The notes beneath the pieces are model-generated. The model was not told the origin of the DNA. It saw only the letters and a list, made by a program, of their open reading frames with translations, and did not search any database. Of a DNA stretch of 64,000 nucleotides, positions 1 to 64,000 are shown one piece after another (position 1 is the first letter of the stretch; each line of letters begins with the position of its first letter). Source of the DNA: Rhodobacteraceae bacterium EL53 (GTDB lineage: Bacteria > Pseudomonadota > Alphaproteobacteria > Rhodobacterales > Rhodobacteraceae). The stretch is from NCBI GenBank assembly GCA_900313015.1, contig OMPR01000009.1, positions 186,001-250,000 of the forward strand. The letters are read 5' to 3'. Made by a program: the position numbers and the translations under genes.

Positions 1-1296
1 GATCTGGGTCGCAGCGTCAGCATCGAAAAACAGTGCCATCGCCTCAAAATTCAAACGGAACGAGCGGTTGTCCAAATTTGTTGTACCGACAGCGGCCAAA
101 GAATTATCAACCAGGAATACTTTTTGATGCATAAAGCCATCATCGGTATACCGAAACACCCGAACCCCAGTTTCACATATCTCATCAAAATATGCGTAGG
201 CTGCAAGCCATGGGGTTTTGTGATCGATTTTATCTGGAACCAACAGGCGCACATCAACCCCACGGAATGCAGCGTTTTTCAGCGCGGCCATTACATCAAT
301 GTCTGGAACGAAATATGGGGATGCGATCCAGATCCGTTCCTGTGCAGCAGCGATCGCTGAAAAAAACAGCATCGATCCCGTTTCCGTTTGATCCCCGGGA
401 CCGGTTGCGACCAGCAATGCATTCTTATCTGCTGCGTCTATTGTGGTCTGCCAGTTAAGTTGATCCAACAGTTCTTCGTCATTCGCCCAGTGCCAGTCTT
501 CTGCAAAAATTAGCTGTAACTGCAATACGATAGGTCCAGTCAATCGCACATGCGTGTCACGCCAGTGCCCCATTTGAGGATCTTGCCCAAGGTATTCGAT
601 GCCGACATTGTGGCCGCCGATAAAACCAACGTTTCCATCAATAATAACCGTTTTTCGGTGGTTGCGATAATTTAGTTGAAAGCGAAATTTGGGGCCGCGT
701 TGTTCTGAGGGGATAACGACATCAATGCCGGCATCTTGTAGGTCTTCGTAGTAAGTGCGAGGGAGGGAGTAGCTGCCGACTGCATCCGTCAGAAACCGCA
801 CATGAACGCCACGCGCTGCCGCAGCGATCAGCTTATCTTGCAAATCCAATCCCAAATCATCATCACGAACGATATAGAACTGAACCAAGATGTAGTTTTG
901 CGCAGCATCTATCGCCGCAAAGATGGAGCGAAAGGTCGCGTCACCATCAATCAGAAGATCCATGTTGTTGCCACAAGTGACTGGTAGATTAGAAATCGCC
1001 TCAAACGGGCGTACGTTCATGGTCAGAGTATGAGCTTGGGGTGCCCTTTGCGCCGCAAACGACTTGAGCCCTTGCATAACACGCTGGCTCTCACGTCGTG
1101 ATATCCGATACCCTCTAAACCGATGATGGCCGAGAAATAAATAAGACGGGACAGCAAGCCAAGGTATTGTCAGTAGGAAAACCACCCACCCGACCGCGCC
1201 TTGCGGTGTGCGGGCTGTCTTTGCTGCTTGGACAGCGGAAATTACCGCTGCCAGATAAAGTACAACTACGAAAATAGAGGCAAGAAAAGCCCACAT
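1..1296 (-). CDS. cls: Cardiolipin synthase, C-terminus cut by window edge
   Basis: Phospholipase D-superfamily enzyme that joins phosphatidylglycerol units into cardiolipin at the inner membrane. 432 residues are visible. The N-terminus has two hydrophobic segments (about residues 1-18 and 28-46, the second ending SYLFLGHHRFRG). The first HKD motif is HRKTVIIDGN and the second is HQKVFLVDNS, followed by GTTNLDNRSF, which is the classic Cls layout of two catalytic HxKxxxxD motifs. The usual family length is about 480 residues, so roughly 50 C-terminal residues lie outside the window. The start is the ATG at 1296, with GGGGAA just upstream. It lies 21 bases after the HAD phosphatase gene on the same strand and is probably co-transcribed with it. 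Family assignment is secure; the exact lipid substrate is inferred. Confidence 0.93.
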   Translation of the reverse strand, partial: MWAFLASIFVVVLYLAAVISAVQAAKTARTPQGAVGWVVFLLTIPWLAVPSYLFLGHHRFRGYRISRRESQRVMQGLKSFAAQRAPQAHTLTMNVRPFEAISNLPVTCGNNMDLLIDGDATFRSIFAAIDAAQNYILVQFYIVRDDDLGLDLQDKLIAAAARGVHVRFLTDAVGSYSLPRTYYEDLQDAGIDVVIPSEQRGPKFRFQLNYRNHRKTVIIDGNVGFIGGHNVGIEYLGQDPQMGHWRDTHVRLTGPIVLQLQLIFAEDWHWANDEELLDQLNWQTTIDAADKNALLVATGPGDQTETGSMLFFSAIAAAQERIWIASPYFVPDIDVMAALKNAAFRGVDVRLLVPDKIDHKTPWLAAYAYFDEICETGVRVFRYTDDGFMHQKVFLVDNSLAAVGTTNLDNRSFRLNFEAMALFFDADAATQI

Positions 1297-1317
1297 GGTT
1301 CCCCACGGTGAAAGGTG

Positions 1318-2310
1318 TTATTTGGTCCCAGTGTAGATGCGAGACCAATCCTTTGCCATATCTACTATGAGCCAACCCAGATCCGGCCCCTTGTCCAACC
1401 CGTCATTCAACCGGCCGATGTGACTGTCACGATCATAGGCGTACTCTCGTTGTGCGTCGGTATGGTGGACCAACATCCCAAATCGCGGACCATCCCCAGC
1501 AGTGGTCCATTCTAACATCGCAAAGTCTCCATCTGAGTTGCCTGCCGCAAAGATCGGGCGCTTACCCAAGGTGCGTTCGATGTTGATAGGTTTGCCTTCT
1601 TTGTCATCAACAAACGCAATACCCGGTGTTTTGACGATAACGGGTTTACCCTCGTTCACTTGGTATTCAACATTTGTGTAAGTCCCCAACACCTGTTCCG
1701 GGGGGATGCCATAGGCCTCTTCTGCGAAGACACGCATGAATTGGATGCCACCGCCTGAAACGATGTAGGTTTTGAATTCCTCATCGCGCAAATACCGCAA
1801 CAATTCCGTCATCGGTTGATAGGTCATTTCATCATAGCCCATCCCGGTGTCCGGATGTTTGGCAGTATTTACCCAATCGCGAACGGCGGTGCTAAAATCC
1901 CCGACAGCCATACCAGAATGAGAGGCATCAAGTATCTCGAACAGGGCCGCGGTTCCGCCCTTGGCAACAGTTTCCAAATCACCGGCAACAGCGGATCGAA
2001 GGACATCAGTCTTTAATATCGAAGGGTCTTTTTCAGCCAGTTCACGTAAGCGATCAATGGCGAAGTAGAGTTGAAAATAAACAGGTTGTTCAGCCCAGAG
2101 GGTGCCGTCATTGTCAAAAACGGCAATGCGATCAGACTGGGTGACATATTGGACTGCATCAGGGTCGGTTACCGTATCTACAAAAGCCATGATCCGTGAT
2201 TTGGCCTCGGTGTCGGTCCAAGAGGGCAAGGGATCCGCCAGAACGCTTGTTGCGAAAAGAATTGCGATCCCAGTTGCACTTGTAAGAAGTTTGAAATCAA
2301 CGCTGATCAT
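1318..2310 (-). CDS. Exported HAD-superfamily phosphatase
   Basis: Haloacid dehalogenase-type hydrolase, probably a periplasmic phosphomonoesterase. I chose the ATG at 2310 (330 aa) rather than an upstream in-frame start because GGAGA sits five bases before it and the product then opens with a signal peptide (hydrophobic core about residues 8-24, cleavage near VLADP). HAD motif I is FDNDGTLW (nucleophile D66, acid/base D68). Motif II is near IVSGGG and motif IV near GNSDGDFAML. The C-terminal WSRIYTGTK resembles bacterial homologues often annotated as acid phosphatase-like. It follows the sulfatase on the same strand with a 93-base gap, so the two exported hydrolases may release sulfate and phosphate from the same organic matter. 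Substrate unknown. Confidence 0.87.
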   Translation of the reverse strand: MISVDFKLLTSATGIAILFATSVLADPLPSWTDTEAKSRIMAFVDTVTDPDAVQYVTQSDRIAVFDNDGTLWAEQPVYFQLYFAIDRLRELAEKDPSILKTDVLRSAVAGDLETVAKGGTAALFEILDASHSGMAVGDFSTAVRDWVNTAKHPDTGMGYDEMTYQPMTELLRYLRDEEFKTYIVSGGGIQFMRVFAEEAYGIPPEQVLGTYTNVEYQVNEGKPVIVKTPGIAFVDDKEGKPINIERTLGKRPIFAAGNSDGDFAMLEWTTAGDGPRFGMLVHHTDAQREYAYDRDSHIGRLNDGLDKGPDLGWLIVDMAKDWSRIYTGTK

Positions 2311-2403
2311 GGAAATCTCCATTGGTATAATAAGCAACAGCCCGAAGGGTCGGTAATACTGATTGAGGCGCAACAACCGCTGCACCTCAATTGTTTCAGC
2401 GGC

Positions 2404-3963
2404 TTACTTGGAGCCGACTTGAGACAAGATTTTTGTTTTCGCATCACCAATGGTGAAGCTGCCGGGTTTCTGGCGCGGCGGGAACGCTTCGAATGTTGCA
2501 AGGAACTGCGAAACATAGTCAGCCGCTGGCAACAGAAGGAAGACGTGATCCAGATACCAATCCCAATATGTGTTCGACGTAATGTTCGAACGCTCATAGG
2601 GATCCCGGCGCAGGTTGAACAGCAATGGAATACGCAGTTCAGTCCATGGCTCAGCCCAGGCGCGTAGGGTCTGCGGGAAACGATGCTCAAGGAAGATTAC
2701 CTTCCAATCGTTATAACGTAGAGCCGTCAGGTCGCCATCATCCGAGAAGTAGAACACTTCTTTGCGCGGTGTGGTTTCCTCTTCACCCATCAAGTAGGGC
2801 AGGGTGTTGTAGCCGTCCAAGTGCACTTTGTATTCACGTCCAATGGCTTCGACACCACCTTCAAGAAGCTGTTCCTTGATCTGTGGTTCACCCGCCATAG
2901 CAACAAATGTTGGCAACCAATCCATGTGGTGCATGATCTCGTTAGAAACCGTACCAGATTGAACTTTTCCGGGCCAACGAACCATTGCAGGCACGCGCCA
3001 GCCACCTTCCCAGTTGGTGTTCTTTTCACCGCGGAACGGGGTCATCGCCGCATCTGGCCAACTGTTCATGTGCGGACCGTTGTCGGTTGAATACAGCACC
3101 AGAGTTTCATCCGCGATGCCCATTTCATCGAGCATATCCAGGAATTGACCGATGTGCATATCGTGTTCGACCATGCCGTCGCCATACTCGTCCTGCCCGG
3201 AAATCCCGCGCAATTCCGGTTTGACGTGTGTCCGAAAATGCATCCGAGTGCCAGACCACCAGACGAACCAAGGAACGTCCTGCTCTTCTTGACGTTTGAT
3301 GAAATCCAAAGCCGCAGCAACGGTTTCGTCATCAACAGTTTCCATCCGCTTTTTGGTGAGCGGGCCGGTGTCTTCGATGGTGCCGTCTGCTTTGGATTTG
3401 ATCACACCGCGAGGGCCGAAGCGTTCGCGGAATGCGGGATCGGTTGGGTAGTCTTCCAGCTCGGGCTCTTCTTCGGCGTTCAGGTGATAGAGGTTGCCAA
3501 AGAATTCATCAAAGCCATGATTGGTTGGCAGCATTTCGTCCCGGTCGCCCAAGTGATTTTTGCCGAACTGACCGGTGGCGTAGCCGCGCGCCTTGAGCAA
3601 GCCAGCGATTGTCGGATCTTCGACCTGCATGCCTTCAGGTGCGCCGGGCATGCCGACTTTGGACAGACCTGTCCGAAAGACCGACTGACCGGTAATGAAG
3701 GAAGATCGCCCAGCAGTACAGGATTGTTCACCGTAGTAGTCGGTAAAAATCATGCCCTCGTTTGCAACACGGTCGATGTTGGGGGTGCGATACCCCATCA
3801 AACCCATAGTGTATGCTGAGATGTTCGATTGCCCGATATCGTCGCCCCAAATGACGAGGATATTTGGTTTGTCGCCATCGGCGCTAAATCCAGCCGTGGC
3901 ACTAACCACGGTTGCGGTGACAGCAATCGAAACAAGCTTTAGGCTGTTTCGGATAAGGTTCAT
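2404..3963 (-). CDS. Exported arylsulfatase-family enzyme
   Basis: Type I sulfatase, 519 aa, which hydrolyses sulfate esters outside the cytoplasm. A signal peptide covers about residues 1-27. Metal-binding residues appear in NILVIWGDDIG (D41, D42). The sulfatase signature is C82-T-A-G-R86; the Cys is the residue that formylglycine-generating enzyme converts, and Ala at the third position fits the C-x-P/A-x-R consensus. GKNHLGD and STDNGPHMNSWPD are further active-site blocks. An upstream gap of about 100 bases separates it from the Bat operon, and the HAD phosphatase and cls follow. No formylglycine-generating enzyme gene is in the window, so maturation must come from elsewhere. The substrate (choline sulfate, aryl or glycan sulfate) cannot be read from sequence alone. 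Confidence 0.93.
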   Translation of the reverse strand: MNLIRNSLKLVSIAVTATVVSATAGFSADGDKPNILVIWGDDIGQSNISAYTMGLMGYRTPNIDRVANEGMIFTDYYGEQSCTAGRSSFITGQSVFRTGLSKVGMPGAPEGMQVEDPTIAGLLKARGYATGQFGKNHLGDRDEMLPTNHGFDEFFGNLYHLNAEEEPELEDYPTDPAFRERFGPRGVIKSKADGTIEDTGPLTKKRMETVDDETVAAALDFIKRQEEQDVPWFVWWSGTRMHFRTHVKPELRGISGQDEYGDGMVEHDMHIGQFLDMLDEMGIADETLVLYSTDNGPHMNSWPDAAMTPFRGEKNTNWEGGWRVPAMVRWPGKVQSGTVSNEIMHHMDWLPTFVAMAGEPQIKEQLLEGGVEAIGREYKVHLDGYNTLPYLMGEEETTPRKEVFYFSDDGDLTALRYNDWKVIFLEHRFPQTLRAWAEPWTELRIPLLFNLRRDPYERSNITSNTYWDWYLDHVFLLLPAADYVSQFLATFEAFPPRQKPGSFTIGDAKTKILSQVGSK

Positions 3964-4067
3964 TTAAGCCTCCTTTTTGGCAATTTGAACTTGAAAATTT
4001 CTTCGATATTTGAGTCGAGCGGTTTGGTTGTACAGGTCTGTAGGACCTGTGGGATTGTTCTTTTCAA

Positions 4068-5450
4068 TTACTGCACCCCGGTAGGATTCAGTTTTGGCAG
4101 TCTACTCGCGTGTTTTGACCTTTTGTTTTGTTGAAGCGCATCGTGGCGAGCTGTCAGGTAGGACCGTTTAAGGGCATCCCAATCTTGCGTGCTAACAGGC
4201 GAGGAGGGGAAGTTGAATTCCTTTCCTCCTATGTTCGTCAGGGTTGATGTTACGTTATTTTCTAAGCGCGAGTCGAGAAACGAATAGAAGCTTTTCCAAC
4301 GACGTAGCGCCTCAATCGACGGGCCTAAGTCTTTTTGATGAATTGCGTTCAACACATCACGATGGGCCTGGTGTTCTGTTGCAAGAAGCTGCTCATGAAG
4401 CGCGTTAAACCAAAGCGAAACTGTGCGTCGGTATCTGCGAAAAATTCCATAAGCCAAAGCTGCTGCACCGAACAGAAATAGCGTGAAAACTGCCATTGAG
4501 CGTGTGTTGATGGGCGGAGATGGGGGAGCGGCGAGGCTGAGTTCTATTCCGTTGACTGTAACTGTTTCGAGCGTTTGACTTTGGAGATTAAACCACTGGA
4601 ATGACACTTCGGGGAGCTGTACTGTTCCACCTTCCTGAGCGATATATACTGTCTCTTCTTGTCGGGTACCGGACAGCACACCGCGGTTTTCGGTTTCTGT
4701 GACCTGAGGGGACTTCGGATAAGCGCGCAGCGGACCTGGCTCTAGAGCGGGGATCAATTCTGGGATCAACACAGCTGTTGTTCCACTGATCGTCGCAGTT
4801 ATGCGTCGGGTAAACGCGTCACCGAATTTAAGGTTTTGTTGGCCTTCGATCTCTTGTTTGAGCGTGAATTCCTGTGCCAAAATTGGAGGATAGAGTGTTT
4901 GAGCACCCGACGGAAGTATTGCAGTAAATTGGATCGGTTCAATCGGGGCGTTGACCTGATTTTCTGCCCCTGTGGATGTGGGGTCGGAGAACGTGATTAT
5001 CAGGTCTTGACCTGCAATTTCGAAATCCCCGGCGACCAAGGGGTATAATCGATAGCTGCGGGTTGTTCCGGACCAGGTTTCCCCATCAATCCTCTCGCTA
5101 ATTGGCTGGGTGGCGCGCTCGGGAAGGCGGACCATCAAATTAGGAACTTCAAAATTGGGATAAACTGGCGGCTTGGGCATATAAGTCGGGACCAGAACCG
5201 TCAGCCGAACAACGACTGGTTGGCCCACGATTATGTCTTCTTCCGGTATTTCGACACGGATTAATGGTTCGATCTGGTTCGATTTGGCGGCCGTTTCTTC
5301 AGATGTGGGGGCATTTTGCGTACTGTCTGGCGTTGGTGCCACGTTTTCCTGAGCCAATGGCTGCGGGTAGGACCTGCGTTGCTGAGTTTGTGCAAAGGCT
5401 GGCAAGCCTAGGCTGGCGAGCATACAGAAACAGATCAAAGTCCGCATCAT
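4068..5450 (-). CDS. BatD-like protein of the aerotolerance/MoxR operon
   Basis: 460-residue membrane-anchored periplasmic protein resembling BatD. It has an N-terminal signal peptide (MMRTLICFCMLASLGLPAFA), a Ser/Thr/Pro/Gln-rich linker to about residue 60, and beta-rich domains (IRVEIPEEDIIVGQPVVVRL is typical of the BatD start). One transmembrane helix lies near residues 317-336 (MAVFTLFLFGAAALAYGIF), followed by a cytoplasmic tail with a helical region. The ATG overlaps the upstream BatB/C stop by four bases, so translation is coupled. It is the last member of the moxR-DUF58-DUF4381-batA-batB/C-batD series. Bat proteins are linked to envelope stress or oxygen tolerance in other bacteria; the molecular role here is inferred. 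Confidence 0.8.
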   Translation of the reverse strand: MMRTLICFCMLASLGLPAFAQTQQRRSYPQPLAQENVAPTPDSTQNAPTSEETAAKSNQIEPLIRVEIPEEDIIVGQPVVVRLTVLVPTYMPKPPVYPNFEVPNLMVRLPERATQPISERIDGETWSGTTRSYRLYPLVAGDFEIAGQDLIITFSDPTSTGAENQVNAPIEPIQFTAILPSGAQTLYPPILAQEFTLKQEIEGQQNLKFGDAFTRRITATISGTTAVLIPELIPALEPGPLRAYPKSPQVTETENRGVLSGTRQEETVYIAQEGGTVQLPEVSFQWFNLQSQTLETVTVNGIELSLAAPPSPPINTRSMAVFTLFLFGAAALAYGIFRRYRRTVSLWFNALHEQLLATEHQAHRDVLNAIHQKDLGPSIEALRRWKSFYSFLDSRLENNVTSTLTNIGGKEFNFPSSPVSTQDWDALKRSYLTARHDALQQNKRSKHASRLPKLNPTGVQ

Positions 5451-6970
5451 TCGCGCACCCCTTGATTATCAAGCAGGAACCGGCTGCGCAGGAATTTGCC
5501 CATATCGGTGTCGATGCTGGAAATCCATTGCTCTGATGTCAAAGGGGCGGCGTCGAGATCTGAGGCTTCGATGACTGTATCCTTCCCCTTGGCCTCGGCG
5601 TTGTCAAAAACAACATCATCAGCCCCGATTCCAGAGTCTTCACCGGTGTCAGATTGCTCTCGGCTGGTTTCCACATAGTCGAGAATAAATTTGGCTAGGT
5701 CGCGATTTTGTTCTGCTTCTTGCCACCCTGGCTTGCGCTCTAATGCCTTGTCAAAGGCGGCGATAGCTGGCCGATACTCTCGGTTTCGAATGCGGGCCAT
5801 TCCTTCAGCAAAGGCGGCGTCTGCAGTAGCTTGGGCGGCAAATATTTCCGATGCTTCGGCGTATTGCCCCGCTTTGTAGGCCGAATAGCCTTTCAAATAG
5901 GGGTCTTGAAACAAAGTCGCTGCTTTTGAAAATTCCTTATGATTTAGGGCGCGTTGCCCTTGCTGGTCTGGGGTCCAGAACCAGTCCTGCCACCCTTCAG
6001 CATAGCTCGCTTGCGGCGCCAGCGCCCAAACTCCGAACATCCCAATGCTAAGCCATTTCATGGTCCAACCACGTCTAAACCAAAACAAAATTAATAGTAG
6101 GGCAGGCCATCCCAAAATCCAGCCGCGTTCATCCCAATCCAATCGATCGTCATCGGCCAACGCTGCAGCATATGCCGATCGTACGGCGCGCTCGATCTGT
6201 AAGATGTCAATGTTATCTGCTGTCATTTCTACAATTTTGGCATTCGGGACTTTGTCCAACTGAGACAGTTTGGAGCCAGAGGGCAGAGCGGTCAGGAAAA
6301 TAACCGGTGGGCGTGGTGGGTCTCGGTCTGCTGTAAAGGTGGCAATCTGAGCTGGATTCATATCATCCAAAACAAACAGAACAGCCCCCGGAGAGTTCTT
6401 TGTTCCAATGTTGTCGACAGCCAATTCAAGTGCTGCACCAGCCGCGTCTCCAGAGACTGGCATGACAGCAGCCGATAACCCTTCCAACAACGGTCTAAGG
6501 ATATTGGGGTCTTCGGTTAACGGGGCAACGCGATGTGCTGTTCCGGAATAGGCTATCAGAGCTGTTCGCGCCCCGGCTCGCGCCGAAATCAGGTCAAGTA
6601 TTTTGAATTTTGAACGCTCCAAACGGGATGGCGCTAAATCGCTTTGCTCCATACTCTCTGTAACTTTTAATGCCACGACTAGCGGTGCGGTTTCTGCGAC
6701 CAAAGGGTTGGGAATCCGGCTCCATGTGGGGCCAGCAACGGCTAAACCGATAAGCAAACCGCACAGCATAACGCCATCAATCGGAACTAGCCGTTGCGTT
6801 TGACCACTTCCGACCTGCAGGGCCTTGGCCAAATGCGGGGCGATCCCCTGAACTGCGGGTTCGATTGTCTGACGCTTCGGTCGGGCAAAACGCCATAGCA
6901 AGGCAATGACAGGAAGCGCCAATAGCCAAAGCGGTCTAAGGAAATGAAATTGATCAAAGCTTTCGATCAT
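5447..6970 (-). CDS. BatB-BatC fusion: VWA domain plus TPR repeats
   Basis: 507-residue protein combining the two usual Bat subunits. It has N-terminal transmembrane helices (about residues 10-28 and 64-84), a von Willebrand A-like domain (about 85-270), further membrane helices (about 285-330, ending QASYA), and a TPR region (about 335-430, including QRALNHKEFSKAATLF and AFDKALERKPGWQEAEQNRD). The metal-ion motif that should read DxSxS is degenerate: it reads LKVTESM, so metal-dependent ligand binding at the canonical site looks lost, unlike the intact neighbour BatA. The gene overlaps both neighbours by four bases. Partner protein to BatA and BatD at the inner membrane; its ligand is unknown. 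Confidence 0.82.
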   Translation of the reverse strand: MIESFDQFHFLRPLWLLALPVIALLWRFARPKRQTIEPAVQGIAPHLAKALQVGSGQTQRLVPIDGVMLCGLLIGLAVAGPTWSRIPNPLVAETAPLVVALKVTESMEQSDLAPSRLERSKFKILDLISARAGARTALIAYSGTAHRVAPLTEDPNILRPLLEGLSAAVMPVSGDAAGAALELAVDNIGTKNSPGAVLFVLDDMNPAQIATFTADRDPPRPPVIFLTALPSGSKLSQLDKVPNAKIVEMTADNIDILQIERAVRSAYAAALADDDRLDWDERGWILGWPALLLILFWFRRGWTMKWLSIGMFGVWALAPQASYAEGWQDWFWTPDQQGQRALNHKEFSKAATLFQDPYLKGYSAYKAGQYAEASEIFAAQATADAAFAEGMARIRNREYRPAIAAFDKALERKPGWQEAEQNRDLAKFILDYVETSREQSDTGEDSGIGADDVVFDNAEAKGKDTVIEASDLDAAPLTSEQWISSIDTDMGKFLRSRFLLDNQGVRE

Positions 6971-7959
6971 TGGCGTGCCCGCACGTTGCGTCGCTGAGAT
7001 AACGTGAACCCTGCAACCGTTCCTAAAATGATCAGAAGCGCGAGCGCGAAAGGGAGATGTGTAAGGCTGCGTTTGGGGCGATAAGATAACGTTTCGGTGG
7101 CGCGCGGGTTTTGCTTGTCGATCTCTGAATACACCGCGGTCAGAGCGGTTTCATCGTCGGCGAAAAAGAACTGCCCCCCTGTGCGATTGGCGATCTCTTT
7201 CAACGTAGCAAGGTCAACGCGACTTTCGCCCGTCGCGTCGGGATCCCCGACGCCGACCGTATAAACAACCACACCTTTGTCAGACGCGATCTGAGCAGCA
7301 TTGATTGGAGTCATACGACTGGAGGTATCGGTTCCATCGCTCAACAGAATCATCAATCTTTTATCGACTTCGCTGGCCTCAAAGGTTTGAATTCCCAAAC
7401 CAATCGCATCGCCTAAAGCGGTGTTTGGCCCAGCGATTCCCACAACGACCTGATCAAGAAAGCCGTTTAGGCTTTGTAAATCTTCGGTAAAGGGGGCCTG
7501 AACGTAGGCCCGTGTTCCAAAAATAATGAGCGCGATACGATCACCACTACGCTCGGCGATAAAGCTGCGGATAACGGATTTGACGGCCTCCAGTCTTTGT
7601 TGACGTGATCCATCAGCAGTTTTGAAGTCGCGCTCATCCATTGAACCGGAAATATCCAATGCAAGAACCACATCGCGCGCGGCAGTCTCCACAACGATGG
7701 GTTCCCCCAATCGTTCGGGGCGAGAGAGCCCGACAAGGACGAGCACCCAGACAGCAATCGCTGCTATGACCTGTATCCGTTTGCGCCGTAGCACGACCGC
7801 ACCAGCGCGGGCTTCGACCCCAGCGGCCTCAGTAATTTGACGAAAAAAAGGAACACGGATGGCAGCAACCTGATCCCGGTGCGGCGGCAAAAAACGCCAG
7901 ACGAGCCATGGCAGTGGAAGCAGGATCAAAACCCAAGGCATGGCAATGGAATAGCTCAC
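6967..7959 (-). CDS. BatA-like VWA-domain membrane protein
   Basis: 330-residue von Willebrand factor A protein of the aerotolerance operon. Transmembrane helices lie at about residues 5-22, 65-82 and 300-320 and bracket a VWA domain (about 90-290). The MIDAS motif is intact: LALDISGSM gives D-x-S-x-S, the Thr is in GTRAY/NTALGD, and the Asp is in LLSDGTD. It starts at ATG 7959, with four-base ATGA overlaps with DUF4381 upstream and BatB/C downstream, so the operon is tightly coupled. VWA proteins encoded beside MoxR ATPases typically act with the ATPase as chaperone-like complexes; the client is unknown. Confidence 0.88.
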   Translation of the reverse strand: MSYSIAMPWVLILLPLPWLVWRFLPPHRDQVAAIRVPFFRQITEAAGVEARAGAVVLRRKRIQVIAAIAVWVLVLVGLSRPERLGEPIVVETAARDVVLALDISGSMDERDFKTADGSRQQRLEAVKSVIRSFIAERSGDRIALIIFGTRAYVQAPFTEDLQSLNGFLDQVVVGIAGPNTALGDAIGLGIQTFEASEVDKRLMILLSDGTDTSSRMTPINAAQIASDKGVVVYTVGVGDPDATGESRVDLATLKEIANRTGGQFFFADDETALTAVYSEIDKQNPRATETLSYRPKRSLTHLPFALALLIILGTVAGFTLSQRRNVRARQ

Positions 7960-8429
7960 TGCGGCACCTCACTTTGGTGCTTGTTGATCCAAAAACGGGC
8001 CAACTTGGTCACATCTTTATTGGGCTTAGGCGCCCGATAAGGTGCAGAGATCAGGTTTTGCCCGGTTTCTGACAAAAATCCGCAATTCCCGCTAGTCCGG
8101 TCCAAAAACGTGAGCCACTCATTTCCATACAATCCCGCAACCCTGCTACGCGGATAGGCAGCCAATGCAGTACGTCGCAAAAGAACGGCGATTTGGGCAG
8201 GGTCATCTTGCAAGTGTTCAAGGTTCTGTAATGCGATTTTCCGATACGCGTTTGCTGCACGGTGTTTGATGACCCGTCTTGCAGCCCAAGCCCCAAGCAG
8301 GGCGATCGCGCCTCCTAGAAAAGCCCAGCCAATTGTTTGCGGCATCATCGAAATAGCGGGCGGCTCGGTGATGGGGACCAACATGTCAAGCAATTCGGTA
8401 AGCGATTTGCCAGAATACTCTTCAATCAT
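7956..8429 (-). CDS. DUF4381 family membrane protein
   Basis: 157-residue protein with one transmembrane helix near residues 31-48 (IGWAFLGGAIALLGAWAA) and a basic cytoplasmic region ending in a helical domain (LRRTALAAYPRSRVAGLYGNEWLTFLDRT). The W-x-x-F-L-D block and the position between a DUF58 gene and batA match the DUF4381 family found in MoxR-Bat operons. It overlaps both neighbours by four bases. Function is undefined; it is presumably a membrane component of the same complex. Confidence 0.8.
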   Translation of the reverse strand: MIEEYSGKSLTELLDMLVPITEPPAISMMPQTIGWAFLGGAIALLGAWAARRVIKHRAANAYRKIALQNLEHLQDDPAQIAVLLRRTALAAYPRSRVAGLYGNEWLTFLDRTSGNCGFLSETGQNLISAPYRAPKPNKDVTKLARFWINKHQSEVPQ

Positions 8430-9376
8430 TTACGCCCCCTGTGTCCAAACAGAGCCAGCATTTGATCAAGCGCCGGTTTATCGGTTTCAAGTGGGACAAC
8501 CGGAAAGCCATATTTCCGCGACCACGCGTGCAGTATATCCAATCTGTTCACGAGTGCGGTATTTATGCGTGCACGCACAGCGGGATCAGAGGCGTCTAGG
8601 TCAGCCTGTTGCGTGCCATCGGAAATGGCCAGCCTCAAAGATGCAGGCAAACCTCGTGATGCTGGGTCAAACACGTTGAAAACAATCAGATCATTGGCAA
8701 GGGCAAGCTTGCGCAAGTATTTTTCAGATTCGTCGTTCAACCCTTCGAAATCCGAAAACAACGCTACAAGCGCATTGGTTTTAACGTTCCGGACAGTGCG
8801 TTGTAGCAGCGTGTTGAGGTGTATCGGCTTAGCTGGCACAGCTTGGGTTGGATGAAGCAGATTATTAGCTTGAGCTATGGAGTTCACCAATTGATTCATA
8901 GCCAATGCGCGTCGCTGTGGTGGATGCTCGGCTATGATGGTTTCCCCAAACACCAGTCCGCCAATCCGATCCCCTTGGTCCAGTATGCGATGGGCAACAA
9001 TGGCTGCGGCTTCGGCGGCCACAACGGATTTCATGTAAACTTGGCTGCCAAAAAACATGGACATGCGTTGGTCAATGACGAGAAGTGCAGAGTGATCGCG
9101 TTCTTCGGTATAAACCCGCACATGAGGTTCGCCGGTGCGGGCTGTGACTTTCCAGTCGATGGTGCGAATATCATCTCCAGGCAGATAGCCGCGCAATTCT
9201 TCGAAATTCAAACCGCGTCCCCGCAGACGCGAGCCATGGCGGCCGTTCAGAATCGAGCTCGCAGGTTGACGCGGCAACAGACTAAGAGCGCGTGCTCCAT
9301 GAGCGAGCCTGCGCAATTGATCAACGGTCACGTGGATCCGCGGGTCTCTGTCTTTTCGGGGATCTGGCTGTGCCAT
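8426..9376 (-). CDS. DUF58 domain protein
   Basis: 316-residue soluble protein of the DUF58 family, a VWA-like fold partner of MoxR ATPases. The diagnostic block is GRGLNFEELRGYLPGDDIRTIDWKVTAR, given here as key elements: G-x-L-x-F-E-E-L-R near residue 53, then GDD-x-R-x-I-D-W-x-x-T-A-R. A VWA-like strand reads ALLVIDQRMSMFFG (degenerate MIDAS) and another ALVALFSDFEGL. It starts 13 bases after moxR and overlaps the DUF4381 gene by four bases. In characterised operons the MoxR-DUF58 pair acts in maturation or stress functions; nothing in sequence specifies the client here. Confidence 0.9.
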   Translation of the reverse strand: MAQPDPRKDRDPRIHVTVDQLRRLAHGARALSLLPRQPASSILNGRHGSRLRGRGLNFEELRGYLPGDDIRTIDWKVTARTGEPHVRVYTEERDHSALLVIDQRMSMFFGSQVYMKSVVAAEAAAIVAHRILDQGDRIGGLVFGETIIAEHPPQRRALAMNQLVNSIAQANNLLHPTQAVPAKPIHLNTLLQRTVRNVKTNALVALFSDFEGLNDESEKYLRKLALANDLIVFNVFDPASRGLPASLRLAISDGTQQADLDASDPAVRARINTALVNRLDILHAWSRKYGFPVVPLETDKPALDQMLALFGHRGRK

Positions 9377-9389
9377 TGGGACCTCCGGC

Positions 9390-10379
9390 TCAGGGCAATG
9401 CGACCAGTTTGACGATTTCGTCGGTTACGTCATCTGCGTGTTTGTCGTCGCCTTGGGCTTCGAAGCTGAGGGTGAGGCGGTGGCGAAAGATATCTGGAAT
9501 AACAGCTCTAACATCCAACGGATCAACATAATCTCGGCCCGCGAGCCAAGCATGTGCGCGCCCGCACTTGTCTAGCGCAAGCGAAGCGCGCGGACTGGCA
9601 CCGATGTCTATCCAACGTGCCAGATCTGGGCTGAGCTTTTCGGGTTCGCGCGTCGCATAGACCAGATCCGCCATATAGCGTTCCATCAAATCCGAAACAT
9701 GGATGCGCCCGATCTCTGCGCGAGCCTGAAAAATGGCATCTTGCGGGATTGCATCGGGTTTTTCTGCTTTTTCGGTTTCGGTTCGATCTTGGAGAGCCGC
9801 GATTTCTTCTGCGCGAACCAAACGGATCACCTCGACCTCATCCTCAACCGGGGGATAGGTGATATTCACGTGCATCAGAAAGCGGTCCATCTGTGCCTCG
9901 GGCAATGGATATGTGCCTTCTTGTTCAACGGGGTTCTGCGTTGCCATAACGATGAATAGGGGTTCCATTGTATGAGTGGTCCCGGACACAGTCACCTGTC
10001 GTTCTTCCATGGCCTCCAGCAGTGCTGCTTGCACTTTGGCCGGGGCGCGGTTGATTTCATCCGCCAACACGATGTTGGCAAAGATAGGTCCCGGCGAAAA
10101 CTTAAAGATTCCACCTTGTTCTGTTTGAGAGTAAATCTCGGTTCCTGTGACGTCAGAGGGAAGCAGGTCAGGAGTAAACTGAATGCGACTAAAGTCCGCA
10201 GCCAGATTTTTTGCCATTGCTTTGATCGCGCGCGTTTTGGCCAAACCCGGCAGCCCTTCGACCAATAGGTTTCCGTTGGCGAGCAGTCCGATCAAAAGCC
10301 TATCGATCACATCTGTTTGACCGATAATGGATTGGGCCATGCGGGATTTCAGGTCTAAAATCTGAGCGTGGGCTGTCAT
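9390..10379 (-). CDS. MoxR-family AAA+ ATPase
   Basis: 329-residue AAA+ ATPase, first gene of the Bat operon. Walker A is GLPGLAKT (about residues 40-47), Walker B is LADEIN, and sensor 1 is MATQNPVEQEGTYPLPEAQMDRF, read here as the block beginning ATQNP and ending QMDRF. The C-terminal lid domain has SPRASLALDKCGRAHA. Length and motifs are normal for MoxR. The start ATG at 10379 follows an AAGAGATTG ribosome site. About 270 bases of AT-richer sequence upstream (10380-10648) contain no gene and must hold the operon promoter. The protein is thought to use ATP to remodel VWA-bound clients. Confidence 0.94.
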   Translation of the reverse strand: MTAHAQILDLKSRMAQSIIGQTDVIDRLLIGLLANGNLLVEGLPGLAKTRAIKAMAKNLAADFSRIQFTPDLLPSDVTGTEIYSQTEQGGIFKFSPGPIFANIVLADEINRAPAKVQAALLEAMEERQVTVSGTTHTMEPLFIVMATQNPVEQEGTYPLPEAQMDRFLMHVNITYPPVEDEVEVIRLVRAEEIAALQDRTETEKAEKPDAIPQDAIFQARAEIGRIHVSDLMERYMADLVYATREPEKLSPDLARWIDIGASPRASLALDKCGRAHAWLAGRDYVDPLDVRAVIPDIFRHRLTLSFEAQGDDKHADDVTDEIVKLVALP

Positions 10380-10648
10380 ATCAATCTCTTTTCGTTCGGA
10401 TAATGCCTAGGTATCAAGTGTTGCGCGTTACGTTTAGCGGAGATCTATACCAAAATTCCCCGTAAGTTCGTGAAGTTATTCTAAAATTTCACTAACCTTA
10501 GGTCGTTCTTTCATTCTCACCAAATTGATTTTATCAATCAATAGTGACTGAGCGGAATGTGGCTATAATCGCGTCACCAAGTTGTTTCGGCAGGGGCTTT
10601 GCATCATTGCGGTAACCAGACCGGAAGCGATTTGTATGTTGAGGCTGG

Positions 10649-11746
10649 TTAACTTCCTGTTCGATTTTCTTCCTTTGGCGGCTCTGTCGACATCAACTCG
10701 CCATCCTTAGACATCAAAATCGCTATGGGACGCAGGGCTGGGATATGGCTGAATACAATCAGGATACAGACGGTCAGCGGGACACTTAGAAATGCGCCAG
10801 TCAAGCCCCATACCGCGCTCCAAAAGGTTAGCGCAAGAATGACCATGAATGTTGACATATTCAGTGATTTTCCCAACAGGGCGGGGTCAAGGACGTTTCC
10901 GATCAGGAATTGAATTGTTCCGCAGAACAGCACGATGACCAGAAAGGGGGTCATCGTGTCGAACTGAACCAAGGAAACCAAGGCAGGGAAAATGACTGCG
11001 ACAATCGATCCAATCGATGGAATAAAATTCAGCGCGAACGTTAACACCGCCCAGGTTTCCGCGTATTCTAGTTCTAAAAGTCGAAAGACAGTGTAGCTGA
11101 TCAACGCGGTCAAAGCACTGACAAAGCTTTTGACACCTACATAGCTTTGTAGACTGCCTGAGATCGCAACCATCATTGATGTAAGATCTCGCCCCAATTC
11201 CTGGTCATTGGCGGCCAACTGTATCTTTTTGCGAAAGATGGTGCGTTCCGCCATCATGAATGCAACATACAAGCTGATGAGAAGGAATGTGTTCAAAAAG
11301 GAGGTCGCGCCACCAAAGGCAGATCGTGCGACCAATGACATATCTATGTTAACCAAATTGTCGCGAATAAAGATTGCTACATCATTGCCAATCAACGCAA
11401 CGACCCGTGACAACGCATTGTCAAATTGGGTCTCATATGTGCCAATGGCGCGCGCGAAATGGGTTGCCTGATTTCCCAATACAAACATCACCATGAACAA
11501 GCCAACTAACACAACGGCGACCCCGATGATGTTGGCTGCCCAAACGGGCAAGGGCAGGATGTTTGTTACCCGATCACTCACAGCGATGATCAACACATAA
11601 ACGAGTAAGGCTAAACTCAGAGGGATAAGAAAACCGGATCCCGCGTAGAGTCCATAAACACCAAGGGTCGCGATGACCGAAACGTCTCTGCAGGCTGACA
11701 ATGTTGGGCGGATCCGACCGGACTGTTTGAGCTCGGTTTGTAGCAT
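10649..11746 (-). CDS. AI-2E/PerM-family membrane transporter
   Basis: 365 residues from the ATG at 11746, chosen over an in-frame start 31 codons upstream because GAAAGGATC lies directly before it. About eight hydrophobic helices are visible: two near residues 25-65, one near 80-105, one near 165-190, a cluster from 215 to 290 and one near 300-330. The family block FALNFIPSIGSIVAVIFPALV and the C-terminal LTGAFLSVPLTVC are diagnostic of the AI-2 exporter/PerM group. Some members export autoinducer-2, others act as Na+/H+ antiporters or permeases, so the substrate is left open. It is transcribed divergently from the YihY gene, with a 200-base shared promoter region. Confidence 0.87.
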   Translation of the reverse strand: MLQTELKQSGRIRPTLSACRDVSVIATLGVYGLYAGSGFLIPLSLALLVYVLIIAVSDRVTNILPLPVWAANIIGVAVVLVGLFMVMFVLGNQATHFARAIGTYETQFDNALSRVVALIGNDVAIFIRDNLVNIDMSLVARSAFGGATSFLNTFLLISLYVAFMMAERTIFRKKIQLAANDQELGRDLTSMMVAISGSLQSYVGVKSFVSALTALISYTVFRLLELEYAETWAVLTFALNFIPSIGSIVAVIFPALVSLVQFDTMTPFLVIVLFCGTIQFLIGNVLDPALLGKSLNMSTFMVILALTFWSAVWGLTGAFLSVPLTVCILIVFSHIPALRPIAILMSKDGELMSTEPPKEENRTGS

Positions 11747-11946
11747 AAAAAGATCCTTTCGTAACACGACGTCGCCCGCTCGCGGGTAAGTCAAATCTTG
11801 AGATGTCGCGCATGCACGCGCGCGCTCTTTGCTGTGCATTGATCACGTTAAGAGCATTTGGAGGCGAGTGTGCACCGAGCCTCGTGTTTGTACAACTGCA
11901 AGCGGTGTTAACTCTTGGGTCTTTCGAATGGTCGCGATAGGAATGA

Positions 11947-12831
11947 ATGATGAAATACTCAGACACGTCAGTAATTGCATTGTTCCCGCGCGCGCTTTGG
12001 CTTGCTGTGAACAGGTTTATAGAAAAAAGTGGCTTTGTCATGAGCAGCCATGTGGCGATGTCCATGATGATGGCCCTGTTTCCGTTTATCTTGTTTGTGG
12101 TTGCCCTGGCGGGGAGTCTGTCACAGGATTTGGTGAATGATGACCTGATCGAGCTCATTTTTGGGACTTGGCCAGAAGCTGTTGCAAACCCAATTATTGC
12201 TGAACTCAAAGCGGTACTTGCGGGTGCAAACAAACAGGTCATGACTTTGGGTGGCGTTGTTGCGATCTATTTTGCCTCCAACGGCGTTGATGCTGTCCGC
12301 GAAGCAATGACGCGGGCGTATCACGACATTGACGAACGGCCGTTCTGGAAAACGCGCTTGCTATGCCTTGCAATTGTTATTGCAGGAGGAGCAATCGTGT
12401 TGGCGACTGCTGCGTTCGAGGTCATCTTGCCGCTTTATGCGCATTTGGTTGGTGAAGTCTTGCCAGGAGAGACACCTGAATGGCTGTCGCTCGAACGCCT
12501 TAGCTGGATTTTCATAGTTGCGATGCCCGCAGGGGCCGTTTTGACCTGTCATGCTATCCTACCTGCAAAGCGGCATAGCTTGCTTCAAATCCTTCCAGGC
12601 GTGGTGTTGACCTTGGTTTTATGGACCGCAGCAGGTTGGGCATTTTCCGTTTATATTGGTCGGTTTGCCAGCTATAGCGCGACCTATGCAGGCTTGGCCG
12701 GGGCGATGGCGGCTTTGATTTTCCTGTATTTGAACTCGGCGATTTTGATTTGGGGAGCGGAGTTCAATGGTGCGTTGATCGAACTAAGATCAACAGAGGG
12801 CGGGGGCGATAATGCGGAAAAGGTTTCCTGA
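11947..12831 (+). CDS. YihY/BrkB-family inner-membrane protein
   Basis: 294-residue integral membrane protein of the YihY/virulence factor BrkB family. About six transmembrane helices are visible: near residues 30-60 (MSMMMALFPFILFVVALAG), 95-115, 140-165, 180-200, 215-235 and 245-270. The motif SNGVDAVREAMTRAYHDIDERPFWK, noted here by its core NGVDAVREAMTRAY, is typical. The start is the ATG pair at 11947/11950 after AGGAA. The family was once thought to be RNase BN, which is no longer accepted; the true function is unknown. Divergent from the AI-2E transporter. Confidence 0.86.
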   Translation: MMKYSDTSVIALFPRALWLAVNRFIEKSGFVMSSHVAMSMMMALFPFILFVVALAGSLSQDLVNDDLIELIFGTWPEAVANPIIAELKAVLAGANKQVMTLGGVVAIYFASNGVDAVREAMTRAYHDIDERPFWKTRLLCLAIVIAGGAIVLATAAFEVILPLYAHLVGEVLPGETPEWLSLERLSWIFIVAMPAGAVLTCHAILPAKRHSLLQILPGVVLTLVLWTAAGWAFSVYIGRFASYSATYAGLAGAMAALIFLYLNSAILIWGAEFNGALIELRSTEGGGDNAEKVS

Positions 12832-12959
12832 CTTGACGCCAGCCCTAAATGACCGAAACTAACTCCAATAATCTCTGACCTGTGACGATTAGGTAAGATA
12901 TTCTTTTTCTTTCCATTTTCCGTTCTTAACGAACGTGCTCTTCGAGGATCTTGGCCACT

Positions 12960-14867
12960 ATGTTTCGATGCCTTAGTGTTGTATTTGCCCTTATTTCGGC
13001 CCCAGTTCTGGCGCAGACACCGGAATATGTCGGGTCTAAGGAATGCATTGCGTGTCATGAGGATGTAGCCGAAAATTGGGCCACATCCCATCATGCGTTG
13101 GCTTGGAATGCCCCTGATCAGGCAACAGTCCTTGCTGATTTCGGTGGAACGCGCTTTGAACACAAAGGTGTCGTTACGGAGTTTCGTCAGGATGCCCAAG
13201 GATATTTTGCCAAGACAACAGAAGCCGATGGGTCGAAGACGGACCGCAAGTTACATTCGGTTGTTGGCGTTGAACCTTTGCAACAATACCTGTTTGAGAC
13301 CGAAAAGGGTCGATTGCAAAGCGCTGATGTGGTGTGGGACACGGAAAAAGAAGAATGGTTTCATCTCTATCCGGATCAAGACCTGCCGCCCGAGGATGGG
13401 TTGCATTGGACGGGGCCATATAAGAACTGGAATGCGCGTTGTGCGGAATGTCATGCAACGAATTATAAGAGAAATTACGGGCCACGCAGCAAGAGTTATT
13501 CCAGCACCCAACTTGAGACCGGAGTAGGGTGCGAGTCGTGCCATGGTCCGGGATCCTCTCATATAGAATGGACCCTTGGCAAAGTACCTGCTGAAAATTT
13601 GGACCCTTTCGGATTTACTATGTCCTTTAGTGGGGGCAATGCCGAAACAGAAATTCAACAATGTGCTGGCTGCCATTCACGCCGCGAGGCGCAGTTGGAT
13701 GGAAATCCAATCCCAGGCACACCCTATGCAGACAGCTATGCTTTGGCTTTGTTGCGGCCCGGTCTTTACCATGCTGACGGTCAGATCCTTGACGAAGTGT
13801 ATGTGTATGGATCGTTCTTGCAGTCCAAAATGTACTCAAAAGGCGTTGGGTGCACAAACTGCCATGAACCTCACGGTGCTGGGCTCAAGGCCGAAGGGAA
13901 TGCGGTTTGTACGCAATGTCATTCCGAGGCCGGAAATCCGGATTTTTCCAGTTTGCCGCTATACGACTATGATACACCAGAGCATCACCGACATTCTGAA
14001 GGCAGCGAAGGCGCACAGTGCAAATCCTGCCATATGATTGAACGCACCTATATGGGCATTGACGGTAGGCGTGATCACAGTTTTCGGGTTCCGCGTCCGG
14101 ATCTGGGCGCGGAAACGGGCGGACCAGATGCTTGTACGGATTGTCATCAAGACCAAGGGCAAGACTGGGCGGCTGATAAAATTGCCAATTGGTTTCCTAA
14201 TCCTAAGAACCGGCAGCCTCACTTTGGTCAAGTTTTTGCCCGTGCACGGTTGAACCCGGGCATAGAAGCGCCGAAATTGCGCGATATCGCGCTTGACGTT
14301 AACCAAGCTGGTATCGTGCGTGCAACGGCCCTTTCGATGTTGGAACCGTCTGCCAGTGAACCGCTCGCAGCGACCGTAGCGCCTTTGTTGAGCGATCCAG
14401 ATCCACTCTTACGCGCAGGGGCCGCAAGCTTGCAACGGGGTGCCCCTTTGAAGACGCGAGTGGAGCGTTTGTTACCTGTCTTGCAGGATCCTATGCGTTC
14501 GGTTCGCATCGCTGCGGCCAAGCAATTTTTAGGGGCGGATACGGGAACTCTTTCGCGCAGTCAGCAGGCCGGTATTGACGAAGGCATGCAGGATTGGCAG
14601 CAGTCGTTGCGCACAAGGTTGGATTTTCCGGAAACCCATCTTGTGTTCGGCGGTATGGCGTTGACGATGCGAAATGCCCAAGCCGCTGAACAGGCCTTTT
14701 CAGAGGTCGTGGACATGGATCCTCAACGCGCTGAAGCTTGGCCAATGCTGGTGCGTTTGGCACACATCAATCGGGGACCCGACGCCGCGCGCGTTGTGTT
14801 AGAGCGCGGCCTGAGCGTTGTGCCGGGCCACCCTGAATTGTTGAGACTGCAACAAGAGCTTCGCTAG
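12960..14867 (+). CDS. Eight-haem exported cytochrome c with HEAT/TPR-like tail
   Basis: 635 residues from ATG 12960 (a TTG nine bases upstream is also possible, since GAGGA lies at 12944). A signal peptide ends near VLAQ. Eight CxxCH haem sites follow in order: CIACH, CAECH, CESCH, CAGCH, CTNCH, CTQCH, CKSCH and CTDCH, all within the first 390 residues. After the haem domain there is a helical region with HEAT-like repeats (for example LDVNQAGIVRATALSMLEP and DPDPLLRAGAASLQ), then a TPR-like C-terminus (AEQAFSEVVDMDPQRAEAW). Proteins of this architecture are periplasmic multihaem cytochromes related to the NrfA/c554 fold, but no catalytic lysine haem site (CxxCK) is present. The electron partner is unknown and no haem-lyase genes are nearby. 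Confidence 0.88.
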   Translation: MFRCLSVVFALISAPVLAQTPEYVGSKECIACHEDVAENWATSHHALAWNAPDQATVLADFGGTRFEHKGVVTEFRQDAQGYFAKTTEADGSKTDRKLHSVVGVEPLQQYLFETEKGRLQSADVVWDTEKEEWFHLYPDQDLPPEDGLHWTGPYKNWNARCAECHATNYKRNYGPRSKSYSSTQLETGVGCESCHGPGSSHIEWTLGKVPAENLDPFGFTMSFSGGNAETEIQQCAGCHSRREAQLDGNPIPGTPYADSYALALLRPGLYHADGQILDEVYVYGSFLQSKMYSKGVGCTNCHEPHGAGLKAEGNAVCTQCHSEAGNPDFSSLPLYDYDTPEHHRHSEGSEGAQCKSCHMIERTYMGIDGRRDHSFRVPRPDLGAETGGPDACTDCHQDQGQDWAADKIANWFPNPKNRQPHFGQVFARARLNPGIEAPKLRDIALDVNQAGIVRATALSMLEPSASEPLAATVAPLLSDPDPLLRAGAASLQRGAPLKTRVERLLPVLQDPMRSVRIAAAKQFLGADTGTLSRSQQAGIDEGMQDWQQSLRTRLDFPETHLVFGGMALTMRNAQAAEQAFSEVVDMDPQRAEAWPMLVRLAHINRGPDAARVVLERGLSVVPGHPELLRLQQELR

Positions 14868-14928
14868 GGGCACCGCCATATGATGGCCTGAAAGCTGCCA
14901 AACCTGTGATCAATTTCTGTGTGTTTAC

Positions 14929-14962
14929 TGTAGGGAGGAGCCTCTGGCTCTCTGGCCCTACA
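14929..14962. terminator. Stem-loop after the multihaem cytochrome gene
   Basis: An inverted repeat of TGTAGGG (14929-14935) and CCCTACA (14956-14962) encloses an inner GAGCC/GGCTC stem with a TCT loop. It sits 60 bases after the cytochrome stop codon. There is no U-run, so it may be an mRNA-stabilising or processing hairpin rather than an intrinsic terminator. Confidence 0.45.
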
Positions 14963-14970
14963 TTCATGAG

Positions 14971-15195
14971 GTGATGATGCCCCGAGACACACATTTACAA
15001 CAGCACGCGCAGCTCTTTGACCTTTTGAGGCATCAAGAACTCAACAATAGTGGGGCTAACCGGGTTTCTACGCTGTCAGAAAAGGCGATCAGCCATGCTG
15101 ATGCTCTTTTGATCCAAAGCCAAGCCGTAGCATCCTTTCGGGCCCAGACACCGCCAATTGGGACAGGGTCACACGCTAAGCGCGGAACCCCGTAG
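14971..15195 (+). CDS. Possible small protein, unrecognised
   Basis: An open frame of 74 codons (ATG at 14971 or 14974) is preceded by GAGGTG at good spacing. The product is hydrophilic, Gln/His/Ser-rich, has no membrane segment and is not recognised. It lies just after the stem-loop at 14929-14962 and runs 20 bases into the end of rlmE on the other strand. It could be a real small gene or chance; the ribosome site is the only positive support. Confidence 0.3.
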
Positions 15196-15892
15196 CAATG
15201 ACGAACTTTTCAGAACTGTCTGATCGCGATGATGGTGGTTTAACGTTCGCAACCTTGGTGAATTTTTGCTTCAGGAGTTTCTGAAGCTCCCCTTCTGCAC
15301 CGCCTGCCAGAACTTTGGCGACAAAACTGCCGCCTTCTTCCAGCACATCAAAAGAGAAATAAGCTGCGGCTTCGCACAATGAAATGATCCGCAGGTGGTC
15401 GGTTTGCTTGTGGCCCGAAGAAGAGGCCGCCATGTCTGACATGACGACGTCGGCTTTACCGCCAAGCCAGCCTTTCACCACGTCATCGGCGCCGTCGTCC
15501 ATGAAATCCAATTGGTGGACCTCCGCACCCGCGACGGCTTCAACTTCTTGAAGATCGACCCCCAGAACGGTTCCAACAGACTTTCCTGACTTTTCGCCCA
15601 GCGCATTGACGCGTTTAACTGCAACCTGCAGCCACCCACCTGGAGCACAGCCCAGATCGACGATGCGTGCGCCGGGAACCAGAAATCTGAATTTGTCATC
15701 CAGCTCCATGATTTTAAAGGCCGCGCGACCACGATAGCCTTCAACCTGTGCCCGTTTGACATAGGGGTCGTTCAGTTGTCGCTGCAACCAGCGTGTCGAA
15801 CTTGTTGTTCGCCCACGAGCGCTTTTGACTTTGACCTTTAGGTCGCGTTGCCCGCGTCCCGAGGTGTTTTTTCCAGTTGGTGTTTTTGCCAT
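15176..15892 (-). CDS. rlmE: 23S rRNA (uridine-2552 2'-O) methyltransferase
   Basis: 238-residue RlmE/FtsJ enzyme that 2'-O-methylates U2552 in the A loop of 23S rRNA using SAM. After a basic N-terminal extension ([20 protein letters not shown]), the catalytic Lys is in [13 protein letters not shown], the SAM site in [16 protein letters not shown], the Asp in [19 protein letters not shown], and the third and fourth K/E positions in [12 protein letters not shown] and [14 protein letters not shown]. Length is slightly above the E. coli protein because of the N-terminal tail, common in alphaproteobacteria. Its ATG abuts the stop of the Ppx/GppA gene, so the pair is an operon. Confidence 0.96.
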
Positions 15893-17004
15893 CAGAATGG
15901 TCCGTCTTCTAATACGCCGTTTGCGCTCATCTGCGCGTATAGCAGACCTTCGCGCAGACCGCGATCCGCAACTGACAATCTATCCGTGGGCCAACAGCGC
16001 AAAAGCGCCTGTAAAATAGCGGATCCTGACATGATCAGGGCTTGCCTATCTTCGCCTATGCGAGGATCCCGCCGTCTACCAATCGGCCCAAGATCCAGAT
16101 AGCCACGAATAACACGATCAATCTGATCGGAGGTCATACGCAATCCGTCCACCTTGGTGCGGTCATACCGCTTCAGGCCAAGGTGGCTAGCTGCAACGGT
16201 TGTGACCGTTCCCGAGGTTCCGACAATCTGAAACCCCTCGCGAGATTGGATGTTTTTGTAAGGCGCAAAATCCGCGAGGTTTTCTTCAAAGAACCAGCTC
16301 ATCAAGGCAAAACGAGCGGAGTCATCTTCGACGTCACTGAATTGATCGCGTAGGGTTGCAACCCCTAGCGGGACACTGATCCAATCAACCACTTTTGCAG
16401 CCGGAAAAGGGCTTTCCGGTGGATGAAATCCAGCATGCAGGCGCATGATTGCAGCAGGGCGATCACGACGAGGGACAGATGAGATATCTATCCAAACCAA
16501 TTCAGTTGAGCCGCCGCCAATATCAACAACAAGCAATTGTTCCGTATTCGTAGAAACAAGAGGGGCGCACGAAATAACGGCCAGCCGAGCCTCTTCCTCG
16601 GGTTGGATAACCTCAAGTGTCAGGCCTGTCTCGCGCTTAACTTGTCGAATGAATTCACGTGCGTTTTTTGCCCTACGACACGCTTCGGTCGTGACCAAGC
16701 GCATTTGTTGAACTTTATTACGCTTCAGTTTTTGCTGACAGATTCGTAGTGCCTGCACGGTGCGCGCCATCGAAGACCGTGACAAACGCCCGGTCCGCTC
16801 CAAACCCGCACCCAATTGCACGGACTTGGAAAAACTGTCCACCACATGAAAGCCGCTGCCCTTTGGTTGGGCAATCAGCATTCGGCAGCTATTTGTACCC
16901 AGATCCAGCGCAGCATACAGCGCATCAGGATCAGGCCGGTGAGGCGCGGGGCTTTCGACCGCTTTCGGGAATACGCCCGCACCTTTGGGACGCTTGGGCG
17001 CCAT
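15892..17004 (-). CDS. Ppx/GppA-family phosphatase
   Basis: 370-residue actin-fold enzyme that hydrolyses polyphosphate or pppGpp. The phosphate-1 loop is [14 protein letters not shown] (about residue 31), the catalytic-site block is [13 protein letters not shown], and [13 protein letters not shown] is the family signature. A basic, Pro-rich N-terminal tail precedes the domain. It is shorter than long Ppx proteins, so it lacks the C-terminal HD-like domain. It is co-transcribed with rlmE and divergent from phoX, sharing the 181-base region that holds a likely Pho box; phosphate control of both is plausible. Ppx versus GppA activity cannot be decided by sequence. Confidence 0.92.
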
Positions 17005-17092
17005 GACTTCACGCCCTCCGATTTCGAGTTGCTTTGAAACTATGCGCGCGTTGACAAACGCGCAAGAGAATTCAATGACGTGTTGATCCTTC

Positions 17093-17110
17093 CTGTCACA
17101 TCGGCTTCAC
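17093..17110 (+). promoter_or_regulatory. Likely Pho box (PhoB-binding site)
   Basis: Two heptamers, CTGTCAC (17093-17099) and GCTTCAC (17104-17110), are separated by four bases, the 11-base spacing of PhoB half-sites (consensus CTGTCAT). It lies 76 bases before the phoX start and 89 bases from the divergent Ppx/GppA gene. PhoX enzymes are normally phosphate-starvation induced, which supports the call. The second half-site is imperfect. Confidence 0.55.
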
Positions 17111-17185
17111 ACAAAAATGCGACGTGATCCTCGAATTCCCATTTCGGGATTCCCATATTGAATGCTAGCCAAGTCGGAGCACGCC

Positions 17186-19069
17186 ATGAAAGACGATCAC
17201 ACCCTGTCGTTTGATGAATTTGATGAGACAGTGAACCCACGTTCGGAACATTGTGAATTTGACACTGTTGTTGAACAGGCACTCTCGCGTCGTGGCTTTT
17301 TAAGCGGTGTTCTGGCGGTGGGTGGGTTTGCCACATTGGGTGGGGCCGTATTACCTACTGGTGTGAAAGCCGCAGTAAACCGTTTCGCATTTGATGCTGT
17401 GCCGGTTTCGACGTCTGATTCCATCAGTGTACCAGCTGGATATAAGGCCGAAGTTGTCGTTCGTTGGGCCGATTCTATGTGGTCAGACAGTGTTGCTTTT
17501 GATCAGGGCACCCGCGGTACGGCAACGACTCAAGCCCGGACATTTGGCGATAACACCGACGGCATGGAGATTTTCATGCACGAAGGCCGCACGCTGCTGA
17601 CGATCAACAACGAATATACAAACCGGTCTATCATCTGGGGCAATCGCGCTGATGCTAAGCCTGAAAACGACGATGACATCGAAAAAGGTTTGCTGGCACA
17701 TGGCGTGACCGTGGTTGAAATAGGCCATGATGGGGACCGCTGGGGAGTCGTGATTGATAGCCCGTTCAACCGTCGCATCACACCGAACACCGAGATGACT
17801 TTGACCGGACCGGCCGCGGGTCACGCACTGGTAAAGACTGACGCTGATCCGGCAGGTGCAACGACCTTGGGGACTTGGAATAACTGCGGATCAGGTAAAA
17901 CCCCTTGGGGCACGTACTTGGCATGTGAAGAGAACTTTAATGGCTACTTCTCAGCCGAAGATGAGAACCACGAGGTATCCGCAGAACTGAAACGTTATGG
18001 AGTTTCCGCAAGCGATTGGGGATATGGCTGGGCCAAAATAGATGATCGCTTTGATGTGGCGAAAAATCCGAATGAACCCAACCGGGCGGGCTATGTTGTA
18101 GAGATCGATCCGCGCGACGCTAACTCCACTCCGAAAAAACGGACAGCACTAGGCAGGTTTAAACACGAGAATGCGGAATGTGTGGTGAACAATGATGGCC
18201 GCCTCGTTATCTACATGGGTGATGATGAGCGCGGTGAATTCCTGTACCGCTATGTGTCTGACGGGGCGTACGCGGCTGGCGTAGATACTGATGCACTCAT
18301 GGAAAACGGTACTATTTTTGCTGCCAAATTTCACGATACAGGCGCAGGCGAGTGGTTGGCGCTGACGCCAGAAACAACGGGCATGACGCAAGCAGTAATC
18401 TGTGTCCATACACGGATCGCGGCCTCCAAAGTTGGTGCGACAACTATGGATCGCCCCGAATGGTTAACTGCGAACCCAAATTCGAGCGAAATGTACTGCG
18501 CCCTTACAAACAACAAGAACCGTGGTTTGAAAACGAACAAGGGCGGGGATGAAACTCCCGTAGGTGGGCCAAATCCGCGCGAGAAGAACAAATACGGTCA
18601 GATCGTGCGCTGGACACCAATGAACGACGACCACACGAGTGCTGAGTTCAAATGGGACCTCTATGTGTTGGCGGGCAATCCAAAGGTACATTCGGATGAC
18701 AAAGCCGGGTCCGAGAATGTGAATCTCGGCAATATGTTCAATTCACCGGATGGTTTGGCTTTTGATAGCACTGGACTGCTGTGGATCCAAACAGATGGTA
18801 AATATTCCAACGAAGGTGACTTTGAAGGGCAGGGCAACAACCAAATGCTTGCGGGGGACCCGGTTACGGGCGAGATCCGCCGCTTCTTGGTCGGCCCGAG
18901 AGAAGCTGAAGTGACCGGTTTGTGTTGGTCAGGCGATCGTAAGACAATGTTTGTCGGCATTCAGCACCCAGGCGAGAGGGGCAACAGCAATTGGCCGGAT
19001 GGTGGCAACACCGTGCCTCGTTCTGCAATTATCGCTGTAACTCGCGAAGATGGTGGTTTGGTCGGCTAA
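17186..19069 (+). CDS. phoX: Tat-exported PhoX-family alkaline phosphatase
   Basis: 627 residues from ATG 17186, preferred over an in-frame start eight codons upstream because GGAG sits seven bases before it. The twin-arginine signal is SRRGFLSG, followed by a hydrophobic stretch and cleavage near VKA. The DUF839/PhoX domain covers the rest; recognisable blocks include NNCGSGKTPWGTYLACEENFNGYF (core TPWGTYLACEENF), which contributes the metal-binding Glu, GRFKHENAE and SPDGLAFD. PhoX is a Ca/Fe-dependent phosphomonoesterase used by marine bacteria for organic phosphorus. A Pho box candidate precedes it, and a strong terminator follows. Confidence 0.94.
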   Translation: MKDDHTLSFDEFDETVNPRSEHCEFDTVVEQALSRRGFLSGVLAVGGFATLGGAVLPTGVKAAVNRFAFDAVPVSTSDSISVPAGYKAEVVVRWADSMWSDSVAFDQGTRGTATTQARTFGDNTDGMEIFMHEGRTLLTINNEYTNRSIIWGNRADAKPENDDDIEKGLLAHGVTVVEIGHDGDRWGVVIDSPFNRRITPNTEMTLTGPAAGHALVKTDADPAGATTLGTWNNCGSGKTPWGTYLACEENFNGYFSAEDENHEVSAELKRYGVSASDWGYGWAKIDDRFDVAKNPNEPNRAGYVVEIDPRDANSTPKKRTALGRFKHENAECVVNNDGRLVIYMGDDERGEFLYRYVSDGAYAAGVDTDALMENGTIFAAKFHDTGAGEWLALTPETTGMTQAVICVHTRIAASKVGATTMDRPEWLTANPNSSEMYCALTNNKNRGLKTNKGGDETPVGGPNPREKNKYGQIVRWTPMNDDHTSAEFKWDLYVLAGNPKVHSDDKAGSENVNLGNMFNSPDGLAFDSTGLLWIQTDGKYSNEGDFEGQGNNQMLAGDPVTGEIRRFLVGPREAEVTGLCWSGDRKTMFVGIQHPGERGNSNWPDGGNTVPRSAIIAVTREDGGLVG

Positions 19070-19117
19070 GACAATCCTTTCCAATCCTGGGTCCGTAACG
19101 GATTAAGACATAGCAAG

Positions 19118-19143
19118 GCCCGGGGTAATGACCTCGGGCTTTT
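19118..19143 (+). terminator. Intrinsic terminator of phoX
   Basis: GCCCGGGG (19118-19125), a six-base loop and CCTCGGGC (19132-19139) form an eight-pair stem with one G-T wobble, followed by TTTT. It lies 49 bases after the phoX stop codon. Confidence 0.8.
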
Positions 19144-19351
19144 CGCGTTAAAATATGCAGCGATTTCATGATTGTCCTGAAGATTTCGGGGCAGCCTAGA
19201 GATTAGTTTCAGTGTAGACCCCCTTGAAGGGTGTGCGAGGGGACTAAGAACAGAAAGGTCGCTGCACAGCTTACAGGTGTCGAAATTCGACCGACCCAGC
19301 AATAAATACGCGTTTAGAACCGATTCAACCAGGTTAAGAGGAATCATCCCA

Positions 19352-19648
19352 ATGCCCGACGTCACCATCGTTTACTGGCGCGACATCCCGGCTCAGGTCA
19401 TCGTTGGCAAAGGCCGACGCGGATCAAAACGACCGCTCGAAGAGCGATTCGAGCAAGCCATCGACCGCGCAGCCATGAAGGTGAACGCCAAGGATGCGGA
19501 TGCCTATCTGGCTGAGTGGCGCAAAGCAGACCCTTACACCATCGACGGAGACCCCTCCGAAGTTGCCGAGGCCGAAGCGGTGCGTCTTGAAACTGAGTAC
19601 GACCAAGATCGTTTGAAGGTTTTGATCGGCAATGACGGTTGGGCATGA
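19352..19648 (+). CDS. Small 'virulence factor' family protein beside methylene-THF reductase
   Basis: 98 residues from ATG 19352 with AGAGGA upstream. It begins MPDVTIVYWRDIPAQVIVGK and contains KRPLEERFEQAIDRAAMK and DAYLAEWRK. This small family (PF13769-like, labelled 'virulence factor') is habitually encoded next to methylenetetrahydrofolate reductase in Roseobacter-group bacteria. Its stop overlaps the region just before the reductase start, so the two are probably translated from one message. No catalytic motif is visible; the family name is historical and a role in one-carbon metabolism is inferred from neighbours. Confidence 0.75.
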   Translation: MPDVTIVYWRDIPAQVIVGKGRRGSKRPLEERFEQAIDRAAMKVNAKDADAYLAEWRKADPYTIDGDPSEVAEAEAVRLETEYDQDRLKVLIGNDGWA

Positions 19649-19674
19649 GCCTGAATGCACTATGGGAGGCCGCA

Positions 19675-20604
19675 ATGGCTTTGTTGAATTTCAAGAAACG
19701 TGAATCGGCTGACAAAGGCCCGGTGAACCCGACCGTTGAAGCTTTTCTCAAGAATTACTCGATCGAGGTGATGCCGCGCACGGCGTCCAAGGTCGATGAT
19801 TTCCGCGCGCTGCTGCCCGAAGGCACACGCGTTTACATCGCACACATCGAAGGAACGCCCATTGATGAGATGGTCGCCACAGCCAAGCGTCTGAATGACG
19901 AAGGCTATCCTGTGATGCCACACTTCCCGGCACGCATCATCAAGGACGAAGCGACCCTGGCGGGCTGGATCGCACGGTACCAAGGTGAAGCTGGTGTTGA
20001 CCAAGCGCTGTTGTTGGCGGGTGGTGTTGATAAGCCCCACGGTGAATTCCACAGCTCCATGCAACTGTTGGAAACTGGCCTGTTCGACAAGGCTGGATTC
20101 AAGCGTTTGCACGTCGCTGGTCACCCCGAAGGCAACAAAGACATCGATCCCGATGGATCGACCAAGTTGGTTGACGAAGCGCTACAATGGAAACAGAATT
20201 TTTCAGAACGCACCGATGCGCAGATGGCATTGGCCACTCAGTTTGCTTTTGAAGCGGGTCCAATCATCGAATGGGCGAATGCGGTCAAAGCTGCGGGCGT
20301 TGATATCCCGATCCATATCGGCATTGCGGGTCCTGCAAAACTGCAAACCCTGATCAAATTCGCCATTGCTTGTGGCGTTGGTCCTTCGCTTAAGGTTTTG
20401 CAAAAACGCGCTATGGATGTGACCAAGTTGCTGCTGCCTTACGAACCCACTGACGTTCTGACTGAACTGGCGGCACACAAAGCTGCAAACCCGGATTTCA
20501 ACATTGAATCCGTTCATTTCTTCCCACTTGGCGGTATTAAGACCAATGCTAATTGGGCAATTAACAATGGCGGCGAAAATGCTCGCCCCGTAAACCCGTC
20601 CTGA
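19675..20604 (+). CDS. Methylenetetrahydrofolate reductase family protein
   Basis: 309 residues from ATG 19675, preceded by GGGAGG at five bases. It is a MetF-type TIM barrel: FLKNYSIEVMPRTASKVDDF is the start of the barrel, YIAHIEGTP and LLAGGVDKPHGEF carry flavin and folate contacts, and FEAGPIIEWANAV with IPIHIGIAGPAKL follow. It interconverts 5,10-methylene- and 5-methyl-tetrahydrofolate. In an organism carrying dmdA (38466-39569), such an enzyme can oxidise the methyl-THF formed from DMSP. It forms a cluster with the small protein upstream and the corrinoid methyltransferase 10 bases downstream. Confidence 0.9.
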   Translation: MALLNFKKRESADKGPVNPTVEAFLKNYSIEVMPRTASKVDDFRALLPEGTRVYIAHIEGTPIDEMVATAKRLNDEGYPVMPHFPARIIKDEATLAGWIARYQGEAGVDQALLLAGGVDKPHGEFHSSMQLLETGLFDKAGFKRLHVAGHPEGNKDIDPDGSTKLVDEALQWKQNFSERTDAQMALATQFAFEAGPIIEWANAVKAAGVDIPIHIGIAGPAKLQTLIKFAIACGVGPSLKVLQKRAMDVTKLLLPYEPTDVLTELAAHKAANPDFNIESVHFFPLGGIKTNANWAINNGGENARPVNPS

Positions 20605-20614
20605 AAGGCCTGAC

Positions 20615-21676
20615 ATGACCCGCACCATCGTTGAAAGCAAATCCAAGACAGCAATTATCGGATTTGACCAGCCGTTCTGCGTGATCGGCGAGCGGATCAA
20701 CCCCACTGGCCGTAAAAAGCTGGCGGCTGAGTTGGAAGCAGGCGACTTTTCGACTGTTGAAAGAGATGCGGTTGCACAGGTTCTGGCCGGTGCAACAGTG
20801 CTCGATATCAATGCTGGCGTTGTTTACAACTCCAACCCCAACCCGAACGAGACCGAGCCGCCGCTGATGCGCAAGATCGTTGAGCTGGTTCAGGGCTTGG
20901 TTGATGTGCCTTTGTGCATCGACTCGTCGGTTCCCGGCGCACTAGAGGCAGGTCTGGAAGTTGCTGAGGGTCGTCCCTTGCTGAACTCGGTTACGGGTGA
21001 AGAAGAGCGTCTTGAGCAAATCCTGCCTCTGGTTAAAAAATACAACATTCCGGTTGTGGCAATTTCCAATGACGACACTGGCATTTCCGAAGATCCCGAT
21101 GTGCGTTTTGCGGTTGCAAAGAAGATCGTTGAACGCGCCGCAGATTTTGGCATTCCCGCTCATGACATCGTAGTCGACCCGCTGGTAATGCCTGTCGGCG
21201 CAATGGGAACTGCTGGTTTGCAGGTATTCGCTCTGGTGCGTCGCTTGCGCGAAGAACTGGGTGTGAACACCACGTGCGGCGCGTCAAACATCTCGTTTGG
21301 TTTGCCAAACCGTCACGGCATCAACAATGCGTTCCTGCCAATGGCGATGGGTGCAGGCATGACTTCTGCGATTATGAACCCGGTTGCACTGCCCGTTGGG
21401 CCGAAGAAAATCGCGGAAAAGCGCGCCGAAGTCGAAGCGACAGGGATCGTTTTGCCGGCAGATATGGACGACGAAGCATTTTGCCAGATGTTCGGTTTGG
21501 GTTCGACCAAAGCGCGTGCGGGTAAAGAAATGGAAGCCATTCGTGCTGCGAATTTCTTAACCAACAATGATCCGCATGGCGGTGAATGGATTAAGTTCAA
21601 CAAAGCCCCGGCTAAAGAAGGCGAAGAAGGCCGCGGTCGTGGTGGTCGCGCTGGTGGTCGCCGTCGTCGCGCTTGA
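20615..21676 (+). CDS. Methyltetrahydrofolate:corrinoid methyltransferase
   Basis: 353-residue pterin-binding enzyme of the MetH-domain/AcsE type, which moves the methyl group of 5-methyl-THF to a cobalamin protein or back. The pterin-binding signature is VIGERINPTGRKKL (about residue 23); the barrel continues with VLDINAGV, PLCIDSSVPGALEAG, NSVTGEEERLE, ISNDDTGI, VDPLVMPVGA and GASNISFGLPNR. Unusually, the last 17 or so residues form an Arg/Gly-rich tail (GRGRGGRAGGRRRRA). It starts 10 bases after the reductase gene and ends just before a strong terminator. Confidence 0.93.
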   Translation: MTRTIVESKSKTAIIGFDQPFCVIGERINPTGRKKLAAELEAGDFSTVERDAVAQVLAGATVLDINAGVVYNSNPNPNETEPPLMRKIVELVQGLVDVPLCIDSSVPGALEAGLEVAEGRPLLNSVTGEEERLEQILPLVKKYNIPVVAISNDDTGISEDPDVRFAVAKKIVERAADFGIPAHDIVVDPLVMPVGAMGTAGLQVFALVRRLREELGVNTTCGASNISFGLPNRHGINNAFLPMAMGAGMTSAIMNPVALPVGPKKIAEKRAEVEATGIVLPADMDDEAFCQMFGLGSTKARAGKEMEAIRAANFLTNNDPHGGEWIKFNKAPAKEGEEGRGRGGRAGGRRRRA

Positions 21677-21695
21677 TCCTAGAATTCACCTCTAC

Positions 21696-21727
21696 AAAAA
21701 GGCCGGGTGAAAGCCCGGCCTTTTTTT
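21696..21727 (+). terminator. Intrinsic terminator of the one-carbon gene cluster
   Basis: AAAAAGGCCGGG, loop TGAAA, then CCCGGCCTTTTTTT: a GC-rich stem with A/T extension and a seven-base T-run, 20 bases after the methyltransferase stop. The following 275 bases (21728-22002) hold no gene; the octamer CGTAGCGC occurs twice there. Confidence 0.92.
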
Positions 21728-22002
21728 GTGTAGCTTGCAATGGAAAATGGAGCCAAGTTTAACGTAGCGCTGTAGCAATTTGGATTGCCTTTCGTAGCGC
21801 ACAAACCCAATTGAAGGTATTTTTCTTTATTGTTGTTAAATGTCAATGTGTTAAGAATTGATTTGAATGTTAGTTTGAGGTTGTGGAGGTCGAATTAGAT
21901 TTCATAAAACGAAATTAACATGAGGTGTTTGAAAACCAGTCACCGTGTTGTTGACCTGAGTTGTATCTGAGCGTTTCTTCGGCGCAACAAACGGAGGATC
22001 AA

Positions 22003-24420
22003 ATGCGTTCAACAGCTCGAGTGGTAGTTATTGGTGGCGGTATAGCAGGGTGTTCTGCCCTTTATCATCTTACGCAAGAAGGATGGACAGATGTCATGTT
22101 GCTGGAGCGCAATGAGCTGACTTCAGGGACGACCTGGCACTCTGCCGCACAGGTGACAAATTTCGGAATGAACCAGACGATGGTTGGCCTGAAGAGCCAT
22201 TCCATAAAACTCTATAAAGAGTTGTCAGAGGACCCGGAGTATCCAATCAATTACCACCATGCCGATGGCGGCATTCGGCTGGCGAACACCCAAGCTCAAA
22301 TGGATGGGTACCGTCATTTTGCGTCAATGGCGCGGGGCATGGACGTAGAGTTTGAAGTCATTGATGCCAAAGAATGCGCACGGCGGCATCCCTTGCTTGC
22401 AACAGATAATTTGGTTGGTGGACTTTGGGATCCAATGGATGGCGACATCGATCCGGCTCAGTTATGTCAGGCCTTAGCACGACGTGCGCGTAAAGCTGGC
22501 GCCGAAGTGCATCGAAACACGCCAGTCACCGCACTGAAACAACAGGCTGACGACAGCTGGATAGTCTCAACACCAAAAGGTGATATACATGCAGAGATTG
22601 TCGTAAACGCTTGTGGATACAGGGTAAATGAAGTTGGCGCCATGATGGGGGTCCATCATCCAGTGGCTTCGATGGAACATCAATATTTCCTGACCGAAGA
22701 GATCCCGGCGATTAAAGACGCTGGGCATCGCATGCCGCTAATCCGTTGCCCGATCAGTGATTATTATTCCCGTCAGGAAAAGAATGGCTTGCTTGTGGGG
22801 TTTTATGAGCAGGACTGCAAAACTTGGGGGATGGATGGGATCGATCCAAACTTTGTCAATGCTTTGTGTCCCGATGATCTGGAACGCGTAACAGATGTGA
22901 TAGAGGGGGCCATGGAACGCATGCCCGCGCTCGCCGAGGTAGGCATTCATACAGTCGTGAATGGCCCAATCACCTATACAATTGATGGCGCACCATTGGT
23001 TGGGCCCATTCCTGGAAAGAGAAATGCGTTTTGTATCATTGGTTTGCGCGCTGGTCTTGGAGAAGGCGGTGGTCATGGGTTGTTGTTGGCGCAGCAAATC
23101 GTTCACGGCGAGTCTTGTTATGATACTTGGTGCATAGATCCCCGCCGATTCACGGGCCATTGTAATGTCGAACTGACCGCGCTCAAGGCGATCGAAGACT
23201 ACCAGAATGAATTCCGTTTTCACTTTCCACATGAACATCGCCCTGCGGGGCGCCCGATGAAGACCACGCCGCTGACCCCGATCTTGGCTGCCGAAGGGGC
23301 TGAGTTTGGAGTCGTCAATGGCTGGGAGCGGATGGATTACATCAAGCCCAGCAGAGACTTTACCGAAACACACGGGTTTCGTTTCAATGAAACGTTCGAT
23401 GTCATTGCTGAAGAAGTGCGCGCTGTACAAAACAGCGTTGGCTTGACCGAAGTGAACGGGTTCAATCGGTTTGAGATGACTGGGTCCGATGTGCACAGTT
23501 TTCTGGACCGCATGTTTTGCGGGCGCGTGACCAAAAAGGCAGGTCGCGTTGGTTTGGGTTATATGCTCAATCATAATGGTATGGTTAAATCCGAGGCGAC
23601 GATTGCAAATTTGCCTGATGGGCGCGTCTGGTATGGATCTGCAGCCGCGTCGGAGTGGCATGATATGGATTGGTTAGAGGCCCATCTGGAGGATGATGAG
23701 AATGTTCAAATCAGGTCGCTAACGAACGAACACACGATCCTCGTTTTGGCCGGTCCCAAAGCACGTGACGTCTTGTCCAGCGTCTCACGCGGGGATTGGT
23801 CCGCCCAGGCGTTCCCATGGTTGTCCGTCCGCGAGGCCTTTATTGGTATCGCCCCAGCGGTTGTCATGGCGGTCAGCTTTTCTGGCGAGTTGGCCTATGA
23901 AATCCATGTGCCGAATAATCAACTGTATGGCGCCTATCTAGTATTGCGTAGCGCAGGTGAAGATTATGATCTGCGCTTGTTTGGTAGCCGTGCTGTTGAA
24001 TCTATGCGGCTTGAGAAGGGGTACCTCCATTGGAAGGCAGAAATTCAAACTGAATTCGATCCCTTTGAAACCGGATTGCGGCGTTTCGTAAAAATGGACA
24101 AGGATTTCGTTGGAAAGGCGGCGCTGATCGAACGGCAGGTTTCGGGCGTGCAAAAGCAGTTGGTGACGCTGAGTTTAGAAACGCGTGAGGCGCCAGCCCA
24201 TGGAGGAGCGTCTGTTACAAATGCGGGGCAGGTGGTGGGTACCGTCACGTCCGGGGATTGGGGGCATCGCACAGGTTTGAACTTGGCTATGGCCTATGTA
24301 TCCCCTGAACACGCCCTTGTCGGAGCCGCGTTAGAAGTGGAGGTAATTGGTATGAATGTCCCAGCAACGGTTATCGCAGCTGGGCCTTATGATCCTGAAA
24401 ATCAGAGGGTGAAAACCTAG
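22003..24420 (+). CDS. Dimethylglycine/sarcosine dehydrogenase-like GcvT flavoprotein
   Basis: 805 residues from ATG 22003, with GGAGG five bases before. The N-terminal FAD-dependent oxidoreductase (DAO) domain, residues 1-390, has the dinucleotide motif VVIGGGIAGCSALYHL and the block TSGTTWHSAAQ, in which His46 aligns with the residue that binds FAD covalently in dimethylglycine dehydrogenases. A linker (FAO_M-like) and a GcvT aminomethyltransferase domain follow, ending with GASVTNAGQVVGTVTSGDW, which is the GcvT C-terminal barrel. Such enzymes demethylate N-methyl compounds and pass formaldehyde-level carbon to THF. The substrate cannot be told from dimethylglycine, sarcosine or others. 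The methylene-THF genes are next door, after a terminator. Confidence 0.87.
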   Translation: MRSTARVVVIGGGIAGCSALYHLTQEGWTDVMLLERNELTSGTTWHSAAQVTNFGMNQTMVGLKSHSIKLYKELSEDPEYPINYHHADGGIRLANTQAQMDGYRHFASMARGMDVEFEVIDAKECARRHPLLATDNLVGGLWDPMDGDIDPAQLCQALARRARKAGAEVHRNTPVTALKQQADDSWIVSTPKGDIHAEIVVNACGYRVNEVGAMMGVHHPVASMEHQYFLTEEIPAIKDAGHRMPLIRCPISDYYSRQEKNGLLVGFYEQDCKTWGMDGIDPNFVNALCPDDLERVTDVIEGAMERMPALAEVGIHTVVNGPITYTIDGAPLVGPIPGKRNAFCIIGLRAGLGEGGGHGLLLAQQIVHGESCYDTWCIDPRRFTGHCNVELTALKAIEDYQNEFRFHFPHEHRPAGRPMKTTPLTPILAAEGAEFGVVNGWERMDYIKPSRDFTETHGFRFNETFDVIAEEVRAVQNSVGLTEVNGFNRFEMTGSDVHSFLDRMFCGRVTKKAGRVGLGYMLNHNGMVKSEATIANLPDGRVWYGSAAASEWHDMDWLEAHLEDDENVQIRSLTNEHTILVLAGPKARDVLSSVSRGDWSAQAFPWLSVREAFIGIAPAVVMAVSFSGELAYEIHVPNNQLYGAYLVLRSAGEDYDLRLFGSRAVESMRLEKGYLHWKAEIQTEFDPFETGLRRFVKMDKDFVGKAALIERQVSGVQKQLVTLSLETREAPAHGGASVTNAGQVVGTVTSGDWGHRTGLNLAMAYVSPEHALVGAALEVEVIGMNVPATVIAAGPYDPENQRVKT

Positions 24421-24443
24421 GTTTTGCAAAACCTGTATCAACA

Positions 24444-24475
24444 GGGCAACCGAGTGGTACATCATTCAGTTGCCC
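24444..24475. terminator. Probable bidirectional terminator between convergent genes
   Basis: GGGCAAC (24444-24450) and GTTGCCC (24469-24475) form a seven-pair stem with an 18-base loop in the 65 bases between the convergent GcvT-flavoprotein and CDF transporter genes. A T-rich stretch follows on the plus strand (GGTTTGGGTTT). Confidence 0.5.
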
Positions 24476-24485
24476 GGTTTGGGTT

Positions 24486-25466
24486 TCACTGGTGTGTTCG
24501 TGGGTTCTTCCGTGGATTCACATCATCGGGCCATCGGCGGCCATATTGGGTCGGCAAGACAACGACCTCGACCAGCGGCATAACCGTTACAAGCTCATGC
24601 TCCAGGTCAAGTGTCAGCTTGTCAAATTCTTGCGCATCCAGCGCACGCATCGGGTCGTAATAGATTGAAACGTGAAAACTACGCCCCAATTTGAGAATAG
24701 ACAGATCCACCAGTCGCCCCCCATCTTTGGCCAGAATTTTCCGAATGGCGCGACGCACCTTTGCAATGTGTTCGGGGCCTGCGGTGACCCCGGCCAACTC
24801 CCCCAGACCTGACATGAAGTCCTTGTAATATTGTGTCACAGCGGTCAGGCATAAGAGCAGAACGATAATGGAATCCCCGACTGGGGTGATGACGCCCAGT
24901 GCTGTATCCTGCAATAACAGTATGCCCAAAATCCCAAGTCCCGCCGCCGCGGTAATAACCCCGTCAAAGGCTGCGGCTTTGGCTTCGAGCCTCAAGACAT
25001 CACTGTTTCGGCCTGTCTTTGACCAAGAACGGCGATGTACCCACCACAACAAAAAACACGTCAGCCCGATCACTACAAAATAGACAATAAGGGGTTCAAA
25101 AATCAATGGTTCGGGCGGGTGGCCTGTTGCGTAGTTATAGATATTCATTACTGCGCTACACATCGCAAACAGCAACAGCCCCAAAAGGGAAAGAGCCCGG
25201 AATGTGGTGAATATTGCTTCGTCTGCTGCGTATCCGATGGGGCGCAAACGATCGGGACCGGCGTCTACATTTCGGCTCACGTTCCGACCTAGCAGTGCAG
25301 CGGTGAAGCCAATTAGTGAAAATAGGCCATCCACAAGGATCGCATTCGAATTTGACAGGATGGCGGCCATCACACCAGCACCCCCCATGAACAAATTCCC
25401 CCACATGCCGATCACCAATGACCGCCCTTCCAGTTTTTTGCGTTCGGATGCGTCCAACGTATGCAT
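24486..25466 (-). CDS. Cation diffusion facilitator (CDF) family transporter
   Basis: 326 residues from ATG 25466, where the family match begins (MHTLDASERKKLEGRSLVIGM); the in-frame upstream start at 25616 would add 50 residues without family character. About six transmembrane helices are visible up to residue 200, with the metal-site aspartates in SNAILVDGLFSLIGF and AAAFDGVITAA. The cytoplasmic domain follows (LGRSFHVSIYYDPMRALDAQEF, RRAIRKILAKDGGRLVDL). It exports divalent metals such as Zn, Co or Fe; the specificity is not readable. The initial SD is weak (CGAG), a reason to keep the start tentative. Confidence 0.84.
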   Translation of the reverse strand: MHTLDASERKKLEGRSLVIGMWGNLFMGGAGVMAAILSNSNAILVDGLFSLIGFTAALLGRNVSRNVDAGPDRLRPIGYAADEAIFTTFRALSLLGLLLFAMCSAVMNIYNYATGHPPEPLIFEPLIVYFVVIGLTCFLLWWVHRRSWSKTGRNSDVLRLEAKAAAFDGVITAAAGLGILGILLLQDTALGVITPVGDSIIVLLLCLTAVTQYYKDFMSGLGELAGVTAGPEHIAKVRRAIRKILAKDGGRLVDLSILKLGRSFHVSIYYDPMRALDAQEFDKLTLDLEHELVTVMPLVEVVVLPTQYGRRWPDDVNPRKNPRTHQ

Positions 25467-25556
25467 GTTTGAAAATCTCGACTGTTGGTGGGAAAGAGGT
25501 CGTAAGACGGAAATAGCCCCAAGAGTGTTGGTGCGGCAACCAGGGTCAGTGGGCAA

Positions 25557-25581
25557 ACGTGTGGAAAACGTGTGGAAAACG
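25557..25581. repeat. Tandem 11-base repeat in a divergent promoter region
   Basis: The unit ACGTGTGGAAA occurs twice head to tail (25557-25567, 25568-25578), then a partial third copy begins (ACG). It sits in the 358-base gap (25467-25824) between the divergent CDF transporter and RsmB-like genes, which otherwise has no recognisable gene. An 11-base period puts the copies on one face of the helix, as in operators. Confidence 0.6.
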
Positions 25582-25824
25582 TACAGGATAGCCTGCAACG
25601 GACAAGCGGCTCGCACGATATCTATTCTTGATTATCTGTCAGATGTACCCTGAAATTGTGGTTTCAATCGCCTATGGTGAGGTATAGATCGCCCAAATCA
25701 CGTTTCGCGAGATAATTTGGATCGGCTCAGGGTTCTTGGGTTTTCTGAATGGTTGCTGCCCGGCGTGTTCAAGCTCAACCTGCCGGATATTATGTTCCGG
25801 TGGCTCATCTTAAAGGTCGGATCC

Positions 25825-26988
25825 ATGACACCTGCAGCACGCATTCAGACGGCAATTGAAATTCTCGATACGATCTTGGGAGGGCAACCCGCAGAACAAG
25901 CTTTGACCGCTTGGGCGCGGCGCAGCAGGTTTGCGGGATCCAAAGATCGCGCCGCAATCCGGGACCATGTGTTTGACGTTTTGCGCCGCCGGTCCTCCTT
26001 TGCTGCACTGGGGGGCGGCAACACAGGACGCCAACTTATGATTGGATCTTGCCGTGCAAATGATGTCTCGCTTGATGAGGCGTTTTCCGGCGGTAGTTAT
26101 GGCCCATCCCCCCTTGAGCCCAGCGAACAAGAGGCGGGAGCAGAGGCGCGCGAGGCCACAGATCGGCTCGATATTCCGACTTGGTTGTGGCCCGCCTTTC
26201 AGGCAGACCTAGGGGCAAAGGCAGATGATGTCGCCCTGGCTTTGCAAAACCGCGCCCCAGTCCAATTACGCGTCAACATCGGCAAATCTAACCGTGGGAA
26301 CGTCCAGAAAAAATTGCAGGATGAAGGTATCGAAACCGTTAAACATGCAACGGTAGAAACCGCATTGAATGTTCTTGAAGGTGCACGCAAAATCAACAAT
26401 TCAGCCTGTTTCCAAGAGGGGTTGATCGAGCTTCAGGATGCGTCCAGTCAAGCTGTTGTAGAGGCCTTGTCTCTCAAGCCCGGCATGCGTGTCCTGGATT
26501 ATTGCGCAGGTGGAGGTGGTAAGGCTCTTGCGCTCTCTGCTCATGATGGAGTGACGGTAGTGGCACATGACATTGCGCCACAACGGATGAAGGACATCCC
26601 CAAGCGGGCCGCCCGGGCAGGCGTCGAAATTCAATGTGTCTCTACCGCCGATCTGGGTGAGTTGGGGCCATTTGACATCGTGCTTGTGGATGCCCCGTGT
26701 TCGGGGAGCGGCGCATGGCGTCGTGCACCTGCTGGAAAATGGGAGCTCTCACAGGCACGTCTGGATGAATTGGTAGCAATTCAGTCACAGATATTGTCCC
26801 AGTGTGCGGAATTGACCTCGCTCGAAGGTGTGCTGGCTTTTGCTACCTGCTCGCTGTTGAACGTTGAAAATACTCAGCAAGTTGAGAAGTTTGTATCAGC
26901 TCACTCGACATGGGCCTGCACGTTTTCGAAAGCCTGGACTCCCCTCGAAGATGGGGATGGGTTCTACACAGCACACTTGACGCGATAA
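25825..26988 (+). CDS. RsmB-like 16S rRNA m5C methyltransferase
   Basis: 387 residues from ATG 25825 (AAGG eight bases upstream; an earlier in-frame start at 25717 lacks support). It is a NOL1/NOP2/Sun-family SAM-dependent cytosine-5 RNA methyltransferase. The N-terminus resembles a NusB-like domain (TAIEILDTILGG, FAGSKDRAAIRDHVFDVLRR). The SAM site is VLDYCAGGGGKALAL, and the catalytic cysteines lie in DAPCSGSGAWRR and FATCSLLNVEN. The E. coli RsmB target is C967 of 16S rRNA; I infer the same class here without proof of position. It is followed 108 bases later by cckA on the same strand. Confidence 0.9.
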   Translation: MTPAARIQTAIEILDTILGGQPAEQALTAWARRSRFAGSKDRAAIRDHVFDVLRRRSSFAALGGGNTGRQLMIGSCRANDVSLDEAFSGGSYGPSPLEPSEQEAGAEAREATDRLDIPTWLWPAFQADLGAKADDVALALQNRAPVQLRVNIGKSNRGNVQKKLQDEGIETVKHATVETALNVLEGARKINNSACFQEGLIELQDASSQAVVEALSLKPGMRVLDYCAGGGGKALALSAHDGVTVVAHDIAPQRMKDIPKRAARAGVEIQCVSTADLGELGPFDIVLVDAPCSGSGAWRRAPAGKWELSQARLDELVAIQSQILSQCAELTSLEGVLAFATCSLLNVENTQQVEKFVSAHSTWACTFSKAWTPLEDGDGFYTAHLTR

Positions 26989-27096
26989 CTCGTCGCGAGG
27001 TAGCAACTTATGCGGGATATTTTGCGTTCATTAAGCAGGACTTAACCCTTTGGACGCGAAATACTCCAGCAGCTACTTTGACGGAGCCTTGTCGAC

Positions 27097-29400
27097 TTGT
27101 CTCATATCACGACCCAAACAACACCTTTGAGAAGCGAAGGGTTAGAGCGCCAACTGAAAGTCTTATTCCTGTTTCTGGGAACGGGGTTCGTGGGCGCCTC
27201 TGTTGCGGGGCTGGTCGATGGGGCGACCCAATACGCGCTTTTGGGGACAGGGGCTGTCATGTTCGCCGTTGTTTTGGGGATGACATTCCTAAGATGGTAC
27301 CCGAGCGGCCGTGACGCCGTAGCATCTTATATCGAAAAGGATGGGGCACCGTGCTTTGTTGTGGATGATGAAGGCGTCATTTTGGCGAAAAACTCTGCCG
27401 CATCTGTTGGGTTTGAACCCAAAGAGGATGAAACGCTGGCCACAGCGATGCGGTCAATTTTTGCGAATCCTTCTGCGGTTCTTTTTCGGCTGCAATGCAA
27501 AGCAAAGATCGATGGAAATGCGCGAGAGGACGTCGTCACCAAGGTTGGGCAATCGCGGATTTCTGTGCACGTTCTTGAAGACAAAAAATATCTTTGGCGT
27601 TTGGAAGCACTGACGGAAAGAAACGGGTCTGGTCGAAGTCTGGATACGCTTCCTGTTCCAATGCTGACCGTCGGGCGTTCAGGAGCTGTGCTGTTTATGA
27701 ATGAAGCAGCGCTAAAGCTTGTTGGACGACGTGTTAAATCTCTGGACCGGCTTTTTTTTACAAAAGATTTGGAAACCGGATCCCTACAAACTTTGACGAC
27801 AGAACAAGGTCCAATCCAAGTCACCGTGGTGCTCGGCGCAACATCGAGTGTTCGGCGAGAATACTACATGTTTCCAGTCGAAAATGTAAAAACTTCAGTT
27901 GAAGTTGAAATAAATGCAACTGATCTTGGAGCCGACTTCAGCACTTTACCGGTTGCTATGATCAAGATCGCCCCTTCTGGGAAGATCCTCGAAATTAATC
28001 AAATGGCGGCTGAGTTTCTAGGTCATAGAGCGGAGACTGGCATGGAGCTTGGAGTCGTTATGCAGGGATTGGGTCGTCCCATTGCGGATTGGCTGGGTGA
28101 CGTTGCATTTGGTCGAAAGGGACAGTCTTCGGAGTTCTTGCGTCTGACGCGAAAAGACAAAGAAGTGTTCGCGCAAGTGACGCTTAGCCGCGTAACAGAC
28201 GGTGAGTTAATCGCTGTTTTGAATGATGCAACCGAGCTGAAAACACTTGAAGCGCAATTTGTTCAAAGTCAAAAAATGCAAGCCATTGGCCAATTGGCTG
28301 GTGGGGTTGCTCACGATTTCAACAACCTTTTGACTGCAATTTCAGGGCATTGTGATCTCTTGTTGTTGCGACATGATCAAGGTGACCAAGATTTTGGGGA
28401 TCTGGTTCAAATCAACCAAAATGCCAATCGCGCCGCTGCTTTGGTGAGCCAGCTGCTTGCCTTTTCCAGAAAACAGACCCTGCGCTTAGAAACGTTGGAT
28501 TTAAGGGACACTTTGTCTGATCTGACTCACTTGCTCAACCGTTTGGTCGGCGAAAAGATCACGTTAACACTCAGTCACGACCCGATATTGAAATCAATTC
28601 GCGCAGATAAACGGCAGTTGGAACAGGTTTTGATGAACCTCGTTGTTAATGCACGAGATGCGATGCCTCAAGGTGGTGAAATTCGAATCGAAACCGAGGT
28701 CGTTATCCTTGATGAGCCTCTCGAACGAGATCGCGCAGTGTTGGCGGCCGGCGAATATGTAAATGTCAAAGTGCTCGACGAAGGCGTTGGGATTGAACCC
28801 GATAAGCTGCAAAAGATTTTTGAGCCGTTTTACACAACAAAACGGACTGGCGAGGGCACCGGACTCGGGCTTTCGACTGCTTATGGGATTATCAAACAAA
28901 CCGGTGGGTTTATTTTTGTGGACAGTATCCTGGGTAAGGGTACTGAATTTAATCTATTTTTCCCAACTCATGAAGTCAAAACGTCTACTGAAGTGACCTC
29001 TAAGATTGTGCGTGAGACCAATTTTACGGAAAAAGCAGAAGGGGTGGTTTTGTTAGTCGAGGACGAAGCGCCTGTGCGAGCTTTTGCGTCACGAGCGTTA
29101 CGTTTGCGTGGCTATACCGTACTAGAAGCTGAATCCGCAGAGGAAGCCTTGAAAACACTTGAGGATGCAAATCTGCTCGTGGACGTTTTTGTCACGGATG
29201 TTGTTATGCCTGGTTTAGATGGACCAACTTGGGTGCGGCAAGCTCTCAAAGACCGGCCGCAAGTCAGAGTTGTTTTTGTTTCAGGTTATGCAGAAGGTGC
29301 CTTTGATGAATCCAGTCAAAAGATTCCAAATTCTGTGTTCCTTCCCAAACCGTTTTCCTTGAGCCAACTGACTGAAACAGTACATCAGCAATTGCATTAG
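27097..29400 (+). CDS. cckA: CckA hybrid sensor histidine kinase
   Basis: 767-residue membrane kinase of the alphaproteobacterial cell-cycle pathway, which phosphorylates CtrA through ChpT. The start is TTG at 27097, ten bases after GGAG. Two N-terminal transmembrane helices (about residues 20-37 and 45-63) precede two PAS-like domains, the second containing LPVAMIKIAPSGKILEIN. The HisKA phosphosite is His406 in GGVAHDFNNLLTAISGH. The ATPase domain has NLVVNARDAMP, DEGVGIEPDKLQKIFEPFYTTK (given by its core VGIEPDKL and FEPFYTTK) and GTGLGLSTAYGI. The C-terminal receiver has its phospho-acceptor Asp701 in VTDVVMPGLDG. Length is close to other Rhodobacterales CckA proteins. Confidence 0.95.
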   Translation: MSHITTQTTPLRSEGLERQLKVLFLFLGTGFVGASVAGLVDGATQYALLGTGAVMFAVVLGMTFLRWYPSGRDAVASYIEKDGAPCFVVDDEGVILAKNSAASVGFEPKEDETLATAMRSIFANPSAVLFRLQCKAKIDGNAREDVVTKVGQSRISVHVLEDKKYLWRLEALTERNGSGRSLDTLPVPMLTVGRSGAVLFMNEAALKLVGRRVKSLDRLFFTKDLETGSLQTLTTEQGPIQVTVVLGATSSVRREYYMFPVENVKTSVEVEINATDLGADFSTLPVAMIKIAPSGKILEINQMAAEFLGHRAETGMELGVVMQGLGRPIADWLGDVAFGRKGQSSEFLRLTRKDKEVFAQVTLSRVTDGELIAVLNDATELKTLEAQFVQSQKMQAIGQLAGGVAHDFNNLLTAISGHCDLLLLRHDQGDQDFGDLVQINQNANRAAALVSQLLAFSRKQTLRLETLDLRDTLSDLTHLLNRLVGEKITLTLSHDPILKSIRADKRQLEQVLMNLVVNARDAMPQGGEIRIETEVVILDEPLERDRAVLAAGEYVNVKVLDEGVGIEPDKLQKIFEPFYTTKRTGEGTGLGLSTAYGIIKQTGGFIFVDSILGKGTEFNLFFPTHEVKTSTEVTSKIVRETNFTEKAEGVVLLVEDEAPVRAFASRALRLRGYTVLEAESAEEALKTLEDANLLVDVFVTDVVMPGLDGPTWVRQALKDRPQVRVVFVSGYAEGAFDESSQKIPNSVFLPKPFSLSQLTETVHQQLH

Positions 29401-29560
29401 CAATTCAGAGTGTAAGTCAGAGCTTGCGCGTTTACCTCACCAACGGTTCCTTCGAAACATAGGTAATAGACCAATGCTGTTTGATCGCTTATCCTTTGTT
29501 TTGAGGGCCGCATCTCCTTAAAAATAGACGGTCGATAGTAGTAGCAGGCGAGTAAACGCA

Positions 29561-30340
29561 ATGGATTCCACTAAAGTACTGGACAGTTCATCGGATAGCT
29601 TTGATTTGGGAGATCGCACAGTCTTTGTGACGGATACTCAGGTTGGAGAAGTCGAGAACGATCATGAGATAGTGCCACTCCTTCCTTTGGGTGAACTGGA
29701 TGGATTGGCGCTTGCTGCGGGTACAGATAAAAGTTCTAAACGGCATGATTATATGCGGTTTTATGAATATCTCTTGGCGCCATATCGTGACAAAGCGTTC
29801 ACATTTCTTGAGTTGGGTGTCGGAATTCCAAGTCGAAAAGCCCCGTCTTTGCGGACGTGGAAGGCCTTTTTCCCTAAAGCACAGATCGTTGGGGTCGATA
29901 TAAAAAAGGTTTCTAAGAACTTTGAAGAAGACCGTATTGCTGTAGAAATTGGGGACGCCTCCAGACCTCGGTTTTTAAAACGGGTCGCGCGAAATTGGCA
30001 GCCGTCCATCATTTTGGATGATGCCAGCCATTTCTGGTCGCATCAGATCATTGGGTTGCAAACCTTGTTCTCCAAGCTACCAGCAGGCGGCATCTATATC
30101 ATCGAAGATATCCATACGAGTTTCCTATCGAATGAAGAGGGGTCGCAGTATGCTGACCATTCTGAGTCTCTTTGGAGCTATATTAATCGCTTGCAGGCAG
30201 CCTTAGCTTGCGCACAACGTCATGGGCCTGAGCTAAGCGATGAAGAGAAGCATATGGTTGCTTGGATTGATGCGATCTTTGTAAGCCGGCGGACGGTTGC
30301 GATCATTAAGCGACAGAAAAAACGACGCCGAGAAGTGTAG
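29561..30340 (+). CDS. Class I SAM-dependent methyltransferase-like protein
   Basis: 259 residues. The SAM-binding motif I is TFLELGVGIPSRKAPSLRTW; the second strand reads AQIVGVDIKKVS and the third SIILDDASHFWSHQI, with HxxD-like ends typical of the CmcI/TylF group of small-molecule methyltransferases. An acidic N-terminal tail (residues 1-45) and a basic C-terminus (KRQKKRRREV) flank the domain. It is downstream of cckA, separated by 160 bases with no gene. The substrate is unknown; a role in glycan or antibiotic-like modification would be a guess. Confidence 0.72.
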   Translation: MDSTKVLDSSSDSFDLGDRTVFVTDTQVGEVENDHEIVPLLPLGELDGLALAAGTDKSSKRHDYMRFYEYLLAPYRDKAFTFLELGVGIPSRKAPSLRTWKAFFPKAQIVGVDIKKVSKNFEEDRIAVEIGDASRPRFLKRVARNWQPSIILDDASHFWSHQIIGLQTLFSKLPAGGIYIIEDIHTSFLSNEEGSQYADHSESLWSYINRLQAALACAQRHGPELSDEEKHMVAWIDAIFVSRRTVAIIKRQKKRRREV

Positions 30341-30410
30341 CTTTCATTAAGTTGAAGCGTTGATGAAAATACTGCTGGTTTTATCTGATTTACAATGACA
30401 GCAGGGCCTA

Positions 30411-31019
30411 TCAACTGGGTGGAACAAACTGGCGCCTTTGCTCGGTGGCTCTGACTCGGCAGCAACAGCCATGAGCGTGGTCGTTAATCAAACCCATCGC
30501 CTGCATAAAGGCAAAAACCGTGGTCGGTCCAACGAATTTCCATCCGCGCTTTTTGAGATCTTTAGACATTGCAATAGATTCAGCTGAGGTCGAGGCGGTT
30601 TGCGGTTCAAGACAGTTTTCGGGTTTGGGTTCAAAACGCCAAACATAGGCTGCAATCGAACTTTCAGATCTGACCATTTCTTGTGCACGTTTTGCATTGT
30701 TTATGACGGCTTGAATCTTTCCTCGGTGGCGGATTATACCCGCATCGTGTAGAAGGCGATGTACATCGTCTTCGGTGAATTGTGCGACACGGTTGAAATC
30801 GAATTCAGCAAATGCAGAACGAAAATTGTCGCGTTTGTTCAGAATTGTCCGCCAACTCAACCCGGACTGAAAGCTCTCTAGACACAATTTTTCGAACAGG
30901 CGCTGATCGTCATCGACGGGATAACCCCATTCGCTGTCGTGGTAATCAAGAAACTCGGGTGCAGAATTGCTCCAATTACACCGATTTAGACCATCCGGGC
31001 CTAGGGTAACCTTGCTCAT
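30411..31019 (-). CDS. tag: DNA-3-methyladenine glycosylase I
   Basis: 202-residue base-excision repair enzyme that removes N3-methyladenine from alkylated DNA. The N-terminus has the zinc Cys and aromatic signature RCNWSNSAPEFLDYHDSEWG, listed here by its parts RCNW and YHDSEWG. LCLESFQSGLSWRTIL and GIIRHRGKIQAVINNA are family blocks; the C-terminal zinc ligands appear in NDHAHGCCCR. Length is normal for Tag. It is on the minus strand, convergent with the methyltransferase gene. Confidence 0.95.
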   Translation of the reverse strand: MSKVTLGPDGLNRCNWSNSAPEFLDYHDSEWGYPVDDDQRLFEKLCLESFQSGLSWRTILNKRDNFRSAFAEFDFNRVAQFTEDDVHRLLHDAGIIRHRGKIQAVINNAKRAQEMVRSESSIAAYVWRFEPKPENCLEPQTASTSAESIAMSKDLKKRGWKFVGPTTVFAFMQAMGLINDHAHGCCCRVRATEQRRQFVPPS

Positions 31020-31068
31020 TTTTGATCCATTTTTGTTCCTATAGCCAAGCTGGAATTCGGATCCGAGA

Positions 31069-31296
31069 TCAACCTTTGGATTGCGTTCTATACCAATTTA
31101 GAACATATACGCGTATCGCTGAAGCTAATCCAGTTCCGGGATCACGATTTACATCTATTTCGGAAGCTAGAACGTTGATTGGTATGTTTTTTTTCTTTGA
31201 TATATCGCGAAACGCGTTCCAAAACTCATCTTCAAGAGACACCGAAGTACGGTGCCCTTTAAGTGTCAACGAACGTTTGGCCGGTGGCCCGCTCAT
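31069..31296 (-). CDS. Ribbon-helix-helix domain protein
   Basis: 75-residue protein of the RHH_4 type. LTLKGHRTSVSLEDEFWNAFRDI provides the beta strand (TSVSLE) and first helix, and INVLASEID the second helix; the Arg-x-x-Val-x-Leu pattern is that of DNA-binding RHH dimers. Its ATG overlaps the DUF4169 stop codon (31293-31296), so it is translated with fumC and DUF4169. A regulator or small-RNA-binding function is possible; the family role is not established. Confidence 0.85.
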   Translation of the reverse strand: MSGPPAKRSLTLKGHRTSVSLEDEFWNAFRDISKKKNIPINVLASEIDVNRDPGTGLASAIRVYVLNWYRTQSKG

Positions 31297-31469
31297 TCTT
31301 CGACCTTGTGCCTGTCCAAATCTTGGAGGGCCTTTTTCAGTTTGGTTTTGTTTGCCGCCTTTTGGGTTTTGGTTTGCCCAAATTTTACAGCGTTTTTGTC
31401 GGCACGAGCCTTTTTGTCGACCCGTGCCTTATCTTTGCGAAACCGGTTCAGATTGACCGGTTGCGTCAT
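31293..31469 (-). CDS. DUF4169 family small basic protein
   Basis: 58-residue lysine-rich protein beginning [21 protein letters not shown] and ending LDRHKVEE, typical of DUF4169. It was found by reading the 176 bases between fumC and the RHH gene. The ATG at 31469 shares its A with the fumC TGA stop, and its own TGA overlaps the RHH start, so the three genes form one coupled operon. The charge pattern suggests nucleic-acid or ribosome contact; the function is unknown. Confidence 0.85.
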   Translation of the reverse strand: MTQPVNLNRFRKDKARVDKKARADKNAVKFGQTKTQKAANKTKLKKALQDLDRHKVEE

Positions 31470-32863
31470 CAGTCTTTGGGACCAATCATATCTTCGGGGC
31501 GAACGACGGCGTCAAAAGTCGCTTCATCAACGAACCCCAAGGCGATCGCTTCTTCTTTAAGGGTCGTGCCATTTTTGTGTGCCGTTTTCGCGACCTTGGT
31601 TGCGTTGTCGTACCCGATAGTAGGCGCCAATGCCGTCACTAGCATGAGTGATTCTTTCATCAGTTTTTCGATACGAGCCTCGTTGGCCTGAATGCCCATC
31701 AACATGCGCTCAGTAAAACTGGCGGTTGCGTCGCCTAGCAACTGGATGGATTGCAGCAGATTGTAAGACATCATCGGATTGTAGACGTTCAACTCGAAGT
31801 GGCCCTGCGATCCTGCAAAGGTCATCGCCGCGTTGTTGCCCATTACGTGTGCCGCAACTTGGGTCAGTGCTTCAGCCTGCGTAGGGTTCACTTTGCCAGG
31901 CATGATAGACGAACCAGGCTCGTTTTCGGGCAAAATCAATTCCCCCAAACCGGACCGAGGACCTGAACCGAGGAAACGAATGTCATTTGCAATTTTGTAG
32001 CAACTACCGGCGATGGTTGCCAAAGCGCCCGACAAAAAGACCATAGCATCGTGTGCGGCCAAGGATTCGAATTTGTTTGGCGCGGTCACAAACGGCAGGT
32101 CGGTAATTTCAGCCATGTTCGCGGCAACAGTTTCACCCCAGCCATTTTGTGTGTTTAGGCCGGTTCCAACGGCTGTGCCACCTTGCGCGAGCTCATAAAT
32201 GCCAGGCATTGCCGCATGTACGCGGGAGATACCCTGCCGAACCTGATGCGCGTAACCGCCAAACTCTTGTCCCAACGTCAAAGGTGTTGCGTCTTGTGTG
32301 TGAGTCCGACCGATTTTGATAATGTCTTTGAACTGTTCTGATTTTTGTTCAAGACCAGACGCTAACTTTTCCAAACCGGGCAACAACACATCCCGGACAG
32401 ACATGGCTGTGGCGATATGCATCGCTGTTGGGAATGTATCGTTCGAGGACTGACCCATGTTGCAGTGATCGTTAGGGTGAACCGGATCCTTGGAGCCAAT
32501 CACGCCACCCAGTATTTCGATGGCGCGGTTCGCGATGACCTCGTTTGAGTTCATGTTGGATTGAGTGCCAGACCCAGTTTGCCAAACAACCAATGGGAAG
32601 TTGTCGTCGAATTTTCCTTCGATCACTTCACCTGCGGCTTGGATGACAGCATCCGCGATGGTCGTGTCCATCTTACCGTTTGCTTTATTTGCTTGCGCAC
32701 AGGCTTTTTTGATCACGCCGAGCGCCCGGACAATAGCGATGGGCTGTTTTTCCCAACCAATAGGGAAGTTCATGATTGAACGCTGAGTCTGAGCGCCCCA
32801 ATACTTGTCTGAGGGGACTTCCAAGGGACCAAAGCTGTCGGTTTCGGTGCGGGTTGCGGACAT
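31469..32863 (-). CDS. fumC: Class II fumarate hydratase
   Basis: 464 residues from ATG 32863, with GGAG seven bases upstream; the first in-frame start at 32920 would add an unlikely 19-residue tail. It catalyses fumarate + water to malate in the TCA cycle as a cytosolic tetramer and needs no iron-sulfur cluster. Family blocks: [21 protein letters not shown] (core [14 protein letters not shown]), [48 protein letters not shown] and the fumarase signature [15 protein letters not shown]. Head of the operon with DUF4169 and the RHH protein. Confidence 0.97.
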
Positions 32864-33068
32864 CTCGTCACTCCGTCTGGTATGCTGTTGTATGCCGTTT
32901 AACCATCCTGCGACAATCACGCAATTGGCCAGTTGCGCGCAGCATAGGTTGAACCGAAGTGAAGGTATAGACGGGCAAGTGGGTCATTTTTCCCAATTTT
33001 TAGAACTGCATCATTGTTCATGGTACTTGCAGCTGTAAGATGACAGGAATGAAAATCTGGAGGCGACT

Positions 33069-33632
33069 ATGCATACATTGACCGTATCAAACCTGCGTGG
33101 CCTAACATGGTCGTGCATATTGGGGCTGGTTGTCTTTCTGCTCACGGCAACGGCTTCAACCGCCTCTGGGATCGATCCCTTTATTGGTACCTACCATGGA
33201 TCTGCCGAAGTCGTGAACGCAGATGGTTCCAAATCTCCGCGAGATATGAGCGTTGAAATTGTGGAAACAGGAGATGGATTTAACGTCAGCTGGAGAACGA
33301 TCAGCTATAAAACCGACGGACGGGTAAAAGAAAGCGCGTACTCAGTCGATTTTCTGCCAACGAGCCGCGATGGCATTTTTTCTGCAGCGATGAAGCGCAA
33401 CGTATTTGGTCACGCTGTTCAATTGGACCCAATGAAGGGGGAGCCCTTTGTTTGGGGACGGATCATCGGTGATACGTTGACTGTCTTTTCACTCTTTGTG
33501 GATGCAAATGGAGGATATGAGATGCAGCAATTTGACCGAACGCTCGCTGAAAATGGGCTGGTTTTGGAATTTTCACGGCTTAGCAACGGCGAAAAAGCGA
33601 AATCAGTTCAGACGTTTCTGGAGAAAGAGTAA
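33069..33632 (+). CDS. Exported protein of unknown function
   Basis: 187 residues with a strong GGAGG ribosome site. The N-terminus has a signal peptide or anchor (LTWSCILGLVVFLLTATASTASG). The mature part begins DPFIGTYHGSAEVVNADG and is beta-strand rich, with alternating Thr/Val/Phe and a conserved-looking block WGRIIGDTLTVFSLFV. This resembles lipocalin-like small exported folds (a YHG-x-A pattern at the first strand), but I cannot name a family. It stands alone between fumC (divergent) and sspB (convergent). Confidence 0.75.
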   Translation: MHTLTVSNLRGLTWSCILGLVVFLLTATASTASGIDPFIGTYHGSAEVVNADGSKSPRDMSVEIVETGDGFNVSWRTISYKTDGRVKESAYSVDFLPTSRDGIFSAAMKRNVFGHAVQLDPMKGEPFVWGRIIGDTLTVFSLFVDANGGYEMQQFDRTLAENGLVLEFSRLSNGEKAKSVQTFLEKE

Positions 33633-33681
33633 GGCTCGCAACGTAGCAGGCCTATGCTTTCTTGCAGACGGTCAAGGTTCC

Positions 33682-34149
33682 TTAGGATTTACGGAAACTA
33701 TCCAAAGATACGATTTCCGCATCACCTTTTTCAATCGGTTCGGCTGCGATTTCTTCGAGCTGCTCGATTGATGTATCTTCTACGTCATCGTCATCTTCGG
33801 CAGTTTCAAACCGCAAACCAAATTCAACCGAAGGATCAACAAAGGTTTTTATAGAATCATAAGGAACATAAAGGGGTTCCGGGGCATCGCCGAAGTTCAA
33901 CGTTATGGCAAAACCAATATCCGTCACCACTAGGTTCTCAAACCAATGTTGCATTACGATAGTCATCTCGCCTGGGTAGCGATCTGACAGCCAATCGGCG
34001 ATTTCTACATCAGGATGCCCTGTATCGAACGTGATGAAAAAATGGTGTGCTCCGGGCAGGCCTGTTTCAGCCACATCCGTTAGTACGGTCTTGATCAAAC
34101 CGCGCATCGCACTGTGCATCAGGTTTCCGTAGTCGATGTCTTGCGACAT
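33682..34149 (-). CDS. sspB: SspB-family ClpXP adaptor
   Basis: 155 residues from ATG 34149, chosen because GGGGAA lies before it and the family begins MSQDIDYG. Alphaproteobacterial SspB delivers ssrA-tagged proteins to ClpXP. Recognisable blocks are FFITFDTGHP, YPGEMTIVMQHWFENL and FGDAPEPLYVPYDSIKTFVDPSVEFG (core PLYVPYDSIKTFVDPSV). An acidic linker (DDDDVED) ends in the ClpX-binding C-terminus with a basic EIVSLDSFRKS. The tmRNA gene that makes its substrates is 2.2 kb away at 36360-36672. Confidence 0.93.
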   Translation of the reverse strand: MSQDIDYGNLMHSAMRGLIKTVLTDVAETGLPGAHHFFITFDTGHPDVEIADWLSDRYPGEMTIVMQHWFENLVVTDIGFAITLNFGDAPEPLYVPYDSIKTFVDPSVEFGLRFETAEDDDDVEDTSIEQLEEIAAEPIEKGDAEIVSLDSFRKS

Positions 34150-34226
34150 TGTAATTCCCCAAAAAATACTTGGCCCTAGCATAGTGGATTCTAGCGGAAA
34201 CAAAAGGCCACCCTCACATATTTCAC

Positions 34227-35474
34227 CTACAGGAGGTGCGCCAATGCACCGGCTCCTGCCATGAGCCCAAGCACCAGTGCTAGGCGATGCTTAGTCAGCA
34301 CCATGAGCATGACCGCCAAGAAGCTGAGGAGTAAGGCAAGCAGGTTTAAACTTTCCCAGTTTGGCAGAGGTATTGATATAGGACCCGCATTCCATGGTGA
34401 CACCTGATCAAACAGCACATGGAGGGCAAACCAAACCGAAAGGTTGAGGATAACACCAACTACTGCCGAGGTAATTGCCCTGAGCGCAGCTGCCAGACGT
34501 GGGCGTGCTGCAATGTGATCGAGATAGGGTGCAGCAAGAAAAATCCATAAGAAACAAGGGACAAACGTAGCCCAAAGCGCAACAGCCCCAGCCGCGAGAG
34601 CCAATTGAGGGCCACCGTTTAGTTGTCCGGTTAGCATGGCTACAAATTGGGTGACTAGAATCAGAGGTCCTGGCGTGGTTTCGGCCAGTCCAAGCGCATC
34701 AATCATTTGAGCCGTTGAAATCCAATGAAACTGATCGACAACTGTTTGCGTCATATAGGCGAGGACTGCATAGGCTCCACCAAAAGTGACAACCGCCAAC
34801 TGTGCAAAAAACCAGCCAATGTCTGCCAGCAGAACAGGACCACTCACTGTTATGGCAACCAAAGGCAGTAGCCACAGACTAAGCCAAAACATTGCGGTTC
34901 TTATTGGATGGCCATTTCGAATGGAAACTGCAGGTCTGGGGGGAGCCGAGGGCACAGTAAAGTACCCCCACAATGCCGCACCTCCGATGATGATTGGAAA
35001 TGGAAGATCAAATGCGAAAATTGCAAGAAACCCAAGGCCTGCGATGACCCATGCTTGTCGGGATGTAAGGGCACGTTTCGAGAGACCCTTTAGTGCCTGA
35101 AGAACGATAACAATAACCGCGGCTTTGATACCCAGAAACACCGACTGCACTAGAGAAGGCTCACCAAAGGCCGCGTAGAGGCCAACAAGCGCAGCGATGA
35201 CAACCGCACCAGGTACCACAAAAAGAAGGCCAGCAATCAATCCCCCGATGGTTCCACGCAGACGCCAGCCAGCATATGTTGCAAGCTGCATCGCCTCAGG
35301 ACCCGGCAACAACATGCACAACGAGAGCGCGCGTAGAAACGTGTCTTCGTCTAACCAGGGACGTTCTTCCACCAGTTCACGGTGCATCAAGGCGATCTGA
35401 GCAGCTGGACCTCCAAAAGACATCAGGCCGATGCGGCCAAATATTTGTGTCATTTCAAGATAGCTGGGGGTCAT
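34227..35474 (-). CDS. chrA: Chromate transporter, two-domain ChrA type
   Basis: 415-residue membrane protein of the CHR family, which exports chromate and possibly other anions. It has two homologous halves, each beginning with an FGG motif: MSFGGPAAQIALMHRELV near residue 18, and VTFGGAYAVLAYMTQTVVD near residue 229. PGPEAMQLATYAGW and TTPGPLILVTQFVAM are the paired P-G-P loops. About ten hydrophobic helices are visible. Genuine chromate export versus another substrate is not decidable by sequence. Confidence 0.93.
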   Translation of the reverse strand: MTPSYLEMTQIFGRIGLMSFGGPAAQIALMHRELVEERPWLDEDTFLRALSLCMLLPGPEAMQLATYAGWRLRGTIGGLIAGLLFVVPGAVVIAALVGLYAAFGEPSLVQSVFLGIKAAVIVIVLQALKGLSKRALTSRQAWVIAGLGFLAIFAFDLPFPIIIGGAALWGYFTVPSAPPRPAVSIRNGHPIRTAMFWLSLWLLPLVAITVSGPVLLADIGWFFAQLAVVTFGGAYAVLAYMTQTVVDQFHWISTAQMIDALGLAETTPGPLILVTQFVAMLTGQLNGGPQLALAAGAVALWATFVPCFLWIFLAAPYLDHIAARPRLAAALRAITSAVVGVILNLSVWFALHVLFDQVSPWNAGPISIPLPNWESLNLLALLLSFLAVMLMVLTKHRLALVLGLMAGAGALAHLL

Positions 35475-35850
35475 GTCAGTGACCTCGGGGTCAGTCGTGG
35501 CATTGGTCCGATCTGCTCAGGTCACGGCTAAGTGCCCCGCCTCTTTATAAGTGGGGTTCTCATAGATCTATGTCGAAAATTGAAATGAAGAACAAGACTA
35601 AGAATCCGGCTTCTCCGCCACGTTCGGAAAGCGACTCTTGTTCTGAGCGTCGGTGTTAAAAGAGCCGAAGGTGATGTCCCGCACGCGTACATGGGGCTGA
35701 ATAGATCATCACATACAGAGTTTGTTTTGTGGAAATCGAGTGAAGGTGGAAATTAGTGTGCTGGGAATGCCTTGCCCCCAACGCCACGGGTAACCGAAAG
35801 TGGCGTAATTGGGGGCAAGATCCGATCTGGTGACCGGAACCAGTGCCGGA
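35475..35850. other. Gene-free region with a long inverted repeat
   Basis: 376 bases between chrA and the NTF2-like gene contain no credible open frame. The notable content is the inverted repeat at 35771-35819, listed separately. Confidence 0.6.
35771..35819. repeat. Long imperfect inverted repeat / hairpin
   Basis: CTTGCCCCCAA (35771-35781) pairs with TTGGGGGCAAG (35809-35819), and CGCCAC pairs with GTGGCG inside it, giving 17 base pairs interrupted only by a TAA bulge around a 12-base loop. It lies 32 bases after the NTF2-like stop codon. There is no T-run in either direction. Confidence 0.7.
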
Positions 35851-36282
35851 TTATGCCCACTCTAGCTTTTGACCGGTCATACAGATGGGCAGTGAATCTT
35901 CGGGCAATTGTCCCAACTGCTCAAAAAGCGAAATGAAATCAAACTGATTGTACGCTTCCACCAGTTTGTCCCCGGAAAACCTGGCCATGACCTGGCCGGT
36001 TACTTCTATCGGGGCGCCGTTGTCAGCACGCGACGTGTGAACATGTAAAATGGCTGAGACCCATTCATCATCTTCGATTGTTTTCGGCAGCGTGACCTTG
36101 ATCTCGCCGACATGATGGCGGAAAGCCATAACGAGTTCTCGGAAATCATCCGGCCCGACCTGCATTTCGGGAATAATCCCTTCTGCCATCGCACTCGGAT
36201 CAAAAAACTTGTCGATCGCATCAAGATCGCCGTGGACCCAAACCTGGTCATACCATTCTTTTAACAACTGGGATTTTTTCAT
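35851..36282 (-). CDS. SnoaL/NTF2-like protein
   Basis: 143 residues from ATG 36282, with GGAGGG five bases upstream. It contains the usual NTF2-fold pattern: an N-terminal helix pair (WYDQVWVHGDLDAIDKFFDPSA), then a beta-rich cone (EIKVTLPKTIEDDEWVSAILHVHTSR, core IEDDEWVSAILHVH, and GQVMARFSGDKLVEAYNQFDF). Such proteins act as polyketide-cyclase-like enzymes or have no catalytic role; the substrate is unknown. The gene starts shortly after ssrA on the same strand. Confidence 0.78.
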   Translation of the reverse strand: MKKSQLLKEWYDQVWVHGDLDAIDKFFDPSAMAEGIIPEMQVGPDDFRELVMAFRHHVGEIKVTLPKTIEDDEWVSAILHVHTSRADNGAPIEVTGQVMARFSGDKLVEAYNQFDFISLFEQLGQLPEDSLPICMTGQKLEWA

Positions 36283-36359
36283 GTTGTCCCTCCTGGGTTG
36301 CAAGGCCCAAAATGAGACACAATCGTGAACAATTCCTGAACGATAGATCACGTTTTTGT

Positions 36360-36672
36360 GGAAGTGCAGGTTTCTGTTGCCAGGTACCTGCGAACCCCGC
36401 CTAGCGCTGCAAAGCACTAGGACTTAATTTTCGGTGTTAGGCACTGCTTACGCAGCGACTGCTACCGGAGCACGATTGTCATTTGCAATTGTACATTTTT
36501 CGCCGATAACGGTGGCAGACAGCCGAGACAACGCTAACCCCTTTAGACGTCCGTCGATCCTATTTCGACCCCATGATGCCCAAATGAAGCATGTTTGGTG
36601 GAGTCGCCGGGTACCGCCCCCGGGTCCGATCCGTTTATTACGAGCGCATTTATGTCCATAGTCCCGAAGGAC
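36360..36672 (-). ncRNA. ssrA: Circularly permuted two-piece tmRNA (ssrA)
   Basis: Reading the minus strand, the acceptor piece comes first: a UUCG-capped hairpin, a T-arm-like stem CCGGG/CCCGG with loop GGCGGTA, and the 3' end CGACTCCACCA ending at 36596. A 23-base intervening loop (36573-36595) follows, then the coding piece opens with GGGGTCG at 36572. GGGGTCG pairs with CGACTCC, with the third pair G-U as alanyl-tRNA synthetase needs. The tag frame (36451-36486, stop TAA at 36448-36450) reads ANDNRAPVAVAA, as in Rhodobacterales. Downstream are a CCTAGTGC/GCGCTAGG hairpin and a GCAGGT/ACCTGC stem. The outer ends (36672 and about 36360) are estimates from the promoter and last stem. Confidence 0.93.
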
Positions 36673-36678
36673 ATCTTC

Positions 36679-36708
36679 TATATAGGTGACCGGACCGGGG
36701 GATGCAAA
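36679..36708 (-). promoter_or_regulatory. Likely promoter of ssrA
   Basis: On the minus strand a TTTGCA box (36703-36708) and a TATATA box (36679-36684) are separated by 18 bases. This predicts transcription starting near 36672, just before the acceptor-domain hairpin. Confidence 0.6.
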
Positions 36709-36736
36709 GGGTTGCAGACCTCGGTTCTGAAAATTT

Positions 36737-37396
36737 TTAACTTTGAGGGCAGGCGGCGTAGGAGGCATCGAAAAATGCACACTCCAGAGCAACGGCACGG
36801 ATGAACAGCGTCTCTACCTCTTGTTGCGCGGGCGCGGAAAGAGTTGGCCAGACCTGATCCAGTTGGGCGCGTAGGTACTCGACAACACCCTCGAACCCTT
36901 CACCCGCATGCAGCGTGATCCATTCAGCAAACCAAAACGGCAAATCATTTCGCGGCGGGTTTACCGGCGTTGCCCAACTGAGATAGGTCCATTCCGCCAC
37001 AACCAGCACCGCCAGCATCAGCTCATACCGACCTGATGCAGCGGCTTCGGCCATTAGGTCTTGAAAATCTCGGGTCGCGGCTGCTGGGTGCGCATTGCGT
37101 GCTGCCTCACCCATATCCAGCGCATCAAATGAACGTAGGAAATAGGTGTTCTCAGGTCCCGTAATCACAGCCAGAAATTGTGCCGCTGGAACTGAAACCG
37201 CGAGACTGGGCGCGTGCGTTATGGCGCTGGCCAATAGGCGTACAAAACCATCGATGAACTGATAATCTTGCGCAAGATACCAGCGCATCTTGCTTAAGGG
37301 CAGGGTGCCCGCAGCCAATTCTGTGGTAAATGGGTGGGTCGTTGCTGCTTTCCAGTCCGCCGCGGCAAGCTGACAAAGGTGATCGGTCGCGCGCAA
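36737..37396 (-). CDS. TenA-family protein (thiaminase II type)
   Basis: 219-residue all-helical TenA/HO-fold protein. TenA hydrolyses aminopyrimidine thiamin breakdown products for salvage. Blocks: HPFTTELAAGTLPLSKMRWYLAQDYQFI with the substrate-binding Asp/Tyr, and AEWTYLSWATPV with the catalytic-type E. The start is TTG at 37396, eight bases after GAGGA; the ATG at 37403 is in another frame and too close to the ribosome site. No other thiamin gene is adjacent, and TenA_E/TenA_C type cannot be decided. Confidence 0.85.
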   Translation of the reverse strand: MRATDHLCQLAAADWKAATTHPFTTELAAGTLPLSKMRWYLAQDYQFIDGFVRLLASAITHAPSLAVSVPAAQFLAVITGPENTYFLRSFDALDMGEAARNAHPAAATRDFQDLMAEAAASGRYELMLAVLVVAEWTYLSWATPVNPPRNDLPFWFAEWITLHAGEGFEGVVEYLRAQLDQVWPTLSAPAQQEVETLFIRAVALECAFFDASYAACPQS

Positions 37397-37458
37397 AGTT
37401 CATTTCCTCTTTTCAATTTGCCTGGGCGACAAAGCCTGTTTGTCTAACAGATGCAAGG

Positions 37459-38205
37459 TCAGCCCGAAGAAAGATCTGCTTTGCTGCGACGCGCGGCCAT
37501 AACATTGTCCTTGAGGGCAATGGTATACGTCATAAGTTCAGCCAAAGCTGCGTCTGCGACCATACTGTCTTTGTTTTGGATGGCATCGGTGATCCGCGTG
37601 TGCAGCGCAACTATTTCTTCGCGGGATCGTGCGGTAAAGGTGATCATATTCATCAGCGGCTGCATTGCCTCAACTGCGCCTGCCAATTGATAAGACAAGA
37701 TAGGGTTGGCCGCCCCGTCAACAAGTGCCCGGTGAAAAGCAACATCCGAAGCGCAGAATGCTTCGTCAGTTAACCCCGGTTGACCCTGACGAAAGATTTC
37801 TGCGCGCATAGTGGCCAACTGATCCGCTGTGCGTCGAATGGCAGACAAAGGCGCGCACGCGCGCTCTAGCGCAAACCTAGCCTCGCAAGCGGTGTCAAAA
37901 CTGACGGCATTCATGCTGAGCAGCAGTGTCGATGTGGTTATCTGTTGGGTATAGGCATCTTCAAAGCTGAGCCTGTTGACAAACGCGCCACCGGTAGCCC
38001 CGCGCTGTGTTCGGATCAGGGATTGCGCCGCTAAACGCTTTAACGCTTCGCGAACTGTAGAGCGGGACACCTGAAACTGTTCGCTGAGTTCAGTTTCCGA
38101 AGGAAGGCGCTGATCAACGATGAGCTCACCTGCAACGATTGCATCCCGGATGGCCTGTGCAATCTGTGCTGACAGGTCTGAAGGACTCTTGGGATCAATT
38201 TTCAT
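37459..38205 (-). CDS. FadR-subfamily GntR regulator, adjacent to dmdA
   Basis: 248 residues with an N-terminal winged helix-turn-helix (LPSETELSEQFQVSRSTVREALKRLAAQSLI, core ELSEQFQVSRSTVREAL) and a C-terminal FCD ligand-binding domain (FHRALVDGAANPILSYQL; metal-type residues in DVAFH and later H). It lies divergent to dmdA-acuI with 260 bases between starts, and a palindrome of the FadR-type operator sits close to its own start. In other Roseobacter strains the same regulator neighbours dmdA; its inducer is likely a DMSP catabolite. Confidence 0.92.
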   Translation of the reverse strand: MKIDPKSPSDLSAQIAQAIRDAIVAGELIVDQRLPSETELSEQFQVSRSTVREALKRLAAQSLIRTQRGATGGAFVNRLSFEDAYTQQITTSTLLLSMNAVSFDTACEARFALERACAPLSAIRRTADQLATMRAEIFRQGQPGLTDEAFCASDVAFHRALVDGAANPILSYQLAGAVEAMQPLMNMITFTARSREEIVALHTRITDAIQNKDSMVADAALAELMTYTIALKDNVMAARRSKADLSSG

Positions 38206-38225
38206 TTGGTTGCAGTCCTTTTTAA

Positions 38226-38251
38226 TTGTCAGACAATTGAAAGTCTGACAT
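38226..38251. promoter_or_regulatory. Palindromic operator for the GntR regulator
   Basis: TTGTCAGACAA (38226-38236) is a perfect palindrome that matches the FadR-subfamily consensus TnGTnnnACnA. A second half-site-like copy, AGTCTGACAT (38242-38251), follows. It lies 20 bases upstream of the regulator start and between the divergent genes, so the protein can repress itself and dmdA. Confidence 0.7.
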
Positions 38252-38298
38252 TTAATCGCTCAAGGGTGAGTCGGGTCTATTTCTACTTGGAGGCGGTC

Positions 38299-38346
38299 AT
38301 GAATACCACTGGGCAGCAGCAATCTGAGCATCTAAAGGGGGACTGA
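38299..38346 (+). CDS. Possible 15-residue leader peptide before dmdA
   Basis: A short frame, MNTTGQQQSEHLKGD with TGA stop, follows a good ribosome site (GGAGG, five bases before the ATG at 38299) in the 260-base leader between the GntR operator and dmdA. It ends 119 bases before dmdA. It may be a leader peptide or chance. The Gln-rich content offers no obvious attenuation codon run except CAGCAGCAA. Confidence 0.35.
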   Translation: MNTTGQQQSEHLKGD

Positions 38347-38465
38347 GGATCTGCCCGCACTTCTGTTATCCAGTCCAGAAAAGTTCAGATCCATCATGCC
38401 AGAATGTGTGATCTACGCCGAAATACCTGACCAAAGACCGTTAACAGTAGCTAGGAGGATGAGCT

Positions 38466-39569
38466 ATGCCATTGATTTCACCGTCGCGACGGTTGCGCAG
38501 AACCCCTTTTTCAGAAGGGGTCGAGTCAGCCAATGTAAAGGCCTATACCGTATACAATCACATGCTGCTGCCGACGGTGTTCGAGAGCCCTGAGGCGGAT
38601 TATCATCACCTGAAAAAACATGTTCAGGTCTGGGATGTCTCCTGTGAACGTCAGGTGGAGTTGCGGGGGCCAGATGCCGGGCGACTGATGCAGATGCTAA
38701 CGCCGCGTGATCTGCGGGGAATGTTGCCGGGGCAGTGTTTTTACGTTCCAATCGTTGATGAAACCGGCGGCATGCTGAATGATCCGGTTGCGGTAAAGCT
38801 GGCGGAAGATCGCTGGTGGATTTCAATTGCGGATAGTGATCTGCTTTATTGGGTTAAGGGCATTGCCAACGGCTGGCGATTGGATGTTCTGGTGGATGAG
38901 CCGGATGTCTCGCCGTTGGCGATCCAGGGGCCAAAGTCCGAAACGCTTCTGGAGCGAGTCTTTGGCGAGAGTATTCGCTCGATCCGCTTCTTCAGGTTTG
39001 GCATCTTTCAGTTTCAGGGGCGAGATCTGGTGATTGCGCGCTCAGGATATTCCAAACAGGGCGGGTTTGAGATCTATGTCGAAGACGGGGAAATCGGCAT
39101 GCCTTTGTGGAACAAGCTGTTTGAGGCGGGCGAAGAACTGGAGGTGCGCGCAGGCTGCCCCAACCTGATTGAACGTATAGAGGGCGGTTTGCTGAGCTAC
39201 GGCAATGATATGACCGATGACAATACGCCTCATGAATGCGGGCTTGGTCGGTTCTGCGATACCCATACCGCAATTGGCTGCATCGGGCGTGATGCCTTGT
39301 TGCGGGTGGCCAAGGAAGGGCCCGTTCAACAGATCAGAGCAATATCGATTGCTGGGGACCCTGTGCCAGCCTGCACAGAGTTTTGGCCGCTTTATGCCGG
39401 AGGAAAACGGGTGGGGCGGGTGTCATCTGCAGCCTGGTCTCCGGATTTTCGGACCAATGTAGCGATTGGTATGGTGCGGATGACCCATTGGGATTCTGGC
39501 GCCAAATTGGAAGTGGAAACGCCCGAAGGCATGCGTACGGCGACCGTACGCGAGAAATTCTGGATTTGA
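38466..39569 (+). CDS. dmdA: Dimethylsulfoniopropionate demethylase
   Basis: 367-residue GcvT-family THF-dependent enzyme that moves a methyl group from DMSP to tetrahydrofolate, giving methylmercaptopropionate and 5-methyl-THF. The sequence is highly recognisable: FPSRR-like start (ISPSRRLRRTPFSEGVE), VYNHMLLPTVFESPEADYHHL, VQVWDVSCERQVELRGPDAGRLMQMLTPRDLRGMLPGQC (core VWDVSCERQVELRGPD), and NDPVAVKLAEDRWWISIADSDL. GQC-F-YVPIVDETGG completes the folate-site block. GGAGG precedes ATG 38466. It forms an operon with acuI 31 bases downstream and is controlled by the neighbouring GntR protein. Its methyl-THF product can feed the reductase at 19675-20604. Confidence 0.96.
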   Translation: MPLISPSRRLRRTPFSEGVESANVKAYTVYNHMLLPTVFESPEADYHHLKKHVQVWDVSCERQVELRGPDAGRLMQMLTPRDLRGMLPGQCFYVPIVDETGGMLNDPVAVKLAEDRWWISIADSDLLYWVKGIANGWRLDVLVDEPDVSPLAIQGPKSETLLERVFGESIRSIRFFRFGIFQFQGRDLVIARSGYSKQGGFEIYVEDGEIGMPLWNKLFEAGEELEVRAGCPNLIERIEGGLLSYGNDMTDDNTPHECGLGRFCDTHTAIGCIGRDALLRVAKEGPVQQIRAISIAGDPVPACTEFWPLYAGGKRVGRVSSAAWSPDFRTNVAIGMVRMTHWDSGAKLEVETPEGMRTATVREKFWI

Positions 39570-39600
39570 TTGTCTTTTCAATACAGTAGGAGAAAGCAAG

Positions 39601-40596
39601 ATGTTCAACGCATTGGTGGTTGATAAGAATGAAGAAACCGGCAAGGCCACGGCTTCGATCAAACAGATCGGTCTCGAAGACCTGCCTGAGGGTGAAGTGA
39701 CCGTTGCTGTCGAATATTCGACGGTGAACTACAAAGACGGCCTGTGCCTCAGCTCAAACGGCGGTGGATTAGTGCGCAAGTACCCGCATGTTCCGGGAAT
39801 TGATTTCGCTGGCACCGTCGAAGCGTCCTCGGACGCGCGATACACGCCGGGTGACAAAGTCGTTCTGACCGGCTGGCGCGTGGGTGAGGCGCATTGGGGC
39901 GGTTACTCTCAAAAAGCGAACGTGCGCGCTGATTGGTTGGTTCCGTTGCCAGAGGGGCTCGATGAACGTCAGGCAATGGCCGTTGGAACCGCTGGATTCA
40001 CGGCGATGCTGTCAGTTATGGCGCTTGAGGATCATGGGCTGCAGCCTGGGCATGGTCCAGTGTTGGTAACAGGTGCAGCTGGCGGCGTAGGCTCGGTTGC
40101 CACGGCGATTTTGGCGCATTTGGGGTATGAAGTGGCCGGTGTTACTGGACGGCCTGAGACAGGGGATTACCTGAAATCTCTGGGTGCAACTTCGATCGTT
40201 GCACGCGAAGAGTTGAATGAAACTGTTAAGCGCCCGTTGGAGAGCGAAACCTGGTCCGGGTGTATTGATGCGGTCGGCGGCCCAATGCTGGCCCGTGTCC
40301 TAGGACAGATGAAATACGGGGCTTCTGTTGCTTCGGTTGGTCTGGCCGGCGGTGCCGGTTTGCCTGCAACGGTTATCCCGTTTTTGTTGCGCGGTGTGAA
40401 TCTGTTGGGGATCGACAGTGTGATGCAACCCTTTGACAATCGTCTGCGTGCGTGGCAACGGATCGCAACCGATCTGCCAATGGATAAATTGGAAGCCATG
40501 GTTCACCCAGCTGTCTTGAGCGATCTGCCTCAATTGGGCGCCGATATTCTGCAAGGCCAAGTCAAAGGGCGTGTTGTCGTCGATGTAAACGCCTGA
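39601..40596 (+). CDS. acuI: Acryloyl-CoA reductase AcuI
   Basis: 331-residue medium-chain dehydrogenase/reductase (zinc-free quinone-reductase type) that reduces acryloyl-CoA to propionyl-CoA with NADPH, removing a toxic intermediate of DMSP use. The sequence begins MFNALVVDKNEE and has the catalytic-site block VEYSTVNYKDGLCLS, HVPGIDFAGTVE and GWRVGEAHWGGYSQKA, and the nucleotide-binding VTGAAGGVGSVATAIL. RBS AGGAGA precedes ATG 39601. The pairing with dmdA is the typical Roseobacter dmdA-acuI operon. Confidence 0.95.
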   Translation: MFNALVVDKNEETGKATASIKQIGLEDLPEGEVTVAVEYSTVNYKDGLCLSSNGGGLVRKYPHVPGIDFAGTVEASSDARYTPGDKVVLTGWRVGEAHWGGYSQKANVRADWLVPLPEGLDERQAMAVGTAGFTAMLSVMALEDHGLQPGHGPVLVTGAAGGVGSVATAILAHLGYEVAGVTGRPETGDYLKSLGATSIVAREELNETVKRPLESETWSGCIDAVGGPMLARVLGQMKYGASVASVGLAGGAGLPATVIPFLLRGVNLLGIDSVMQPFDNRLRAWQRIATDLPMDKLEAMVHPAVLSDLPQLGADILQGQVKGRVVVDVNA

Positions 40597-40612
40597 ATGC
40601 TTTTTGATTGCC

Positions 40613-40646
40613 AAAAGTTGCGCGGGCGAGATCTCGCGTAACTTTT
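40613..40646 (+). terminator. Terminator of the dmdA-acuI operon
   Basis: AAAAGTTGCGCG (40613-40624) and CGCGTAACTTTT (40635-40646) form a 12-pair stem with one G-T wobble and a ten-base loop; the last arm ends in TTTT. It lies 17 bases after the acuI stop. An alternative palindrome, GCGAGATCTCGC (40626-40637), overlaps the loop. Confidence 0.75.
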
Positions 40647-40790
40647 CTGCAAATGAATTCTAAGTTTGGAATATTAGTGATCTAAATCAAATCTCGCTCA
40701 GTAAGATCCGAATAGGACGTTCAAAGCTGTATCTCAGATGGATGAATTTGAGGCAGCACGATTGAAATTCGTTCGAAAGGAACTTGAGTT

Positions 40791-41225
40791 ATGAAACGAT
40801 TGCTGGCGATGACCGTTGTTGCAGGCAGCCTTGTTGCGTCTGCTGCTCTTTCAGGTGAGTCTAAATCACTGGTCACGGTTGTAACTACTGCTGAGCCTCA
40901 AACGCAGTTGATGGCGATGGTTTTGACTATGCAGGCAGCCAAAAAAGGCGCAACTCCGCATGTGCTGCTGTGTGGTCCCGCTGGGGACATTGCGTTGAAA
41001 TCGGCCCCTGACACCGTGACTGCAGGGCAACCGCCGATGGACGTCAGCCCGCAAAAACTGATGATGGGGATATTGAAGCAACCGGGCGCCAAGATTGACG
41101 TTTGTGCGCTATATCTGCCCGGAAAAGCTGCTAAGGCAGATGTATTGCTAGACGGTATCGGCGTTGCAAAACCGGGTGAGATGGCCGGCGCATTGTTGGC
41201 TGCAGATGCTCGATTGAGCTTTTAA
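40791..41225 (+). CDS. Exported DsrE/F-like protein
   Basis: 144 residues with a signal peptide (MKRLLAMTVVAGSLVASAALS). The mature domain resembles DsrE/YchN: LVTVVTTAEPQTQLMAMVLTMQAAKKGATPHVLLCGPAG carries the alpha/beta core, and a conserved-looking pair of Cys (HVLLCG and DVCALYLP) sits where sulfur-transfer members place theirs. It may handle sulfur species in the periplasm; this is an inference from fold resemblance. It lies downstream of the DMSP operon but after its terminator. Confidence 0.7.
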   Translation: MKRLLAMTVVAGSLVASAALSGESKSLVTVVTTAEPQTQLMAMVLTMQAAKKGATPHVLLCGPAGDIALKSAPDTVTAGQPPMDVSPQKLMMGILKQPGAKIDVCALYLPGKAAKADVLLDGIGVAKPGEMAGALLAADARLSF

Positions 41226-41373
41226 CCGAACGGAGGTCGGGTGGTGTCATTCGCCATTCCGACCACGTCCTTTGAAAATACTGCCGATCCCGGTTCTGAC
41301 CCGTGTCACAATACCTTGCACGCTTTGTGAAGGCTGCTTGACGAAGGCGCGAAACGAAGCAAAGACTGTGCGC

Positions 41374-42597
41374 ATGACACTGGATATTGATTTTGTCCGG
41401 GCGCAATTCCCGGCGTTCTCCGAGCCGTCCTTGCAAGGGCAGGCCTTCTTTGAAAACGCAGGTGGGTCGTATACCTGCAAGCCTGTAATAGACCGGCTGA
41501 TGCGGTATTATTCGCAACGCAAGGTTCAACCCTATGCCCCGTACGAGGCAAGCCGCTTAGCAGGGGCTGAGATGGACGAAGCCCGTGAGCGCATGGCGGC
41601 GATATTGGGTGTTGAAGTCGATGAGCTGAGCTTTGGCCCATCAACAACCCAAAACACTTATGTCCTGGCCCAGGCTTTCCGGCAGTGGATGAAACCGGGT
41701 GATGCTATCATTGTGACCAATCAGGATCACGAGGCAAATACCGGACCTTGGCGCCGTTTGGCCGACGAAGGTATCGAAATTCGTGAATGGCAGATTGACC
41801 CCAAAACCGGGCATCTTAACCCAGAAGATCTTGATTCATTGTTGGATGAAACTGTCCGTCTGGTTTGTTTCCCTCACTGTTCAAATGTTGTTGGAGAGAT
41901 TAACCCCGTCACAGAAATCACTGCTATTGCGCATGCGGCAGGGGCTTTTGTGTGTGTAGATGGGGTTTCTTATGCACCGCATGGTTTTGCGAATGTTAGT
42001 GATCTGGGCCCCGATATTTATCTATTCTCGACCTATAAAACCTACGGTCCGCACCAAGGGTGTATGGTGATCCGGCGGGCTTTGGCGGAATTACTACCCA
42101 ATCAAGGGCACTTCTTTAACGCCGACACCCTCTACAAGCGGTTTACGCCAGCTGGACCGGATCATGCGCAGATCGCGGCGAGTGCGGGTATGGCAGACTA
42201 TATTGAGCTGTTGGCGACCCACCATGGTGCGTCAGAAGGGGATCTCACAAGTCGGGCCGAGTTCGTACATGATCTGATGCGGGCGCATGAGGTTGAATTG
42301 CTTCAACCTTTGCTCGACGCGGTCAAGGATCGTAACTCAGTACGATTGTTGGGTCCTGATCAGGCTGAAAAACGCGCGCCAACTGTTTCTCTGTCTTTGA
42401 CACAAGCGGCAGAACCTGTGGCGGCTCAACTGGCCGAAGAGGGCATTATGGCCGGTGGCGGCGATTTCTATGCCGTGCGGGCTTTGCAATCCATGGGGGT
42501 TGATCCGACGCAAGGCGTGTTGCGCCTTAGTTTTACGCATTATACGTCAAAAGCAGAGGTTGACCAGTTGATCACTGCCTTGGATAAAGTGCTGTAA
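41374..42597 (+). CDS. Class V aminotransferase (cysteine desulfurase-like)
   Basis: 407 residues from ATG 41374 (the domain begins FVRAQFPAF; no strong ribosome site is visible and a GTG lies six bases before). PLP-dependent fold: FENAGGSYTCKP, FGPSTTQNTYVLAQAF, TNQDHEANTGPWRRLA, VCVDGVSYAPHG and the PLP lysine K222 in FSTYKTYGPHQG. The S-T-Y-K site with HQG is typical of the SufS/kynureninase group. No Fe-S assembly partner is adjacent, so desulfurase, selenocysteine lyase and aminotransferase activities remain open. Confidence 0.82.
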   Translation: MTLDIDFVRAQFPAFSEPSLQGQAFFENAGGSYTCKPVIDRLMRYYSQRKVQPYAPYEASRLAGAEMDEARERMAAILGVEVDELSFGPSTTQNTYVLAQAFRQWMKPGDAIIVTNQDHEANTGPWRRLADEGIEIREWQIDPKTGHLNPEDLDSLLDETVRLVCFPHCSNVVGEINPVTEITAIAHAAGAFVCVDGVSYAPHGFANVSDLGPDIYLFSTYKTYGPHQGCMVIRRALAELLPNQGHFFNADTLYKRFTPAGPDHAQIAASAGMADYIELLATHHGASEGDLTSRAEFVHDLMRAHEVELLQPLLDAVKDRNSVRLLGPDQAEKRAPTVSLSLTQAAEPVAAQLAEEGIMAGGGDFYAVRALQSMGVDPTQGVLRLSFTHYTSKAEVDQLITALDKVL

Positions 42598-42608
42598 CCG
42601 TACAAAAT

Positions 42609-42633
42609 AAGGCTGCCCCTAAGGGGTGGCCTT
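42609..42633 (+). terminator. Hairpin after the class V aminotransferase
   Basis: AAGGC, CCCC, a TAA loop, GGGG and GCCTT form a nine-pair stem with a TG/TG internal mismatch, 11 bases after the stop. No T-run follows, so it is a weak terminator or mRNA-end hairpin. Confidence 0.55.
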
Positions 42634-42747
42634 GCGCAAGTGATAATGGGGTTTCTGGCAATAGCGGAAAACTGCCCATAATCACACAAAACTTGCCAGA
42701 AAGTGGATCTCGTCCTAGCTTCTTACTGAACTTTCAAGGGGAAGCGG

Positions 42748-43956
42748 ATGATCCTGACGTCAACGGAAGGGCAGGAAAACCTCCCACGGTATTTCGCCCG
42801 TGTCATGCAAATGCTGCAAAACCTGCAGTACGGTAAGCTGGAAATTGAATTGCCTGATGGGCGCGTTTTTGCTGTTCAAGGGACGGAGCCCGGCCCCGTT
42901 GCAATGATCAAAGTACACAAGTCTGATTTGTTCACCCGGTTGATACGCGAAGGCGATCTTGGTTTTTCAGAAGCATACCTAGAAGAGTGGTGGAGCACGC
43001 CCGATTTAAGAGCGTTTATGGATCTGATGCATCTGGGGACAGATACGGTCTATGATTACTTTCCGGGTATGGGGTTGGTTCGGGCTTATGAACGGATGAG
43101 GTTCTGGTTACAGCGCAATCATAAAGAACAGGCGAAAAAGAACATCTCACATCACTACGATTTAGGAAACGAGTTCTACAGCCTGTGGCTGGATGATACG
43201 ATGACTTATTCCAGCGCTATTTTTGAAACTGGACAGGAAAGCTTGGAAAAGGCGCAGATTGCGAAATATGAAAGCTTGATCAACGAGATGGGTGTTCAGC
43301 CTGGTGACCACATTTTGGAGATTGGCTGCGGTTGGGGCGGATTTGCTGAATATGCAGCAAAAGAACGTGGGTTACGAGTGACCGGGCTTACTATTAGTCA
43401 GGAGCAGTTTAACTTTGCGCAGCAGAGAATTGAAAATGCAGGACTTTCTGACCAAGTTTCTTTCAAGTTGCAGGACTATCGCGATGAAACAGGTCGGTAC
43501 GACGGGATCGCTTCGATAGAAATGTTCGAAGCTGTTGGGCAAAAGTACTGGCCAATCTATTTTGACACTGTAAACAAAAGGTTGAAGCCCGGTGCGCAGG
43601 CAACCTTGCAGATCATTACGGTCGCGGACCGACGTTGGGAGGTTTACAAAAACGGCGTGGATTTCATCCAGAAGTACATCTTCCCCGGAGGGATGTTGCC
43701 ATCCCCTAAGATTTTGAAGGGACAGATCGAACAAGCCGGTTTGAGAGTGGTCCGATCTCGTGAATTTGGGCAGAGCTACGATCAAACGCTGCGCCGTTGG
43801 TATGATGCCTTCAACGGAAAATGGGACCAAATTGCCGAGTTGGGATTTGATGACCGGTTTCGGCGGCTCTGGAATTTCTACCTGACATCCTGCGGCGCAG
43901 CCTTTGACACGGGGAACTGCGATGTGACACAGATTACAATCGTAAGACCAGAATAA
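42748..43956 (+). CDS. Cfa-family phospholipid cyclopropane synthase-like methyltransferase
   Basis: 402-residue SAM-dependent enzyme of the cyclopropane-fatty-acyl-phospholipid synthase family, which modifies membrane lipid acyl chains. SAM-binding: ILEIGCGWGGFAEYAA; a family block precedes it (NISHHYDLGNEFYSLWLDDTMTYSSAIF, core HHYDLGNEFY and DDTMTYSSA), followed by the catalytic region VTGLTISQEQ and FEAVGQKYW. An N-terminal segment (LFTRLIREGDLGFSEAYLEEWW) is typical of the family. The product could be cyclopropane or methyl-branched lipid. It is 16 bases ahead of trgA. Confidence 0.92.
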   Translation: MILTSTEGQENLPRYFARVMQMLQNLQYGKLEIELPDGRVFAVQGTEPGPVAMIKVHKSDLFTRLIREGDLGFSEAYLEEWWSTPDLRAFMDLMHLGTDTVYDYFPGMGLVRAYERMRFWLQRNHKEQAKKNISHHYDLGNEFYSLWLDDTMTYSSAIFETGQESLEKAQIAKYESLINEMGVQPGDHILEIGCGWGGFAEYAAKERGLRVTGLTISQEQFNFAQQRIENAGLSDQVSFKLQDYRDETGRYDGIASIEMFEAVGQKYWPIYFDTVNKRLKPGAQATLQIITVADRRWEVYKNGVDFIQKYIFPGGMLPSPKILKGQIEQAGLRVVRSREFGQSYDQTLRRWYDAFNGKWDQIAELGFDDRFRRLWNFYLTSCGAAFDTGNCDVTQITIVRPE

Positions 43957-43972
43957 TTCAGGACCACTCAAA

Positions 43973-44413
43973 ATGCCCACAGCCGCTCGTCTCGTCGCCG
44001 CAGTTTGCCTTGCGCTGATTGCCTTTCTTGTGTCGGGTATGGTCATCCCTTTGATGCCTGAGGGGATGGACTTTGGATATTTCACTTGGGTTAACGTCGT
44101 TTTGGGGGTGCTTTGTGGTTGGATTGTGATGGGCAAGCGCGCAGGACATGGGCTTACTGGGGCAATCAATAACGGTTTGACTGGCGGGGCTGCTTTGATT
44201 TTTTGGGGGCTTTTCGTTCAGGGAACGTATGAAATGGTCCGTCGAGCTATGAAAAACCGGTACGATGGCCCCTTTGAAGCGTTGCTTTCGATCTTTGAGA
44301 TTGGGTTTGAGTATGGAACAACAATTTTTGTTCCCAATATTATTGCTACTGTTTTGGTCGGCAGTGTATTGGCTGGGCTGGCGACTGAACAAGCTTGGCG
44401 CCAATGGCGTTGA
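43973..44413 (+). CDS. trgA: TrgA membrane protein (tellurite resistance)
   Basis: 146-residue integral membrane protein with about four hydrophobic helices (near residues 8-28, 42-58, 70-88 and 115-140). It is placed in front of trgB and cysK, the order of the tellurite-resistance locus of Rhodobacter sphaeroides. TrgA is hydrophobic and without a known biochemical role; in that organism the trgAB genes together confer tellurite resistance. The assignment rests on size, topology and neighbours. Confidence 0.8.
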   Translation: MPTAARLVAAVCLALIAFLVSGMVIPLMPEGMDFGYFTWVNVVLGVLCGWIVMGKRAGHGLTGAINNGLTGGAALIFWGLFVQGTYEMVRRAMKNRYDGPFEALLSIFEIGFEYGTTIFVPNIIATVLVGSVLAGLATEQAWRQWR

Positions 44414-44458
44414 ATACAAACGTAAATTTCGAATAATTGATCTAGGTGAGCGGATCCT

Positions 44459-45583
44459 GTGACTGATCTCTTTTTTTATGGTTCGCTGCGGTACACTCCG
44501 CTGCTTGAAATTGTTTTGGGCCGAGAGGCCTCCGAGATAGATATGATAGAGGCGCATCTGCCAGATCATGCGGTGCACGCTGTCGTAGATCAGGCCTTTC
44601 CAATGATCTTACACATGTCAAACGCCAAGGCTCAGGGGGTTTTGGTACGTGGGTTAAGCGACGATGATATAGCGCGACTGGTATATTACGAGGGCGGGTT
44701 TGATTATGATCTGAGCCAACACAGCCTCATGACCGAAACGGGAGACACTGCAGCAGGAGAAGTCTTTTTCCCGGCTCCCGGACTGTGGAAAGCTGGCGAG
44801 CCATGGTCATTAAAGGGCTGGATAGACAAATGGGGGGCGATGTCGCTGGCCGCCGCGCAAGAAGTTATGTGCCATTATGGGAAAAAGTCTGCAGAAGAAA
44901 TTGCCGAACGGTTTCCTTCCATCCGTATTAGGGCTGCCGCGCGTGTCGCCGCACAGGCGAGGGCGAAAGACGCCGAATGGGACGTGCATAAGGACGTTGT
45001 TGTACACAAGCATGAACGACCTTTTCTGAATTTTTTTGCGATAGATGAAATGGATCTTCAATTTCGCCAGTTTGACGGCAGTCTGAGTCGGGTTGTCAAT
45101 CGCAGCGCTTTATTGGTGGGACGGGCCGTTGTTGTTCTGCCGTATGATCCTGTGCGCGACACGGTTCTTTTGATACAGCAGTTTCGCGCCCCAGCGTTTA
45201 TTGCTGGGGATCCGGCCCCTTGGGTTTGGGAAGCTGTGGCCGGGCTGGTTGATCCAGGCGAAACACCTGAAGAAACAGCCAAACGAGAAACCATCGAAGA
45301 GGCACACTTGGAACTGTCGCGGTTAGAGGAAGCTGGTCAGGTCTATTCTAGCACGGGGTCTTCTGGGGAGTTTTGCCATCTGTTTGTCGGTTTGGCAGAT
45401 ATTAGTGCTACGGTAAGTGGCGCGGGGATTGATGCCGAGGGCGAGGACATCCGAAGTCAAATCATTTCATTCGATGGATTGATGGCTATGGTCGATGCTC
45501 AACAGATAAAAAGTTTGCACCTTTTGGCTGTTGCACAATGGCTGGATCGACATCGTTCACGCCTACGGGCCGCGATTTGCTGA
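44459..45583 (+). CDS. trgB: TrgB: AIG2-like plus NUDIX domain protein
   Basis: 374 residues with a GTG start at 44459 (AGGTGAG upstream). The N-terminal AIG2/gamma-glutamylcyclotransferase-like domain begins DLFFYGSLRY. The C-terminal NUDIX domain (about residues 205-340) has the motif GLVDPGETPEETAKRETIEEAHL, key residues G-x5-E-x7-R-E-x2-E-E, with Ala where the usual G lies near the end. NUDIX enzymes of this clade cleave ADP-ribose; TrgB is a member of the trgAB tellurite locus, so a redox-metal stress role is inferred. Confidence 0.87.
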   Translation: MTDLFFYGSLRYTPLLEIVLGREASEIDMIEAHLPDHAVHAVVDQAFPMILHMSNAKAQGVLVRGLSDDDIARLVYYEGGFDYDLSQHSLMTETGDTAAGEVFFPAPGLWKAGEPWSLKGWIDKWGAMSLAAAQEVMCHYGKKSAEEIAERFPSIRIRAAARVAAQARAKDAEWDVHKDVVVHKHERPFLNFFAIDEMDLQFRQFDGSLSRVVNRSALLVGRAVVVLPYDPVRDTVLLIQQFRAPAFIAGDPAPWVWEAVAGLVDPGETPEETAKRETIEEAHLELSRLEEAGQVYSSTGSSGEFCHLFVGLADISATVSGAGIDAEGEDIRSQIISFDGLMAMVDAQQIKSLHLLAVAQWLDRHRSRLRAAIC

Positions 45584-45663
45584 ACAGTTTCGGATGATCT
45601 CAGCTTGAGGTCACATCGGAGCAAGAGTACACCTGAGCTACGAATATCATAAGTGAGGTCATC

Positions 45664-46698
45664 ATGCGCATTGCGAGCGATCTGGCAGACGCAGTCGGAA
45701 AGACACCTTTGATCCGGCTCCGTCGGGTTAGCGAAGAAACCGGATGCGAGATCCTTGGGAAAGCCGAGTTCCTGAACCCGGGCCAATCAGTCAAAGACCG
45801 GGCCGCTTTGTACATCATCCGGGATGCCATTGCGCGTGGAGAGTTGAATCCGGGCGGTACAATCGTTGAGGGGACTGCCGGGAACACTGGGATTGGTCTG
45901 GCGCTTGTTGGGGCCTCGATGGGGTTCAAGACCGTGATTGTGATCCCTGAAACGCAATCCGAAGAGAAAAAAGATATGCTGCGGTTGGCTGGTGCTCAGT
46001 TGGTGCAGGTTCCCGCAGCCCCATATCGCAATCCCAACAATTTTGTTCGTTACTCCGAGCGTCTGGCGCGCGAGCTTAACAAAACGGAACCAAACGGCGC
46101 CATCTGGGCCAACCAATTTGACAATGTTGCGAACCGTCAGGCGCATATCGAAACAACCGGACCGGAGATTTGGGAACAAACCGAAGGTAACATTGATGGG
46201 TTTGTGTGTGCGGTTGGATCGGGGGGAACCTTGGCCGGTATCGCAGATGTCCTGCAGCCCAGGGGCGTCAAGATTGGACTTGCGGATCCGATGGGGGCAG
46301 GGCTGTTCAGTTTCTACACGACAGGTGAACTAGCCATGGAAGGTGGTTCGATCGCCGAAGGCATCGGGCAAGTTCGCATCACAAAGAATCTTGAAGGGTT
46401 CAAACCTGATTTCTCTTATCAGATACCCGATGCCGAGGCGTTGCCTTACGTATTTGATCTACTCCATGAAGAAGGGTTGGTCTTGGGTGGCTCTTCTGCG
46501 ATTAATATCGCAGGTGCGGTCCACTTGGCAAAGGATCTGGGACCGGGCCATACAATCGTGACTGTGTTGTGCGATTATGGGACGAGATATCAGTCGAAGC
46601 TCTTCAATCCCGATTTCCTGCGCGAAAAAGATCTGCCGGTTCCAGACTGGATGACAAAAGCTCCGTCTAGTATTCCTGGTGTGTTCGAGGACGTTTGA
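45664..46698 (+). CDS. cysK: Cysteine synthase A
   Basis: 344-residue PLP enzyme that makes cysteine from O-acetylserine and sulfide. It has the PLP lysine K44 in NPGQSVKDRAA, the phosphate-binding EGTAGNTGIGLAL and GSGGTLAGIADVLQ. The family match runs the full length, slightly longer than E. coli CysK by a C-terminal tail (VPDWMTKAPSSIPGVFEDV). It is third in the trgA-trgB-cysK cluster; in R. sphaeroides cysK also affects tellurite resistance. The next gene begins 10 bases downstream. Confidence 0.95.
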   Translation: MRIASDLADAVGKTPLIRLRRVSEETGCEILGKAEFLNPGQSVKDRAALYIIRDAIARGELNPGGTIVEGTAGNTGIGLALVGASMGFKTVIVIPETQSEEKKDMLRLAGAQLVQVPAAPYRNPNNFVRYSERLARELNKTEPNGAIWANQFDNVANRQAHIETTGPEIWEQTEGNIDGFVCAVGSGGTLAGIADVLQPRGVKIGLADPMGAGLFSFYTTGELAMEGGSIAEGIGQVRITKNLEGFKPDFSYQIPDAEALPYVFDLLHEEGLVLGGSSAINIAGAVHLAKDLGPGHTIVTVLCDYGTRYQSKLFNPDFLREKDLPVPDWMTKAPSSIPGVFEDV

Positions 46699-46708
46699 GG
46701 TGATCTTG

Positions 46709-49114
46709 ATGCGCCGCATAGTCGTCGCGGCGCTTGCCGTATTTATGCTGGGCCTGAGCGGTATCGCAGAGGCCCAGCTTTCTGAAACCAGCCGCGACTA
46801 TTACAAGGCCTGGTTAAAAACAGCGGCGCGTGCTGAAGAAGCTGTAGATAACTCCAGAGCCTCAAGTGCCGCGTTTGGCAAATTGCGCAGTGAAATTTCC
46901 GAATATCGAGAGATTTTTGCGGTTGCGCGAACTAAAAATTCAGAGCGTATTCATACGCTTGAGTCTCAGCTCAAAGCTCTTGGCCCCAAGCCCGAAACCG
47001 GTGAAGAGCCCTCGGATATTGCTCATCTCCGAAAAATACTGACTGAACAGTTAGATGTGCTGAGAGTTCCGCGGATCGTATCAGAAGAAGCCTATAGCCG
47101 CGCAAATGGTTTGATCACAGAAGTTGATCGCATCATTCGCGAGCGTGAGGCTGCGAAATTGCTTTCACGTGGCCCATCACCGTTAAACCCCACATATTGG
47201 CCAGATGCATGGACAAGCCTCGAAAGAGCCAGTTCGGGTTTGATCAATGAAACGGCGAACAATTTGCGGTCCGATGTTGTGCGTCAAAAAATTGAAGATC
47301 AGTTGCCTATGATTTTGGGGTTGCTGTTCGCTGGCGTTGTATTGATTTTCAGAGGACGCAAATGGTCTGAACGGTTCGGGGATTATTTGCGCAGCTTTGG
47401 AGGGGCAGGAACCGGAGTTTGGAGCTTTGTCGTATCGCTGACCCGTATCCTTCTGCCCTTCATTGGAACAATGCTATTGGTGCAGGCGGTTTCGTTGGCG
47501 GGTTTTTTGGGGCTGCGTGGGCAACTTGTTTTACAAGGGATTCCAGCCTGGGCCGCCATTTTTCTCGTCTTTAACTGGATTGGGCGGCAAATTTTTCTGC
47601 TGCGCCGTCAAGAAGAACTACAAGTCCTTGCGTCGATGCGTATCGCCGAATTGCGGTTGTTGATCGATCTTCTGTCAACAATGCTCATTCTGCATGGTTT
47701 GGTTCAATTACTCGGCACTGTTGAGAATATATCAGAGGCGACGCGTGCGGTCATCGGGTTTCCTGTGGTTTGTGTGACTGCTTTGATCTTATTGCGGATG
47801 CAACGCCTGCGGTCTACGGATGCAGGACAAGACGCACTCACGGGCGGCAGAGAAAAAAGCCCGCAAGGGTTTTCGCGTCTCATCGAACTTATTCGCCGCG
47901 CACTTTATTTACTGGGCCTAATTGCACCCATTTTGGCGGCGGCAGGTTATGTCCACGGTGCCGAAGCTCTGATTTATCCGGCTGTCACGTCATTAGCACT
48001 GATCGCAATCATGATCATCTTACAACGCTTTTTGGTAAATCTTTATGTTTGGATTTCCCGCAGCGGAGACACTGCGCGTGATTCACTGTTTACGGTTCTA
48101 ATTGGTTTTGCCTTAGCGCTTCTTTCTTTACCAATTCTTGCGCTCCTTTGGGGGGCAAGAGGTGAGGTCATGACCGAACTCTGGAGCAAATTGCTTGAGG
48201 GGTTCCAGATTGGTGGAACTCGGATTTCTCCAACAATCTTTTTGACCTTCGCAGCGCTTTTCATGTTTGGCTATACCTTGACTCGCTTATTGCAGGGCGG
48301 TTTACGAAACTCGTTGTTGCCAAAAACGAGCATCGATCCGGGGGGGCAAAATGCCATTGTTGCCGGAACCGGCTACGTCGGCATTTTTCTTGCTGCCTTA
48401 GTGGCTGTGACTGGTGCAGGGCTTGATTTATCTTCTCTGGCCATCGTTGCAGGTGCTCTCTCTGTTGGTATCGGTTTTGGTTTGCAAACGATTGTCTCGA
48501 ATTTTGTCTCGGGAATTATTCTCCTTGTCGAGCGCCCAATTTCCAAAGGGGACTGGATCGATGTCGGTGGTAGAATGGGGTATGTGCGTGATATCTCGGT
48601 GCGTGCGACCCGGATCGAAACCTTTGATCGGACCGATGTCATTGTTCCCAATTCGGACCTGATTAGTGGGTCAGTTGTGAACTACACGCGCGGGAATACT
48701 GTCGGTCGCGTAATCGTACCAGTTGGTGTTGCCTACGGAACGGACACTCGTTTGGTTGAGAAAATCCTTGGTGAAGTTGCCAATTCGCATCCTATGGTGC
48801 TCGCAAATCCAGCGCCTAGCGTTGTGTTCCAAGGGTTTGGCGCAGATTCTCTGGACTTCGAAATTCGCGCCATTCTGCGAGATGTGAATTGGGTTCTCTC
48901 AGTTAAGTCTGACATGAACCATGAAATTGCTAAGCGGTTTACTGAGGCTGGGTTGGAAATTCCCTTTGCGCAACGTGATATCTGGTTGCGAAATCCCGAA
49001 GCGTTGGCTGGCGGCGGTGTGCCATCAGAAAAGACCGAAACGACAAATCTGGTCGGTGAGCCGATTGAGATGACCGAAGCAGACCTGAGCGTGGAGGCCC
49101 CGGATGAGCACTGA
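46709..49114 (+). CDS. Large MscS-type mechanosensitive channel with DUF3772
   Basis: 801 residues from ATG 46709, seven bases after GAGGTGATC. A signal peptide (MRRIVVAALAVFMLGLSGIAEA) and an extended periplasmic helical domain (about residues 25-190, DUF3772-like) are followed by many transmembrane helices (about 200-480) and the MscS core: AGALSVGIGFGLQTIVSNFVSGIILLVERP (core VGIGFGLQTIVSNF), with IVPNSDLISGSVVNYTR in the beta domain. It opens in response to osmotic membrane tension and belongs to the YjeP/MscK-like large channels. It overlaps the alaX start by 11 bases. Confidence 0.9.
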   Translation: MRRIVVAALAVFMLGLSGIAEAQLSETSRDYYKAWLKTAARAEEAVDNSRASSAAFGKLRSEISEYREIFAVARTKNSERIHTLESQLKALGPKPETGEEPSDIAHLRKILTEQLDVLRVPRIVSEEAYSRANGLITEVDRIIREREAAKLLSRGPSPLNPTYWPDAWTSLERASSGLINETANNLRSDVVRQKIEDQLPMILGLLFAGVVLIFRGRKWSERFGDYLRSFGGAGTGVWSFVVSLTRILLPFIGTMLLVQAVSLAGFLGLRGQLVLQGIPAWAAIFLVFNWIGRQIFLLRRQEELQVLASMRIAELRLLIDLLSTMLILHGLVQLLGTVENISEATRAVIGFPVVCVTALILLRMQRLRSTDAGQDALTGGREKSPQGFSRLIELIRRALYLLGLIAPILAAAGYVHGAEALIYPAVTSLALIAIMIILQRFLVNLYVWISRSGDTARDSLFTVLIGFALALLSLPILALLWGARGEVMTELWSKLLEGFQIGGTRISPTIFLTFAALFMFGYTLTRLLQGGLRNSLLPKTSIDPGGQNAIVAGTGYVGIFLAALVAVTGAGLDLSSLAIVAGALSVGIGFGLQTIVSNFVSGIILLVERPISKGDWIDVGGRMGYVRDISVRATRIETFDRTDVIVPNSDLISGSVVNYTRGNTVGRVIVPVGVAYGTDTRLVEKILGEVANSHPMVLANPAPSVVFQGFGADSLDFEIRAILRDVNWVLSVKSDMNHEIAKRFTEAGLEIPFAQRDIWLRNPEALAGGGVPSEKTETTNLVGEPIEMTEADLSVEAPDEH

Positions 49115-49826
49115 GTTGTTATTTCTTAAAGATGCATATCAAAAGACGGGACTGGCAACTGTAATTGCCCATACGCCCGAGGGCGGTGTTGTCCTGGACA
49201 AAAGCCTGTTCTATGCCACCAGCGGCGGTCAGCCAGGGGACAGTGGAACTCTTTGCTGGGATAATAGCGAAATGATCGTAGCCACTACTATCAAGGTTGA
49301 CCGTGGAGCGATTGCGTTAGTCCCGGTCGATGGGCAGAGCCTGCCGCCTGTTGGAACAGAAGTCAGCATGGAGCTGGATTGGAGCAAACGTCATGGGCAC
49401 ATGCGTGTGCATACCGCCTTGCATTTGTTGTCTGTTGTGATCCCCTTGCCTGTATCCGGTGGGTCTATAGGTGCTGAAAAAGGGCGGTTAGATTTCAATA
49501 TGCCCGACGCCCCTGAGGACAAGGCGGCTTTACAGGCACAACTGCAGTCATTGATCGACCAAGACTTGCCTGTTCTAGCAGATTCTATCACTAACGAAGA
49601 ATTGGAAGCTAACCCAGGGTTAGTCAAAACTATGTCCGTCTCTCCACCACGCGGAACAGGACACATTCGTTTGATCCGCATTGGAGAAGGAGGTGCTCAG
49701 GTCGACCTTCAACCGTGTGGCGGAACGCACGTTACTCGTACCGGAGAGATTGGAAAAATCCGTTTGGGCAAGGTTGAGAAAAAGGGAAAAGTAAACCGCC
49801 GCATTTACCTGCATCTTGAAGCATAA
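49104..49826 (+). CDS. AlaX-type alanyl-tRNA editing protein
   Basis: 240-residue trans-editing enzyme that removes Ser or Gly mischarged on tRNA-Ala, a free-standing homologue of the AlaRS editing domain. Zinc-binding HxxxH is in MRVHTALHLL (about residue 97), and the C-terminal pair in DLQPCGGTHV. YATSGGQPGDSGTL is the family block. It overlaps the mechanosensitive channel by 11 bases and ends just before the tRNA-Ser gene. Confidence 0.93.
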   Translation: MSTELLFLKDAYQKTGLATVIAHTPEGGVVLDKSLFYATSGGQPGDSGTLCWDNSEMIVATTIKVDRGAIALVPVDGQSLPPVGTEVSMELDWSKRHGHMRVHTALHLLSVVIPLPVSGGSIGAEKGRLDFNMPDAPEDKAALQAQLQSLIDQDLPVLADSITNEELEANPGLVKTMSVSPPRGTGHIRLIRIGEGGAQVDLQPCGGTHVTRTGEIGKIRLGKVEKKGKVNRRIYLHLEA

Positions 49827-49882
49827 AAGTACAAAAAAGCCTCTTGCAAACCGGCGCAGTATACTTCAGATAACGCCACAGT

Positions 49883-49972
49883 GGACAGGTGGCCGAGTGG
49901 TCGAAGGCGCACGCCTGGAAAGTGTGTAGGCGGGAGACCGTCTCCAGGGTTCGAATCCCTGTCTGTCCGCCA
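49883..49972 (+). tRNA. tRNA-Ser (anticodon GGA)
   Basis: 90-base gene. The acceptor stem GGACAGG pairs with TCTGTCC (last pair G-T), discriminator G and encoded CCA at 49970-49972. The anticodon stem CACGC/GTGTG encloses loop CTGGAAA with anticodon GGA at 49917-49919. A long variable arm and the T-loop GGGTTCGAATCCC agree with serine tRNAs. It marks the boundary between host genes and the prophage region and is a possible phage attachment site. Confidence 0.97.
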
Positions 49973-50219
49973 TTATCCCCATTGCGAACCAGTGACACCG
50001 CCCTGACGGGCACGGATTTTTCCGTGTTATCAAAGGGGTTTGCGGGAACCGACCGGACCTCATAGACGCGCTGCCAGGCCAAGGCTGGGCTCAGAATGGC
50101 CCTCAGTCTCAGTTTGGGCGAACCTCACCCTTTGCGGTTCGGCCCTCTTTTCTCACGCTATTTCAATGACCTGACTTCGAACCCCGCCAAAACCCAATCG
50201 CGCGTTCCGAACGATATCC
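49973..50219. other. Junction between tRNA-Ser and prophage; no gene seen
   Basis: About 250 bases between the tRNA and the first phage-like frame contain no supported gene or integrase. A short hairpin-like sequence (CACGG-ATTTTT-CCGTG) occurs at 50011-50026. The host-phage border probably lies here. Confidence 0.4.
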
Positions 50220-50330
50220 ATGCCAACGGAGATCGAACACGCGGTAGGCGCATTGCTCAGGATCGCAGCGAAAACCCGGGCGGCGTTTGGGGTGCTTATG
50301 GATGAGGAATGGGATCGAGCGCCAGTCTGA
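50220..50330 (+). CDS. Possible short phage protein or fragment
   Basis: A 36-residue frame beginning MPTEIEHAVGALLRIAAKTRAAF and ending EEWDRAPV has the codon character of the phage genes. The frame stays open back to 50175, so it may be the C-terminal remnant of a gene truncated at the prophage border. No ribosome site and no family recognised. Confidence 0.3.
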   Translation: MPTEIEHAVGALLRIAAKTRAAFGVLMDEEWDRAPV

Positions 50331-50428
50331 CCGTGAAGCGTTCATTCAGCCGGTCATTGATTTCGCCGATCGCGTGCGGGCGTTTGCTTTGCACCCAAGA
50401 TCAGTTTCGAGCAGCAATGGAGATGACG

Positions 50429-50947
50429 ATGTCCCACAATCAAATTGAACCCGTACCGGCACGACAAGAACATTCATGTCCCGGAAGCATCCTGGCGCTG
50501 GACCTTGGAACGCAGACCGGCTGGGCGCTGCGGACCTCCGACGGGCTGATCACCAGCGGTACAGCATCCTTCCGCAATGGCCGGTTCGATGGTGGCGGCA
50601 TGCGATATCTGCGCTTCACGAACTGGCTGGGCGAATTGGAACGTTTGTCCGGTCCCATCGCTGCCATCTGGTTCGAGGAGGTCCGTCGCCACGCAGGAAC
50701 CGACGCCGCGCATGTCTACGGCGGTCTGATGGCCACGCTGACAGCATGGGCTGAATTGCGAGGCGTGCCGTATCAGGGTGTTCCCGTTGGCACGATCAAG
50801 AAACACGCCACCGGCAAAGGCAACGCCAACAAGGCCGCCATGATCGCCGCCGCCAGGACACGCGGGTACAGCCCGGCGGATGACAACGAGGCCGACGCCA
50901 TCGCAATCCTGCTTTGGGCCATCGAGACCGATGGAGGCGTGGCATGA
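50429..50947 (+). CDS. RuvC-like phage Holliday junction resolvase
   Basis: 172 residues from ATG 50429, with GGAG seven bases upstream. RNase H-fold resolvase: ILALDLGTQTGWAL carries the first catalytic Asp, IWFEEVRRHAGTDAAHVYGGLMATL (core WFEEVRRH) the Glu, and the C-terminus DDNEADAIAILLWAIE supplies the final acidic residues. This is the form found in many Rhodobacteraceae prophages, where it processes replication or packaging intermediates. Its TGA overlaps the ATG of the next small gene by the ATGA pattern. Confidence 0.88.
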   Translation: MSHNQIEPVPARQEHSCPGSILALDLGTQTGWALRTSDGLITSGTASFRNGRFDGGGMRYLRFTNWLGELERLSGPIAAIWFEEVRRHAGTDAAHVYGGLMATLTAWAELRGVPYQGVPVGTIKKHATGKGNANKAAMIAAARTRGYSPADDNEADAIAILLWAIETDGGVA

Positions 50948-51147
50948 CTGGGATGAGTTTCACGCCCAGAGGTTACGGTGGGTATCGTCGCCAACCCGAT
51001 CAGGTCAAACGCGACGGCTGGAAAGAACAGGGTTTGTTGGCGGTGTCACTGGATGACGACCGGCTTACATGGCCGGAGCGGGAGCTGGTCCGCCAACTTG
51101 GCGAGCGTCTTTATGGCAAACGCAAACAGGAGACGCACAATGGGTGA
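50944..51147 (+). CDS. Small phage protein, unknown
   Basis: 67 residues starting at ATG 50944, which overlaps the resolvase stop. It is basic and hydrophilic (MTGMSFTPRGYGGYRRQPDQ; later LTWPERELVRQLGERLYGKR). The frame end overlaps the next gene start by eight bases, so the three are translationally coupled. No family recognised; the position suggests an early phage accessory role. Confidence 0.7.
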   Translation: MTGMSFTPRGYGGYRRQPDQVKRDGWKEQGLLAVSLDDDRLTWPERELVRQLGERLYGKRKQETHNG

Positions 51148-51586
51148 ATGGACAACCGCGATGGTCGAGGACCGGTTGGAGAGTGCGGCCGACGTGTTTC
51201 GTGTCTTGCCCAGCGTCATGCCACAGGGCTTCTTCAATGCCTGACCCGAGTATTTCCACAGCTTCGCGGACAAGGTCGGTCAGGAGCCGCAGATGCGTCG
51301 CCCCCGGCCGGGCCCGCGCCAGATTTCTGAGGCAGAGGAGGCATTGCTCTGGCTGCGCTGGCTGGAACGGGACGATGCCCGGATCGTCTGGTTGCGGGCC
51401 GAGCGCACGGCGTGGAAGTCTATCTGCTGGGAGATGGGGCTCAGCCGAACCGCCGCGACACGTCACTGGCACTACGGCATCGCGCTCATCACCTGGCGGC
51501 TCAACGGGCGGGTGCCCTCGGCAAGACGCTCAAAGCGGTTCGTGATCGAAAACGCCAACGGCCTGTCAAGAAAAATCGTCCTGTGA
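51140..51586 (+). pseudogene. DUF6362-like phage gene with an in-frame TGA
   Basis: Starts at ATG 51140 after AGGAG and reads 34 codons to a TGA at 51242-51244; the same frame then remains open to 51586 and keeps protein-like character (PEYFHSFADKVGQEP, then ISEAEEALLWLRWLERDDARIVWLRAE, core EEALLWLRWLERDDARIVW, and CWEMGLSRTAATRHWHYGI). The intact gene would be about 148 aa, of the DUF6362 type common in Rhodobacteraceae prophages. TGA most simply replaces TGG (Trp). It is a pseudogene unless the stop is a sequencing error. Confidence 0.75.
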
Positions 51587-51759
51587 GGCAATTTTCGGGT
51601 GTACACCGGAGCGCGTGACACTTTCGCTCCCAGGGGATACAAATCTGGCATACTCGGGAGAGGCGCGAGCAAAACAACCCGCGCCGCTGGACCCCGGGGC
51701 CCAACCAAGGGTCCATCGGGGGGCCAGGCGTCTAACCTACTGACTTTACGGGTCCTCTC

Positions 51760-51769
51760 ATGTTCGTTT
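51760..51769 (+). repeat. Subterminal inverted repeat of the IS, left copy
   Basis: ATGTTCGTTT, reverse complement of AAACGAACAT at 53286-53295. The position just inside each end is typical of the IS1111 subgroup. Confidence 0.7.
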
Positions 51770-52079
51770 GTCAAGTTTTTTTCGCGCTGATGGTTCCGGT
51801 CGAGACTTTCGTCCGGTCTTGAGTTCATGATCAACGCGCGTTGCTGGAGGCAGAGCTTTCGAGACGACGGTAGATCACACTCTGATGCGCGGGTTGGTTA
51901 CCGCAGGACCGTTGATCCGTCTTGGGCTTGCCTTCTGTCTTCCTGCGGGCATCGGCGCGGTGTGAGCCGGCCGGCCACCAAGGACCCTCGAGGGTTCCCG
52001 GGGCAGCTCTGCCCCCGGCAACGCGCGTTGGTTTTTGTTGTCGTACTTTCTCCTGCTGTTTTCTGTTTGTCGGGATCTC
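51770..52079 (-). ncRNA. Candidate bridge-RNA region of the IS110 element
   Basis: Noncoding 3' flank of the transposase, about 310 bases, unusually full of palindromes: GGGGCAG/CTGCCCC hairpin (51998-52018), CCCTCGAGGG (51985-51994) and two copies of CAACGCGCGTTG (51832-51843, 52019-52030). On the minus strand it contains GGGTCCTT (51980-51987), identical to the target-site core at 53297-53304. IS1111-type elements place their bridge RNA in this position. The RNA limits are not determined. Confidence 0.4.
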
Positions 52080-53201
52080 TCAGGAGAAGCTGGGCTCAAC
52101 CGGCTGCACATGTCGTGCGATGGCCCAGATAAATGCCGCCATCTCGCGGGCGATCGCGGTGGTCACCACCGTTTGCGCTTTGCCGCGCGCGGCCAGCCGA
52201 CGATAGCGCGCACAGAGCCGGACCTGCGCTTTCCATGCAATGTCGCGCACCGCTTTGGGCAGGTCGTCTAGGCGGGCAAGATTGTCTGGGCCAACTGCCG
52301 CTTTGTGGCGGTATGTCCAAGCCCCTTCAATCAGAACCCGGCGCGCGTCCTTTGAGCCCGCCTTGGTGATGCCGCCTCTGGCTGTGCGGCCGCCACTGGA
52401 ATATTCTGATGGCACGAGACCGAGATAGCTCATCAATTCACGCGGTGTGTTGAACCGGCGCATATCACCGATTTCCGCAACAACCGTGACCGCTGTGACA
52501 AAGCTCACACCACGCATGGCCTGAATGGCCATCACAACGGGCGCCATGGTCCATTCCGGTATCAGATCCTGGATCTGACCTTCAATGCGCGCGAGCCTAT
52601 CCGCAGCATCATCGACCGCTGCAATGTACTCCTGCAGCACAATTTGGTGGGCCGGATGCTCAAAACGCTGCTTGGAAAGCCAAACACGATGTTTCTTGGT
52701 CCAGTTTCTGCCCGTCCGAAAGATCCGATCGTGTCGTAGAAGAAAGCCCGAAAGCTGTTGCCGCGCGCGTCTGAGGTTCTCCATGGCCGAGGTGCGCGCC
52801 CGTACCAGATCCCGCATGGCCTCGTGGCCCTCGTCCGGAACCCACACCGCTGTCAATTCACCTGCGCGGTGCAAACGGGCGAGCAAAACGGCATCACGCC
52901 GATCGGTCTTGACACGATCACCCGGTCGCGCGGGCGTCATCGAGGGCGCAACAAGCGTGCAATCATGCCCAATGTCAGTCAGGTGCCGATGAATGCCGTA
53001 TCCGCAAGGCCCGGCTTCATAGCAGAAATGCAACGTGGCGTGTCGTTTCGTGAGTTTGGTGACAAGCCGCCTGATCGCCTCGCGGCTGTTGGCGATTTCA
53101 CCAAGAAAGCGCACCTCGCCTCCACGCCCGTCTTCGGCAATCGCAACTGCAATCGTCTCTTTATGCACATCAAGTCCAACAAATGCTGTATTATCTCCCA
53201 T
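52080..53201 (-). CDS. IS110-family transposase
   Basis: 373-residue DEDD-type recombinase with RuvC-like N-domain: Asp in FVGLDVHKETIAVAI, Glu in CYEAGPCGYGIHRHL, and the acidic pair in VKTDRRDAVLLARLHRAGEL. The C-terminal Tnp_20 domain, with the catalytic serine, reads ELMSYLGLVPSEYSSGGRTARGGITKAGSKDARRVL (core LGLVPSEYSSGG). GGAG precedes ATG 53201. Intact and full length, so probably functional. It acts with a guide (bridge) RNA rather than terminal repeats; see the noncoding region downstream. Confidence 0.95.
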   Translation of the reverse strand: MGDNTAFVGLDVHKETIAVAIAEDGRGGEVRFLGEIANSREAIRRLVTKLTKRHATLHFCYEAGPCGYGIHRHLTDIGHDCTLVAPSMTPARPGDRVKTDRRDAVLLARLHRAGELTAVWVPDEGHEAMRDLVRARTSAMENLRRARQQLSGFLLRHDRIFRTGRNWTKKHRVWLSKQRFEHPAHQIVLQEYIAAVDDAADRLARIEGQIQDLIPEWTMAPVVMAIQAMRGVSFVTAVTVVAEIGDMRRFNTPRELMSYLGLVPSEYSSGGRTARGGITKAGSKDARRVLIEGAWTYRHKAAVGPDNLARLDDLPKAVRDIAWKAQVRLCARYRRLAARGKAQTVVTTAIAREMAAFIWAIARHVQPVEPSFS

Positions 53202-53285
53202 GGTTCGTCTCCTCGTGTATGGGGCTCTGCTCCGTCACAATCGGGCAATCCCCGACATAACACGGCGCAGGCGAGCCACCCGTCT

Positions 53286-53295
53286 AAACGAACAT
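53286..53295 (+). repeat. Subterminal inverted repeat of the IS, right copy
   Basis: AAACGAACAT, reverse complement of the copy at 51760-51769, in the transposase leader region. Confidence 0.7.
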
Positions 53296-53436
53296 TGGGT
53301 CCTTCCTGGGCGTAAACGTATACGGGGGGGCGCAGCGCGCAATATCGCTAGCGACAGGGCCCGTTTTTTGGGAAGCCACCCCGGCGGGCATCCACCTGCG
53401 ACCTACTGAAAACCACAACAAAACAAACCTTTGGAG

Positions 53437-53495
53437 CCGGACACCCCGGTGGCCGCTGGACCCTTGCGGAGTCCAGGCTGGCTGCCGGTGTCCGG
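53437..53495. repeat. Nested perfect hairpin before the methyltransferase gene
   Basis: Outer stem CCGGACACC (53437-53445) with GGTGTCCGG (53487-53495), nine pairs without mismatch; inner stem CTGGAC (53456-53461) with GTCCAG (53471-53476). It lies 31 bases before the ParB-methyltransferase start, in a 222-base gene-free stretch after the IS. Confidence 0.75.
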
Positions 53496-53525
53496 AGTCC
53501 ACCCGATAGAGGCGGACCGAACCGC

Positions 53526-54791
53526 ATGACCCTGAGCTTTGCCCCAGACGCGATCGAGCAATGGCCGCTCGACCGCCTGAAACCCTATGCAAAGAATGCC
53601 AAAATGCATGGCGCGGACCAGGTTGCCAAGATCGCTGCCAGCATGGCCGAGTTCGGTTGGACCGTGCCGTGTCTGGTAGCGGATGATGGCGATCTGATTG
53701 CGGGCCACGGTCGGGTGCTGGCTGCCGAACGGCTGGGGCTCAAGGAAGCCCCGGTTATCGTGCTGGGGCATCTGTCGGATGAACAGCGCCGCGCCTACAG
53801 GATCGCCGACAACAAGCTGACGGAATTGGGAGAATGGAACGAGGTGGTTCTTTCCGGTGAACTGCAGTTGCTGGCATCGGAGGATTTCGACCTGTCGCTG
53901 ATCGGGTTTGACGATGGCGAATTGGACGCTCTTCTGTCCAGCCTTGATAACGAAACCGACGCAGAGGGCGAAGATGACATTCCCGAACCGCCCGAGGTTC
54001 CGATCAGCCGACCGGGCGACCTTTGGGTGCTTGGCAATCATCGCCTGCTTTGCGGTGACGCGACGGTGGCCACCGATGTCGAGCGGGTGCTGGGCAATGT
54101 GAAACCGTTGTTGATGATCACCGATCCGCCTTACGGGGTGGAATACGATCCCGGATGGCGCAGCCTAACGGGAGCTTCGACCACCAAGCGCACTGGCAAG
54201 GTGCTGAATGACGACCGCGCGGATTGGCGGGAGGCCTGGGCGCTGTTCCCTGGCGATGTGGCTTATGTCTGGCACGGGGCACTGCACGCAACCACCGTCG
54301 CCGAAAGCCTCGAGGCGGCCGGGTTCAATGTCCGCTCGCAGATCATCTGGGCCAAGGATCGGCTGGTGCTGAGCCGGGGCGATTACCATTGGCAACACGA
54401 GCCCTGCTGGTATGCCGTGAAAAAGACCGGCAATGGCCACTGGGCAGGTAATCGTAAACAGACGACGTTCTGGCAAATCGCCAACAAGGATCAGGACGCG
54501 GAAACCGTGCACGGCACGCAAAAGCCGGTCGAATGTATGCGTCGGCCGATTCTCAACAACTCAAGCCCCGGTCAGGCAATTTATGAGCCGTTCATGGGAT
54601 CGGGCACGACGCTGATCGCAGCCGAAACTACGGGGCGGGTGTGCCTCGGAATCGAGCTGAACCCGGCTTATGTCGATGTGGCCGTCAAGCGCTGGCAGCT
54701 GTTCACCGGTCAAGAGGCCGTTCTGAACGGGATCGGCGAAAGCTTCGCGAAAGTTGAGGCCAAGCGTTTGGCTGTGGCCCCGACATTGTAG
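53526..54791 (+). CDS. ParB-domain plus DNA methyltransferase fusion
   Basis: 421-residue phage protein. Residues about 10-110 are a ParB/Srx-like nuclease domain (LKPYAKNAKMHGADQVAKIA, LIAGHGRVLAAERLGL). The C-terminal part is an amino-methyltransferase of beta arrangement: DPPYGVEYDPGW (motif IV) precedes FMGSGTTLIAAE (motif I), with HGTQKPVECMRR and CLGIELNPAYVDVAVKRW. It methylates adenine or cytosine N4 in phage or host DNA, often as anti-restriction. Such fusions sit upstream of the terminase in many Rhodobacterales prophages. The ATG lies directly after the nested hairpin. Confidence 0.92.
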   Translation: MTLSFAPDAIEQWPLDRLKPYAKNAKMHGADQVAKIAASMAEFGWTVPCLVADDGDLIAGHGRVLAAERLGLKEAPVIVLGHLSDEQRRAYRIADNKLTELGEWNEVVLSGELQLLASEDFDLSLIGFDDGELDALLSSLDNETDAEGEDDIPEPPEVPISRPGDLWVLGNHRLLCGDATVATDVERVLGNVKPLLMITDPPYGVEYDPGWRSLTGASTTKRTGKVLNDDRADWREAWALFPGDVAYVWHGALHATTVAESLEAAGFNVRSQIIWAKDRLVLSRGDYHWQHEPCWYAVKKTGNGHWAGNRKQTTFWQIANKDQDAETVHGTQKPVECMRRPILNNSSPGQAIYEPFMGSGTTLIAAETTGRVCLGIELNPAYVDVAVKRWQLFTGQEAVLNGIGESFAKVEAKRLAVAPTL

Positions 54792-54829
54792 GGAACCGAC
54801 GGCGCAGTTTGACCGCATGAATGAAGAAA

Positions 54830-55543
54830 CTAGGCTGGGTGGCCATCTGGGCCGGGTGCAGCCCTTACCAGTAGAACCCTTTTCTTGCGACCCGTCCTGG
54901 TGACAAACACAACTTCTTCGGATCCGTCTTTGTTGACCACGTATTTTAACCGGTTGAGCGAAAATAGCTGACCATCGACGGAAACTTCTTTGTGATCACT
55001 GGACAGGGAGACATTGTTTAACTCGGTGTCCAGTCGGGCAAGGATCGTTTCTAAAGACTGGGCCTCTAGAAGCCGTACTTCCTTTACAATTTGAGCCAGA
55101 GTGATCGGCTCCAAGCCACCCTTTTCACGCTCTTCATTGAGGTGACGCATCGTCTTACGTGTGAAAAAGTACCCTAGTGTTGCGGCAAGGGTCGCCGCCG
55201 TTCCGGCGACAGCCCATCCGACGGGTGTGAGACCCAGGAAAGTTGCTGCTGGGGCAATTCCGAGCGTGCTGGCAACTCCGCCGAGACCGACTGCCGTGAG
55301 AGCTGAACCTACTCCAAGAGCAGCGCTCGAGGAGAATGCTGCCAGCCCGCCCGTGGCGCCGAATATCCCGGCAGCCGATACCAGACCAAGACTGCCGAGC
55401 AAGGTGCTATTCCCGAGGACAAATGCCCCGATCCATGTACTAGATAACGTGCCTGCGATATATCCCGCCGCTCCCGTGGAGGCGATCCAAGCGCCGGATG
55501 AGTGAATGACTGGAATGGCAATAGCGAGAAAAGGTAAAGGCAT
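54830..55543 (-). CDS. Unrecognised glycine-zipper-like membrane protein, lone cargo gene
   Basis: 237 residues on the strand opposite to its phage neighbours. Residues 1-128 are almost wholly Gly/Ala/Ser/Leu, with hydrophobic segments near 1-22, 25-45, 48-70, 72-98 and 102-127, a pattern of glycine-zipper or pore-forming membrane regions. The remaining 110 residues are charged: a coiled helix FFTRKTMRHLNEEREK, EVRLLEAQSLETILARLDTEL and a beta-rich end (VSVDGQLFSLNRLKYVVNKDGSEEVVFVTRTGRKKRVLLV). No family is recognised. Base composition looks lower in G+C than its neighbours. Position, orientation and isolation mark it as a phage moron, perhaps superinfection exclusion or cell-killing. The ribosome site is weak. 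Confidence 0.72.
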   Translation of the reverse strand: MPLPFLAIAIPVIHSSGAWIASTGAAGYIAGTLSSTWIGAFVLGNSTLLGSLGLVSAAGIFGATGGLAAFSSSAALGVGSALTAVGLGGVASTLGIAPAATFLGLTPVGWAVAGTAATLAATLGYFFTRKTMRHLNEEREKGGLEPITLAQIVKEVRLLEAQSLETILARLDTELNNVSLSSDHKEVSVDGQLFSLNRLKYVVNKDGSEEVVFVTRTGRKKRVLLVRAAPGPDGHPA

Positions 55544-55644
55544 TTGTTGGCTCTAAGGTCTGGCAATAGATGAAAGATAGGTATCCCCTGAGTTGCGTTC
55601 AAGTATTCGTGATCCATTCGGTCGAGAAGTCGGCACAAGCCTCG

Positions 55645-55925
55645 ATGAGGCGGCTATGGATGACGCCGGCGGCGCGCGATCACAAGGATGGGGCGACGAT
55701 TTTGGCGAACACGCCGGTGAACGGCCGGCTTGGCCGACAGCTGGGAGCGATACTTGCGAGCAGCGCCGGACGCTGAACCCAGCATTCGTCGAGGCTCTGA
55801 TGGGCTGGCCCACCGGGTGGACCGACTTCGGCTCTGTGGCAACGGCGTGTTCCCACTGGTTGCTGCGCATGCGCTCAGAACTCTGGCGGCTGAATTGCTG
55901 GCCGATGGATGAGGTGGCGACATGA
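55645..55925 (+). pseudogene. Frameshifted remnant of a phage DNA cytosine methyltransferase
   Basis: The frame from 55645 reads RRLWMTPAARDHKDGATILA and LGRQLGAILASSAGR, then stops; a frame one base away continues RTLNPAFVEALMGWPTGWTDF to 55925. Both halves match the C-terminal block of phage-encoded Dcm-like methyltransferases (TP-ARDHKDG ... LGRQ ... LNPxFVExLMGWPxGWT). A one-base slip near 55761-55770 separates them, and the catalytic N-terminal domain (PCQ motif) is absent. So the gene is truncated and frameshifted. Confidence 0.75.
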
Positions 55926-56167
55926 AGCAGTCGCGTATCATGTCGCTGATCGAGTCCGTCGCCAATGTGATCGTCGGTTACAGGGTTGCTGTACTGACGC
56001 AGATCCTGATCTTCCCGGGGTTTGGTTTGCAGGTGATGCTGGTGCAGAACCTGAAACTTGGCATGGTGTTTACCGTGCTGACTATCGTCAGATCGTTCAC
56101 GCTGCGTCGGGTTTTCGAGGCGATCAGGGTTCGTATGGGCAAACGGAAAACCGCCGCCCCAACGTAG
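55922..56167 (+). CDS. DUF7220-like small phage membrane protein
   Basis: 81 residues; the ATG overlaps the TGA of the methyltransferase remnant by the ATGA pattern. It begins MKQSRIMSLIESVANVIVGYRVAVLTQILIFPGFG and contains VFTVLTIVRSFTLRRVFEAIR, two hydrophobic helices. The SxxESxxNVxxGYxxA pattern is typical of small proteins (DUF7220) that follow phage cytosine methyltransferases. Function unknown. Confidence 0.75.
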   Translation: MKQSRIMSLIESVANVIVGYRVAVLTQILIFPGFGLQVMLVQNLKLGMVFTVLTIVRSFTLRRVFEAIRVRMGKRKTAAPT

Positions 56168-56192
56168 CGGCAGCGGCAATGAATGACATGGG

Positions 56193-56699
56193 TCAGGATG
56201 CGATCTTGTAAGTTCGCCCGCGCCCCTCGACTTTCTGGGAGGTGATAGTCAGGCCGAGGCGTTTTTTCAACGCGCCCGACATCGTTCCACGAACCGTGTG
56301 AGGCTGCCAATTTGTGGCTGCGGCAATCTCGGCGATCGTTGCCCCGTCGGGTGCTTCGAGCATCTCGATCAACAGCGCCTGTTTGGCGCCCGTACGGGTT
56401 TTCGGCTTGGCCTGTGCCGGATCAGGCTGCGGGGTTTCCGTCTCGATGCCGATCGCTACCAGCCCCGCATCGGTAGTGAACAGCGTGGTGCCGTGGCCAT
56501 CACCGGTCTTACGCCATGTGGGTTCACACTTGCGGATGTCAGCCTCGACCTCGTCTAACAGGCCGTGTGTGATAAGCGGCACGATCACCTTGTTGGCCGC
56601 GCTACCGCGCAAACGATCCGGCAGCGGCAGGGCAATGCGATCGTCCTGTTGGGACGCACGGGACAGGATGAGGGTCTGGGTTTCGGTGAGTTTGGTCAT
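56193..56699 (-). CDS. DUF3489 domain protein
   Basis: 168 residues. The N-terminal half (MTKLTETQTLILSRASQQDDRI, KVIVPLITHGLLDEVEA) is followed by a Pro/Thr linker and the C-terminal DUF3489 winged-helix-like domain: TGAKQALLIEMLEAPDGATIAEIAAATNWQPHTVRGTMSGALKKRLGL (core GATIAEIAAATNWQPHTVRGTMSGALKK). It is on the opposite strand and overlaps the upstream small gene by four bases. Found in prophages and host accessory regions; probably DNA-binding, role unknown. Confidence 0.88.
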   Translation of the reverse strand: MTKLTETQTLILSRASQQDDRIALPLPDRLRGSAANKVIVPLITHGLLDEVEADIRKCEPTWRKTGDGHGTTLFTTDAGLVAIGIETETPQPDPAQAKPKTRTGAKQALLIEMLEAPDGATIAEIAAATNWQPHTVRGTMSGALKKRLGLTITSQKVEGRGRTYKIAS

Positions 56700-56911
56700 T
56701 GGGTAATTGCCTTCGTTTGGGACAGAAACGGGGCGATGTTCAGGATCGGCCGAGGGTCGGTGCCTACCAGTTCGCAGGCCATGGCCAGCGAAGGGTAAAC
56801 ACGAGGATCACCGGATTCAGTGAGACCGTAGACGAAGAAATCCCAACCGTAACTCTCGCGGTTGGCCCAGATCTGGGTCGTGGAACTGTTTGCATCAAAG
56901 ATCAAAAACAT
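56696..56911 (-). CDS. Small phage protein, unknown
   Basis: 71 residues (MFLIFDANSSTTQIWANRES; GWDFFVYGLTESGDPRVYPSL). Its stop overlaps the DUF3489 start, so they form an opposite-strand mini-operon within the prophage. No family recognised; hydrophilic with one hydrophobic end. Confidence 0.65.
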   Translation of the reverse strand: MFLIFDANSSTTQIWANRESYGWDFFVYGLTESGDPRVYPSLAMACELVGTDPRPILNIAPFLSQTKAITQ

Positions 56912-57003
56912 CGTTCGTCTCCGTGGTGCGGGGCGGCGACTATCGCGGCCCTTCTACCGCTTGAAGCCCCGCGCGTGGCGGGGCGGGCAGGAAAGGCCGT
57001 GCA

Positions 57004-57222
57004 TCATTCGGCGTATTCGCCTTCCTGAAAGGCGCGGTCGCAAATCTCGCGCAGGTTGTTTGAAATGTCGGCCAGATCGCCAACATGGCCCCAGTGAATC
57101 TCGTCGGGGTTGGCCTGGAAATGCTCATCGCTCAGTGTCTGCAAGCGGGCGAGCATGGTGTTGATCTCGGCTTTGCGGGTCAGGAAGGCAGCCAGTGCTT
57201 TGTCATTGCTGCGGGTCATCAT
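57004..57222 (-). CDS. Small phage protein, unknown
   Basis: 72 residues starting at the double ATG near 57222, after GGGAGACAAT. Helical and acidic (LTRKAEINTMLARLQTLSDEHFQ; DLADISNNLREICDRAFQEGEYAE). Its start overlaps the end of the DUF6900-like gene by four bases, so they are co-translated. No function inferred. Confidence 0.68.
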   Translation of the reverse strand: MMTRSNDKALAAFLTRKAEINTMLARLQTLSDEHFQANPDEIHWGHVGDLADISNNLREICDRAFQEGEYAE

Positions 57223-57413
57223 ATTGTCTCCCGTGCTGCGGCCAGCCCTGCGGCGTAGGCGGCTTCAAGCGCGGCTTTGACGTCCCAGACCGAAACCTCG
57301 TGAAAATCGAGGCTGTCGCTTTTGCGCTCTTTCAGCGTCTCGATGAAGAGGTGTTCTTTGGCAATACTGGCCATCAGGTTGGCGGGGGCGGTTTGGGTGG
57401 TCTTGCCTGTCAT
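57219..57413 (-). CDS. DUF6900-like small phage protein
   Basis: 64 residues from ATG 57413, where AGGAG lies upstream; the open frame extends further back but only as antisense to the terminase gene. It contains IAKEHLFIETLKERKSDSLDFHEVSVWDVKAALEAAYAAG (core LDFHEVSVWDVKAALEAAY), matching the DUF6900 pattern. Part of the minus-strand cluster facing the terminase. Confidence 0.75.
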   Translation of the reverse strand: MTGKTTQTAPANLMASIAKEHLFIETLKERKSDSLDFHEVSVWDVKAALEAAYAAGLAAARETI

Positions 57414-57516
57414 GGTCTGGCTCCTTTTCGGTGCAATCAGAATCGCTCTGTTCGCGTGTTCTATCAACGACAATCGAAGCAATAACAGTGCTTTATACGG
57501 AAGGGCTTGATTGCAA

Positions 57517-58113
57517 ATGGAAGGCCTGAGTGAACGAAAATACGCCGCCCGAGCAGGCCTGTCGCGCGGTGCGATCCAAAAGGCCAAGGCGGCCGGGCGG
57601 CTGGTTTTGCATGCTGACGGCTCGATCGATGCAGCGGCCTCGGACCGGAATCGGGCGGCGATGACCGATCCGTCAAAACAACGTGGCACGACCAAGGACA
57701 AACTCAAACCGGTGCCTGATGCGGCGCTGTCCGCCGTTGGTGAAACCCTGCGCGAACAGGGGCTCTCGGCCCCGGCCTCGGGCGGGAACACCACCTTCCT
57801 GCAAGCCAAGACCGCCAACGAGGTGTTGAAAGCGCAGGAGCGGCGGCTGAAGCTGCAAAAGATGAAAGGCGAGCTGGTCGACAAGGCTCGCGCCAAGGCG
57901 CTGGTATTCAGGCTGGCACGCGAGGAACGCGATGCCTGGATCAACTGGCCGGCACGGGCGGCGGCATTGATGGCGGCGGAATTGTCGGCCGCGCTGTCGG
58001 AAGCCGGGCAGGATGTAACACTGGAGACAAGTCTGATGCAGAAGATCCTCGAGACCCATGTGCGAGCCCAGTTGGAAGAACTTGGTGCACATGCCCGGTT
58101 CGATCTCACCTGA
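57517..58113 (+). CDS. Phage terminase small subunit-like protein
   Basis: 198 residues from ATG 57517; a TTG six bases upstream has better spacing to GGAAGGG, so the start is uncertain. The N-terminus is a helix-turn-helix (LSERKYAARAGLSRGAIQKA), as in small terminase DNA-binding domains, followed by an oligomerisation-type helix region (LQAKTANEVLKAQERRLKLQKMKGELVDKARAKALVFRLAREERDAW, core ERRLKLQKMKGELVDKARAKA). It overlaps the large subunit by 23 bases, the normal order. It recognises phage DNA for packaging. Confidence 0.82.
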   Translation: MEGLSERKYAARAGLSRGAIQKAKAAGRLVLHADGSIDAAASDRNRAAMTDPSKQRGTTKDKLKPVPDAALSAVGETLREQGLSAPASGGNTTFLQAKTANEVLKAQERRLKLQKMKGELVDKARAKALVFRLAREERDAWINWPARAAALMAAELSAALSEAGQDVTLETSLMQKILETHVRAQLEELGAHARFDLT

Positions 58114-60058
58114 AACCACAACTGGCATCGGGGAATTCGACGGACACGATGATCTGCGCCGTGCCTGGGCGGAAGGGCTGCAACCCGATGCTGATCTGAC
58201 GGTGTCCGAATGGGCCGATCAATACCGGATGCTGGCCTCGCGCGCCTCGGCCGAGCCCGGACGTTACCGCACCGGGCGCACACCCTACATGGGCGAGATC
58301 ATGGATGCGCTCTCGCCCAGCCATTCGGCCCAGCGGGTGGTGTTCATGAAGGCGGCGCAGGTGGGTGCGACAGAAGCGGGCAATAATATGATCGGGTTTG
58401 TGATTGCCCATGCGCCGGGTCCGATGCTGGCGGTGCAGCCGACCGTGGAACTGGCCAAGCGTAATTCGCGGCAGCGGATCGACCCGCTGATTGAGGAAAG
58501 CGCGTCCTTGCGCGAACGGGTGCGGCCATCCCGGGCTCAGGATTCCGGCAATACCATGCTCTCGAAAGAATTCGCGGGCGGGATTTTGATCATGACCGGG
58601 GCGAACTCGGCCGTGGGCCTGCGTTCGGCCCCGGCTCGTTACATCTTTCTCGACGAGGTCGACGCCTATCCGGCCTCGGCCGACGAGGAAGGCGATCCGG
58701 TCAGTTTGGCTGAGGCGCGGTCTCTGACCTTCGCGCACCGGCGCAAGGTATTTCTGGTGTCAACGCCAACGGTAAAAGGGGTGAGCCGGATCGAACGGGA
58801 ATATGAGGCTTCGGACCAGCGCCGGTATTTTGTGCCGTGCCCGCATTGCGGGGAACGGCAATGGCTGAAGTTCGAACGGTTGCGCTGGGACAAGGGCCAG
58901 CCGGAAACGGCAGCCTATCAATGCGAAACCTGCGAAGAACCGATTGCCGAACACCACAAGACGGCAATGCTGGAAGCAGGCGTTTGGCGGGCAACAACGG
59001 AAAGCGCGGACCCGACCACGGTTGGCTATCACCTCTCGGCGCTTTATTCCCCGGTTGGTTGGCTCAGCTGGGAAAGGATCGCACGCAGCTGGGAGGCGGC
59101 GCAGGGATCGGATGATGCCATTCGTGCTTTCAAGAACACCATCCTCGGTGAAACCTGGGTGGAGAGCGGCGAAGCGCCGGACTGGCAGCGGCTGCTCGAC
59201 CGTAAGGAAGAGTGGAGTGCAGGCACCGTGCCCTCAAACGCGCTGTTCCTGACGGCGGGCGCGGATGTGCAAAAGGACCGGATTGAGGTCGATGTCTGGG
59301 CCTGGGGCCGTGGGCTGGAAAGTTGGTTGATCGACCACATCGTCATCGAGGGTGGTCCGGGATCGGAAGCCTGCTGGAATGGCCTCACCGATTTGCTTGG
59401 CCGGACATGGCAACATGCCAATGGCAGCCAGATGACCATCGCACGGCTGGCCGTCGACACCGGCTATGAAACCCCGGCGGTTTATGGCTGGGCTCGGAAA
59501 GTTGGCTTTGGCCAGGTGGCGCCAGTGAAGGGTATGGAAGGGTTCAATCGCGCCAGCCTGGTGTCGGGTCCGACGTTTGTGGATACGACCATTGCAGGCA
59601 AACGGTTGCGCCGTGGGGCGCGGCTGTGGACCGTGGCGGTCTCGACGTTCAAATCCGAGACCTACCGGTTCTTGAGGTTGCAACGGTCAACACCGGAGGA
59701 GCTGGCAGCCGGAACGGATTATCCGCCCGGAACCCTGCACCTGCCGGGCTGGATCGACAGCGAATGGCTGAAGCAACTGGTCGCCGAGCAACTGGTGACG
59801 GTGAGGAACAAACGCTGCTTTGCCCGGCTGGAATGGCAGAAACTGCGTGAACGCAACGAGGCGCTCGATTGCCGGGTTTATGCCCGTGCGGCCGCGTGGA
59901 TCCTTGGAGCGGATCGCTGGTCGGACAAACAGTGGGATGAGCTAGAGCGGCAGGTGGCGGCTCCAGATGCCGAGGTCGGCACAGGCACGGTGAGAGCCGT
60001 GCGCCAAAACCGCCCCGCGAACCAGCGCCGTTCGGTGCGCTCGAATTACATGAGGTAA
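58091..60058 (+). CDS. Phage terminase large subunit (GpA family)
   Basis: 655-residue packaging motor. The ATPase half has a Walker A-like KAAQVGATEAGNN (about residue 93), Walker B-like ARYIFLDEVDAYP, and the coupling motif LVSTPTVKG. A zinc-ribbon CPHCGERQW ... CETCEEP lies near residue 250. The nuclease half (residues 390-600) includes LTAGADVQKDRIEVDVWAWG and VDTGYETP with acidic residues. Full length for the lambda GpA family, so it appears intact. The start ATG 58091 is within the small subunit gene. Confidence 0.95.
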   Translation: MPGSISPETTTGIGEFDGHDDLRRAWAEGLQPDADLTVSEWADQYRMLASRASAEPGRYRTGRTPYMGEIMDALSPSHSAQRVVFMKAAQVGATEAGNNMIGFVIAHAPGPMLAVQPTVELAKRNSRQRIDPLIEESASLRERVRPSRAQDSGNTMLSKEFAGGILIMTGANSAVGLRSAPARYIFLDEVDAYPASADEEGDPVSLAEARSLTFAHRRKVFLVSTPTVKGVSRIEREYEASDQRRYFVPCPHCGERQWLKFERLRWDKGQPETAAYQCETCEEPIAEHHKTAMLEAGVWRATTESADPTTVGYHLSALYSPVGWLSWERIARSWEAAQGSDDAIRAFKNTILGETWVESGEAPDWQRLLDRKEEWSAGTVPSNALFLTAGADVQKDRIEVDVWAWGRGLESWLIDHIVIEGGPGSEACWNGLTDLLGRTWQHANGSQMTIARLAVDTGYETPAVYGWARKVGFGQVAPVKGMEGFNRASLVSGPTFVDTTIAGKRLRRGARLWTVAVSTFKSETYRFLRLQRSTPEELAAGTDYPPGTLHLPGWIDSEWLKQLVAEQLVTVRNKRCFARLEWQKLRERNEALDCRVYARAAAWILGADRWSDKQWDELERQVAAPDAEVGTGTVRAVRQNRPANQRRSVRSNYMR

Positions 60059-60060
60059 CC

Positions 60061-60276
60061 GTGACCACACTGGCAGAACTGCAAACCCGGCGCGAAGCCC
60101 TGGCGGCCTCGCGCGCCAGTGGTGTGGCCCGGGTCAGCTATGACGGCAAAACCGTGGAATACAACAGCCTTGCCGAAATCGACCGCGCAATCGATGTGCT
60201 GGACCGTGAGATTGCCGCCTTGGAAGGCCGCAGGGTGATCCGGCAGGTCCGAGTGACCACAACCAAGGGATTGTAA
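60061..60276 (+). CDS. gpW-like head-tail joining protein
   Basis: 71 residues, GTG start at 60061 two bases after the terminase stop. It begins MTTLAELQTRREALAASRASG and contains VEYNSLAEIDRAIDVLDREI, the standard gpW pattern of two helices around a beta hairpin. It fits the slot between terminase and portal. The stop overlaps the portal ATG. Confidence 0.85.
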   Translation: MTTLAELQTRREALAASRASGVARVSYDGKTVEYNSLAEIDRAIDVLDREIAALEGRRVIRQVRVTTTKGL

Positions 60277-61760
60277 TGGGCCTGTTTGATGCTTTTCGCC
60301 GCCGGGAGACTGGCGGCCCCAGTGGCGTGCGCGCCCGTCTCGAAGGGGCCATGTCGCGGCGTCGTCTGAGGGGCTGGCAACCACCGCTGGAAAACATCAA
60401 CTCGCTGGTGGCTTCAGGCGGGCCGCGCTTGTTGGCACGCTCGCGCGAGTTGGTTGTCACCAATGGCTACGCCGCCAATGCCTGTGCGGCTTACGCGGCC
60501 AATCTGGTAGGGGACGGGATCAAACCCTCGTCTTTGATCGAGGACGGGGAATTGCGGGACCAGGTCCAACGCCAGTGGCTGGCCTGGACCGATCAGGCGG
60601 ATGCCGACGGACTGACGGATTTCTATGGGCTCCAGGCGATGATTGCGCGCGAGATGTTCGTAGCCGGAGAATGCTTTGTGCGCATCCGGCCACGTCGAGC
60701 AGAAGACGGCTTGCCTGCACCGATGCAATTGCAGCTTCTGCAATCGGAAATGCTGCCGTTTGAGAAGACCGAAACCGCCCCCAATGGCAATCGCATCCGC
60801 TGCGGCATCGAATTCGACCTGATCGGGCGGCGCGTTGCCTACCATTTTCGCCGCCGCCATCCGGGCGACAGCACGGACAGACGGGACGTGATTCCAGACA
60901 CAGCGAGAGTGCCCGCCAAGGATGTTCTGCACATCTACCGCGCCATTGATGCGGGGCAGATACGGGGTCTGCTGCATGTGGCACCGGCCATGGTGCGGCT
61001 GTTTCTGCTCGATCAATACGATGACGCTGAACTCGACCGTAAGAAAACCGCCGCCATGTCTGCGGGCTTCATCACCAAGAATGCGCCAGAAGAAGCGTTG
61101 ATGGGAGAAGTGGAAGATACTGGTGAAGGTATTGTTATCGCCAGTCTGGAACCGGGAACTCTGCAGGTTCTGCTGCCCGGTGAGGACATCAAATTCTCGA
61201 GCCCCGCCGATGTGGGCGGCGGCTTTGAAGCGTTTCAGTATCGCACCTTGCTGGCAATCTCCGCCTCTCTTGGCTTGCCGTATCATCTGGTCACGGGCGA
61301 TGTGCGGCAGGCGAATTATTCCAGCCTGCGCGCCGAGCTGGTCGAGTTCCGCCGCAGGATTGGCCAGTTGCAACACGGGGTGATGGCACATCAGTTCTGC
61401 CGTCCAGTCTGGCAACGCTGGCTGGAAGCGGCGGCGCTGTCGGGCGCGCTCGATCTGCCGGACATGGCCAGGGCCAAACCGGTCCATTGGATCCCGCCAC
61501 GCTGGGATTGGGTCGATCCGTTGAAGGATATTCAGGCGCAATTGCTCGGGATCGAAGCCGGGTTGATGTCTCGCCGCAAGGCGGTCGAGGCCACCGGCTA
61601 CGATATCGAGGAGATCGACCGTGAGAATGCGGCGGATGCCGAGCGCGCAGCGGCTCTCGGCCTCAATTACAGCACCAGCCCCAGCGAGACGCAGGGCGCA
61701 CGGGCCTCACCGCAAAAGCAGGCTGACCCCAAGCAAACGCCCAAACAATCGAACCAATAG
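60276..61760 (+). CDS. Lambda-type phage portal protein
   Basis: 494-residue portal subunit, which makes the dodecameric DNA channel of the capsid. Characteristic blocks: SRELVVTNGYAANACAAYAANLVGDGI, MIAREMFVAGECFVRIRPRR, GIEFDLIGRRVAYHFRRRHPGD and LRAELVEFRRRIGQLQHGVMAHQFCRPVWQRWLEAA (core YSSLRAELVEFRRR). Length is normal for the family. It follows gpW with overlapping start and is nine bases ahead of the head protease. Confidence 0.95.
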   Translation: MGLFDAFRRRETGGPSGVRARLEGAMSRRRLRGWQPPLENINSLVASGGPRLLARSRELVVTNGYAANACAAYAANLVGDGIKPSSLIEDGELRDQVQRQWLAWTDQADADGLTDFYGLQAMIAREMFVAGECFVRIRPRRAEDGLPAPMQLQLLQSEMLPFEKTETAPNGNRIRCGIEFDLIGRRVAYHFRRRHPGDSTDRRDVIPDTARVPAKDVLHIYRAIDAGQIRGLLHVAPAMVRLFLLDQYDDAELDRKKTAAMSAGFITKNAPEEALMGEVEDTGEGIVIASLEPGTLQVLLPGEDIKFSSPADVGGGFEAFQYRTLLAISASLGLPYHLVTGDVRQANYSSLRAELVEFRRRIGQLQHGVMAHQFCRPVWQRWLEAAALSGALDLPDMARAKPVHWIPPRWDWVDPLKDIQAQLLGIEAGLMSRRKAVEATGYDIEEIDRENAADAERAAALGLNYSTSPSETQGARASPQKQADPKQTPKQSNQ

Positions 61761-61769
61761 GGAACCACC

Positions 61770-62813
61770 ATGAAAAACTGGTATTCGATCTGCGCCCTCA
61801 ATGATGGCGCGGAAATCTCGATCTATGATGAAATAGGCACTTACGGCGTTTCGGCGAAAACCTTTCTCGCTGGAATCGGTAAACTGCCTGACAAGGCCCC
61901 GTTGATCCTGCGTCTCAACAGCCCGGGTGGCTCTGTGTTCGATGCGGTGGCGATATACAATGCCCTGCAAAGGCACGCAGGCAAGGTCACCGTGAGTATC
62001 GACGGCATTGCCGCTTCAGCAGCTTCCTACATCGCCATGGCGGGTGACGAGATCATCATGCCGGAAAACGCCTCCCTGATGATCCACGATCCTTCGGGCA
62101 TGGTGATGGGCACGGCGGCAGACATGCGCGCCATGGCTGAGGCGCTTGACAAGATCGGTGCCAGCCTGCTGCGCGGCTATGCGGCGAAATCCGGCAAGGC
62201 GGAAAAGGATATCGCGGAACTGATGGCCAAGGAAACATGGCTGGATGCCGCCGAGGCGCTGGAGATGGGCTTTGCCGACACGATGTCCGAGCCGGTCAAA
62301 ATCGCTGCCAGCTTTGATGTGAGCCGGTTCCAGAATACGCCGCCGGAAATTGTGGAGGCGGTGAAGGCTGCCGATGAGCCAGTAGTAGTGCTCACTGAAC
62401 CCGAACCAAATCCTGACCCAGCGGCCAAGCCAAACCCCGATCCGGACCCCGCGGCCATCCGCTGCGAGGCCATGACCTATGCCAAAACTGTTGCCGATCT
62501 CTGCCACCTTGCCGATCAGCCGCATATGGCAGCGGGCTTTCTCAACTCCGAAACCAGCCTCGAGGATATCCGCAAAGCCCTGATCGACGCCAGGGCCGCC
62601 GAGAAAGGCGCGAAACGCGCGCTCGCCGATGTTGGCCTCGATGGCGAAGAAGCCGCGCTCGATATCCGCGACCTGCGCTCCTTGCTCGATTTTATTCGAC
62701 TGGTGTGCCGTACCGCCATGCAGACTGCCGTGCGCATGATCACCACCGGTGTGATGCTGGCACTGCTCGCCGGGGTTGCGATTAAGATGAAGATTTTCGG
62801 CGGCGGCCCGTAG
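61770..62813 (+). CDS. ClpP-like head maturation protease fused to DUF6127
   Basis: 347 residues. Residues 1-200 are a ClpP-type S14 protease: APLILRLNSPGGSVFDAVAIYNAL, the catalytic Ser in SIDGIAASAASYIAMAGD, the His in LMIHDPSGMVMG. A Pro-rich linker (PEPNPDPAAKPNPDPDP) and a stretch to about residue 265 (IRCEAMTYAKTVADLCHLAD, LNSETSLEDIRKALIDARA) match the usual C-terminus. From about residue 270 the sequence becomes that of the late-gene membrane protein DUF6127 (ADVGLDGEEAALDIRDLRSLLDF, TGVMLALLAGVAIKMKIFGG). The junction lies near 62570-62630. Capsid and tail genes that normally separate the two are missing. Confidence 0.85.
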   Translation: MKNWYSICALNDGAEISIYDEIGTYGVSAKTFLAGIGKLPDKAPLILRLNSPGGSVFDAVAIYNALQRHAGKVTVSIDGIAASAASYIAMAGDEIIMPENASLMIHDPSGMVMGTAADMRAMAEALDKIGASLLRGYAAKSGKAEKDIAELMAKETWLDAAEALEMGFADTMSEPVKIAASFDVSRFQNTPPEIVEAVKAADEPVVVLTEPEPNPDPAAKPNPDPDPAAIRCEAMTYAKTVADLCHLADQPHMAAGFLNSETSLEDIRKALIDARAAEKGAKRALADVGLDGEEAALDIRDLRSLLDFIRLVCRTAMQTAVRMITTGVMLALLAGVAIKMKIFGGGP

Positions 62814-62887
62814 CCGTTCGCCTGAACAAGACTAACCCCCAAACAGACCCTCCCATGTGGCGGGTTTCTTCGTTTCTGGAGGACACC

Positions 62888-63562
62888 ATGACCACAACCT
62901 TTCACAACCATTGGCGCGACGTACCGGAAAACATCTGGCGTTGGCCCAATTTCTCACCCGCAGAATTCGCCTGCCGCGGCACCGGCAAGCTGGTGATCAA
63001 CTAACCTGCGCTCGACAAGCTGCAGGCACTGCGCGATCGACTGGGCAAGCCGCTGATCCTTCGTTCCGCCTATCGCAGCCCGGAGCACAACCGCGCCGTG
63101 GGCGGCGCAACCCGCTCGAAGCACATGAATGGGGCAGCCTTCGACATCGCCATGTAGAACCATGACCCGGTCGCGTTCGAGGTGGCGGCACGCGCGGTCG
63201 GTTTCCTTGGGTACGGCTTCTATCCGCGCTCGGGCTTCATGCATGTCGATCTCGGCCCGGCCCGGCAATGGGGCGAACGCTTCCCGGTCCGGGCGACGGC
63301 ATTCGCCGAGGACACACCGCCTGCGCGCGAGGTTCTGGCGCAAAGCCGTACCATGAAAGGCGGCGGCGCGGCGGGAGTAGCGACTCTGGGTGCTGCTGGT
63401 GTCGAGGTCGCGCAGAGTGTTCTGGCCGAGACCCAAGCCGCCGTCCTGCCGTTCGTCCCGTATCTCGACACGCTTCGCTGGGTGTTCATTGCCGTGGCGC
63501 TCGGTGGGATCGCCGTCACAATCTACGCGCGGCTGGATGATTGGAAGCGGGGGCAGCGATGA
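62888..63562 (+). pseudogene. M15A-like peptidase (endolysin) with two in-frame stops
   Basis: Starts at ATG 62888 after GGAGG. The frame is that of a D-Ala-D-Ala carboxypeptidase-type endolysin: WRWPNFSPAEFACRGTGKLVIN, then LRSAYRSPEHNRAVGGATRSKHMNGAAFDIAM with the zinc His in SKHMNGAAFDI, and GFYPRSGFMHVDLG with the second site. TAA at 63002-63004 and TAG at 63155-63157 interrupt it; the rest stays open to 63562, ending in a transmembrane helix (WVFIAVALGGIAVTIYA). Likely ancestral codons are CAA/GAA and CAG/GAG. A lysis function is lost unless the stops are errors. Confidence 0.82.
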
Positions 63563-63816
63563 TTGCCACTTTGCTCAGCGGGATTGCTGCCAGTCCATGG
63601 GCGCGGGTCGCGCTGCGCTACAGTGCGATCGCCTTCACCATCGTCCTGTTCCTGCTGTCGATGCGCCGCGCCGGAGAGCGAACTGGCCGTTTCATCGAAC
63701 GCCTCGAAACCACGGAGAAAGCCAATGAAATCCAACGGCGGATGCTGGAAGCGGCGGCAAGCCGTCCTCGTGATCGCGATGAGCTGGTTGACCGGCTGCG
63801 CGACGGCGGGTTTTGA
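63559..63816 (+). CDS. Rz-like inner-membrane spanin
   Basis: 85 residues; the ATG overlaps the peptidase stop. One N-terminal transmembrane helix (ALRYSAIAFTIVLFLLSM, about residues 18-36) is followed by a charged helical region (RAGERTGRFIERLETTEKANEIQRRMLEAAASRPRDRDELVDRLRDGGF, core RFIERLETTEKANEIQRRMLEAA), the architecture of an i-spanin. A second frame inside its 3' part encodes an Rz1-like lipoprotein. It sits in the lysis position after the endolysin-like gene. Confidence 0.7.
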   Translation: MIATLLSGIAASPWARVALRYSAIAFTIVLFLLSMRRAGERTGRFIERLETTEKANEIQRRMLEAAASRPRDRDELVDRLRDGGF

Positions 63817-63982
63817 TGCGAACGGTGCCTCGGCATGCCCGCCGGTCGTGGAATACAGCAGAGAGTTTCAGGCACGGGCTGCCGAAGAATTGGCGGTTTT
63901 GCCGGATGGGTCGACTGTCGTAGAAATGATGGGCGACTACGCGGTCATGCGGGAGCAGGCGCGGGTTTGCATGTCAATTTAA
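63725..63982 (+). CDS. Rz1-like outer-membrane spanin lipoprotein, nested frame
   Basis: 85 residues starting at ATG 63725, inside the preceding gene and in a different frame. A short signal sequence ends in a lipobox: VIAMSWLTGCATAG (L-T-G-C, lipidated Cys at about residue 25). The mature part is short and includes a second Cys (SACPP) and FQARAAEELAVLPDG. Overlap, lipobox and position mark it as the o-spanin partner. The last bases lie close to the window end but the stop codon is present. Confidence 0.7.
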   Translation: MKSNGGCWKRRQAVLVIAMSWLTGCATAGFDANGASACPPVVEYSREFQARAAEELAVLPDGSTVVEMMGDYAVMREQARVCMSI

Positions 63983-64000
63983 GCCTGTCGAACCGACATC

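Follow-up and report, generated by a model that had tools for sequence, protein, structure and literature searches.

The reverse-strand gene at positions 54830-55543 of the window, the whole 64,000-nucleotide stretch of DNA analysed here (C15:186001-250000 of a 4.86 Mb genome), is well supported by comparative sequence evidence as a mobile cargo gene with its own predicted transcription unit. Its 237-residue product, a predicted polytopic inner-membrane protein, belongs to a family that in the collections searched is small, conserved and without known relatives. The explanation favoured here, tentatively, is that of a mobile accessory gene with an RpoH-type promoter whose product would act as a stress-triggered protective effector, most likely of the phage-exclusion or abortive type. 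A cargo gene carrying a heat-shock sigma factor promoter from site to site would tie the benefit of a prophage directly to the stress response of its host.

The reading frame was confirmed at the coordinates and on the strand reported in an earlier note on this DNA. The description given there, an unrecognised membrane protein, also held, in that the N-terminal module is hydrophobic and uncharged and that no convincing match was obtained from Pfam, NCBIfam, PHROGs (best E 0.087), PADLOC or the PDB, where the best sequence match (3hxj, E 0.015 across 24 residues) was judged to be due to chance. Carriers of the gene comprised eight loci in public genomes, five viral contigs (some of them identical records) and several further genomes. 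Among 395 genomes of the family (Rhodobacteraceae) 5 had the gene, as did 6 of 293 genomes of the order, all six belonging to that family. From a phylum-wide draw (n=349) the genome of the window alone was recovered, and a class-wide draw otherwise yielded only noise. Three class-level matches (G517, G729 and G739; E 5e-4 to 7e-3) consisted of short stretches with in-frame stops and were judged to be such noise. Searches of phage and plasmid collections gave zero matches, and broader queries against viral contigs gave no additional relatives.

The closest members shared 77-88% identity with the window's copy, L016 shared 70%, and L017, L018 and L020 shared 55-58%. Comparison with L012 gave a pN of 0.066 and a pS of 0.75, with pN at 0.044 in the N-terminal module versus 0.090 in the C-terminal domain. 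The occurrence of relatives in many genomes, together with a pN of 0.07 against a pS of 0.75, identifies a real protein gene under purifying selection and rules out a chance open reading frame. Decayed copies were found as well, L008 being frameshifted and L009 truncated at its 5' end.

The N-terminal module (residues 1-128; 55160-55543, reverse strand) is the most conserved part of the protein. It contains zero Asp, Glu, Lys or Arg and a single His, and its Gly and Ala content of 38% agrees with the earlier description of a Gly/Ala-rich region; the approximately five hydrophobic segments proposed there fit the hydropathy profile, with segment limits that are approximate. The probability that 128 residues would lack all four charged residues by chance is about 5e-16, given their usual combined frequency of 0.24. 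The first 128 residues were free of these residues in 9 of 12 members; the 125-residue module of L017 is likewise uncharged, and L018 and L020 each have one basic and no acidic residue. Invariant positions include H14-S15-S16-G17, W19, G27-Y28, T32-L33-S34, T36-W37, N45 and T101 to L103-G104.

The C-terminal domain (residues 129-237; 54833-55159, reverse strand) has 18 basic and 16 acidic residues among its 109. Since it is charged and begins with R129-K130, it is probably cytosolic according to the positive-inside rule. AlphaFold, run on shallow alignments, gave a pLDDT of 41 for the full-length protein and 68 for this domain, the latter as a low-confidence model of three helices followed by a beta meander of about five strands. 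Fold searches with these weak models gave best VIA Z scores of 4.0 (rmsd 3.7, 54 aligned) and 3.9 (rmsd 4.0, 88 aligned) and a best Foldseek E of 0.17. PH-like domains were listed for the full model and EF-P, CarD and Tudor-like small barrels for the C-terminal domain, none of them above background. The suggestion that the last 110 or so residues form a sensor-like domain could not be confirmed, the models being too weak and the fold searches having no match above background.

Chromosomal genes occupy the window to approximately 49.8 kb and are followed by a tRNA-Ser gene (49883-49972) and then by a prophage remnant. Within the remnant the order is a RuvC-like resolvase, an IS110 element, a ParB-N/N4-N6 methyltransferase, the membrane gene, DUF7220, DUF3489, the small and large terminase subunits, a lambda-type portal and a ClpP-like head protease. 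The IS110-type transposase gene (52080-53201, reverse strand) is an insertion that separates the methyltransferase from the region of the RuvC-like gene. A search for a repeat of the tRNA-Ser 3' end, extending from the tRNA to a point 18 kb past the end of the window, gave no second copy. The phage is considered incomplete because the IMG/VR contig that matches it has a length of only 13.5 kb and the genes beyond the window are of defence rather than phage type.

As the earlier note had stated, the membrane gene lies between an intact and a broken methyltransferase gene and is oriented against its neighbours. It is convergent with the intact ParB-N-like/N4-N6 DNA methyltransferase gene (53526-54791, forward strand) at a distance of 38 nt, and points away from the 3' remnant of a C5 cytosine methyltransferase gene (55652-55925, forward strand), the 5' two-thirds of which are missing. 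The next phage gene encodes the small DUF7220 protein (55922-56167, forward strand). The C5 methyltransferase gene, identified in related phages from sequence motifs, is intact in L050, L051 and L080, and the window's remnant shares 82-83% nucleotide identity with such intact genes (82.5% with L051). Related phages usually have an intact C5 methyltransferase gene, for approximately 350-430 residues, between those for the N4/N6 methyltransferase and DUF7220, and in some of them the two are only a few bases apart; most of these phages lack the membrane gene. The window instead carries the cargo gene and about 110 nt of upstream DNA in place of the 5' two-thirds of the C5 methyltransferase, so that the inserted cassette of gene and promoter extends approximately from the methyltransferase stop codon to the start of the remnant (54792-55651).

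Three phage lineages have three different junctions with C5 methyltransferase remnants. The remnant in L014 is longer than that of the window and begins elsewhere in the same type of gene (88-90%), and that in L012/L004 is mostly of another methyltransferase type (93% to L067), with some 45 nt in front that are similar to the type found in the window (74%). The cargo genes of the window and L012 are 88% identical, against 43% for the neighbouring methyltransferase and 51% for DUF3489. The remnant comparisons suggest that recombination carried the cassette from one methyltransferase context to another on at least one occasion. The gene resembles prophage morons, which likewise have their own promoter, sit amid phage genes on the opposite strand at varying phage positions and are absent from related phages. 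It differs from them in its RpoH-type promoter, in its additional occurrence as chromosomal single-gene cassettes and in belonging to a family with no known relatives.

Copies outside prophages were found at unrelated chromosomal sites: in the rplW-rplB interval of the S10 operon (L017/L025, L020/L027 and, as the N-terminal module alone, L037), between trmD and rimM (L003), near thyX (L005) and near an adenine deaminase-like gene (L016/L024), the names of the neighbouring genes being assigned from their sequences. The copy in L007 lies in a prophage head-tail region, as judged from its neighbours. The proposal that the gene is prophage cargo is consequently sustained by its absence from most related phages, the three junctions and the conserved promoter, and corrected by the chromosomal and S10 operon copies, which exclude a gene restricted to prophages.

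A predicted RpoH-type promoter element, CTTGAA-N16-CCTATCT, is located at -60 to -32 from the start codon (55575-55603, reverse strand). The combined RpoH1/RpoH2 consensus of S. meliloti (CTTGAA-N15-16-CCTATAT and CTTGCC-N15-16-CCTATCT; PMC4843759) is fitted at 13 of 13 positions, a score reached by 0 of 300 shuffles. Of 16 upstream regions, whose flanks are otherwise unrelated, 13 contained an element of the form CTTGA[ACT]-N16 followed by a C-rich heptamer, positioned at -58 to -70 relative to the start codon; the 16 include near-duplicates (L004/L012 and L006/L007), and counted as independent loci approximately 11 of 14 have the element. It is missing from L017 and L020, both inside the S10 operon, and from the truncated L009. 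Individual p-values were non-significant for L002, L005 and L008, which scored no better than shuffles, and the argument for a promoter is based on the position and spacing common to the members rather than on individual scores. By sequence, the element travels with the gene, and RpoH likely drives its transcription.

Genome-wide, the strict consensus occurred at a single site in 4.86 Mb, that of the window, and a relaxed motif occurred at 19 sites versus 4 with a reversed control. Genes downstream of the relaxed motif, named from their sequences, include rpoH (L209), Hsp20 (L203), a cold-shock protein (L204) and an RseP-like protease (L206). Not all heat-shock genes are captured by the motif, as groES of the same genome showed only a partial match. 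The agreement with the published consensus and the sites before rpoH and hsp20 are features shared with the alphaproteobacterial RpoH (sigma-32) regulon; known members of that regulon are chromosomal, whereas here the predicted promoter travels with a mobile gene.

In L006/L007 and L026 the membrane gene is followed, on its own strand, by a gene for a coiled-coil protein of 412-420 residues whose C-terminal part is a Zc3h12a-like NYN RNase domain (PF11977, E 1e-6 in L007). NYN RNase-like genes were located at L007:7016-8248, L026:7319-8551 and L044:3938-5167. Between L007 and L018/L026 the membrane proteins are 58% and the NYN proteins 63% identical, values that fit joint inheritance of the pair. 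Like the membrane gene, these coiled-coil NYN RNase genes are mobile; they are phage- or plasmid-borne and often occur without it (prophages L043/L044 and Pseudomonas plasmids), and none was found at the window locus or anywhere in the window's genome. The NYN genes have no RpoH-like element of their own. The association is accordingly a lead and not a rule, albeit one that makes the optional nuclease neighbour a concrete biochemical starting point. The coiled-coil NYN family is mobile in prophages and has distant relatives on Pseudomonas and Acinetobacter plasmids. In the L007 prophage region a T5orf172 (GIY-YIG-like) gene (L007:4707-5582) adjoins the cargo gene. At that place L043/L044 have the NYN gene and a radical-SAM-like gene instead, which points to a site among the head and tail genes where the cargo varies.

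Anti-phage activity of the membrane protein is plausible from its sequence context. A defence island (TmtA, Druantia-like, MkoA-like and type I restriction genes) lies approximately 10-20 kb downstream, non-adjacent and in one genome. Beyond the window (L212, C15:250001-268000), the prophage remnant is followed by a WYL regulator, a DruK-like nuclease and an MkoA-like helicase, and this region also contains a gene for a 1406-residue TmtA protein (PADLOC E 7e-254) and type I restriction HsdR gene fragments. Eight of the 12 members matched the PADLOC profile PDC-M09A weakly (best E 8.9e-5); the window's match was weak and partial (E 0.0025, residues 57-176), covering in part the low-complexity Gly/Ala region. 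Homology to PDC-M09A is thus not secure, and the NYN neighbours were not reported as PDC-M09 partners. In being a prophage-borne inner-membrane protein, the product may work like membrane superinfection-exclusion proteins (P22 SieA; Imm_superinfect, PF14373), a likeness in manner of action only, with no sequence match at threshold: the window had no PF14373 match and L020 was the only member with a hit, one below the curated cut-off (E 0.03, 14.7 bits versus 27.9).

The RpoH-type promoter argues for a stress-induced function, anti-phage or not. A protective membrane effector, probably acting in phage exclusion or abortive infection, is favoured because of the prophage and defence-island surroundings, the membrane nature of the protein and the optional nuclease partner. 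As a moron moving horizontally with its own RpoH-type promoter, the gene would be transcribed by RpoH RNA polymerase upon heat, oxidative or infection stress. The uncharged Gly/Ala-rich module of the polytopic inner-membrane protein would insert as packed hydrophobic helices and probably oligomerise, with the charged C-terminal domain remaining cytosolic as a regulatory or docking part that in two lineages may work with the NYN RNase encoded next door. The outcome would be a stress-triggered membrane effector protecting the lysogen or its population. Against this stand the several copies beside housekeeping genes and outside defence islands, the lack of a convincing defence-family match, and the missing NYN gene at the window locus and in its genome. 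A more far-reaching proposal would see here a novel kind of mobile immunity gene coupled to the heat-shock response, in which the promoter lets RpoH sense infection-induced stress, while the membrane effector of a single-gene cassette (sometimes with the NYN RNase) stops phage spread and the cassette spreads via phages by replacing methyltransferase genes; this broader proposal is considered quite unlikely. The main rival, somewhat unlikely in itself, is host-beneficial cargo unrelated to phages, namely a membrane protein protecting the envelope or protein quality under heat or singlet oxygen. The promoter and the chromosomal copies near rplW-rplB, trmD-rimM and thyX would suit such a role, as would the control of heat-shock and singlet-oxygen genes by RpoHI/RpoHII in R. 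sphaeroides (PMC3441632), whereas sporadic occurrence (5/395), repeated decay (L008 and L009) and phage carriage better suit a dispensable conflict gene.

That the element is an ordinary sigma-70 promoter, making the gene a constitutively expressed moron with no heat-shock link, appears unlikely. Alphaproteobacterial sigma-70 promoters are lax, and TTGAAC-N17-TATCTT in the window is also readable as a weak sigma-70 site, a reading helped by the low individual scores of L002, L005 and L008. However, the -10 part in other members (CCATGT, CCACAT or CCAAGT) is not TATNNT, yet the C before TTGA and the exact N16 are kept, and the uniqueness of the strict motif and the recovery of rpoH and hsp20 by the relaxed one also favour RpoH. 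A membrane toxin or pore former that is silent until stress, acting by itself or jointly with the RNase in a toxin pair, would account for the uncharged hydrophobic module and for the NYN neighbour in two lineages; it is improbable given that most copies have no partner gene, that no antitoxin-like neighbour is conserved and that the conserved polar and aromatic residues (H14, W19, Y28, W37 and N45) exceed the needs of a simple lytic peptide. Prophage location and hydrophobicity would also be expected of a structural, lysis or holin gene of this phage type, a very improbable identity for a gene that is missing from related phages, antisense to phage genes, equipped with its own promoter, present on chromosomes away from phages and matched in PHROGs at best with E 0.087.

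The copies in the S10 ribosomal operon exposed the rplW-rplB interval as an insertion site for varied cargo in Rhodobacteraceae, for which the papers searched gave no description. The stand-alone N-terminal module at this site (L037:1501-1977, approximately 158 residues, with no C-terminal domain) may be a functional short form or a decaying copy. The survey of the interval covered L162-L191, L025, L027 and L037; among 29 evaluable loci, rplW was not within 1.5 kb of rplB in 15 and was within that distance in 14, with gaps of 83-1306 nt, and the inserted open reading frames varied among genomes.
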